Translations under genes and position numbers: made by a program
The notes under the pieces: model-generated
What the model saw: the letters and a program-made list of their open reading frames with translations, nothing else
What the model was told of the DNA's origin: nothing
The model's database searches: none
IMG/VR virus record: IMGVR_UViG_3300036398_000528
Coordinates: 1-33,316 of that record
Origin: a virus
DNA: 33,316 nt
Strand: one strand, 5' to 3'
In this document: piece after piece, positions 1 through 33,316 of the stretch
Position numbering within the stretch: the stretch's first letter is position 1
Layout: each line of letters opens with the position of its first letter

Positions 1-254
1 CGATAAGCTTGCACCAATGCTTTTACGGACATTTCACGAGACCATAGTTGCTTCTCAGCCACCTGAGATTTTAATTCGTCGATTCTTGCCCTTATCTTGC
101 CCTCGTTCATCATGCGAGAAGCTTTAGGATAAACAGTGCTATCTTTCATGCCTTCAGCGTCATAAGCCATTCGATAAGCGTCTGCCTGTCCCATGCCATC
201 AGCGATTGCCTGAGCGAATGCTTCTTGCTTTGCGGTTAGCTTAACATCAGCCAT
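1..254 (-). CDS. terS: Terminase small subunit, N-terminal part (cut by window edge)
   Basis: The first 84 codons of a small terminase, the DNA-recognition subunit of the packaging motor, are visible before the gene runs off the left edge. The protein opens MADVKLTAKQEAFAQAIADG and continues with a region rich in Gln, Ala and Tyr (GQADAYRMAY) followed by SRMMNEGKIRARIDEL, the helix-turn-helix arrangement of the Terminase_2 family. The ATG overlaps the stop codon of the upstream methyltransferase by 8 nt, so the two are translationally coupled. The large subunit should follow to the left; its end appears at the right edge of the window. The family is assigned from motif recall, not from a search. 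Confidence 0.85.
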   Translation of the reverse strand, partial: MADVKLTAKQEAFAQAIADGMGQADAYRMAYDAEGMKDSTVYPKASRMMNEGKIRARIDELKSQVAEKQLWSREMSVKALVQAY

Positions 255-1506
255 CGAATGCCTCACCTGTCTCTGCGTGAACAGCCTTTTGCCCAGTGAA
301 GTCCTGCCAACGCTTGATAATTACATCGACATACTTTGGGTCAATCTCAATCCCGTATCCAATCTTACCCAATTTTTCAGCGGCAATAATTGTTGTGCCA
401 GTTCCACAGAAGCAATCAACAACGCCTCTGCTTCTGTTCATTATGTCACCAATCACAAATTCTGGCAAATGAACTGGGAATGTTGCTCCATGTATTTTTG
501 CAAATTCATTATTCCGTTGCGGTGGAGCCTGATAAACATTTGACCATTTTCCACGCCATGAAGCATAAGGAATGGCCCTAGATGCGTCATCCTTGGATGA
601 AAAAAGAAAAATCCATTCATATCTTGATGACATTACGCCTTCGGCCATAGCTGGCGCAGCGTGGCCCTTATCCCATGTAATAATGTCAATTAAATTGGAA
701 GAATGGTCTGACATCAATTTCATTAAAGGCCGTTTAGATTTAGCGAGTGGTTGCAGATTGAATGAAACAACATCGCAATGAGCAATAGCGCAGGATAATG
801 CGCCCTCAATCAATTCCACATAACCGCTTTCAGATGCGTTATCTTCATATGTTGAATACGCAGAAGATGCGTTTTTTAACGACGAATTGCCGCTTAGTTT
901 GATAGAACTTCCAAGATTATATGGTGGCGATGAAAATGTGACTATACCATCTTCAATCTTTAACTTGTTCCAATCATCAATGCTCGTTGCATCACCGCAT
1001 ACAACGCGATGTCGTCCCAAAACCCAAACGTCACCAAGCACTGTCTTTGGTGTTTCAGGCACTTCAGGAACAGCGTCTTCGTCGGTTAGCCCTTCTGTTG
1101 GCTTTGTTTCCAGCAATCCATCAAGGAACTTTTCGTCAAATCCCAATAGGTCTAGGTTAAAGTCCTCTAGGCTTAGGTCTTCAATCTCCGCCTTCAGCAT
1201 ATCCATATCCCACCCTGCGTTCAGGGCGAGTTGGTTATCTGCTATCACTAAGGCGCGTTGCTGCGATTTGCTCAGGTGATCGAGAACAATCACTGGCACT
1301 TCTTCCATGCCAAGTTTCCGCGCCGCCAGCAGTCTGCCATGCCCAGCAATAATGCTGTTATCGCCAGAAACAAGGATTGGGTTCGTCCAGCCAAACTCTT
1401 TAATGCTGGCTGCGATCTGCGCTACTTGTGCATCGCTATGCGTTCGGCTGTTAGCTGCATACGGAATGAGCTTGTCAACGCTGCGCTGTTCAATCTTAAC
1501 GTCCAT
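247..1506 (-). CDS. ParB-like domain fused to a beta-class DNA methyltransferase
   Basis: A 419-residue two-domain protein. Residues about 1-90 are a ParB/sulfiredoxin-like N-terminal domain, with the signature GHGRLLAARKLG at 55-66. After an acidic linker comes an N4-cytosine/N6-adenine methyltransferase of the N6_N4_Mtase family: motif IV SSPPYNLG at 192-199 and the AdoMet-binding motif I CFCGTGTT at 365-372. Motif IV preceding motif I marks the beta class, and SPPY favours N4-cytosine as target. Such fusions occur in phages and mobile elements. The ATG at 1506 overlaps the upstream stop (TGATG) behind a GAGGAT ribosome site; a TTG one codon upstream is less likely. It lies directly before terS. 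No restriction partner is visible, so protection of phage DNA is the likely role. Confidence 0.88.
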   Translation of the reverse strand: MDVKIEQRSVDKLIPYAANSRTHSDAQVAQIAASIKEFGWTNPILVSGDNSIIAGHGRLLAARKLGMEEVPVIVLDHLSKSQQRALVIADNQLALNAGWDMDMLKAEIEDLSLEDFNLDLLGFDEKFLDGLLETKPTEGLTDEDAVPEVPETPKTVLGDVWVLGRHRVVCGDATSIDDWNKLKIEDGIVTFSSPPYNLGSSIKLSGNSSLKNASSAYSTYEDNASESGYVELIEGALSCAIAHCDVVSFNLQPLAKSKRPLMKLMSDHSSNLIDIITWDKGHAAPAMAEGVMSSRYEWIFLFSSKDDASRAIPYASWRGKWSNVYQAPPQRNNEFAKIHGATFPVHLPEFVIGDIMNRSRGVVDCFCGTGTTIIAAEKLGKIGYGIEIDPKYVDVIIKRWQDFTGQKAVHAETGEAFDG

Positions 1507-1691
1507 CAATATCCTCCGTTTATCGTGCGCTTGTCGGCGCTTTCACCGACCAAGGTAAATGATTTGATTGTGGCTTCCCTTGTTCCCCAAGAATGCATCT
1601 TATCTCCGCATCTATGGCAATTAGGCGCATCTCCTTTGCCCTCGCATTGAAAGCCGCAATAGCAAGCGAATTTTGTTACGATCTCAACCAT
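1506..1691 (-). CDS. Small zinc-ribbon protein
   Basis: A 61-residue protein with two cysteine pairs, CYCGFQC near residues 9-15 and CHRCG near 24-28, followed by HSWG. The spacing suggests a zinc-ribbon fold. No enzymatic domain fits, and the function is unknown. The ATG at 1691 overlaps the end of the DUF3310 gene by 8 nt and is preferred over an upstream TTG. The C-terminal codons GGA GGA TAT serve as the ribosome-binding site for the methyltransferase downstream, so the genes are tightly coupled. Confidence 0.7.
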   Translation of the reverse strand: MVEIVTKFACYCGFQCEGKGDAPNCHRCGDKMHSWGTREATIKSFTLVGESADKRTINGGY

Positions 1692-1935
1692 TGCCTTCAA
1701 CCATCAAGTCTAAACGGACTTCCACCTCAATAAGCTTTGCAAGATAGTGCTGGCATTTTTTTAAATCTTGCGTGCCATTCTTATCACGATAGCGGGATAA
1801 ATACTTTATGCAATTACCTTGCAAATATCCTGCGAAAGCTTCTGGCGACATCCAGGACTCCATTGCCTCCCAAGGCTGAACGGATTTGGATGCGTAATGG
1901 TCTCCACCTACTTGATGTGAATTAATATCCTCCAT
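1684..1935 (-). CDS. DUF3310 family protein
   Basis: An 83-residue protein that fits the phage-typical DUF3310 family: a GGDHY-type N-terminal motif, then QPWEAMESW, then GNCIKYLSRYRDKNG followed by a Lys/Leu-rich helix. Members are widespread in tailed-phage early regions, are sometimes labelled nucleotide-kinase-like, and have no firm function. The ATG at 1935 is preferred over codons reaching to 1962 because it follows a GAGGAAA ribosome site within the end of the upstream HTH gene. It overlaps both neighbours in a chain of coupled genes. Confidence 0.8.
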   Translation of the reverse strand: MEDINSHQVGGDHYASKSVQPWEAMESWMSPEAFAGYLQGNCIKYLSRYRDKNGTQDLKKCQHYLAKLIEVEVRLDLMVEGNG

Positions 1936-2149
1936 CGAGCATTTCCTCCTCATCATATCCAAACGGATCGTATCCCTTCAGCATGGCATCGACTGCCACC
2001 ATGATAGGCCCAGTGATACGCACCTTGCCAGCTTCCATCTTGCGAATGGTTGTGCCGCCATTGTCAGGCGATAGGCGCAGCGCGTCAGCCATCTCGTTTA
2101 CGCTATAGCCCATGTGGTGACGGGCAAGCTTTAGTTTGTCTGGTGTCAT
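1922..2149 (-). CDS. Small helix-turn-helix DNA-binding protein (XRE-like)
   Basis: A 75-residue protein with a single XRE/Cro-type domain. Helix 1 contains KLARHHMGYSVNEMADALRL, and the later TTIRKMEAGKVRITGPIMVAVDAML matches the recognition helix and following core of such proteins. The C-terminus is acidic (DEEEM). It is probably a transcription regulator acting on phage promoters. The ATG overlaps the stop of the upstream methyltransferase as ATGA. It is distinct from the HTH protein at 6914-7120. Confidence 0.78.
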   Translation of the reverse strand: MTPDKLKLARHHMGYSVNEMADALRLSPDNGGTTIRKMEAGKVRITGPIMVAVDAMLKGYDPFGYDEEEMLDGGY

Positions 2150-2829
2150 GCTGTGATTCCTATAAACATATCGCCTTGGCGTTGTGCATCCTCAATGCGC
2201 TTGCAGGCTATGTCAAAATACTTTTGTTCGCGCTCAATGCCGATAAACTTGCGGCCCATTTGCATTGCTGCAACGCCTGTTGTCCCGCTGCCCATGAACG
2301 GGTCGAGGATGGTGCTGGATGGCTCTGGCAGATGCCCTATCGCCCACTTCATAACGCCTATGGGTTTTTGCGTTGGATGGTCTCCGCGAGGCTCTCCATT
2401 GGCGCGAGCAAACCCGTTCCAAAGGTAGCGAATGCGACGAACGGCCTTGTCAATATTCGTCCACGCAAGTTCACAATCGGCAAAGTCCGTGTCTCCGTTT
2501 TCTTTATCCCAAACAAGCCAGCATTTTGTGGGCGGCAGTGAATAGTAATTACCTCCAAAAATTATTTGCCAGTTAGCCTTCTTTCGCATGGCTTCGATAA
2601 GGGTAGCATCTATAGGCTTATCGTCCCAGTCAGAGTCGCCATAATCAGATGGCGTTGCGTTTCTCCATCTGGTCTTGTCACAAGTGCGCTTCTTGGCCTT
2701 ACCAGCAGCTTCACCAATCCCATAAGGCGGGTCAGTGACAACAGCGTCAACCTTTGGCAACGTAGGCAAGATGTCGCGGCAGTCGCCTAAATAAAGCGTG
2801 GCGTTTCCGATTATAACTGGCTCAGTCAT
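2146..2829 (-). CDS. DNA methyltransferase (N6_N4_Mtase family, DPPY type)
   Basis: A 227-residue beta-class DNA methyltransferase without extra domains. Motif IV DPPYGIG is at 33-39 and the AdoMet motif DPFMGSGTTG at 176-185, followed by a GRKFIGIE strand. DPPY is typical of adenine-N6 enzymes, in contrast to the SPPY enzyme at 247-1506. The ATG at 2829 overlaps the end of the DnaA-like gene; the longer frame to 2943 has no family similarity upstream. No restriction endonuclease lies nearby, so an orphan role in anti-restriction or in marking phage DNA is likely. Confidence 0.87.
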   Translation of the reverse strand: MTEPVIIGNATLYLGDCRDILPTLPKVDAVVTDPPYGIGEAAGKAKKRTCDKTRWRNATPSDYGDSDWDDKPIDATLIEAMRKKANWQIIFGGNYYSLPPTKCWLVWDKENGDTDFADCELAWTNIDKAVRRIRYLWNGFARANGEPRGDHPTQKPIGVMKWAIGHLPEPSSTILDPFMGSGTTGVAAMQMGRKFIGIEREQKYFDIACKRIEDAQRQGDMFIGITA

Positions 2830-3067
2830 TTTCAGATTCCATCTCTGCCACCTTCTGCAATGAGTGGACAATGGTGCTGTGATCGCGGTGCATAATCCGT
2901 CCAATCTCTGTGGTTGAATAGCCTTTTCCTCTAAGCCATACAACGCATTTGCGCCTTACTGCGACTAGTGCTTTCAGTTTGCTTTTGCCTAAAACATCTT
3001 CGGCTGTGTAACCATATAACTCTGCGATGGCATCAATCTCTGCTAGGTTCCGTTCTTTCGGTGTCAT
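2822..3067 (-). CDS. Stand-alone DnaA domain IV-like protein
   Basis: An 81-residue protein corresponding only to the C-terminal DNA-binding domain of the replication initiator DnaA. The region RRKCVVWLRGKGYSTTEIG is followed by RDHSTIVHSLQKV at 61-73, the DnaA signature that contacts the DnaA box. The AAA+ ATPase domain is absent. It could bind DnaA boxes in phage or host DNA without opening the origin, competing with host DnaA or acting as a regulator (inference). The ATG overlaps the upstream MazG-like stop as ATGA. Confidence 0.85.
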   Translation of the reverse strand: MTPKERNLAEIDAIAELYGYTAEDVLGKSKLKALVAVRRKCVVWLRGKGYSTTEIGRIMHRDHSTIVHSLQKVAEMESEND

Positions 3068-3360
3068 GAATTTTCCTTTAAGAAAATTCCGTCAACCATT
3101 TTTCCCTTGCGGTCTTTAATTTCCTGCCAGGCGTTATCGATGCAATCTTCAATCATCATGCCATTCTGTGCAGCCATGATGGTTAGCACCACGACCATAT
3201 CGCCAATGGCATCCGCAAATTCTATGTCGTTCTTTTTAGCGATAGCGTTAGCCAGTTCCCCAGCTTCCTCGATCAGTTTAACGAATTGGCTCTTTACATC
3301 GCTGCCTCTGATTAGGTTGCGGTCTTCAGCCCAGCGACGAATAAGTTCTGCGTAAAACAT
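3064..3360 (-). CDS. MazG-like nucleotide pyrophosphohydrolase
   Basis: A 98-residue protein of the MazG/all-alpha NTP pyrophosphatase superfamily. The metal-binding pattern EExxE is at residues 31-35 (EEAGE), followed by ExxD at 47-50 in the helix IEFADAIGDMVVVL. Length fits the single-domain phage type. Such enzymes hydrolyse NTPs or dNTPs to monophosphates and may adjust nucleotide pools or alarmones during infection. The ATG overlaps the upstream stop (TAATG). Confidence 0.85.
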   Translation of the reverse strand: MFYAELIRRWAEDRNLIRGSDVKSQFVKLIEEAGELANAIAKKNDIEFADAIGDMVVVLTIMAAQNGMMIEDCIDNAWQEIKDRKGKMVDGIFLKENS

Positions 3361-3581
3361 TAGATTTTGTCCTTTTTGATAAAGCGGCCAGTCTTGGGAT
3401 CGCGCCGTGAAGCTATGCGCTTGTAATACAACAGCTCACAGCGGTCACTTAGGTTTGCTGCTGTGTCTCGTGTCCACATTTCTTGCCAAAATTGATGGTC
3501 TCTATGTGTTAGCCACAAGAGCCATAGCGTTATGGCTTCCATAACCAGTAGCCCAATGATTGCGATTTGATATTGGTTCAC
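3360..3581 (-). CDS. Small membrane-anchored protein of unknown function
   Basis: A 73-residue protein with one N-terminal membrane segment (about residues 6-25, IAIIGLLVMEAITLWLLWL) and a basic, probably cytoplasmic tail ending RRDPKTGRFIKK, a tail seen in various small phage proteins. It starts with GTG behind a GGAGGATTAA ribosome site. Not recognised further. Confidence 0.6.
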   Translation of the reverse strand: MNQYQIAIIGLLVMEAITLWLLWLTHRDHQFWQEMWTRDTAANLSDRCELLYYKRIASRRDPKTGRFIKKDKI

Positions 3582-3611
3582 TTAATCCTCCATACTTACT
3601 GTGTTAATGGC

Positions 3612-3854
3612 TTATTCGGCATCGACAAAATCAGGGTATAGCAATCCCTGCGTAACGATTGCAGCAGCACAATGCTCTGCGCTTGAAAACTGATCCATGT
3701 AAGCAAAGCCCATTGCGTCAATACAGGCATCAAATAGGCGATTACTGTTGCGAATGTATTCGTGCGGATCGTCGCACGTTTCGATTGTGCCAGCGCGAAG
3801 CTGCTTTGATAGCAGTCCGTCGATGCGTTCGAATTGGTGGAGAGTGATGCTCAT
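3612..3854 (-). CDS. Hypothetical protein
   Basis: An 80-residue, mildly acidic, apparently soluble protein with no recognised motif. It contains a HEYIRNSNRLFDACIDAMG helix region and an Ala-rich C-terminal helix. Its ATG overlaps the stop of the upstream gene as ATGA, which supports expression as second gene of the transcript from the promoter near 4145-4173. Confidence 0.6.
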   Translation of the reverse strand: MSITLHQFERIDGLLSKQLRAGTIETCDDPHEYIRNSNRLFDACIDAMGFAYMDQFSSAEHCAAAIVTQGLLYPDFVDAE

Positions 3855-4099
3855 GCTAATCCAATCGCCTTGTCAGTAATAGTTAAATCGGTGTTGTCAT
3901 TGAAGAAGCGGCGGTAGTCTGCAAAAGTGCGGAATGTGTAGCAAGTTGCTGCGTTGCCCTTGATTGCTACTGCTGCAATCTTAACATTATGGCGGGCGGT
4001 GCGGGCGGAGATTAGCAATTCTTTTAAAGTGCTCATGCCATCGAAGTTGCCGATGTGCTGTGGCGCTTGACCTTCGCCGCGAATGTCCCAAATCATCAT
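3851..4099 (-). CDS. Hypothetical early protein, first gene after a cassette promoter
   Basis: An 82-residue protein without recognised motif, opening MMIWDIRGEG. It is the first gene of a transcript starting about 45 nt upstream of its ATG, behind one copy of the repeated promoter/leader-hairpin cassette. Early promoters of this kind often drive small host-takeover proteins (inference). ATG at 4099 or 4096; the site GGGAG upstream fits either. Confidence 0.65.
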   Translation of the reverse strand: MMIWDIRGEGQAPQHIGNFDGMSTLKELLISARTARHNVKIAAVAIKGNAATCYTFRTFADYRRFFNDNTDLTITDKAIGLA

Positions 4100-4195
4100 T
4101 GTCAGTCTCCCTGTTGGCGGGGAATATCCCCTTGCTGATGCACCCTCATAATCTTGGCGATTTTATATGTAAAGCACTTTTTTCATATTATCTAA
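4100..4195 (-). promoter_or_regulatory. Early promoter cassette P1 with leader hairpin
   Basis: Reading leftwards: an identical 18-nt block shared with two other promoters ends in the -35 box TTTACA (4168-4173), then a 17-nt spacer, then the -10 box TATGAG (4145-4150). The leader carries GCATCAGCAA, then the hairpin GGGG-ATATT-CCCC (4119-4131), then a GGGAG ribosome site. The cassette matches those at 4495-4610 and 10257-10360. Confidence 0.8.
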
Positions 4196-4209
4196 AAAAA
4201 TGCAAAACC

Positions 4210-4494
4210 TCACTCATCATCAGGCCACTCCATTTGTGGCTGAACCATACCGCACTTTTTGGGTGCAATGCCATCATCAAAGATGCGCCAGATAGATGCG
4301 CCACGCGCATTCATTACATCAACCCAATTATGGGCAAGGTTCATGGCGTGAGCCACATTTTCTGCATGAAGCAGGAACCATTCGCCACGATCATTCTCGA
4401 TAGCAACTGTGAAGTTGATGCCTTCAGCAAGCAAAGCCTTGCAAGCTGCTGGAGTGGCTGCTTCAAAAGCAGAAGAAAGAGAAGAAGAAAACAT
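4210..4494 (-). CDS. Hypothetical early protein, monocistronic
   Basis: A 94-residue protein with no confident family. Residues 1-25 are Ser/Ala-rich (MFSSSLSSAFEAATPAACKA), followed by INFTVAIENDRGEWFLLHAENVAHAM, a plausible small alpha/beta fold, and an acidic end. The ATG at 4494 follows a near-perfect AAGGAGGT site; an upstream extension to 4593 would run through the promoter. It appears to be the only gene between two cassette promoters. Confidence 0.72.
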   Translation of the reverse strand: MFSSSLSSAFEAATPAACKALLAEGINFTVAIENDRGEWFLLHAENVAHAMNLAHNWVDVMNARGASIWRIFDDGIAPKKCGMVQPQMEWPDDE

Positions 4495-4610
4495 AGCGAC
4501 CTCCTTATGGATGGGCGGAATTGCCCTTGCGCTGTTTTTCGTTGATGCCCTCTTATATGAATGCCAATTTATTGTGTAAAGCACTTTTTTCAATTATTGT
4601 GCGATATGCA
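4495..4610 (-). promoter_or_regulatory. Early promoter cassette P2 with leader hairpin
   Basis: Reading leftwards: the T-tract of the upstream terminator and TGCAT, the shared 18-nt block with -35 TTTACA (4575-4580), a 17-nt spacer, -10 TATAAG (4552-4557), AGGGCATCA, then the hairpin GGGC-AATTCC-GCCC (4513-4526) and AAGGAGGT before the ATG at 4494. The match to a sigma-70 promoter is strong. Confidence 0.85.
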
Positions 4611-4644
4611 AAAAAAAGCTGGGAGCGTTGCAGCGCAGCCCAGC
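4610..4644 (-). terminator. Rho-independent terminator with eight-T tract
   Basis: A hairpin at 4618-4644 has outer stem GCTGGG/CCCAGC and an inner GC-rich stem. On the minus strand it is followed at once by eight Ts (4617-4610). It ends the replication operon (O-like, P-like and the 55-residue gene), and promoter cassette P2 begins directly downstream. Confidence 0.87.
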
Positions 4645-4658
4645 CTTTATTTATATTT

Positions 4659-4708
4659 GCTGGATGCGTTGCACCGCAGTCCAGCCCCAAGAGCGTCACA
4701 AAGCTTGG
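4659..4708. repeat. Second copy of the terminator hairpin plus a third stem
   Basis: The 27-nt hairpin at 4659-4685 repeats the terminator hairpin at 4618-4644 with several substitutions, including a compensated pair (outer stem GCTGGA/TCCAGC instead of GCTGGG/CCCAGC). It lacks a T-tract. A weaker stem CCAAG/CTTGG follows at 4687-4708. The remaining sequence to 4764 shows no gene. Confidence 0.6.
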
Positions 4709-4764
4709 CAGCGAAGTAACAAATAATCGTTAAACCAAAGCAAAACTTATCGCAATCATCTTTC

Positions 4765-4932
4765 TTAATTTTTCTGCTGTTTTGCGTGCGCGATAGCTTC
4801 AAGCGCCCAGGCTTCAGGAGCGCCTACATAGCGCCCTTTGGCCCAGTGCTTGCGTATGTCATCCATCGTAAGCTTTCCAGCTTGGTATCGGATCAGATCG
4901 CACATTAGGTCTGTGGCTGCGCTCTTAATCAC
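4765..4932 (-). CDS. Small hypothetical protein downstream of the replication genes
   Basis: A 55-residue reading frame, opening MIKSAATDLMCDLIRYQAG and ending AKQQKN. It starts with GTG overlapping the P-like stop codon (GTGA), an overlap type used repeatedly in this operon, and ends before the terminator. The sequence is largely helical with an HWAKGRYVGAPEAWALEAI segment. Not recognised. An internal ATG nine codons later is an alternative start. Confidence 0.6.
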   Translation of the reverse strand: MIKSAATDLMCDLIRYQAGKLTMDDIRKHWAKGRYVGAPEAWALEAIAHAKQQKN

Positions 4933-5510
4933 CTGATTGTATATTCCCCGTCAGTGAAGCGAAGGTATCCCTGTGTTTCAGCAATACGCAACCAACGCTC
5001 TGGCTTGTCTTTTAGTTCAACAGGCTCATTGCATCGCAGCGACATTATAAATTCATCAAACCTTGCTTGCGTGTGGTTCGCGCAAATCTTCAGAGCCTTT
5101 TCCTTTTTTGTGCTTGGCGGAGTATATCGCTCCAATATCTCTAAGCACTGGCGCGGCGTTGGAAACCAATCCAGTTCCTTGCAGACACGCTCAGTCATGT
5201 AGCTAAGAGCTTCTTTCGTGTAGCCGCCAAGAATCCTGGCATAGACTGCTGTTCGCATCTGTCCGCTTTGCTCGTCGGTGTTCTTGCTTGGCAAGGTTGC
5301 CTCAATGAATTGCAGTTGCTTGGCAAGTTCACGGGTTTCCACTGGAACATTCTCGACTGGCATCGCTAGGGCAAGAGACCTAAGCTCGTCGCACTCTGCT
5401 ATTGTAAGATCAGAACGGCTCATCAGGGTGTCCATCCGCAACGTATCGAAGTGCTGCGGCAAATCCGTTTTCGTTTCCACGTTGATTAGTTGTCCGATTT
5501 GTTGCGCCAT
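4929..5510 (-). CDS. Putative replicative helicase loader (lambda P-like)
   Basis: A 193-residue soluble protein directly downstream of the O-like initiator. Its C-terminal half contains ALSYMTERVCKELDWFPTP, resembling the aromatic-Pro-Ser/Thr-Pro helical region of lambda P-type and similar phage loaders. Together with gene order this suggests recruitment of the host DnaB helicase to the phage origin; sequence similarity alone is weak. The ATG at 5510 follows GGAAAG; an ATG at 5522 is possible. Either way it overlaps the end of the initiator gene by about 100 nt in another frame. Confidence 0.55.
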   Translation of the reverse strand: MAQQIGQLINVETKTDLPQHFDTLRMDTLMSRSDLTIAECDELRSLALAMPVENVPVETRELAKQLQFIEATLPSKNTDEQSGQMRTAVYARILGGYTKEALSYMTERVCKELDWFPTPRQCLEILERYTPPSTKKEKALKICANHTQARFDEFIMSLRCNEPVELKDKPERWLRIAETQGYLRFTDGEYTIR

Positions 5511-6150
5511 TTTTCTTTCCATCTACCCATGTTGCTTTGAATCCCTGCCACCCTCGTTCAATGGCTTCAGTGATTGCGGCCTCTAATGTCCATCCTGCCA
5601 ACGCAGCTTCACGCTCAATGCCTTTCAATGCCGTTTCAGTGAAAGCTGCCTTCCTATGATTCTTCCAATCCTTCCAAAGTTGGTCACAAAATCCATCAGG
5701 CTTAGAAGCTGAAACGCTCCTGCGTTTTGTTGTTAATACGTTAGTATTAACTTCTGTATCTGTATCTGTATCTGTCTCTTGGCCCGTTACTGAAACGTTT
5801 CGTTCCCGTTTCATAGCGTTATGCTGCTGCTTTTCCCTGTATTTTTTTACACGGCTTGTGCTGTTATCGCTTTTGTATTGCAGTTCATCCCAAGCAACTG
5901 GTGACAGGTTTTCATCAACCAGATTGACCTCCTGCAAGCGCCTTCCAATCTCATCTAATTCACGCAACTGCACGCCCAACTTGACAGCAATTTTTCGCAA
6001 TCTCAGATTGTCATTTGGCGTATCCAGAAGGCCATCAGCCTTTAGGCAGCATAAGGCAACAAAGTGCCAGCGATCTTCAAAAGCCAACAAGCGCAGCTTT
6101 TCGTCATCAACTATTCGGTGATATAGTCGGAACCACTGCAGGCCACTCAC
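5410..6150 (-). CDS. O-like phage replication initiator
   Basis: A 246-residue protein. Residues 1-100 form a winged-helix-like domain opening MSGLQWFRLYHRIVDDEKL and containing RWHFVALCCLKADGLLD, as in phage replisome organiser/DnaT-type proteins. A low-complexity hydrophilic linker with a TDTDTDTE run follows at about 125-135. The C-terminal part has AIERGWQGFKATW, a helicase-loader/DnaT-like interaction segment. It starts with GTG overlapping the upstream stop (GTGA). Candidate origin repeats lie in the DNA encoding the linker, as in lambda O, whose gene also contains the origin. Confidence 0.75.
   Translation of the reverse strand: MSGLQWFRLYHRIVDDEKLRLLAFEDRWHFVALCCLKADGLLDTPNDNLRLRKIAVKLGVQLRELDEIGRRLQEVNLVDENLSPVAWDELQYKSDNSTSRVKKYREKQQHNAMKRERNVSVTGQETDTDTDTEVNTNVLTTKRRSVSASKPDGFCDQLWKDWKNHRKAAFTETALKGIEREAALAGWTLEAAITEAIERGWQGFKATWVDGKKNGATNRTTNQRGNENGFAAALRYVADGHPDEPF
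5705..5815. other. Candidate replication origin inside the O-like gene
   Basis: Perfect inverted repeat GTTAATAC-gtta-GTATTAAC at 5732-5751; three CTGTAT hexamers plus CTGTCT in tandem at 5754-5777; palindrome GAAACGTTTC at 5792-5801; and TGAAACG twice (5710-5716 and 5791-5797), the second copy inverted again as CGTTTCA at 5807-5813. Clustered dyads and repeats inside an initiator gene are the layout of lambdoid origins. Function is inferred. Confidence 0.45.
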
Positions 6151-6380
6151 GACATAAAGCCTTCAACTGGAACGGCAGGAAGACGCTTAAAATCTCCGCA
6201 CCAATCTTCAGGATCGACCTTAGGCCAAACGGCACGCCCTGTTTCAAAATCTCTATATGGAGAACGTTTTCTACACACCCAGTCGTAAAAACGACAGTTT
6301 ACGCAAATCCTTTCGATCTGCGTATCAATAGAAACACCTTGTTTTATAGGCGTGGAAATAGTAAGTGTTTTACGTTTCAT
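6147..6380 (-). CDS. Cysteine-containing small hypothetical protein
   Basis: A 77-residue protein opening MKRKTLTISTPIKQG, with cysteines in CVNCRFYDWVC and a later DWCGDFKRLP, a plausible single metal-binding site. Small phage proteins with this FYD...W..CGDF pattern are common in early regions but uncharacterised. It is the first gene after its own promoter and long leader hairpin. ATG at 6380 behind GAAGGAGG, a strong ribosome site. Confidence 0.68.
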   Translation of the reverse strand: MKRKTLTISTPIKQGVSIDTQIERICVNCRFYDWVCRKRSPYRDFETGRAVWPKVDPEDWCGDFKRLPAVPVEGFMS

Positions 6381-6470
6381 GCGAACCTCCTTCGCGTGTG
6401 GGGCTGGATCGAGCGTTCTTCACTTCGCTCTCCAGCCCCTTCTTATAACTCAAAACAAGCATTTGTAAAA
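6381..6470 (-). promoter_or_regulatory. Promoter P4 with a long leader hairpin
   Basis: Reading leftwards: -35 TTTTAC/TTTACA (6464-6470), 16-17 nt, -10 TATAAG (6442-6447). The leader folds into a long stem: GGGGCTGG (6400-6407) with CCAGCCCC (6432-6439), and inner GAGCG (6411-6415) with CGCTC (6426-6430). The -35 region carries TAAAAGCGTTTTT in reverse orientation, also present at 7145-7160. It drives the replication genes. Confidence 0.72.
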
Positions 6471-6487
6471 GCGTTTTTGTGGCAGCG

Positions 6488-6574
6488 TTGACCGATGCCC
6501 TGTTTTAGCGTATCTGGCGCGGATTGGTTCCTCCTTACCAAACACACTGGGTGGCTTCGGTCACCCATTTTTTT
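6488..6574 (+). ncRNA. Candidate small RNA with an anti-Shine-Dalgarno loop
   Basis: On the plus strand, opposite to the surrounding genes: -35 TTGACC (6488-6493), 17-nt spacer, -10 TATCTG (6511-6516), then hairpin TTGGT-TCCTCCTT-ACCAA (6524-6541) whose loop contains CCUCCUU, the anti-Shine-Dalgarno sequence. An intrinsic terminator follows: stem GGGTGGC/GTCACCC closed by a TTCG loop (6549-6566), then seven Ts (6568-6574). The predicted transcript is about 50 nt. The minus strand has AAGGAGG here but no start codon at the right distance. Expression is unproven. Confidence 0.45.
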
Positions 6575-6917
6575 ATTTGGTTTCCCGCAATGTGTGATCG
6601 GGGAACAGCGCGATAAAGACAGCGCGGCGTAAAGGCCAATCCCTGACAATTACGCCCTTCACATCTTCTGTGATTTTGATACCGCATTCGGTATATTCAA
6701 AATCCGATTTATAGCCAACGCGCCTACCATTAGCGTGCTTTAGCTGGCGACCATTGATAACGAACCAGTATTGCGGATGCACTTTCAATTCGCTGATCGC
6801 ACCAGCCGCTTGCAATGCGTGCAGTTCGTTGCACCTGATAGCCTCCCGCTTGCTGTCATGTGTATGCCCAGCGTTGCAGTTTGCTTTAACGGCTCGGTAT
6901 TTGCCGAAGCGCCTCAC
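6573..6917 (-). CDS. DUF1064 family (nuclease-like) protein
   Basis: A 114-residue protein matching DUF1064, a phage family with a PD-(D/E)XK-like fold sometimes described as Holliday-junction-resolvase-like. It begins RRFGKYRAVKANC, has a DSKREAIRCNELHALQAAG helix, the hydrophobic LKVHPQYWFVI strand, and the conserved core SDFEY...TEDVKG with acidic and lysine residues in the expected E-x-K arrangement. It starts with GTG overlapping the upstream HTH stop (GTGA). Nuclease activity is inferred from the fold only. Confidence 0.8.
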   Translation of the reverse strand: MRRFGKYRAVKANCNAGHTHDSKREAIRCNELHALQAAGAISELKVHPQYWFVINGRQLKHANGRRVGYKSDFEYTECGIKITEDVKGVIVRDWPLRRAVFIALFPDHTLRETK

Positions 6918-7120
6918 CAGTCAACCTTTTGAGATACTAGGCGATCCAGTGCGTCATTGGCTGCAAGCCATGCGCCTAGCTGCGGTTCAGTGCGTCCGCT
7001 TTTCCAGTTCGATAGCGTGACACGGGTGATGCCAGCCTCAATCGCTATCTTGCAAGCCCTGATTTTATGCGTCTTTGCGTAGCTGAAAAAGTTCGCAATT
7101 TCATTCTCTACCTGGGTCAT
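6914..7120 (-). CDS. Cro-like helix-turn-helix regulator
   Basis: A 68-residue protein: ACKIAIEAGITRVTLSNWKSG is a Cro/C1-type helix-turn-helix, followed by a short helical dimerisation tail. It sits beside the divergent promoter region, the classic place of a phage repressor or Cro protein, and is the best candidate to bind the motif repeated at the -35 boxes of the early promoters (inference). The ATG at 7120 is preferred to the TTG at 7126. Leader length is short. Confidence 0.8.
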   Translation of the reverse strand: MTQVENEIANFFSYAKTHKIRACKIAIEAGITRVTLSNWKSGRTEPQLGAWLAANDALDRLVSQKVDW

Positions 7121-7211
7121 ATTCAACTTTCTTTTGGTTGTTTGTAAAAAACGCTTTTAATCTTCTGCAAATTAGTTACAAGGGCTTTGGCAAATAAAAG
7201 GAGATACCACA
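7121..7211. promoter_or_regulatory. Divergent promoter/operator region
   Basis: Rightward: -35 TTTTAA (7155-7160), 16 nt, -10 TACAAG (7177-7182), then AAAAGGAG before the ERF ATG at 7212. Leftward: TTGTAA-16-TAAAAG or TTTACA-17-TGAATA can be read. The segment with TAAAAGCGTTTTT on the minus strand overlaps both -35 areas and resembles the element at promoters P1-P4, so it is a likely operator. Confidence 0.6.
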
Positions 7212-7772
7212 ATGCCAGTGCATAAAAAACTTAACGAAGCGCGGATTGCCTTCCACGCATTACCGCTCAAAAAGTCAGGCCACAACACGTTTGCTGGTTA
7301 CAAATACTTCGAGCTTTCCGACTTTGTGATTCCAGCCCTTCGCATATTTAACGATGTCGGATTGTGCGCGGTTATTAGCTTTTCCGAAACGACAGCATCT
7401 ATGCATATCGTCGATGTTGAAGATGGCTCGATGGTTATCATCCACAGCCCAATGGGATCAGCCAATCTTAAAGGCTGTCACGAAATTCAGAACATTGGCG
7501 CTTGCGAGACATATTCCACCCGCTATCTCTGGACAGCAGCCCTTTGCATTGTCGAGCATGATGCTTTGGATGCTACCACAGGCAAGAGTGAACCAGCACC
7601 ACGCGAAAAGTTTATTAGCGACGAACAGTTTGAGGTATTAGTGGATCTGGTTCACATTACAAAAACAGACATGGCTTTGCTCTGCAAGCATTACAAAATC
7701 AGCGCACTCAAGGAATTGCAGGAAAGCCGCTTCGATGCGGTTAAGGCTGCATTAGAAAAGAAGCTGGCATGA
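7212..7772 (+). CDS. ERF-family single-strand annealing protein
   Basis: A 186-residue ERF-superfamily recombinase, which pairs complementary single strands in phage recombination. The N-terminal KLNEARIAFHALPLKKSG is followed by FAGYKYFELSDFVIPALR, matching the family's K-x-x-F-x-Y-x-x-x-x-D opening, and IGACETYSTRYLWTAAL matches the later conserved block. The C-terminal 60 residues form a helical tail (DEQFEVLVDLV...). It is first in the rightward operon with AGGAG upstream and overlaps its exonuclease partner (ATGA). Confidence 0.85.
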   Translation: MPVHKKLNEARIAFHALPLKKSGHNTFAGYKYFELSDFVIPALRIFNDVGLCAVISFSETTASMHIVDVEDGSMVIIHSPMGSANLKGCHEIQNIGACETYSTRYLWTAALCIVEHDALDATTGKSEPAPREKFISDEQFEVLVDLVHITKTDMALLCKHYKISALKELQESRFDAVKAALEKKLA

Positions 7773-8395
7773 CAGACGCAGCTATTATCCAACGCAGCCC
7801 TGAATGGTATGCGGCACGTTGTGGGAGCCTTGGCGCTTCCCAACTGGCAGACGCCCTAGCCAAGACCAAATCTGGCTGGGGAGCGTCACGCGCCAACCTT
7901 CGCGCCAAGCTTGTAGTCGAAAGGCTCACAGGCCAGCAGGAGGAGGGATTCTCCAGTGCGGCTATGGTCTGGGGAGTAGAAAAAGAAGAAGAAGCCAGAA
8001 TCGCCTATAGCTTCATGACAGGCCATGAAGTGACTGAGGTGGGCCTATATAAGCATCCAACCATTATCGGCACTCACGCCAGCCCTGACGGGCTTGTGGG
8101 CGACGATGGATGCATTGAGATTAAGTGCCCTAATTCTGCCACGCATATTGAAACGCTGAAAAGCAATCAGGTTGCCCATAAGTATTTGCTTCAGATGCAA
8201 TGGCAGATGGCTTGCGCTGATAGGCAATGGTGCGACTTCGTGAGCTTCGATCCGCGAATGCCAGATCATCTAATGCTTTACATTCAGCGGGTGCAGCGCG
8301 ACAACGATATGTTAGCGATTTTGGAAACAGAGGTCGCTGCATTTCTTGCAGAAGTTGACGAAGACGTAAAAGCGTTGTCAAAATTAGGAGAATGA
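7769..8395 (+). CDS. YqaJ/lambda-exo-type alkaline exonuclease
   Basis: A 208-residue 5'-3' exonuclease of the YqaJ viral recombinase family. Early motif RSPEWYAARCGSLGASQLAD gives the substrate arginine region; GVEKEEEAR near 69-77 and SPDGLV (Asp107) with EIKCP (Glu117, Lys119) make up the PD-(D/E)XK active site; a KYLLQMQWQM helix follows. With the ERF protein it forms a two-component exonuclease/annealase system for end resection and strand annealing. Overlap with the ERF gene indicates coupled synthesis. Confidence 0.9.
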   Translation: MTDAAIIQRSPEWYAARCGSLGASQLADALAKTKSGWGASRANLRAKLVVERLTGQQEEGFSSAAMVWGVEKEEEARIAYSFMTGHEVTEVGLYKHPTIIGTHASPDGLVGDDGCIEIKCPNSATHIETLKSNQVAHKYLLQMQWQMACADRQWCDFVSFDPRMPDHLMLYIQRVQRDNDMLAILETEVAAFLAEVDEDVKALSKLGE

Positions 8396-8398
8396 CCA

Positions 8399-8662
8399 AT
8401 GTTTAAAATTGAATCAGATGTGCCAATCGTTCGTGACAAAAGCCTTGCTAAAAGGCACAGCGATAGGCCAGATTTTCCTTTTGAGAATATGAAAACTGGA
8501 GATAGCTTCGCGGTATGGCCTGACGATGTTGGAAGCCCAACTCTTATTCAGTGCCAAAACTTAGTGACTAGCGCCGCCTGTGGTTATCGCGCCAAACATA
8601 ATCCAGACTTTCAATATACCAGCCGCCAAATGAATGGCTATGTCAGGATTTGGAAAATCTAA
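8399..8662 (+). CDS. Small hypothetical protein (paralogue of the gene at 10876)
   Basis: An 87-residue protein of a loosely defined phage family with the pattern 'aromatic/Pro...M-x-x-G-D-S-F', then S-A...Y, then an aromatic/basic C-terminal strand (YTSRQMNGYVRIWKI). The arrangement suggests a small beta-rich, possibly nucleic-acid-binding fold; function unknown. AGGAG precedes the ATG. The 61-residue protein at 10876-11061 shows the same pattern in shortened form. Confidence 0.65.
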   Translation: MFKIESDVPIVRDKSLAKRHSDRPDFPFENMKTGDSFAVWPDDVGSPTLIQCQNLVTSAACGYRAKHNPDFQYTSRQMNGYVRIWKI

Positions 8663-8994
8663 TGTTGCCTAGTCGCATTGCCAAGAAGCCAAAGCGTTCA
8701 TCGCGCTGGCGATCGCAAGGCCACCTAAACTTTATTCGATCGTTCCATTGCAGCATCAATGGTTGCCAGGATATGCCAATCGAATGCGCTCATGTAAGAC
8801 TTGGCAGCGGTGCAGGGATGGGGCAGAAGCCAGACGATTGGCGAGTAGTTCCATTATGCCGTCAACATCATAATGAGCAGCATACAGTCGGGGAGCAGAC
8901 GTTTTGGAAAGGCATCGATGTAGAAGCTTTGATTGAAGCATTCTGCAAAGCCAGCCCAAAGGCGCGTGAGATTAAAGAGGCTCAAGGCCAATGA
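8662..8994 (+). CDS. HNH/DUF968-like zinc nuclease protein
   Basis: A 110-residue protein with a compact Cys/His cluster: CSINGCQ, then IECAHVRLGSGAGMGQKP, then VVPLCRQHHNEQH, followed by TFWKG. This order (C-x4-C, E-x-A-H, C-x-x-H-H) matches DUF968/Ref-like HNH nucleases of phage recombination operons. The ATG overlaps the upstream stop (TAATG); the TTG at 8650 is unlikely. Located between the exonuclease and NinB, it probably processes recombination intermediates. Confidence 0.78.
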   Translation: MLPSRIAKKPKRSSRWRSQGHLNFIRSFHCSINGCQDMPIECAHVRLGSGAGMGQKPDDWRVVPLCRQHHNEQHTVGEQTFWKGIDVEALIEAFCKASPKAREIKEAQGQ

Positions 8995-9371
8995 CGCAAA
9001 CAGTTTGGCTTCGCGGTGAATATCAAAGGCGATTGGCTCACCAGCTTATCGACAAGGCTCCACAGGATGCAGTTGTTAAGATCAGCCAAGCCAAACGCTC
9101 AGATGACCAGAATGCAAAGATGTGGGCCATGCTGTCAGACATTAGTCGAGCAGCGCCAGAGGAAAGGCGGCACATACCAGAAGTTTGGAAATGTATTTTC
9201 ATGGCAGCATTGGGGCATGAAGTGATGTTCACAATTGGCCTTAACGATCAGCCGTTTCCAATAGGATTCAAAACATCAAAATTAACCAAGCCTCAGATGT
9301 CAGATTTGATTGAGTTTATCTATGCGTATGGGGCGCAACATAACGTGAAATGGAGTGAAAATTATGAGTGA
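8991..9371 (+). CDS. ninB: NinB (Orf) family recombination protein
   Basis: A 126-residue protein of the NinB/Orf family, which in lambda binds single-stranded DNA and SSB and replaces RecFOR functions. The conserved core KRSDDQNAKMWAMLSDIS is clear, followed by VWKCIFMAALGHE and a terminal IEFIYAYGAQHNVKW helix. ATG overlaps the upstream stop as ATGA. Position beside SSB, annealase and exonuclease agrees with the role. Confidence 0.85.
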   Translation: MTQTVWLRGEYQRRLAHQLIDKAPQDAVVKISQAKRSDDQNAKMWAMLSDISRAAPEERRHIPEVWKCIFMAALGHEVMFTIGLNDQPFPIGFKTSKLTKPQMSDLIEFIYAYGAQHNVKWSENYE

Positions 9372-9597
9372 ACCACATAGCGAACAGCTACGCCTTTTGA
9401 TTGAGCGCATCGAGCGCATGAACGAAGAAAAGAAAGGTGTTCAAGAGGACATCCGCGATGTCTACAACGAAGCCAAGGCGCACGGATATGACACCAAAAT
9501 CATTCGTGCAGTAATCCGCCTTCGTGCAATGGAATCAGATGAGCGCCAAGAATATCAAGCGGTGCTCGACACATATATGACAGCCCTTGGTCTTTGA
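9364..9597 (+). CDS. GapR/DUF2312-like DNA-binding protein
   Basis: A 77-residue protein covering the whole DUF2312 (GapR) family length: EQLRLLIERIERMNEEKKG, then IRDVYNEAKAHGYDTKIIR and RLRAMESDERQE. In Caulobacter GapR clamps overtwisted, AT-rich DNA ahead of forks and aids topoisomerases. A phage copy may support replication of phage DNA or mimic the host nucleoid protein. The ATG at 9364 follows GGAG at a good distance and overlaps NinB's end. This gene is the main evidence for an alphaproteobacterial host. Confidence 0.87.
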   Translation: MSEPHSEQLRLLIERIERMNEEKKGVQEDIRDVYNEAKAHGYDTKIIRAVIRLRAMESDERQEYQAVLDTYMTALGL

Positions 9598-9608
9598 AAG
9601 GAACCATC

Positions 9609-9983
9609 ATGCAAAATATCACAATATCAGGAAACGTAGGCAAAGATGCAGAGTTGCGCGACACCCGCGATAGCAAGGTTCTGGGCTTTAGCGTAGGTGT
9701 TAAAAATGGCTATGGTGGAGGGGCCACAACTGTTTGGTATCGGTGCAGTTTATGGGGCAAGGCAGCAGAAGCATTTGCTGGCAGTCTCAAGAAAGGCACT
9801 AAGGTGTTTGTCTCTGGCGAACTGACGCATGACGAATACGAAGGCAAGCCGCAATTCAATGTGCGGGTTGGCAGCATTGATACAGCTCCGCGATCAGAAG
9901 CTTGCAGCAACGCAATTCAATCTAATCCATCAAGCCAGCATACTACGTTTGATGATGACTTAGACGATTCTGTTCCTTTTTAG
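9609..9983 (+). CDS. ssb: Single-stranded DNA-binding protein
   Basis: A 124-residue SSB with one OB fold: NITISGNVGKDAEL, then VGVKNGYGG, then WYRCSLWGKAAE and KGTKVFVSGELTHDEYEGKP, then a short linker and the acidic tip DDDLDDSVPF. The tip resembles the bacterial SSB partner-binding tail ending in DxxPF and may recruit host repair proteins. The start at 9609 is set by AAAGGA; the frame to 9594 uses TTG. It coats single strands made during phage replication and recombination. Confidence 0.93.
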   Translation: MQNITISGNVGKDAELRDTRDSKVLGFSVGVKNGYGGGATTVWYRCSLWGKAAEAFAGSLKKGTKVFVSGELTHDEYEGKPQFNVRVGSIDTAPRSEACSNAIQSNPSSQHTTFDDDLDDSVPF

Positions 9984-9992
9984 GTGATAGCA

Positions 9993-10223
9993 ATGCAGAC
10001 TAAATCGCGGCCAGAATTGCCAACGCGCTCCAGGAATATTCCGCCACCATCTGAATATCTGGAACACCGCTATAGGCAAAACAACCAAGCGATTGCGGAG
10101 GGATCGGCAGCATTGTTGAAAGCGCAGTTAAAGGCTGGGCATCATACGCTGACACAGGAAAGCTTGAAGGCAGTTGTCAGAAAATACAAATGGCAGCTCT
10201 GCTTACAACCTACGTTATCCTAA
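9993..10223 (+). CDS. Hypothetical basic protein
   Basis: A 76-residue basic protein with a Pro-rich N-terminal part (TRSRNIPPPSEYLEHRYRQN) and an Ala/Lys helical middle. No family recognised. The ATG at 9993 follows AGG with 8-nt spacing; the GTG at 9984 is an alternative. It is the last gene before the terminator at 10230-10265, so it closes the recombination operon. Confidence 0.6.
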   Translation: MQTKSRPELPTRSRNIPPPSEYLEHRYRQNNQAIAEGSAALLKAQLKAGHHTLTQESLKAVVRKYKWQLCLQPTLS

Positions 10224-10229
10224 GCTAGG

Positions 10230-10265
10230 TGGCGGGTGGCAATACGCTTCCCGCCATTATTTTTG
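10230..10265 (+). terminator. Rho-independent terminator of the recombination operon
   Basis: Stem TGGCGGG (10230-10236) pairs with CCCGCCA (10250-10256) across a 13-nt loop and is followed by TTATTTTTG. It stands between the last recombination-operon gene and promoter P3. Confidence 0.85.
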
Positions 10266-10360
10266 CATAATATGAAAAAAGTGCTTTACACATAAAAAAG
10301 CTCTTTTTATAAGAGGGCATCAGCAATAGGGGCAACGCCCCGCCATTAAGGAATAGCAGT
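10257..10360 (+). promoter_or_regulatory. Promoter cassette P3 with leader hairpin
   Basis: The terminator T-tract is followed by TTTTGCAT, the 18-nt block shared with P1 and P2, -35 TTTACA (10285-10290), 17 nt, -10 TATAAG (10308-10313), AGGGCATCAGCAA, hairpin GGGGC-AAC-GCCCC (10329-10341), CGCCATTAAGGA and the ATG at 10361. It is the plus-strand copy of the cassette. Confidence 0.87.
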
Positions 10361-10528
10361 ATGAGAAAAATCCTTACAGTTGAAGAGCGCATTGAATTTT
10401 ACAAGGGCGTAACTGAACTCATTATGGAGCGCATAAAAAATGAAGGGCTGCAACCTGACGTAGATGTTGATGATGATTACGATGGTGGCCGCTATGACTT
10501 TTACACGACACGGGGATTGACGAAATGA
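10361..10528 (+). CDS. Small acidic hypothetical protein
   Basis: A 55-residue protein opening MRKILTVEERIEFYKGVTEL, with an acidic middle (DVDVDDDYDGG) and a terminal TTRGLTK. Not recognised. It is the first gene of the transcript from cassette P3, with AAGGA upstream, and its stop overlaps the next ATG. Small acidic early proteins can be inhibitors of host DNA-binding enzymes, but nothing in the sequence proves that. Confidence 0.65.
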   Translation: MRKILTVEERIEFYKGVTELIMERIKNEGLQPDVDVDDDYDGGRYDFYTTRGLTK

Positions 10529-10620
10529 GCGCAACAACAAAAGCTAAGGTTTTTCTATTCACCATATGGCTGACAGCGTTAATCTATATGCTGCTAACAG
10601 AAAGGCCCGAATGGTCATGA
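10525..10620 (+). CDS. 31-residue single-span membrane micro-protein
   Basis: A very short frame: MSATTKAK, then a membrane segment VFLFTIWLTALIYMLLT, then ERPEWS. Both ends overlap neighbours as ATGA, supporting real translation through coupling despite the length. Function unknown; a membrane-acting host-modifying peptide is one possibility. Confidence 0.5.
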   Translation: MSATTKAKVFLFTIWLTALIYMLLTERPEWS

Positions 10621-10754
10621 TTAAGCCAGCACAAGCAGCCCCTATGGGTAAGAGCCACAGAGTATCATCGGACAGCGCATGGCCTTTGCGCGGTGCAGAT
10701 GGCAAGACCTTTGCCGAACGCCGCGCAGAACGTGAAAAGGAACAAGGCAAATGA
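10617..10754 (+). CDS. Small basic hypothetical protein
   Basis: A 45-residue hydrophilic protein opening MIKPAQAAPMGKSHR and ending in a charged helix (AERRAEREKEQGK). Start chosen because the ATG at 10617 overlaps the preceding stop (ATGA); the frame is open back to 10566. No family recognised. Confidence 0.52.
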   Translation: MIKPAQAAPMGKSHRVSSDSAWPLRGADGKTFAERRAEREKEQGK

Positions 10755-10879
10755 CCGCAGATAATTGGCTTTTCCTGTTGGTCATATCGGTCTGGATATT
10801 GACCGCATATCTCATTGCAACCGCGCCTGACATTACAGAGGAAGAGCGCAAAGAGATGGAAGAGGATTGGTGGTCATGA
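10751..10879 (+). CDS. 42-residue single-span membrane micro-protein
   Basis: N-terminal membrane helix (LFLLVISVWILTAYLIA, about residues 7-23) followed by an acidic tail DITEEERKEMEEDWWS. ATGA overlaps on both sides. Its design, hydrophobic anchor plus acidic tail, differs from the other micro-protein at 10525 only in tail length; both end Trp-Ser and each stop overlaps the next ATG in the sequence TGGTCATGA. Confidence 0.52.
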   Translation: MTADNWLFLLVISVWILTAYLIATAPDITEEERKEMEEDWWS

Positions 10880-11061
10880 GCCGTCCAATGATTTACCCTA
10901 TGGGGACGCTGGAAGTTGGCGAAGTCGCCACCATGCCAGCCGAGAATAAAGGCGATCCAAAGCGCACCAGCCGCAACGTGTCGCAATATGGCATCCGCAA
11001 CGGCAAGGCATTTAAGTGCCGCACTGTGGAAGGCGTAACATTCATAACTAGATTGGCATAA
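10876..11061 (+). CDS. Small hypothetical protein (paralogue of the gene at 8399)
   Basis: A 61-residue protein: MSRPMIYPMGTLEVGEVATM, then a short basic linker, then SQYGIRNGKAFKCRTVEG and a final hydrophobic strand. Pattern and order follow the 87-residue protein at 8399-8662, so the two are probably diverged copies. Such proteins recur in phages with unknown role. The ATG at 10876 overlaps the previous stop. Confidence 0.62.
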   Translation: MSRPMIYPMGTLEVGEVATMPAENKGDPKRTSRNVSQYGIRNGKAFKCRTVEGVTFITRLA

Positions 11062-11065
11062 GCAA

Positions 11066-11512
11066 ATGACAGAAGAACAAATCACACTGGCCGCACGGGA
11101 AATCTGTGCCGAGCAAGCGCAGAAGCAGGACAACGATGACGGGACGCGTTACCTAGTTGGTTATTACGATCACACAGTCTGGATGCGCCTCGTTGAGCAG
11201 GGCATCCGGCGTGGGCTTGAGGGGCAGGCAATGGTTAAGACCCAACACTGCCCCAACTGCGAAGCCACCGAGCAGAAGCTGCACGACTTCCGACAAGAGG
11301 TGAGCAACGCGGTGGTATGTTACTTCAGTGGAGTTGAGTTGGATACAAGACTGCACCGCTTCATCATCCACAAACCCCAGCCTGACCCGCTGGTGGAGGT
11401 GTTGGACGCACTGAAAGACGGACGCGCTGGCCCAACAACAGAAAGCTATGCTCACCACATCCGCGCCGCACTGGACGACCTTGGCTTTGAGATACGGGAG
11501 AAGGGGCAATGA
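11066..11512 (+). CDS. Hypothetical protein of distinctly higher GC
   Basis: A 148-residue protein with a CPNC pair near residue 62 followed by a predicted coiled helix (TEQKLHDFRQEVSNAV) and a later TTESYAHHIRAALDDLGF helix. No family recognised. Sampled lines give about 52-60% GC, clearly above the following gene (about a third GC in its first line) and the window in general, suggesting recent acquisition of this gene. ATG at 11066. Confidence 0.65.
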   Translation: MTEEQITLAAREICAEQAQKQDNDDGTRYLVGYYDHTVWMRLVEQGIRRGLEGQAMVKTQHCPNCEATEQKLHDFRQEVSNAVVCYFSGVELDTRLHRFIIHKPQPDPLVEVLDALKDGRAGPTTESYAHHIRAALDDLGFEIREKGQ

Positions 11513-11703
11513 CAGACGAATGGCGGGATATTAATATCGATCAATTATATGGGCTTTATAATGCTTGCATTGATATGCTTGGCTATTTGGGCGACAATTC
11601 ATGTAGCGATCCAGAATGTTGTGGTGGCCCATTGTATGAAAAAAAGGATTTTGAGAACGGGCAAGATACCTTGCGGACATTTGGTTTGCGCTTCGTTGAG
11701 TAA
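11509..11703 (+). CDS. Small cysteine-containing hypothetical protein
   Basis: A 64-residue acidic protein, opening MTDEWRDINIDQLYGLYNAC, with a CSDPECCGG cluster in the middle that could bind a metal. Not recognised. It is the last gene of the rightward operon, overlaps the previous stop (ATGA), and ends just before the convergent terminator. Confidence 0.6.
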   Translation: MTDEWRDINIDQLYGLYNACIDMLGYLGDNSCSDPECCGGPLYEKKDFENGQDTLRTFGLRFVE

Positions 11704-11757
11704 AATCCCGCCACCCGAAAGTGGCGGGGGTCACCGCCGCAGCGATGACGGGGAGGA
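11704..11757. terminator. Convergent terminator between the two operons
   Basis: A perfect 8-bp stem CCCGCCAC (11707-11714) / GTGGCGGG (11721-11728) with loop CCGAAA separates the ends of the rightward operon (11703) and the leftward late operon (11758). On the minus strand it is followed by ATTTTA, so it best serves the late transcript; it may hinder the rightward one too. Confidence 0.75.
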
Positions 11758-12936
11758 TTAGAAAGCTTCTAACATCTCAGTCGTTATCATAACGCGACCA
11801 ACAGCGCCATACTTCTTATGGTATGTAATAGCCCAAGCCGCTCGATCAGCAATCCAGCCTCCACGCGCAGCATAGGCATCACGCGCCGCTAATGTTGGAT
11901 GCTGAACAACAGTTACGCCGTTATATTCTTTTTCGTCGCGGTGATGTCGGTGTCCGCAATGTATCTCACGACGATTAGTCCTGCCCCATTCCTGCGGGAA
12001 TTGTGCCGCAAACAAAAGCGGTAGGCTCTCGTTTTTCACCTTATGCCCGTGATGGATGCCCAGCATCGTATTGCCCCATTCAAAGACATAGAAGGGTAGC
12101 ACGCTGTCGCTGACAGTGACGCGAGGCTCTTCTTCGTAATGCACAGAAAACAGGTCGGACAGCCATCCGGCGCTTTCCTCGTCGTGGTTGCCCTCAGCGA
12201 TAATCAAATGCACCTCTTGATGGCGTTGCAAGCAGATCGCCACTAATGATCGGATGATTCGGATTGCGGAGCGGCGTATCTTAGGGAAGCGGCTGTCAGC
12301 ATCCAGAACGTGCTTTGATGCTGGTGTTACAGGCGTCTTGCCGTCCGTATGCAAGAAATCGCCTTGGATGTTGAGCACCGCTGTGTGTGCATTTGGGCTT
12401 TGATTGACCATCTGTATCAGCGCAGCGAGAATAGTTTTCTCTGCAATGGAAATATTCCAGTCAGAACCACCCTCCTTATGCCACGCCAACATGCCAAGGT
12501 GATAGTCGGTGAATGTGTAGAGGTTGCACAGATGCTCGTCAGAAGCCGCTGGGGCCACGACTGATACCGCTGGCGGTATCTCGTCCTTAAAGCCATCGAT
12601 TGCCTCTCTCATGGCGTCCACGAGAGCCTGATGGCTAAGTGATGCTTTTACCCATTGCCCAGATGGTTTGCCTTCGGCGTTGTAGTAAGTGCTGACGCCC
12701 TTGGCGACAAAGCCATCAGGCACGGGGCGAGTGAAGTCATGCTCTGGCGCATAACCGAACTTTGCAGCCTTGCGCTTCACAGCCACATAGGTCTCGCTTG
12801 CGCCTCCTATGTTCATTCCCAATTCAGCGGATGCGGCCCTAGCACTGCCAAGGCGTTCTATAGCTTCAAGAACCTGTTTCTGCCGAGGAGTGCAGTATTT
12901 ATACAGTTCCTCGTCGATGGTTATGGTCGATGGCAT
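11758..12936 (-). CDS. Metallophosphoesterase with N-terminal helix-turn-helix region
   Basis: A 392-residue protein. Residues 1-65 look like a DNA-binding helix-turn-helix (TPRQKQVLEAIERLGSARAA). From about 135 on there is a calcineurin-like phosphoesterase with all motifs in order: DYHLG (144-148), GDF (192-194), GNHDE (249-253), HHGH (295-298) and HCGHRHH (326-332), which bind two metals. Such phage proteins are related to SbcD/Mre11-type nucleases or phosphodiesterases; the substrate is unknown. It is the last gene of the late operon, directly after Rz1, an unusual place for a nucleic-acid enzyme. Confidence 0.87.
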   Translation of the reverse strand: MPSTITIDEELYKYCTPRQKQVLEAIERLGSARAASAELGMNIGGASETYVAVKRKAAKFGYAPEHDFTRPVPDGFVAKGVSTYYNAEGKPSGQWVKASLSHQALVDAMREAIDGFKDEIPPAVSVVAPAASDEHLCNLYTFTDYHLGMLAWHKEGGSDWNISIAEKTILAALIQMVNQSPNAHTAVLNIQGDFLHTDGKTPVTPASKHVLDADSRFPKIRRSAIRIIRSLVAICLQRHQEVHLIIAEGNHDEESAGWLSDLFSVHYEEEPRVTVSDSVLPFYVFEWGNTMLGIHHGHKVKNESLPLLFAAQFPQEWGRTNRREIHCGHRHHRDEKEYNGVTVVQHPTLAARDAYAARGGWIADRAAWAITYHKKYGAVGRVMITTEMLEAF

Positions 12937-13176
12937 TTACTTGCCTTTCGGACAATCATCCTCGCACAAGCAAACAAAAACGCTGTTATGTAGCTCTATT
13001 TCTGCCACAGTTTCAGGCGTGTCTTGCGTTGCATCATAGGTGATGGGTTTCGCAATGGTGCAATAGCTATTTGCTGGAGCGACTTCGGTCAAATCTGTTA
13101 CGCAACCGCTCGTCGCGCTCAGGATCAGGAATAACAACGGCAGCTTCGCCAAGTGCAATTTGCCTATTGATGGCAT
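12937..13176 (-). CDS. Rz1-like outer-membrane spanin lipoprotein
   Basis: A 79-residue protein with a lipoprotein signal: MPSIGKLHLAKLPLLFLILS followed by ATSGC, with Cys25 as the lipidation site. The mature part is about 55 residues with three more cysteine-containing positions near the end. Its start lies inside the Rz-like gene in another frame, the typical nested spanin arrangement. With Rz it would fuse inner and outer membranes at the last step of lysis. The lipobox is not ideal (Thr at -3). Confidence 0.72.
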   Translation of the reverse strand: MPSIGKLHLAKLPLLFLILSATSGCVTDLTEVAPANSYCTIAKPITYDATQDTPETVAEIELHNSVFVCLCEDDCPKGK

Positions 13177-13285
13177 CGTTCATTTCCTTGATCGTTTCCT
13201 GACGCCCTTGCTGCTTCCAACGCGCCTTATCGAGATAGGCAAAGAACCTCTCGATTAAAGCCAACAAGGACGTCAGGAACTTCAT
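13067..13285 (-). CDS. Rz-like inner-membrane spanin
   Basis: A 72-residue protein with a short N-terminal hydrophobic segment (FLTSLLALIERFFAYL) followed by a charged helical region (WKQQGRQETIKEMNDAINRQIA), as expected for a small i-spanin. It overlaps the Rz1-like gene by 110 nt. It is short compared with lambda Rz (153 residues). Start codon overlaps the upstream stop (TAATG). Confidence 0.65.
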   Translation of the reverse strand: MKFLTSLLALIERFFAYLDKARWKQQGRQETIKEMNDAINRQIALGEAAVVIPDPERDERLRNRFDRSRSSK

Positions 13286-13467
13286 TACTCTGCTGCTTCA
13301 GCCAAAGGTTGCTTGCTGACAAAAGACCAGATAGCAACGCCAAGAGTCGCTACAGCGCCAGCCAACAAGTCAACAGTTGCGCCATCAATAAAGCCTTTTC
13401 CTGCCAGATAGCCGAAGCCAGCAGCAGCGATTGTGCGAACGAGTCCGAATAATTGTTCTTTTTTCAT
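13285..13467 (-). CDS. Small membrane protein, possible holin
   Basis: A 60-residue protein with two short hydrophobic stretches (TIAAAGFGYLAGKGF and LLAGAVATLGVAIWSFV) separated by a tight turn. Size and topology suit a class II holin or antiholin. It lies between the endolysin and the spanins. AAGGAA precedes the ATG. Since another membrane protein is upstream of the endolysin, which of the two forms the lysis hole cannot be told. Confidence 0.62.
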   Translation of the reverse strand: MKKEQLFGLVRTIAAAGFGYLAGKGFIDGATVDLLAGAVATLGVAIWSFVSKQPLAEAAE

Positions 13468-13478
13468 ATCATTTTTCC

Positions 13479-13967
13479 TTATGCTTCATTGGTGGAAACA
13501 GTTCCACCATTCAAATATACTGGATTGCCCACAACAGGCTCACCCTTTGGCCAGCGCGATGCAATAAGCCGAGACTTACCGAGCTTCATCACGCTAACAG
13601 CGTTGCCTTGGTTTCCACCAAGAACAAAGTAATGACCAGCATCTTCGCCAACGTAGAATCCAACGTGACCACCGCCAGCGCGATCAAAGACAAGGATAGC
13701 GCCAAGAGCAAGTCTATCGCGGCGCAGCAATGAGCCATAATCAGCCCAAGCTTTTGCACGCATATAAAACTTTGGGAAAGGCAATCCCGCTTCTTTGATG
13801 CAGTGCGCCACGAATACTCCGCACCAAGGCGTTTCATCATTGCGCCACCATGCATTTAGTTTTTCAAGCCAGCCGAGGATCACCTTGTTGTGCTTAGGCC
13901 CGACAACCTCGCGCAAGCCCAAAAAACTATAGGCAATCTTTAACCAAGGCGGACGCGCAGACTTCAC
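13479..13967 (-). CDS. Endolysin, CHAP/NlpC-P60-like (TIGR02594 type)
   Basis: A 162-residue cysteine peptidase or amidase. PPWLKIAYSFLGLREVVGP is followed by NDETPWCGVFVAHCI (catalytic Cys49) and GGGHVGFYVG (His100), the arrangement of the TIGR02594/CHAP group that cuts peptide bonds of peptidoglycan. No signal peptide, so release needs a holin. The start is GTG at 13967, overlapping the stop of the preceding membrane-protein gene (GTGA) with AAGGGCG upstream; the longer frame to 14030 uses TTG and adds unrelated residues. Confidence 0.85.
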   Translation of the reverse strand: MKSARPPWLKIAYSFLGLREVVGPKHNKVILGWLEKLNAWWRNDETPWCGVFVAHCIKEAGLPFPKFYMRAKAWADYGSLLRRDRLALGAILVFDRAGGGHVGFYVGEDAGHYFVLGGNQGNAVSVMKLGKSRLIASRWPKGEPVVGNPVYLNGGTVSTNEA

Positions 13968-14146
13968 GCAGCGCCCTTTTGCACTAGGTTTAGCAATATG
14001 CCGACCAGCAAGATTATGATGGTTCCGCAAGCGCCGATGCCGATGCTTTCAAGACGCTTCAACCGAGCGCAAATGCTGTCATAGCGAAACGCGCAAACTT
14101 CTTCGTGCGTGTTGAGTTGCGCTTGAGTTTCGTCGATAGTTCCCAT
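13964..14146 (-). CDS. Small single-span membrane protein upstream of endolysin (holin candidate)
   Basis: A 60-residue protein with a hydrophilic N-terminal helix (DETQAQLNTHEEVCAFRYDSI) and a C-terminal membrane helix (IGIGACGTIIILLVGILLNLV) ending in QKGAA. The order amphipathic helix then membrane helix recalls XhlA-type lysis accessory proteins. The ATG at 14146 is chosen because the reading frame upstream lies within the tailspike gene. Its stop overlaps the endolysin start. Confidence 0.65.
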   Translation of the reverse strand: MGTIDETQAQLNTHEEVCAFRYDSICARLKRLESIGIGACGTIIILLVGILLNLVQKGAA

Positions 14147-14150
14147 GTGA

Positions 14151-15746
14151 TTATCCAGTAACAGGGCCAGGGCCAACGCTGACCACAGTTGTTGCGTCGA
14201 GTTGCGAAACTTGGAGGTAATCAGAGTTACCACCAAGGCTGTAGTTGCCAGTTCCATTTCCACGGAATTGAACGCCAGTCAGAAGCACAGGACTGTTTCC
14301 AGTCGATGCAACGCCGCGCAATGTATTGGCGATTAGCTGCATGGTTCCGATGTTAATAGGGCCAGCCTGAGCAGCAATCTTATAGATGCCGTTGCCAGTG
14401 AAGTCGCGCATATAGCCGCCCGTCATTACGATGTCGCCGCAACCAGATACGATACGGATGCCATCTGCACCAGCAGGAGCGCCAGCCAGATAGTTGCGAC
14501 CAAAGCCTTCAATGCCAACAAAGCTAGAGTTGATGACAGTGGTCAAGAAATAGCCGTGACTTCCGCATAGGCCAGCAGTCGTGCCGACAAGATGCAGACC
14601 AGTGATGGCTTCAAAGACAAAGCCAATCTCGCCCACAGTGTCCGCACGGCACTGCTTCATCCAGACAGCAGCCGTGTTGCGGATGTCATAGCCACGCTGA
14701 TTCGCATTGTAGAATACGCCCATCGTGCCAAGAACGTCGCAATCGTCCATGACTAGGCCACCAGCGCCGCCGCCGATCCCTGCTGGATTGAAATAGAAGC
14801 CAGTCCAGTTAGCTGCTGCGCCCATGCCAACATAATCAATTGAGACTTGCGTCAAGAAGATAAAGGCGAACGGACGGGTGAAGTAAATGCCATAGCCGCG
14901 ATGCCCACGAGCTTGGCATTCTGTAACGCGAGTCGTAACGTGAACGCCAGTGGTTCCAGTGTCACGCATGAAGCCGAAGCTGTAGAACGAATTGATGTTG
15001 GTGAAGTTCAAACGCTCAAGCGTCGATGTGCCGCAAGCGATGGTAAAGTCCCAGCCACCAGTTTTCGCGGTGTCATCGATGTAAAGATTCTCAATCGTGA
15101 CATCAGAACCGCTGATCGTGAACATATCATAGTTGCCAGATTTGGCGGTAATTGTTGTCTGCGATCCTGCGCCCAGCAAATGCAAGTTGCCAGTGACTGT
15201 GATTGCGCCAATCTTAAACGCGCCTGGAAGGTAAAGCGTCAAGTTTTTAGTTTGCGCTTCGTTTACCGCGTTCTGGAAGGCGGTGGTGTCATCAGCAACA
15301 CCATTGCCAATCGCACCGAAGTCTTGCGGTGTAATAGTCCGACGTAAAGCGGATTGCACTGTCTGGGCCGCAGCGCCCGTTCCTGACTGTATGTAACCAA
15401 CCAAGGACGAGCCGCTTGATGCAGCAAGGTCAGCGCGAAGGCCAGCAGCGCCAATCACTTCAGGCGCAGAGTAAACCAGATTGCCCTTGCTATCCTGCAC
15501 AGTGATCGAGAAGTCATCCGCATTGACGTAGACGTTAGTTGGCGTTCCCTGATAGTAGAGATAGCCGCCAGTTGTCTTGATAGGCTGTGCAGCAGGGATT
15601 GTCAGCGCCTCATCCCAATAAACGGAGATAGGGTTCGTCACGGCATCCGTGTTAGCAGTGCCGATATAGACGGAGCCATTGTCAAGAGGCTGTCCATCTG
15701 CGTCCGTAAATACGGGGAATGGAACCTGAACAGAGAGAGCAGTCAT
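14151..15746 (-). CDS. Tailspike with P22-like head-binding domain and beta-helix
   Basis: A 531-residue receptor-binding tailspike. Residues 1-105 form a P22-type head-binding domain (FPVFTDADGQPLDNGSVYIG ... VNADDFSITVQDSKGN). A pectate-lyase-3-like right-handed beta-helix follows, opening with TPQDFGAIGNGVADDTTAFQ and continuing through many Gly/Asn-rich strands. It may bind or cleave a surface polysaccharide; catalytic residues cannot be assigned by eye. The ATG at 15746, preceded by AAGGGG, is chosen because the extension to 15848 would overlap the upstream gene and does not fit the domain. Confidence 0.87.
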   Translation of the reverse strand: MTALSVQVPFPVFTDADGQPLDNGSVYIGTANTDAVTNPISVYWDEALTIPAAQPIKTTGGYLYYQGTPTNVYVNADDFSITVQDSKGNLVYSAPEVIGAAGLRADLAASSGSSLVGYIQSGTGAAAQTVQSALRRTITPQDFGAIGNGVADDTTAFQNAVNEAQTKNLTLYLPGAFKIGAITVTGNLHLLGAGSQTTITAKSGNYDMFTISGSDVTIENLYIDDTAKTGGWDFTIACGTSTLERLNFTNINSFYSFGFMRDTGTTGVHVTTRVTECQARGHRGYGIYFTRPFAFIFLTQVSIDYVGMGAAANWTGFYFNPAGIGGGAGGLVMDDCDVLGTMGVFYNANQRGYDIRNTAAVWMKQCRADTVGEIGFVFEAITGLHLVGTTAGLCGSHGYFLTTVINSSFVGIEGFGRNYLAGAPAGADGIRIVSGCGDIVMTGGYMRDFTGNGIYKIAAQAGPINIGTMQLIANTLRGVASTGNSPVLLTGVQFRGNGTGNYSLGGNSDYLQVSQLDATTVVSVGPGPVTG

Positions 15747-15801
15747 TGCGAAACCCCTTGCGTCATTGAGTGTATAGATGAAATTATGTTGCTGCGAAAG
15801 G

Positions 15802-18800
15802 TCATTGCGGCATTTCCACAGTTGGAGGAGCTTCTGGATTTGCGCCAATCACTTCAGTTCCAACAATCGTTGCGCCCTTCGATATTGCAGAGTTTAGCCA
15901 ATTACGGGCATCTTTCATGTCAATACCAACCATCTTTGCGTAATCGCGGAACTGCTTGCTACCAGCCACTCGATTAATGTTGCGCTCAAGCGCATCGCCA
16001 GTTGCTGCGCTTACTGTTAAATCGCGGAATGGTTCACTACTTATCAGATTATGCAACTTCTGGGCATTGGTCTTGCCATACCGCTGTGCAATCTCAGGAG
16101 CAGCAGCAGCCAAGCCAGCTCCTGCGACAGCCATGACAGGGCCACCAAGCACGTTGCCGATCATAGCAGCGCCAGCAGCGCCACCAGATGCCATAAGGAT
16201 TCGGCTCAGAAGTCTCTCTGAATTAAGAAGTTGTAATTGCGTTGAAGCGCCAGTGCGAGAAATAGCTTTATCAGCATCGCTTAGACGGCGCGACACAGCA
16301 TATAGATCAGTCAGAAGCTTATCACCTTCTGGGCCAACAGCCTTCGCCAACTCCTTATATACTTCACCATTAGCGCGGAGATCTCGATAGATGTTAGCAA
16401 AGTTCGTGAAACTAAATGTCTCATCAGTTGCCTTCGCTGCCTTAAACAGAGCAGATGTCAGCACCTTGCCGCGCATATCTTCTGGGATAATATTGACTAA
16501 GGTTTTGAGTGTTTGAACATTACCCTTTGTTCCTTGCGTAATTGCACGCTGCATGAGTGGAGCAAGGCTTCCAGATAGGTTCTTGGTGAAGATACGTTCC
16601 ATCTGTTCGCGGCCTTCATACATCTGCTTAAACAGAGTATTTGCCGCACGTTGCTTGTCAGCAATTTCCTTTCCTGCGCTTGCCTCGATGAAATTGATTT
16701 GGTCATCAGCCAAAGAACCATAGATGTCCTTGAGGCGTTTCATGTTGGTATTTGACCAAGGGCCAGTCCCCTTTTCGAGAGCCTGTCCGATTAAATCGCG
16801 CTGTTCGTTTAGCAGGGCATAAGTAGGCTGTCCCTTGGAGACAATTCCCCAAAGACGCTTTTCTTCAGGAGAAAGAGCTGCAATTCCTTCCTTGCCACCA
16901 CCAAGATCATCAATTCGCGTTTGTAGCCATGATTTTATTCCAGTTGCATCCACGCGACCACGAACATCTACAGCATTAGTTACCTCTTGGCGAAGGTCGC
17001 TTGCCTGACGCCCAAGGCTACTTTGAGCATTGTCCAACCGATTAAATACGTCTGCCGAGACTTGAGAAATATCGGTAACCGCATCAAGTTCATCCATAGC
17101 CGCATGAGCGCGATCAGATGCAGCTTGCACAGTTTCATTCCAAACCTGTTTAGCTTCAGAACCGATTTGAGCGCGTGTTAAGCCAACTACTTCCTTCAAT
17201 TGTGCATTATCACTAAGAACATCAACTGGCAGTTCAAGGCCAAGGCGATCAGCAGCAGCCTTTGCCTCTGGATTTGTTTTTGCCAGTTCAGCCAACTGAG
17301 CGCGTGCTTTTGAAGATCCAGGCCCACGGCTTACAGCCTTCTGAGCCAAATTAATCATTTCGTCGCTGCCAATCTGAGCTGTTACATCTTCTACCGCTTC
17401 ACCAGCGATTGAAGGAGCCATACCAGCAGATGGAGCCATTCCCGCACTAGGTGTAGCCATGCCACTAGGCGCACCAGCAGGAGCACCAGTTGGAATATCT
17501 AGTGTAGTTGGAGATGGAGCCGCCTGTCCGCCCATACCAATATCAGGAACCATGCCAGTAGGAATTTCGCCCGTGACATTAACGAACTCACCTTCAGGTA
17601 TGCCAGCGCCTTCAGGGGTTGCTCCGCCTGGAAGAAAGCGTCTGCCAGCAGCGCCGAATGTGCTTTGCAAGAAACCACCACTAGCAGCAGTTTTAGCACG
17701 TTCTAAAGCACTAGCATCAAGCCTACCTTCGCCGCCGCCATAAATAGCGCCTTCAACAATGTCCTGCACTACTGGGCCACCAGGCAGAAACTTAGTAAGT
17801 TTGTTGACTGGAGAAACAAGACTGCTTGGTATTTCAGTAAGCGCCGATATTATCGGGTATTGCTCCATACCAGCTTCACCAGCGGCCTGAAGTTTTGACG
17901 CAGTTTCTGGAGAAAATATCGAAAGAATTTCTTCCCCAAGGTTGCTAGTGAATCCACGAACAGCAGCAGCAGCCGCAGCCTCACCAGCGCCGATCTGAGA
18001 AGCGGAGCCTTCACGAATGCCAGAACGAGCAGGAGTCCATCTAATCTGACGCTTAGGGTCGTTTCTTAAAGCATTAATAGTCGATTCTGCCAGTGGAGAA
18101 CCGCCAGTTAACTCGATTGATTTTGCGTTAAGCTCATCAATGGATTTGCCGCTTTGCCACATACCCTGAAGAATGCTGGCGTTCTCAATATCTTTGTCCG
18201 TTGCGAATCTATCGCCTTCAGCAACCTTTAGGTCAATGATACCTTTATCAGCGGCCTCAGAGCCAGCTCCCATGACCTTTAAGAAATTTTCTTTTATTCT
18301 GTCTTTGTAAGCGTTAGCAAAATCTTCACCGATAACAGCGTCTGGATTAACATTGTAAGTCGGGTCTATAGCAAGTTGCTTAAACCGATTACGAGCAAAG
18401 TCATATGCGCGTCTGTCAGACGCAACCAAATCTCTTGTTGCAATAAGAAACTGGCGACGAGCTTGTGGAGATACAAATCCAGATTCTGGATCATATACAC
18501 CCTTCAAATCAGTTATGGTTCTATCAATAGAAGTTTGAATATCCTTGGTTGCTTCAAACTCTCCACCCAACACGCCAGTGCTAGGGTCTTTGATTTTACT
18601 GCCTAATGTAATTAAGAAATTGTCATCAGCTTTGCTTGGGTTAGCGCGGCTAGCAATCGTCACCATAGTATCAAATATAGGCAGAACCTTTTGATATTTA
18701 ACTACAGCAGGGTCAGTCCCATACTTTGAGAAAAGAGATTCAAACTTAGATTGCGCCGTTGATTCAATGGCACGACCTTCGCCACGCGCAGCAATATCAG

Positions 18801-18963
18801 CGGTCTGTTGAGAGATTCCAAGGCGTATGTCTTCTCGTTGCTCTTCCCGTTTCTGTTCTGGCGTTCTTGTTGGAGGCACGTAGACGCCGCCGTCCACTTG
18901 CTGCACCTTGTTGGGATTTGCGACAACGGCGTCACCTTTCCACCATTTTTCTTCAACAGCCAT
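15802..18963 (-). CDS. Large internal virion/DNA ejection protein (gp16-like)
   Basis: A 1053-residue, mostly helical, Ala/Gln/Lys-rich protein. It opens MAVEEKWWKGDAVVANPN, has a Pro/Gly/Ala-rich spacer with repeated SAGMAPSAGM segments around 490-530, and a hydrophobic glycine-zipper-like stretch (ASGGAAGAAMIGNVLGG) near 960-990. Size, composition and position beside the other ejection genes and the tailspike match inner-core proteins injected with DNA, such as P22 gp16. No lysozyme or transglycosylase motif was seen; the hydrolase function may be in the M15-like neighbour. Confidence 0.7.
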   Translation of the reverse strand: MAVEEKWWKGDAVVANPNKVQQVDGGVYVPPTRTPEQKREEQREDIRLGISQQTADIAARGEGRAIESTAQSKFESLFSKYGTDPAVVKYQKVLPIFDTMVTIASRANPSKADDNFLITLGSKIKDPSTGVLGGEFEATKDIQTSIDRTITDLKGVYDPESGFVSPQARRQFLIATRDLVASDRRAYDFARNRFKQLAIDPTYNVNPDAVIGEDFANAYKDRIKENFLKVMGAGSEAADKGIIDLKVAEGDRFATDKDIENASILQGMWQSGKSIDELNAKSIELTGGSPLAESTINALRNDPKRQIRWTPARSGIREGSASQIGAGEAAAAAAVRGFTSNLGEEILSIFSPETASKLQAAGEAGMEQYPIISALTEIPSSLVSPVNKLTKFLPGGPVVQDIVEGAIYGGGEGRLDASALERAKTAASGGFLQSTFGAAGRRFLPGGATPEGAGIPEGEFVNVTGEIPTGMVPDIGMGGQAAPSPTTLDIPTGAPAGAPSGMATPSAGMAPSAGMAPSIAGEAVEDVTAQIGSDEMINLAQKAVSRGPGSSKARAQLAELAKTNPEAKAAADRLGLELPVDVLSDNAQLKEVVGLTRAQIGSEAKQVWNETVQAASDRAHAAMDELDAVTDISQVSADVFNRLDNAQSSLGRQASDLRQEVTNAVDVRGRVDATGIKSWLQTRIDDLGGGKEGIAALSPEEKRLWGIVSKGQPTYALLNEQRDLIGQALEKGTGPWSNTNMKRLKDIYGSLADDQINFIEASAGKEIADKQRAANTLFKQMYEGREQMERIFTKNLSGSLAPLMQRAITQGTKGNVQTLKTLVNIIPEDMRGKVLTSALFKAAKATDETFSFTNFANIYRDLRANGEVYKELAKAVGPEGDKLLTDLYAVSRRLSDADKAISRTGASTQLQLLNSERLLSRILMASGGAAGAAMIGNVLGGPVMAVAGAGLAAAAPEIAQRYGKTNAQKLHNLISSEPFRDLTVSAATGDALERNINRVAGSKQFRDYAKMVGIDMKDARNWLNSAISKGATIVGTEVIGANPEAPPTVEMPQ

Positions 18964-18965
18964 AA

Positions 18966-19256
18966 TTAACCACCATATCTTTTGCGAGAACCACTTACGT
19001 CAGGAGCTTTACCCCAGCCTGGGAAGGTTATGTGAATTGCACCTTTGTTACTAGCAGAAACGCGAGTTCCTGGGTATGTTCGTTTTACCAAAGCCATTGC
19101 TTCAGAAATTTTCATGCCCTTTGGAGGCATAAAATCCATTGCGTCACCAATAGGGTGCGAACCTGTCTTTGTTTCTGTCAAGCCCTGCGCCCTTAATGCA
19201 TCTTGATGCTTTTGGGTTCTAAAGCCACTTGTCGGAACAAAACCCAATGCACCCAA
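18966..19256 (-). CDS. M15-type peptidase domain; start uncertain, possibly fused upstream
   Basis: A 96-codon reading frame encoding the core of an M15A-like D-Ala-D-Ala/L-Ala-D-Glu peptidase: TSGFRTQKHQDAL, the zinc motif SHPIGDAMDF (His and Asp), and AIHITFPG with a second zinc His. It would cut peptidoglycan during DNA ejection. No ATG or GTG exists; TTG at 19256 is the outermost usual start, yet the open frame continues upstream to about 19322 with a plausible sequence (SDINPIKDLGALGF). Loss of one G in the GGGG run (19282-19285) would fuse it to the preceding gene. Confidence 0.7.
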   Translation of the reverse strand: MGALGFVPTSGFRTQKHQDALRAQGLTETKTGSHPIGDAMDFMPPKGMKISEAMALVKRTYPGTRVSASNKGAIHITFPGWGKAPDVSGSRKRYGG

Positions 19257-19275
19257 ATCCTTTATTGGATTAATA

Positions 19276-20154
19276 TCACTGCCCCTGAAAGTTACCAGAC
19301 GGAGTAGCCGTCTGACCTCCTGGTTTTTGACGGGTTACGCCATCTGGATCAATATAGAACGCACCAGGCGGCAACTTTTCGTATTCTTCTTTGGTAGTAG
19401 GCCGACGCGGTGGCCCCTTTTGCACAGCAGTAGGTGCTGGCTGACCACCTAAAATTAGAGCCAATCCTTCTTCAGTTCCGCTATAAAAACCACCGCCTGG
19501 AAGTGTTGTAGAAACCTTTGTGCGCTCCCTTCTTAGAGCCTCTCTAAATTCTGGAGTTCCTCGAACAAACCCTTCAGCCTCAAGTTCTTTAATCGTAGCC
19601 GTATCCAGTTTGACTTCACTTTCTTGAATCATCTCATAAGCGTCTGGATCGATTCGGAACAAATATGAACGAGCAGTAAAATCATCATTCATATTTGGGT
19701 TCATTGCTATATCTTTAGCAACGCTAAACTTTTCCACCATATCTGGACGATTTGAAGTTTTTGCAGCATCCGCGCCTTTTGCATAAATTGCTGCAATTTC
19801 TTCAGGAGGCCGACCATTTCTTTTGGCAATGATAGCGTCTTGGAAAATTGTTCCAAATGTGCGCTTGTCGTTCTCACTCAAGCTTTTAGCGAATCGATCA
19901 ATGTCTACACCAAATGTTCGAAAATCAGCGTATAATGCAGATAGATTTGCAGCAGACGGGTCTTTAGCTACCACTTTTGCGCGTTCTCTAAATCTATTTG
20001 CCTCATCAATTTTGTTTTGATCAACTCGCGCAGAAGCTTCAGCCGCAGCCTGTGCAGCCATTGCCTTTTGCTGATTTTGATACGACTGAAGACCCGCCAG
20101 AAATGATTCTGTGGTGGATGGTGTTTTCAGTGTGTAATCGAAAGGTTGCACCAT
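19276..20154 (-). CDS. Putative internal virion protein
   Basis: A 292-residue helical protein between the gp7-like and the M15-like genes. It opens MVQPFDYTLKTPSTTESFLA, then an Ala/Gln-rich helix (QKAMAAQAAAEASARVDQNK), and later a Pro/Gly-rich C-terminal tail ending FQGQ. Composition matches ejection/inner-core proteins. It may be the N-terminal part of one longer virion protein ending in the M15 peptidase, since the frames become continuous after a 1-nt change. ATG at 20154. Confidence 0.6.
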   Translation of the reverse strand: MVQPFDYTLKTPSTTESFLAGLQSYQNQQKAMAAQAAAEASARVDQNKIDEANRFRERAKVVAKDPSAANLSALYADFRTFGVDIDRFAKSLSENDKRTFGTIFQDAIIAKRNGRPPEEIAAIYAKGADAAKTSNRPDMVEKFSVAKDIAMNPNMNDDFTARSYLFRIDPDAYEMIQESEVKLDTATIKELEAEGFVRGTPEFREALRRERTKVSTTLPGGGFYSGTEEGLALILGGQPAPTAVQKGPPRRPTTKEEYEKLPPGAFYIDPDGVTRQKPGGQTATPSGNFQGQ

Positions 20155-20158
20155 TTTA

Positions 20159-20818
20159 TCATAGTCCTGTAGGTTGACGGATGGGAATACCCATTTTTTT
20201 AGCAGCAGCCATACCGCCGATTGTTGATGCTAGATTGAATGGCCCACTTAGAGCTTGACCAACACCCAATGCAGCGCCAGCCCTTGCAGCGCCAGCTTCA
20301 CCCAATAGACCAGAAATAGCGTTAGCCGATTGCATACCAGCAGTTCCAACGCCAGCAGCCGATTGCTGACCAAGTGCCGTCAATCCACCCAACCGATCAT
20401 ATTGCTGCGTTAGGAACTGATTCAGCAATGCAGGGCGAAACTGAGCCAATGCACCTTGAACATTGCCGCCACGAAGGCCACCAGTTGCCGATGCGTTCTG
20501 TAGGATAGCTTCTTCCTGCTGTCGTGCGAGTGCCTGAAATGCTGGGCTTTGCTCTTGTTGAGCCACAAACGCTTGTTGAGCCTCTGGGCCAGCAAGACCT
20601 AGTGACGCCATCTGAGCCTCTAATGCTGGGCCACCAGCGGCAACATAAGGCTGAAGCAAACGGCGCATTTCTTCACGCGCCGCTCGTTGCTCTGCTGTTC
20701 CTGCTTCAGCAGCGCGTGCTTGTATCTTACCAGCCTTACTTGCTGATGCTGCACCAATACCCGCACTGCCAAGTGCGCCAACGCCAAGGGCGATTGCTGC
20801 CGCTGTTCCAATAGCCAT
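20159..20818 (-). CDS. DNA ejection protein, gp7-like
   Basis: A 219-residue Ala/Gly/Gln-rich protein. The N-terminus is a glycine-zipper membrane-active stretch (GTAAAIALGVGALGSAGIGA), followed by a charged helix, a Gln-rich central part (QQAFVAQQEQSPAFQALAR) and a second Gly/Ala-rich region. The pattern matches small podovirus DNA transfer proteins such as P22 gp7, which leave the virion to form a channel across the periplasm. First of four consecutive ejection-related genes. Confidence 0.72.
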   Translation of the reverse strand: MAIGTAAAIALGVGALGSAGIGAASASKAGKIQARAAEAGTAEQRAAREEMRRLLQPYVAAGGPALEAQMASLGLAGPEAQQAFVAQQEQSPAFQALARQQEEAILQNASATGGLRGGNVQGALAQFRPALLNQFLTQQYDRLGGLTALGQQSAAGVGTAGMQSANAISGLLGEAGAARAGAALGVGQALSGPFNLASTIGGMAAAKKMGIPIRQPTGL

Positions 20819-20819
20819 G

Positions 20820-21338
20820 TTAAACCAGCCTCTTTATAAATGAGTGTTCGCTTCGTCTGTATCCATTGCGGATATAAAGATTTGCCATCCTGTCGCCATT
20901 CAATGCGTCAATCGATTTCATTTGGATCGAAAGAGCGCCGCGATTTTTGGCTTCTTCCTCCATCTGCTTTTTCAATTTCATGCCAATGCCAGGATAGTTA
21001 GATTCAGGATCGGCCCACCAGAACAGTTCCTCGCAAGAGATATGCGAATGATTGAAATATACTGGGCTTAGAACAAGCGAACCAAATGAAACAAATCTTC
21101 CGCCGACATCAGCAACCATGCAAATGAAATTAGGCTGACCGATAAAGCCTTCTAGAGAAACGATGCAATCATCGATGTCGTAATCCAGAATGTCATCCCA
21201 GAACGCTTCTTCATGAAATATCGCGCCAAGCACTGCAATCTGTTCAGCATCCTCAATGGTCGCATGACGAATGACGGGCAGAACAACCCTTCCATGAGAA
21301 GTCAAGTCTGTTGCGGGATGGGCATTATCATTTGTCAT
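20820..21338 (-). CDS. GNAT-family N-acetyltransferase-like protein
   Basis: A 172-residue GNAT-fold protein: IRHATIEDAEQIAVLGAIFH at the start, a central GSLVLSPVYFN strand, ISCEELFWWADPESNYPGIGMKL, in which GIGMKLKKQM fits the acetyl-CoA-binding turn, and a C-terminal NLYIRNGYRRSE typical of the family. Virion-region acetyltransferases are common in podoviruses; substrate unknown. Its motif A is atypical (NYPGIGM instead of R/Q-x-x-G-x-G/A), so activity is uncertain. Confidence 0.78.
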   Translation of the reverse strand: MTNDNAHPATDLTSHGRVVLPVIRHATIEDAEQIAVLGAIFHEEAFWDDILDYDIDDCIVSLEGFIGQPNFICMVADVGGRFVSFGSLVLSPVYFNHSHISCEELFWWADPESNYPGIGMKLKKQMEEEAKNRGALSIQMKSIDALNGDRMANLYIRNGYRRSEHSFIKRLV

Positions 21339-21403
21339 TTTAATCTCTTAAAATGGAGAGCCACAGGCTGCTCTTAATGCTCTGTGGCAAAACCATATCA
21401 CAA
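21339..21403 (-). promoter_or_regulatory. Intergenic hairpin before the ejection genes
   Basis: A 7-bp stem GCCACAG/CTGTGGC (21360-21388) with a 15-nt loop is followed on the minus strand by TCTCCATTTTA. It may be a weak terminator or RNA-processing site that lowers expression of downstream genes; no promoter of the early type is seen. Confidence 0.5.
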
Positions 21404-21805
21404 TCAATCTTCAAATTCAAACTCTCGTTCTTCATGCGCTTGACAAGAGCGAAGATCGTGACAGATGAACTCGAACTTGTGGCAATAGCCACGGAATCCA
21501 GCGTCAACATCCCATTCGTTCCAGGGAATCTTATCCATCTTGGCTTGCGTCATGGTGCTGTTGTCGTAATACTCGCAGTTCGAGCAGCGGCGGCGACGAG
21601 CTTCAGCCTCATCCACTTGCATGGCTTTGCCAAGAGCAATCCAGTATTCAGGATTAGCGCCACGTTCGTTGCTGGGATTCTCAGGGCCAAGCATCCAATC
21701 ATCGATCACGAGCTTGGTGTTCTTTTTGTTCTCAGCGGTGGTGATGAATGGTTCGCTTTCACGCAGACCCGCAAAACCTTCAATCATAATCATTGGCTTC
21801 TTCAT
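21404..21805 (-). CDS. Conserved cysteine-rich phage protein
   Basis: A 133-residue protein with five cysteines in a fixed pattern: RCSNCEYYD in the middle, then GYCHKFEFICHDLRSCQAHEE near the end. The arrangement suggests a metal or iron-sulfur site. Proteins with this pattern occur among structural genes of marine and freshwater podoviruses; their role is unknown. It starts with MKKPMIMIEGFAGLRESEPF. ATG overlaps the upstream stop as ATGA. Confidence 0.65.
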   Translation of the reverse strand: MKKPMIMIEGFAGLRESEPFITTAENKKNTKLVIDDWMLGPENPSNERGANPEYWIALGKAMQVDEAEARRRRCSNCEYYDNSTMTQAKMDKIPWNEWDVDAGFRGYCHKFEFICHDLRSCQAHEEREFEFED

Positions 21806-22140
21806 GACGTAATCTCCCGACCAGATGCGCGGATTGTTAATGCACTGGATGCGCTGGCAATAGTAGAAATGAACGCATTGTTATCAAGCACCTGTCCTAC
21901 CAATTCAGGGAACGTGTAAGTTTCATCTGGCGCAAGAGTGCGGGTGTCAACAATCAAGTTAGAGCTTGCAACCGAACCACCAGACGCAACGATGTTGACG
22001 CTCAAAGAGGCATTGGAGCCGCTCGTATTGGTTGCCGTGAACTTGTCGATGATCGCACGACAATTAGCCGCAGTGTATTGCGTTGTCTGACTATTCTCTG
22101 CCGCTTTAGCAGTAATCAGAACCTTAACTGTTATCGCCAT
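21802..22140 (-). CDS. Small virion-type beta protein
   Basis: A 112-residue Ser/Thr/Ala-rich protein with alternating hydrophobic strands (ITVKVLITAKAAENSQTTQY, later LSVNIVASGGSV and ALTIRASGREITS), as expected for a small beta-sandwich virion or fibre-associated protein. No cysteine pattern or enzyme motif. It overlaps the end of the fibre gene by 17 nt. Possibly binds or assists the fibre. Confidence 0.55.
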   Translation of the reverse strand: MAITVKVLITAKAAENSQTTQYTAANCRAIIDKFTATNTSGSNASLSVNIVASGGSVASSNLIVDTRTLAPDETYTFPELVGQVLDNNAFISTIASASSALTIRASGREITS

Positions 22141-24115
22141 CTTCTATCCCCAATGCAGCTTCAATGCGTTCAAGCTTTAGTGCAATTTCATCTATAGCAG
22201 ACGCAAATAATGCTGCCATATTTCCATAATGCAATGCGTCCGGCTTGCCTTCTTTGTCCAATACAACAAATTCAGTGAAGCCACTATCATAAACTTCTTC
22301 TGCAACAAAACCAGCAAATCGCTGTCCTGCGTCTATCTCGCCTTTACCTTCGTAATAGACAGCGCGGAGTTTTCTAACCGCAGCCAACCCGCGATCATAA
22401 TCAACGATGTTCTTTTTGTAACGCGCCGAAGAAGTTGAGCGATACAGATAATAATCCGCTGCAACGACAAGGTTAGCCGCTGCCGCAGTTGTCAGGTTGT
22501 AAGGCGAAAGAGTTGCCGCGCCTGAGAAAAACGCGCCGTCGTCGCGGATACCAAAGCAGCCAGTCCCCGCGCTGTTCTCACCATAGTAAGAGAACGCGCC
22601 GGAGCCAGTCGTGCCGCCCTTGGAATAAACACGGACGTTAGAAGCCGCAGTGCGACCAACGCCGAGCGTGTTATTCGTATCATCCCAATTGAGGTTTGCG
22701 TTATCCTGCGAATAGACGCCAGATGCACCCGCAAAAATGATTGAGCCAGATGTGAAAGTCGTGGCTGTGCCTGTGCCGCCATTGCCTGTAGGAAGTGTGC
22801 CTGTGACTTGCGTTGTTAGGCTTACACCCGAAAGAGTGCCTCCGAGCGTTAAACTGCCAGTAGATGTGACAGTGCCCGTCAAAGTGATGCCGTTTACCGA
22901 TCCAGTTCCGCCAACACTGGTAACAGTCCCAACCGAAACGGAACCGCCAAGGCTGATTGCAGAGCCATTAATCGTAATGGACGAGTTTGTCAGTTGGCTG
23001 TTAGCAATTCCGCCAAGTGTCCCGCCAAGCGTTATGTTGCCGCTTGAAGTCACTGTGCCAGTGAGCGTGATACCATTGACGCTTCCAGTGCCAGAAACGC
23101 TAGTGACAGTCCCAACAAAAGCATCATTCGATGTAATCGTGAAGCTGGGATATGTTCCAGTGACAACAGTTGTTCCAGCGCCCGTCAGCGAAACTATTTG
23201 GTCAGGCGCTGTATTCGTTATTGTGAACGATGGGTATGCGCTTGAAACAGAAATGCCAGTGCCAGCGGTTATCGTTACAGTCTGATCCGGCGCACTGTTG
23301 CTTAAATTGCCGCCAGACAGCAACAAGCCAGTGCCAACAGTAATTTCCTCCACCGCGCCAGAGCTTGCCGTTGTGCGGCCCAGCAAACGAGCCGTAGCCA
23401 TCGTTAAGCCGCTTGTGGTAATTGCTCCAGGCGCAACGTAATCAGTGCCAGCAGACGCAGCAGAAAGCGCAGTGCCGTTACCCTTCACAAGACCTGTGAC
23501 AGTGGTCGATAGCGTGATTGCAGGGGTTGTCGTTGCATTGGCAACTGTTCCAGCAAGACCATTCGCACTGACAACAGATACGCTGGTAACTGTTCCTGTG
23601 AATGCGTCAGTGGCGTTGATCGTAATAGAACCTGCGCCATTGGTAATGCTTACATTTGTGCCAGCCGTCAGCGTGGCTTTGGTCAGAGTATTTCCTGTGC
23701 TGTTGCCGATCAAAAGTTGGCCGTCAGTATATGAAGTTTGACCAGTGCCGCCATTAGCAACATTCAGAGTGCCGCCAATGGTAAAGGTTCCGCTGGTGGT
23801 GATTGGATTAGGCCCAGCCACTGTAAGGCCTGTTGTCCCTGCCGATAGGCCAACGCTAGTGACTGTGCCGCCCAAGTCTGGTGGAGCCAATGCAAGAAGC
23901 TGAGTCTCTTGCGAGATGAAACTAATCTGTGACAGGGCATCATTCGCAGTCGCCCCAGCGTTGTCTGCTGCAATGCTTACTTCGTCAATCGAGAAGTTGT
24001 TTATCTGATCTACAGAGGAGAACAACAGCTCAAATTGCTTGATTTGCTCAAAGTCGCTTAAAAACGACGCAAGCTGATCGCGTGTCAATCCAAGGCGTCT
24101 AGGAGTCTGCGCCAT
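22124..24115 (-). CDS. Tail fibre with C-terminal S74 chaperone domain
   Basis: A 663-residue fibre. Residues 1-75 form a helical attachment region. The shaft (80-450) is Gly/Thr/Ser-rich with several repeats beginning GTVTSV; two close copies cover about 335-432. The C-terminal 100 residues match the peptidase S74 intramolecular chaperone: SSARYKKNI at 562-570 with the auto-cleavage serine and catalytic lysine, then RFAGFVAEEV and HYGNMAALFASAI. The chaperone trimerises the fibre and is cut off. Together with the tailspike this gives the virion two receptor-binding devices. Confidence 0.87.
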   Translation of the reverse strand: MAQTPRRLGLTRDQLASFLSDFEQIKQFELLFSSVDQINNFSIDEVSIAADNAGATANDALSQISFISQETQLLALAPPDLGGTVTSVGLSAGTTGLTVAGPNPITTSGTFTIGGTLNVANGGTGQTSYTDGQLLIGNSTGNTLTKATLTAGTNVSITNGAGSITINATDAFTGTVTSVSVVSANGLAGTVANATTTPAITLSTTVTGLVKGNGTALSAASAGTDYVAPGAITTSGLTMATARLLGRTTASSGAVEEITVGTGLLLSGGNLSNSAPDQTVTITAGTGISVSSAYPSFTITNTAPDQIVSLTGAGTTVVTGTYPSFTITSNDAFVGTVTSVSGTGSVNGITLTGTVTSSGNITLGGTLGGIANSQLTNSSITINGSAISLGGSVSVGTVTSVGGTGSVNGITLTGTVTSTGSLTLGGTLSGVSLTTQVTGTLPTGNGGTGTATTFTSGSIIFAGASGVYSQDNANLNWDDTNNTLGVGRTAASNVRVYSKGGTTGSGAFSYYGENSAGTGCFGIRDDGAFFSGAATLSPYNLTTAAAANLVVAADYYLYRSTSSARYKKNIVDYDRGLAAVRKLRAVYYEGKGEIDAGQRFAGFVAEEVYDSGFTEFVVLDKEGKPDALHYGNMAALFASAIDEIALKLERIEAALGIEDGDNS

Positions 24116-25524
24116 TAGAACGCCAACGGCTCTATCTGCGCTTCAAGTCGAGCAAACGACATATGCGCGTCACTGTTACCTTGGAACCTTTGAATGCGCC
24201 AGTTACGCATCCAGCCCTGTTGGAACCATACTAGCCGCTTCGCCCTTTGCCCCAGCGAACCAGCGCGGATGACCTTTTGCTGGCTCCAAGTCTGCCCATC
24301 AATCGAATAGCTTGTGTTAATGGTTGGGTCTTCGCCAAATGCCACCGAACCAGTCAAGCCAACTAGCTCTAGGTTCTGCACAATAGCGCCGCGCCCTTCA
24401 TTATAAAGAATGGTCGTGCCAAACTCCCAGCGCACAGTTTGCCCGTAGTGCGAGGAAACGTCCTGCGTCATGAATCCGATGTTGCTGTTTAGCGGGTCAC
24501 CCACCAACCATTTGTCATAGCACCATACCAGATTGCGTGCGCGATATTGACTGAAACCAGTGATGCTGCTTGTCAGGGTGAACCAAACTGGAGCATTAAG
24601 CTCACCGCTTGCTGATGCGTCGAATACAATCGTGCGATCTGGAAGGTGGATATAAAGATGCTGATGCGCCCTATCGTTTCGTGCTTCTAGCTTGACAGTT
24701 GCCAATTCCGCTTCGGTATAGTTCAGCAGCAGCATATCAATTTCTTGAGTGCTAATCTTATCCGCCTTAGCGTTTCCGCCTAAGTAAACACCAGGCTGTT
24801 CATTGAAGCCACTGCCCAAGAATGCGATTGTTTCCATGTAGACGCAGCAAGCATGAGTGCCGACAACGCCCTTTTCAATCTGTGCGCCATCAATGCGCTG
24901 GAACGGGAATAGATCGCCGCCGACGTTATCAAAGACTTCGATGGTGTATCGGTTCAGCGCGTAAATCTCATTGCGAAGCTTCAGAAGCGCGACAACTGGG
25001 TCAGGGTCTATTTCAGAAGAGCCATACTTTAGCGGATTGACTGCGAACGGATCGGATAGCTCAGTTACAACGAGCGACTCTCCGTCTGTGGTCATGAAGT
25101 AGCCATCAACCCAAGTGACATCGAGAACAACGCCCAAATCAGGATCGGTGACTTGACGCAGCCCAGTGCTAGGCTCCCAGTAAAATAGGTTTCCGCATGA
25201 TGCTATAGCTAACAGATTGAAGCTATAATCCATCGTAACCAAGTTGCCATCATTGCCGACTTCGCCAAGGATTGTGATTGCGCCGCTTGAGCTTATGCTG
25301 ACAAGATTGGAACCCATTACTCGATAGCAAACGCCGTTCCAGTTAATGCCGCCGCGATCAACGCCTGGGCCAGTGCCAGTAGCAATCAAGCCATCAGCAG
25401 GACGCAAAAAGCCGCTGCTGATTCCATTCTCTTTAGGAACTGGAATTAAGTTGACAGGATACGATGTGCGGAAATTTGGGCTTCCGTCCGTGTAGATGCC
25501 GTTAAGGATTGGAATTTGCACCAT
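24115..25524 (-). CDS. Packaged-DNA stabilisation protein (P22 gp10-like)
   Basis: A 469-residue protein close to the 472 of P22 gp10. The opening MVQIPILNGIYTDGSPNFRT and PVNLIPVPKENGISSGFLRP resembles the gp10 start, and repeated blade-like segments (VTWVDGYFMTTDG, IEVFDNVGG, VDRGGINWNGVCYRV) fit its beta-propeller-like fold. HLYIHLPDRTIVFDASAS and WFTLTSS correspond to a late conserved block. It plugs the portal after packaging. ATG overlaps fibre gene order as TAATG at its end. Confidence 0.82.
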   Translation of the reverse strand: MVQIPILNGIYTDGSPNFRTSYPVNLIPVPKENGISSGFLRPADGLIATGTGPGVDRGGINWNGVCYRVMGSNLVSISSSGAITILGEVGNDGNLVTMDYSFNLLAIASCGNLFYWEPSTGLRQVTDPDLGVVLDVTWVDGYFMTTDGESLVVTELSDPFAVNPLKYGSSEIDPDPVVALLKLRNEIYALNRYTIEVFDNVGGDLFPFQRIDGAQIEKGVVGTHACCVYMETIAFLGSGFNEQPGVYLGGNAKADKISTQEIDMLLLNYTEAELATVKLEARNDRAHQHLYIHLPDRTIVFDASASGELNAPVWFTLTSSITGFSQYRARNLVWCYDKWLVGDPLNSNIGFMTQDVSSHYGQTVRWEFGTTILYNEGRGAIVQNLELVGLTGSVAFGEDPTINTSYSIDGQTWSQQKVIRAGSLGQRAKRLVWFQQGWMRNWRIQRFQGNSDAHMSFARLEAQIEPLAF

Positions 25525-25525
25525 G

Positions 25526-25810
25526 TTACCACTTCACCTTATCCGCCCAAAACGCCGCACTCATTTTGCCCTTAGCAATGTTTTTAGAATGACGCGCCTT
25601 AAATGATGCACGCTTCTTTTTCATTGCTTCAGATTCGCCAGCCTTCGGTTGACCAGCAGTCTTCGCGCCCTGCTCTCCAAAGCGAATAGTCTTAATCTTG
25701 TCGCCTTCTTTGGCAACAACGATGTGCGACTTCTTTGGATGACTTGGGGTGCGCTTGGGTTTGTTATACCCAGCAACACCCGCACGAGTCAGGCGCGAAT
25801 CTTTCGCCAC
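25526..25810 (-). CDS. Small basic phage structural-region protein
   Basis: A 94-residue Lys-rich protein with KRTPSHPKKSHIVVAKEGDK, then KTIRFGEQGAK and KKRASFKARHSKNIAKGKMS, ending SAAFWADKVKW. This combination is shared by a family in the head-tail region of many podo- and siphoviruses, possibly DNA- or head-associated; function not established. It begins with GTG at 25810. Confidence 0.68.
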   Translation of the reverse strand: MAKDSRLTRAGVAGYNKPKRTPSHPKKSHIVVAKEGDKIKTIRFGEQGAKTAGQPKAGESEAMKKKRASFKARHSKNIAKGKMSAAFWADKVKW

Positions 25811-25811
25811 T

Positions 25812-25934
25812 TTACTTCTTTTTCTTCTTCGCTTTGGTCATCGTCATGGTCTTGCCAGACTTGGCAGCAGCCTTCTTTGCCATTGCCATACCCTTAGCGT
25901 CGTAGCTGAACTTTTTTCCACCAACCATTGGCAT
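25812..25934 (-). CDS. Very small basic protein
   Basis: A 40-residue frame, opening MPMVGGKKFSYDAKGMAMAK and ending in a run of lysines (TKAKKKKK). AGGAG precedes the ATG at 25934. Short Lys/Ala/Met peptides starting with a similar GGKKFSYD motif occur beside capsid genes in related phages. It probably binds nucleic acid by charge; no domain. Confidence 0.65.
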   Translation of the reverse strand: MPMVGGKKFSYDAKGMAMAKKAAAKSGKTMTMTKAKKKKK

Positions 25935-25944
25935 TTCAATTCTC

Positions 25945-26901
25945 CTATGAAAAAACTATATGAAGCTTGAATGTTTCAAGCCGCACGAGGTTATTCGCAG
26001 TCGCTGGCTTTGCAGTGATTGCAAATGTCTGATTCTGTGTAGCATCTACGTTCAGAAGCGCAATTGCGCCTGTGGATAAGCCATGACCTATTGCCGTTGT
26101 TGAGTTGCCAATAACTTGCGATCCACCACGATTGTAAAGTTGCTTCTGAACAGAAGCACTTGCGTTATTCGCCGCAGAAGCAGCCAAAACAACAGCCCCG
26201 CCATAGGTCATTCCCAAGGTTTTAACTGTAGCGTTGTTAGTCAACGTGAACAGAGCATCAATATCTACCTCGCCGCCAACGCCCATCGACCAGCCAGGGA
26301 CTGTAACAGATGCTATAGTAACTTCGGTGTCAGCTACAGCAACAGTTGGTGTGCCAAGGCCCAATACATAAGGGAGGTCAATTGTAATAGCCACGCCAGT
26401 TGTATCAGCATCAAGCGCAGTAACTTCATACAATCCATTAACGCCTGCGCCCGTTGCCCAAGTCACATAGACGCTTGCGCCTACCGCAATTGCTGCTGTC
26501 AAGCCATGAGCGCCAGCACTGACTAAACGAACATTTCCAGCGTTGTTATTGTAAGTGAGCGTTATGAATGTCGCTGCTGGCTCAACAAGGCCAACAGGTT
26601 CAACGCTGCCGATTGTTAATGGCGGGAAGTCACGCAGCGTTGGTTGAGCGCCTACATCGTATTGCGCTATCGATTGAAGCCCACTGGTAATACGCACAGT
26701 GCGATCAACTGGATAAGGGCCAAATGTCTGTGCGCTGTTAGAAAGCGAAGCAATTTGTGTATAATATTCGTAACTAACTGGCGCAGTCGGCTCCAGTGAA
26801 ACGATTGTGGCGTCGTTTCCGACATTGCCAACGCTGATATATTGACCAGCGGGAACCAGCACATCTGTGATTATCTGAGTTAGGCCTGGTTGAATAATCA
26901 T
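25945..26901 (-). CDS. Putative virion surface protein
   Basis: A 318-residue beta-rich protein (many Val/Thr/Ala strands and Gly turns) opening MIIQPGLTQIITDVLVPAGQ. The middle part contains a SAGAHGLTAAIAVGASVYVTW segment like those of phage fibre or decoration proteins, and the C-terminal half (DIDALFTLTNNATVKTLGMT) suggests a jelly-roll-like domain. No coiled coil. Its position between head-completion genes and gp10 favours a head decoration or tail role. Confidence 0.55.
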   Translation of the reverse strand: MIIQPGLTQIITDVLVPAGQYISVGNVGNDATIVSLEPTAPVSYEYYTQIASLSNSAQTFGPYPVDRTVRITSGLQSIAQYDVGAQPTLRDFPPLTIGSVEPVGLVEPAATFITLTYNNNAGNVRLVSAGAHGLTAAIAVGASVYVTWATGAGVNGLYEVTALDADTTGVAITIDLPYVLGLGTPTVAVADTEVTIASVTVPGWSMGVGGEVDIDALFTLTNNATVKTLGMTYGGAVVLAASAANNASASVQKQLYNRGGSQVIGNSTTAIGHGLSTGAIALLNVDATQNQTFAITAKPATANNLVRLETFKLHIVFS

Positions 26902-26923
26902 GTCTCAAATCCTTTGATTAAAA

Positions 26924-27223
26924 TTAAACGCCGCCATTACCAGTTTGGATGTTGAGCGTTGTGCCAGATGCAGAGATGTGCGCCAGCTTGCTGAAGCCGA
27001 GAGCCTTGCGAATAATCACTTCGCTACCAGCGCGGACTGGCAAATCAGCAGTTGTCGCAGTTGCAGATGTTTGACCAATGCGAACATAGCAGACGTTTGC
27101 GCCAGTATTCACAAGGCGAACGCAGTTGTCGCCAGCAGGAATATCAACAGAAGCCGAAGTGCCAGCAGGAGTTGCGACGATGTTCGAGCCATAGTTAGGG
27201 GAAAAGGGATCAATATAAGCCAT
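26924..27223 (-). CDS. Small structural-type protein
   Basis: A 99-residue protein opening MAYIDPFSPNYGSNIVATPA, followed by DNCVRLVNTGANVCYVRIGQ and SEVIIRKALGF, an all-beta pattern found in small virion decoration or fibre-attachment proteins. The ATG at 27223 overlaps the previous stop (TAATG); the frame to 27238 extends upstream into that gene. Function unknown. Confidence 0.58.
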   Translation of the reverse strand: MAYIDPFSPNYGSNIVATPAGTSASVDIPAGDNCVRLVNTGANVCYVRIGQTSATATTADLPVRAGSEVIIRKALGFSKLAHISASGTTLNIQTGNGGV

Positions 27224-27552
27224 TAGCCAACCTTCCAATTTGTGCCGTCACTATAGACGGGAACCTTGTTTGAACCACCACCTGTGACAGTAGCCGCGAA
27301 TGTTGCGGTGCTGCCATCAGTAATAAATGCGCGTGTTCCCATGCCAGCACTAGCCGCAGTTGGAAGGGCCGAATAAAGCACTGGCGATGTCTGCACAGTC
27401 TCAGCCACCACATTGATGAAGTTCAGCCCAAGGAACTCGTTAAGCGTTGTAAGCGAAGCGCGGCGGCTGTCGCCTTGATTGGGAACCCAGAGGACAACAT
27501 TGTCCCCCATCGATAGCTGAGTAATCAGCGGAAGTTGGTTAATAGTAGGCAT
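27223..27552 (-). CDS. Fibre-tip-like protein
   Basis: A 109-residue protein: MPTINQLPLITQLSMGDNV then a ETVQTSPVLYSALPTAASA linker and TRAFITDGSTATF...VPVYSDGTNWKVG. The last part matches a short C-terminal motif seen in many phage fibres and tail tips ('VTDG...F...V..GGG...PVYSDGTNW'). It could be a connector or short fibre. Start ATG 27552 follows GGAG; ATG 27564 is possible. Confidence 0.6.
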   Translation of the reverse strand: MPTINQLPLITQLSMGDNVVLWVPNQGDSRRASLTTLNEFLGLNFINVVAETVQTSPVLYSALPTAASAGMGTRAFITDGSTATFAATVTGGGSNKVPVYSDGTNWKVG

Positions 27553-27554
27553 TC

Positions 27555-28034
27555 TTAGCTCCATTCAATAGGGCCTTCAGGCCCAGAGTCTACGGGATCA
27601 TAAACTGATTGCACATAAGGATTATCCCAACGCCAAGGCTTGTTGCCCTGACCGATTGGCATTGTCGTTGGGAACTGCTGCTCCAGTGGGAATGTAGCAC
27701 GTTGCAACAAGACATTGTAAGCGCCCTTCGCGGATACCTTTGTGTCAGGAGATACAGTTTTGCCGTATCCTGGAGCAATGCGAATTGCGAGATTAGTGAT
27801 AATCGCTTCCCATGCGCTATCAGGTGCGTTGGTTTCAGAGTCCAAGTCACTATCCTGCGGACTGCTGGCGATTGGATAGCCCAGACGAATGCCCTGAGCG
27901 TTCCATTCCATCATCATGGAATCTAAGCGCCGCACAGCAGACTGCAACTGTTCAGGCTGCAAGTCGAACACATAATCAGCGAGGCCAATTTCTTCAAAGG
28001 CTCCCGTGATAAACTGTCTTTTCGTATACCCCAT
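27555..28034 (-). CDS. Head-completion / tail accessory factor (P22 gp4-like)
   Basis: A 159-residue protein matching P22 gp4 (166 residues). Typical positions: a GLADYVFDLQPEQLQSAVRR region with the conserved acidic run, MMMEWNAQGIRLGYPI, ITNLAIRIAPGYGK, and PTTMPIGQGNKPW close to the end. gp4 binds the portal ring after DNA packaging and starts tail assembly. Gene order with gp10 downstream supports the call. Confidence 0.85.
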   Translation of the reverse strand: MGYTKRQFITGAFEEIGLADYVFDLQPEQLQSAVRRLDSMMMEWNAQGIRLGYPIASSPQDSDLDSETNAPDSAWEAIITNLAIRIAPGYGKTVSPDTKVSAKGAYNVLLQRATFPLEQQFPTTMPIGQGNKPWRWDNPYVQSVYDPVDSGPEGPIEWS

Positions 28035-28435
28035 TACTGCCCAACCTTTGGTTCGTAGCCAACACTATCCCAATATTTCTTATAAAGCTTCGTGAATTTA
28101 TCAGCCATTTCTGGTGTATCGAACTTAATAAAATCGCGGCGCTTTAAAGCCTCATTAAAAGCATCCTTGCCATAATCTTGTAGCTCACCACCTTCATTTA
28201 CCATAACGCGAGGATAGGCGTAAGCTTTTCCATCAGCCGTCTTATATTCCATTTTGTGCGTCATTACCCGTTTTTTTTCAGGGTCTTCAGGATCAATGGT
28301 TACGGGTGATTTAAATGGAAAAAGAATCCGCTTAACAAAGGGGACTGAACTATTATCACGCAAAATGCGCTCAATGCCAAGGTCTGTATAAGCATCGCCC
28401 GTTGTTTTATCTTGACTATTACCAACTTGCGACAT
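28034..28435 (-). CDS. Conserved hypothetical virion-region protein
   Basis: A 133-residue, charged protein opening MSQVGNSQDKTTGDAYTDLG, with FNEALKRRDFIKFDTPEMAD and FTKLYKKYWDSVGY at the C-terminus. The 'A..R.....F.TPE.A..F...YK..W' pattern occurs in small proteins in podovirus structural regions; no role is known. Stop overlaps the gp4-like ATG (TAATG). Confidence 0.62.
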   Translation of the reverse strand: MSQVGNSQDKTTGDAYTDLGIERILRDNSSVPFVKRILFPFKSPVTIDPEDPEKKRVMTHKMEYKTADGKAYAYPRVMVNEGGELQDYGKDAFNEALKRRDFIKFDTPEMADKFTKLYKKYWDSVGYEPKVGQ

Positions 28436-28494
28436 TTAAACCTCCAAGGTCGTTGTGTTGCGTTATAACAGAAACGCGCACATTAAACGACCAA

Positions 28495-28671
28495 CTATTT
28501 TTTCTTCGCCTTTGCTGGCTTTGCAGTCTTTGCTGACGCAACGAAAGCAGCCTTGGTTGGCGCTCCCTTGCTGCCGACCTTACGCATACGCTCTGGAGTC
28601 TTGCCAGCGGCCTTCTGCGCCTTAATGCGTTTCCGCTTCGCATTAATATTTGCGTATAGGCCCATCTTCAT
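28495..28671 (-). CDS. Small basic GLYANI-type protein
   Basis: A 58-residue Lys/Ala-rich protein with the recognisable opening MKMGLYANINAKRKRIKAQK, followed by KTPERMRKVGSKGAPTKAAF and a Lys/Ala tail. Members occur in many podovirus structural regions; function unknown, DNA contact likely from charge. The ATG at 28671 overlaps the upstream stop (ATGA); ATG at 28665 is possible. Confidence 0.68.
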   Translation of the reverse strand: MKMGLYANINAKRKRIKAQKAAGKTPERMRKVGSKGAPTKAAFVASAKTAKPAKAKKK

Positions 28672-28841
28672 TTCTTTGCCTTCCGCTTGGGAGCCTTCGA
28701 TGGCTTGCCAGCTTTCATTGCAGCATCTCGTGCTACGTTAAGCGCGATGGCGATGGCTTGCTTTTTAGGGCGTCCAGCCTTTTCTTCCATCTTGATGTTC
28801 TTGCCGATGCTTGAACGGCTGTAACCTTTTTTCAGTGGCAT
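28668..28841 (-). CDS. Small basic DUF6496-like protein
   Basis: A 57-residue basic protein: MPLKKGYSRSSIGKNIKMEE then KAGRPKKQAIAIALNVARD, a pattern of the DUF6496 group of small phage proteins, with a Lys-rich tail. Sits directly after the coat gene and its terminator hairpin. Possibly a DNA-binding structural accessory. Confidence 0.72.
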   Translation of the reverse strand: MPLKKGYSRSSIGKNIKMEEKAGRPKKQAIAIALNVARDAAMKAGKPSKAPKRKAKK

Positions 28842-28865
28842 TGAATCACTCCTCAAAGGAAAGAA

Positions 28866-28892
28866 GGGGAGGCCGAAACCTCCCCATCTCTA
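28866..28892 (-). terminator. Terminator-like hairpin after the coat gene
   Basis: Stem GGGGAGG (28866-28872) / CCTCCCC (28879-28885) with loop CCGAAA follows the coat gene stop. On the minus strand it is followed by TTCTTTCCTTTG. It is probably a partial terminator that lets coat be made in excess over downstream genes. Confidence 0.8.
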
Positions 28893-30167
28893 TTAGGCTT
28901 GGTTGAAAAGCAGGATGCCTGCCATTTCAGGGTTGGTCATTACAACGCCATACAAGGTGTCGAGCGTGTAAAGCGTCTGGAACGTCAGTGGATCGAACTT
29001 CTTGGTCATGACCAATTCGATACCCTGATCCGTCGATGCACGCAGAACGTCAACGCCAGCACCATCTGGAACAGCATAACGACCTGGGAGCAATTCAATC
29101 GAATCCTTGCGCCAGAACGGGTTGATGTTCGAAGCAGTGGTGTTCAGGAAGTTGATTGGAGCAGTTGCCGAAGTCGAAACGACTTGGACGTTCTTATACT
29201 GCAATTCAGCATCCGTAGGCGACGAGTTCGCACCGATGATTGGTGGCGAGATCGTCATGGTCGTGCCACTGTCAACCGAGATAACGCGGAACGTCTTGAG
29301 TGCGCCCGTGCTACGCTTGGTGATGTGGTGGACTGCTTCAATGCCAGTGATCGTGAACGCATCGCCAGCAGTGATGCCAGTTGTCGAGGAGACAGTGACA
29401 GTCTGATAGCGGTTGTCTACGTTCAGAACACCGCCAGTGCTGGTGGTGGTTGCTTGTGGAACATAACGCACTTGAGCGCCGTTGGTGGCGATGGTGCGGC
29501 TTGCCGAGTTAGCAGCGCAGCGGTTTGCATAGTCAAGCTTGTAAGTCTGGAAGCTTGCAACTTCACCGACGAACGAACGCTCGTATGCGTTAGCCGACTT
29601 CGTGCCAGTGAACGAACGAGTCGCTACTGCCAAGTTACCAGCCATGCCGTTGTAATCGCGGCTCGACAATGCGAGGTAGCGATCACCAGCCATAACACCC
29701 TGCTCGTTCATGATGCTGTCGCAAAGTGCAACATCGTCATAAGTGCCAGGTGCGGTTGCTACGTCAACAACGAGTGTGCCTTGAGCAGCAGCCAAATCCA
29801 TAACGGAAAGGTTGATGTCAGAAGCAAGCTTTTGCTTTGCCGAATCGCCAAGGCGACCTTCCTGCAATGCGTCACGCAGTTCCAAAGCGTTCATCTGCCA
29901 TGCAGAGCACTTGTTGAAACCGAGCGTCGAAGGCACGGAGAGCTGAGTCATCGTCGAAACGTCAGAAGCAATCGAGGTGCCAATTACGCGGTCAAACGAC
30001 TGAGCGATGTAAGGCTGTGGACGCCAGATGGTGTCACGAGCGCGTTCCATCGTTACGCCGTTGGTGTTGTATACGTTGATGTTCTTGCTGAGGATCAGCG
30101 CATCGTTGAAGCCTTCGAGGATGTCCTCAAAAGCAACAATTTCTTCTTTTGAAAAAGCGTTAGCCAT
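28893..30167 (-). CDS. Major coat protein (P22 gp5-like)
   Basis: A 424-residue protein of the P22 coat family (P22: 430 residues). Recognisable segments: TMERARDTIWRPQPYIAQSF near the N-terminus, a GVMAGDRYLALSSRDYNGMA stretch, GVLNVDNRYQTVTVSSTTG (the P22 coat has NVDNRFATVTLSATTG), and the tail MTNPEMAGILLFNQA. The HK97 fold is presumed from the family, with an insertion domain in the middle. Expression is very high in such phages; the codon choice avoids TTA, CTA and TCA so strongly that a complete reverse-strand frame stays open. Confidence 0.92.
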   Translation of the reverse strand: MANAFSKEEIVAFEDILEGFNDALILSKNINVYNTNGVTMERARDTIWRPQPYIAQSFDRVIGTSIASDVSTMTQLSVPSTLGFNKCSAWQMNALELRDALQEGRLGDSAKQKLASDINLSVMDLAAAQGTLVVDVATAPGTYDDVALCDSIMNEQGVMAGDRYLALSSRDYNGMAGNLAVATRSFTGTKSANAYERSFVGEVASFQTYKLDYANRCAANSASRTIATNGAQVRYVPQATTTSTGGVLNVDNRYQTVTVSSTTGITAGDAFTITGIEAVHHITKRSTGALKTFRVISVDSGTTMTISPPIIGANSSPTDAELQYKNVQVVSTSATAPINFLNTTASNINPFWRKDSIELLPGRYAVPDGAGVDVLRASTDQGIELVMTKKFDPLTFQTLYTLDTLYGVVMTNPEMAGILLFNQA

Positions 30168-30185
30168 TTTAATAACTCCAAAAAA

Positions 30186-31046
30186 TTAGGATTGTTTCTT
30201 ATTACGCTTGTAAGCCATGACCTTTGACAAATCTCCGGTCTTCAGAGCTTCAGCGCGTAAGCGTTCAAGTTGTGAATCAATGGAACCAGACATACGTCCA
30301 CCACTTGTGGTGATCGTGCGTTCTGGCGCGGTTGCTGCCCTTCGGTTAGTTACTTTCAACTGAGTCTCCAGTTTTGCTACCGCGAAGGCAAACTTCACGG
30401 GGTCGGTGATTGCTGCAAGTTCCTTTGCACGCTTGGAGCTTTTGCCAATTGCGTAGATAAGCAAAGCAGGGTTGTCAGAGCCTTGCAGAACGATTCCCTG
30501 TTGCGTTACGTCAAACGTATCCAAGGCCGTAGCTTCGGCTTCGTCATAGTCACGCACCTTTAACGAGGCTTTCGCCTTCGCATAGGAATCAAGCTTGTCC
30601 TGCCATGCTTTGGCTTCAGCATCTCGCTGTGCCGCTACATTGGCTTCGGCTGCATCGTATTCGCGTTTGTGCTCATACCATTCAGCAAGCTTTTGTTCAT
30701 ACTCGTCGGAATCATAATCGCAACTTTCGAGCGTTGGCTTTGATGCTAATGCAACTGGTTTGGTCTCAGTTGCCGTTGTATTAAGCTTTGCTTCCAGTTC
30801 ACGAATCTTCCGCTCTTTTTCCCGATTCGATTTACGCAATTCACGCACCCAAGCTGGCGCACGAACTTCTTCATCTTGAGGTGGCGATTCCTCTCCGATA
30901 GATATTACGACCTCATCCTCGTCATCTTCTTCCTCATCCTCAGTATCGTCGATGGTATTGGTCTCATCGTCCGATTCTTCATTGATGTCTGTATCGATGT
31001 CGATTGTTTCGAAGTTGTCGTTATTATCCAATTCTGCCGTTTTCAT
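30186..31046 (-). CDS. Scaffolding protein (P22 gp8-like)
   Basis: A 286-residue, very acidic N-terminal region (residues 10-60 are mostly Asp/Glu: DTEDEEEDDEDEV), then a central coiled helix (REKERKIRELEAKLN) and a basic C-terminus (KVMAYKRNKKQS), the coat-binding end in P22-type scaffolds (303 residues in P22). It guides procapsid assembly between portal and coat genes, as in P22 order 1-8-5. Confidence 0.83.
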   Translation of the reverse strand: MKTAELDNNDNFETIDIDTDINEESDDETNTIDDTEDEEEDDEDEVVISIGEESPPQDEEVRAPAWVRELRKSNREKERKIRELEAKLNTTATETKPVALASKPTLESCDYDSDEYEQKLAEWYEHKREYDAAEANVAAQRDAEAKAWQDKLDSYAKAKASLKVRDYDEAEATALDTFDVTQQGIVLQGSDNPALLIYAIGKSSKRAKELAAITDPVKFAFAVAKLETQLKVTNRRAATAPERTITTSGGRMSGSIDSQLERLRAEALKTGDLSKVMAYKRNKKQS

Positions 31047-31063
31047 GTTTTAACCCCATTAAC

Positions 31064-33136
31064 TCACCCTAATTGTGTGGAGGGTGGAACCACATTTGCT
31101 TGCGGCTGGAGTGCAGCCCCAATCTTTTCAGCAGTCTCAATAGCCGACTTGCGCTGGTCAATGTCGATATTTGAGATGGTCTCTGCGGTCTTGGCTTTCG
31201 TTTCTTCAGCGCGTGCCAAGGTGTATTCGGTGTTAGCTTGTGCCTGGATAGCTTGGGCCTGTGCTTTAGCGGCCTCTGCCATCAGATAAGCGGATTGCGG
31301 GTCAGGCTGCACGTTTGCTTGCGCCTCCATCATCATCATCTGTTCTTCTTCCGTTGGCTGCAATACGCCCATTTGAACGAGTTGCTTGCGGAAAAATTCC
31401 TTGATGTCGCCAATGCCTTCGCCTTCCATGTTCATGATAGCCATAGCTTGCAGAACCTGTTGGGTTGTCGGATCGGATGTAACTTGCATCATGCCTGTCA
31501 GCGCACGAACTGTCGCATCGCGGCGGCTCGATGACGATGGGCCAACATCTACAGCAACGTCAAACAAAGCATCGCCCAGATTGTTTTCATAAATCAGTTC
31601 GCCAGTGTCTTGGTCGATCTGTGGCTTCATCAGTTCAACGGAACCAACTTCCTCCATATTGCCGATGGTTTTCATCTTACGCTTTTCTTCAACGTAGATG
31701 TCCTTCGACATTGACAGCCATATCTCACCGCAGCGCCGCACAGCCTTTGCCATGTTGCTCATATAGATGAACGCCTGCATATCAAGGCGCGTCTGGATTA
31801 GCTCTACAGCCTTGCCGCTGATACCGCTTACCATCTTGTCGGCTTGCTGGTTGTTGCCCAGAATCTCAGCCATGTCGGATTCTGTAATCTGCAACAACGC
31901 TGCCATCGCTGGCGGAATCGCTGCGGACTTGGTGTAAGCAACTGGGCCAGCAGCCTGAGTCTCGCCATTTGGCCCTGTGATTGGGTTGATCAGCAGATAA
32001 GGATAATTGCGTAAGTTATCCTCTGCCCACATGATTTGGTGGCCAGTGACTTGCTCAGGCAACAAGATTGGCTTTTCAACGGATGAAAGCGCACTAATCT
32101 CGCCCAGCTTCGATAGCTGCATATTCTTCAAACGCTGTGCGTCTTTGGCTAGGCGAACATGGCCCATGCAACGCTCTACGTTATCGACGAACCAACGCTT
32201 GCCATAGACAGGAACAATCGGAATGTTCTTGCCAGCAATGTAGCCCATATCGTCAAGGATGCCGCCACCGCTCATAATATACTTGCGGACGCGCTTACGC
32301 TTCACGCGCTTCTGGCGCACTTCAACAGTGCCAACAGCAGCAAGCGTTTCCTCTAGCGTTTCGTCTGCGTCAAAGTCCGCTTGCATATAGCGTTCTTCTT
32401 CGCCTTGGATTGTTTGGAAGATGCGGACAGTCTCACGCACTTCCTCAACGCGATAGTATTCAGCAACGAACACAACGTCAGGCGTATCCCAGTCAAATTC
32501 ATATTGGTGAATCTCTTTAGGCCAAGTCGTTGGGTCATCATTCCATTCGGCTTTGTAAGCGTCATAGGTCATGGAATATAGGACGAAGCAATACTTAGCG
32601 TCAGCCTTGTCCTGGCGCTTTGCATCCAGATCGAAGAACACGGAACTGTCAGCGTCATAGATTGGCTCTATGCGAATGCGCTGGCGTTCGTCTTCGTCGT
32701 TCTCATCATCTTCGTAAACAGTGCGTAAACGCCAAGCGCCAAAGCCACCGCCTACTGCTTCCTCGAAAGCGTTGTCGTATGCTTCTTCTGCCATGCTGTC
32801 GCGCTCGTCGGCACGATAAAGACCATTGCAAGTCTCAGCTAGTTTTTCATCCGTGTCGCCATCTTTGCTCACAAAGTCTACAGCGATGCGGTTGTTGCGA
32901 TACTCGTTAATGATACGAATGACGCTCAGATGAATCTTGTTTACCTCGAAGCGCGGCTTGTTTTCGTATTGGTCACCTAATGGGCCTTCCCACTGTGCGC
33001 CAGCGATGGAATAGAAGCGTCGGTCTTGAAGGCACTGTAGACGCTCATCACGGAGCGAGGATTGAACGCGATCAAACTCAGTCAACGCCTGTTGATGGAT
33101 GTTCTGGAAACGCTGTTCTTTGTTCAATCGAGCCAT
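31064..33136 (-). CDS. Portal protein (P22 gp1-like)
   Basis: A 690-residue portal of the P22 family (725 in P22). An N-terminal segment (NEYRNNRIAVDFVSKDGDTD) and FEEAVGGGFGAWRLRTVYED are characteristic, and the crown/barrel end is Gln/Ala-rich (AKAQAQAIQAQANTEYTLAR), forming the long helical barrel. Twelve copies form the packaging ring and hold the tail. The ATG directly follows the terL stop codon. Confidence 0.92.
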   Translation of the reverse strand: MARLNKEQRFQNIHQQALTEFDRVQSSLRDERLQCLQDRRFYSIAGAQWEGPLGDQYENKPRFEVNKIHLSVIRIINEYRNNRIAVDFVSKDGDTDEKLAETCNGLYRADERDSMAEEAYDNAFEEAVGGGFGAWRLRTVYEDDENDEDERQRIRIEPIYDADSSVFFDLDAKRQDKADAKYCFVLYSMTYDAYKAEWNDDPTTWPKEIHQYEFDWDTPDVVFVAEYYRVEEVRETVRIFQTIQGEEERYMQADFDADETLEETLAAVGTVEVRQKRVKRKRVRKYIMSGGGILDDMGYIAGKNIPIVPVYGKRWFVDNVERCMGHVRLAKDAQRLKNMQLSKLGEISALSSVEKPILLPEQVTGHQIMWAEDNLRNYPYLLINPITGPNGETQAAGPVAYTKSAAIPPAMAALLQITESDMAEILGNNQQADKMVSGISGKAVELIQTRLDMQAFIYMSNMAKAVRRCGEIWLSMSKDIYVEEKRKMKTIGNMEEVGSVELMKPQIDQDTGELIYENNLGDALFDVAVDVGPSSSSRRDATVRALTGMMQVTSDPTTQQVLQAMAIMNMEGEGIGDIKEFFRKQLVQMGVLQPTEEEQMMMMEAQANVQPDPQSAYLMAEAAKAQAQAIQAQANTEYTLARAEETKAKTAETISNIDIDQRKSAIETAEKIGAALQPQANVVPPSTQLG

Positions 33137-33316
33137 CTACCACCTATTCACAGTTGCCAAAGGTTGCACATCGAAAGTCTTTGGTGGGACTGCTCGACGT
33201 ATGGCCTCGCACGCATAACGTAGCGCATCTATAAGGTGATTATCACGATCCGCAAGTATTGGCAAGATTTGTCCTGTCAAGGGGTCAGTTTTATAACTGT
33301 AGCACGTTAATTCGTC
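33137..33316 (-). CDS. terL: Terminase large subunit, C-terminal end (cut by window edge)
   Basis: The last 59 codons of a large terminase: YSYKTDPLTGQILPI followed by DRDNHLIDALRYACEA, the nuclease-domain signature with catalytic Asp residues and the ALRYA helix, and a short Val/Pro tail ending ATVNRW. The stop is immediately followed by the portal ATG. It pairs with the partial terS gene at the other edge of the window. Confidence 0.9.
   Translation of the reverse strand, partial: DELTCYSYKTDPLTGQILPILADRDNHLIDALRYACEAIRRAVPPKTFDVQPLATVNRW

Follow-up and report, generated by a model that had tools for sequence, protein, structure and literature searches.

A probable promoter and leader cassette repeated before unrelated genes

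Why would a phage carry the same stretch of DNA in front of genes that are unrelated to one another? The question is raised by the 33,316-base IMG/VR virus record IMGVR_UViG_3300036398_000528 (the whole stretch analysed, hereafter the window), in which the exact 18-mer TGAAAAAAGTGCTTTACA occurs at 4168-4185 and 4575-4592 on the minus strand and at 10273-10290 on the plus strand. Shuffling gives a chance expectation of 0.06 occurrences on average compared with these three, and no further site was found in the window with up to 3 mismatches. Each copy presents, in order, the 18-mer, a 17-nt spacer, a -10 box, a GCATCA leader, a hairpin, a Shine-Dalgarno sequence and an ATG. The leader after the -10 box reads GGGCATCA/GGTGCATCA, and the hairpins of the three copies are GGGGATATTCCCC, GGGCAATTCCGCCC and GGGGCAACGCCCC. 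The initial annotation had described a shared 18-mer, 17-nt spacing, TATAAG or TATGAG, GCATCA, a hairpin and a ribosome site before unrelated genes, and both the architecture and the unrelatedness of the genes hold for all three copies. A covariance model built from relatives together with the window copies recovers these three, and no other significant match, in the window (E values of 3e-19, 3e-19 and 4e-12); next comes a weak match at 7143 (E = 0.09).

In cassette A, on the minus strand, the A-tract and -35 box (4168-4185) are conserved in relatives. The -10 box TATGAG, a variant present in 11 of 97 distinct cassettes, lies 17 nt past the -35 box at 4145-4150, the leader hairpin GGGGA-TAT-TCCCC, supported by covariation in relatives, at 4119-4131, and the ribosome binding site GGGAGAC at 4105-4111. 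Behind it is m10 (3851-4099, minus strand, ATG at 4099), an 82-aa ORFan without a PHROG match, whose homologue has no Pfam match; the m10 homologue in locus L169 sits behind a cassette of a different type. Cassette B, on the same strand, comprises the A-tract and -35 box (4575-4592), the -10 box TATAAG (4552-4557), the hairpin GGGC-AATTCC-GCCC (4513-4526) and the ribosome binding site AAGGAGG (4500-4506) before m11, a 94-aa ORFan (4210-4494, minus strand, ATG at 4494). Its stem has 4 bp and its leader is approximately 10 nt longer, a feature that recurs with m11 homologues elsewhere. Cassette C, on the plus strand, has its A-tract and -35 box at 10273-10290, TATAAG at 10308-10313, the hairpin GGGGC-AAC-GCCCC, again with covariation in relatives, at 10329-10341 and AAGGA at 10348-10352; it precedes p9 (10361-10528, plus strand, ATG at 10361), a 55-aa product with an N terminus that is exchanged among relatives. 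The -10 boxes and ribosome binding sites of all copies and the hairpin of B were read from the sequence itself.

A related promoter (ACGCTTTTACA, TATAAG) is found at 6381-6490 on the minus strand, before a gene at 6147-6380. The leader hairpin there differs from that of the cassette and is very stable (-31.3 kcal/mol, z = -5.8).

The T-tract with TGCAT, previously counted as part of the cassette, belongs instead to its surroundings. In B and C it forms the end of an intrinsic terminator that belongs to the upstream gene, read from the sequence as GCTGGG...CCCAGC T8 upstream of B (4610-4644, minus strand) and GGCGGG...CCCGCC ATTATTTTTG upstream of C (10231-10265, plus strand). Upstream of A there is a weak stem only. 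The tract is missing in many relatives, in which the cassette directly follows a stop codon (at Site I, defined below, that of m12) without a terminator, and in a transferred m11 unit homology starts with the A-tract and leaves the T-tract outside.

The portal and coat of the window phage are of P22 type and the named phages with similar proteins are mostly P22-like, in agreement with the P22-like affiliation first proposed. An Erf-like single-stranded DNA-annealing protein is encoded at 7212-7772 (plus strand; PHROG 155, E = 5.5e-20), adjoined by an exonuclease at 7769-8395 (plus strand) that is 58% identical to a viral recombinase annotated as YqaJ-like. The early region also codes for a RusA-like resolvase match (PHROG 190), methylases, small ORFans and m17, a small HTH protein (6914-7126). 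The host was sought with the portal, without a positive control, in 385 genomes of the class to which a Rhodopila MAG belongs, and no match was found; the covariance model returned nothing usable from the same genomes (one weak match, L265, without an obvious cassette). One exonuclease is nearest to exonucleases of alphaproteobacterial phages, which may be a weak hint of the host.

Occurrence at two sites in relatives

Scans of IMG/VR recovered 56 stretches with the exact 18-mer and 74 with a pattern made up of the promoter plus the hairpin's 3' arm. From the collected loci come 97 distinct cassettes, and 81 of these are of the window type (type 1). As judged from comparison of these sequences, the cassette is conserved and its position syntenic: 54 type-1 copies lie at Site I, which has m12 on one side and the m9-m6 group on the other, and 27 at Site II, which is flanked by p8 (itself downstream of the SSB gene) and by p9/p11. 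The flanks immediately upstream, m12 (4765-4932, minus strand) and p8 (9984-10223, plus strand), are both conserved in relatives. Behind the cassettes are 30 clusters of unrelated, small, mostly ORFan genes, approximately 26 of them behind type 1, with 21 clusters at Site I and 7 at Site II. Gene content thus differs between cassettes at two syntenic sites, as the initial annotation led one to expect; relatives with the same genes but without the element were looked for and not found.

Some search patterns required the hairpin, so the halves of the cassette were cross-checked by independent selection. Among 45 distinct contexts selected by the 18-mer only, 36 have a -10 box at a spacing of 17, and at least 5 of the rest are unrelated chance sites. 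Selection by the leader only retrieves TTTACA or TTGACA at 17 nt in 67 of 92 cases. When loci were selected by the portal only, a complete cassette with hairpin was present within 300 nt of m12 in 20 of 26; in the other 6 another stretch comes first (a terminator and, in several, an opposite-strand gene), and in two of these (L008 and L040) the cassette follows approximately 0.5 kb further on. A promoter-like match lies within 300 nt after p8 in all 31 loci, only 3 of which were fetched without using the cassette. The contigs behind most copies are metagenome fragments, GGG..CCCGCCA was a selection criterion in some patterns, and the sequences share descent; the number of sequences is not the number of independent events. 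No cassette was found in cultured phages at the sensitivity of blastn.

One record, IMGVR_UViG_3300042314_000177 (68.9 kb, loci L018 and L031), holds two different portal copies and different cassette genes over about two genome lengths; it probably represents two related phages joined in assembly.

A second cassette type is present in L107 (9559-9651, minus strand), L163, L164, L166, L168, L001, L134 and others, in 34 IMG/VR stretches altogether, often back-to-back with the Site I cassette. Its order is CTTGACA or CTTTACA, 17 nt, TATATAAT or TATAAG, a GCATCAGC or GTCAGCAGC hairpin, a second GGGGCnnnGCCCC hairpin, GCTCTTTGACA, which looks like rrn boxA, and a ribosome site. The genes it precedes fall into at least four families, and one of these is also found behind type-1 cassettes. 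Locus L108, in which no match to the genes of the window was detected, carries six copies of a similar promoter between 2541 and 9705 (TTCTTTACA or GTGCTTTACA, 17 nt, TATAAT/TATACT) before different start codons, and looks like another repeated promoter set.

The leader hairpin

The hairpin is supported by covariation, as tested on a MAFFT alignment built without reference to a structure. Stem positions are paired in 93.2% of cells compared with 81.8% in shuffles, and the covariation score is 0.248 compared with 0.083; in neither case did any of 500 shuffles reach the observed value, and slid controls were all far lower. The closing pair of the stem varies among A-U, C-G, U-G and G-C. Thermodynamic stability alone does not set the leaders apart, the folding energies of the window copies being no better than those of shuffles (z = -0.6, -0.1 and +0.3). 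An outer GGC/GCC pairing around the hairpin was also considered; it forms in some leaders and is not general.

The stem lies downstream of the -10 box and is followed by GCCAnnAAGGAG without a T-run, and therefore is not an intrinsic terminator. Predicted folding of copy C and of the consensus type-1 leader leaves the Shine-Dalgarno sequence unpaired. Because the leader is conserved outside the stem between unrelated genes and the stem itself covaries, the leader might be an RNA regulatory element, with GCATCARC, GCCA and the hairpin bound by a phage or host protein, or a nut-type antitermination site, and in this way govern every cassette gene at the level of RNA; the two hairpins and boxA-like GCTCTTTGACA of the second cassette type point the same way. 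We regard this as unlikely: the window contains no boxA-like GCTCTTTRACA with up to 1 mismatch, a search of Rfam found no matching family, many copies precede one short gene and so leave little to antiterminate, and the conservation of GCCA is partly a search criterion. A stronger version, which seems quite unlikely, would have any gene behind the cassette join one RNA-level regulon through a phage or host RNA-binding factor, the type-1 leader being a shortened form of the type-2 leader with its two hairpins and boxA. The most likely role, and the weakest step in our own account, is that the hairpin protects the 5' end and shields the ribosome site from pairing with the variable coding sequence.

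Gene turnover behind the cassette

Alignments between relatives place the turnover of genes, and its breakpoints, directly at the cassette. Pairs of loci that are 89-99% identical over 160 nt upstream (ungapped alignment) carry unrelated genes, and in the clearest of these pairs the promoters are 82-100% identical. BLAST homology between L158 and L179 extends from -1094 to +86, and that between L087 and L121 from -187 to +87, with the start codon at +84 in both pairs. L046 and L094 are 99% identical upstream and share an identical promoter before unrelated genes; here and in L006/L008, homology ends at approximately +50, within the leader. Genes can also be absent altogether, as in L091, which lacks one gene of L097: right-hand homology resumes at +72 in the former and +255 in the latter, and the L091 cassette directly precedes the next gene. 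Furthermore, m11 of the window (Site I, cassette B) is homologous to a unit at Site II in L113 from +0 to +367, a span that starts at the first base of the A-tract and closes where the gene ends, while the immediate flanks have no homology.

At Site II, the products p9 and those of L031, L086 and L175 have a common C-terminal tail, DDYDGGR(F/Y)D(Y/F)..(S/T)RG (DDYDGGRFDYLTSRG; DDYDGGRYDF..RG in p9), and wholly different N termini. Because only the tail is shared, the right border can fall inside the coding sequence. A gene family provisionally placed at both sites ('c1') proved to be partly a chaining artefact through this tail. Pfam and PHROG searches left nearly all cassette genes without a match, the exceptions being a DnaA C-terminal domain (L031) and a weak MarR-like match (L167).

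These data bear on a further alternative, that independent genes were inserted as plain morons with host-type promoters and share sequence only through a common RNA polymerase. The promoter does resemble an ordinary sigma-70 type, and several copies have upstream terminators. Yet the leader, hairpin and spacing are shared far past a promoter consensus, an identical spacer, -10 box and 38-nt leader stand before different genes, and the element remains fixed at two sites whatever gene follows. Plain moron insertion is already disfavoured on these grounds, and we consider it very unlikely.

The upstream box and m17

A different question is whether the cassettes are held together by a common regulator. 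A box just upstream of the -35 (AAAAAGTGCTTT or AAAAACGCTTT) could be the operator of m17, making the cassettes a regulon under joint repression or activation. The m17-p1 intergenic region holds a related box (the weak covariance-model match at 7143), and the type of box, GTG or ACG, tracks similarity in m17 above that in p1, p2 and m16 (same/different gap of 0.07 compared with 0.00-0.03), with a nearest-neighbour accuracy of 0.88. In addition, two unrelated contigs, L208 (12969) and L244 (2972), have the same leader with palindromic promoter spacers (GGGCCATTGGCCC, GGGCCAATGGCCC), which are possibly repressor operators. Against this, m4 predicts the box type equally well (0.92), L113 has both GTG and ACG type-1 boxes in one locus, and the box in the immunity region reads ACG in the window and GGG or GAG in near relatives, whereas the cassettes of all these are GTG. 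There is no consistent dyad around the -10 box either; one that was attractive by eye gave no consistent diagonal in pair statistics. The box type is associated with m17, though not exclusively, and we judge an m17 regulon to be improbable.

In a distant subgroup (L081, L105 and L089), the m17-p1 region contains a TTTACA..TGTAAA palindrome in a divergent early promoter, which is likely to be an operator.

A probable joint for gene exchange

The reading that we prefer, and hold to be probable, is that the cassette is a plug-in expression unit that doubles as a recombination joint, with small genes exchanged behind it at two fixed sites. Each copy would be a self-contained unit of approximately 85-95 bp, comprising the A-tract, a sigma-70-type promoter (TTTACA-17-TATAAG), the leader hairpin and an open Shine-Dalgarno sequence, with transcription predicted to start near the conserved GCATCA. 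With promoter elements of sigma-70 type and a ribosome site supplied by the leader, the cassette should allow expression of any coding sequence fused to it at the start codon, and an incoming small gene would be expressed at once from standard signals. Promoter activity and early timing are presumed here from the character of the sequence.

Given that the cassette is conserved and the gene behind it is not, its conserved 40-90 bp may serve as the homologous joint for Erf/exonuclease-type recombination by an annealing recombinase. Genes would be exchanged, inserted or lost right behind the cassette, and the other site would receive copies of whole cassette-and-gene units; homologous recombination within the cassette would explain the exchange data. 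The Erf-like protein is the likely recombinase, and the exonuclease may take part. Diverged sequences are recombined efficiently by Rad52-like phage recombinases, ErfD3 among them (PMC3945230).

On this account, a phage lineage outside the T4 group would keep two 'expression sockets' and swap accessory genes without loss of regulation, with borders sharp enough to be visible at the start codon. As a search tag the cassette is of practical use too: it retrieved approximately 26 small-gene families, mostly unannotated, which probably include host-takeover or counter-defence functions, and the approach could be extended to other uncultured phages.

Comparison with known systems

No prior description of the cassette was found in the literature searched, which was covered in part. 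Lambdoid morons are additional small genes that lie between conserved phage genes, each with a promoter of its own and often with a terminator at its border. As in a moron, a gene with a putative promoter of its own is inserted between genes that are adjacent in relatives (L091 compared with L097), but in the present case a single cassette with a structured leader is common to all and keeps its place as the genes behind it are replaced. Unlike a nut/boxA site, the cassette has no boxA-like sequence in the window, such a sequence being present only in the type-2 cassette of relatives.

In Cluster K mycobacteriophages, the SAS/ESAS elements are conserved repeats immediately upstream of the start codons of small unrelated genes, the ESAS being 17-bp imperfect inverted repeats for which the authors saw little support as RNA hairpins (PMC3203893). 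The position before start codons of unrelated small genes is alike, whereas the stem pairs covary here, and the SAS consensus GGGATAGGAGCCC has no match in the window with up to 2 mismatches. Intergenic repeats of 58 and 29 bp in halovirus HF2 carry promoters, as seen with a reporter, at positions kept in relatives (PMC8707807). They resemble the cassette as promoter-bearing intergenic repeats, but HF2 is an archaeal virus with archaeal promoters, and the portion of that account drawn on here reports neither a leader hairpin nor gene swapping.

A close parallel is with PeSL (promoter early stem-loop), composite promoter-terminator motifs of T4-like myoviruses (Arbiol 2010; Comeau 2014), as described by their titles and by PMC4503421, which cites them. 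Like the cassette, PeSL are small repeated cis-elements, with a promoter and stem-loop, between exchangeable small genes, and they were proposed to serve modular shuffling. In our case conserved repeats likewise mark the borders of exchange, at the leader or start codon, for approximately 26 gene clusters at two sites. PeSL as there described combine a promoter with a terminator at high density in T4-like myoviruses, whereas here one to three copies occupy two fixed sites in a phage with a P22-type portal and coat. The stem-loop of PeSL is a terminator joined to the promoter, whereas the stem here lies in the 5' leader and has no T-run, and upstream terminators accompany some copies only. The initial suggestion of a PeSL-like module thus stands in part: a reusable promoter and leader unit for unrelated small genes is well supported by the relatives, and the PeSL label holds only as an analogy. 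The cassette lacks two defining features of PeSL, and by that analogy it would work like the PeSL of T4 without being one.
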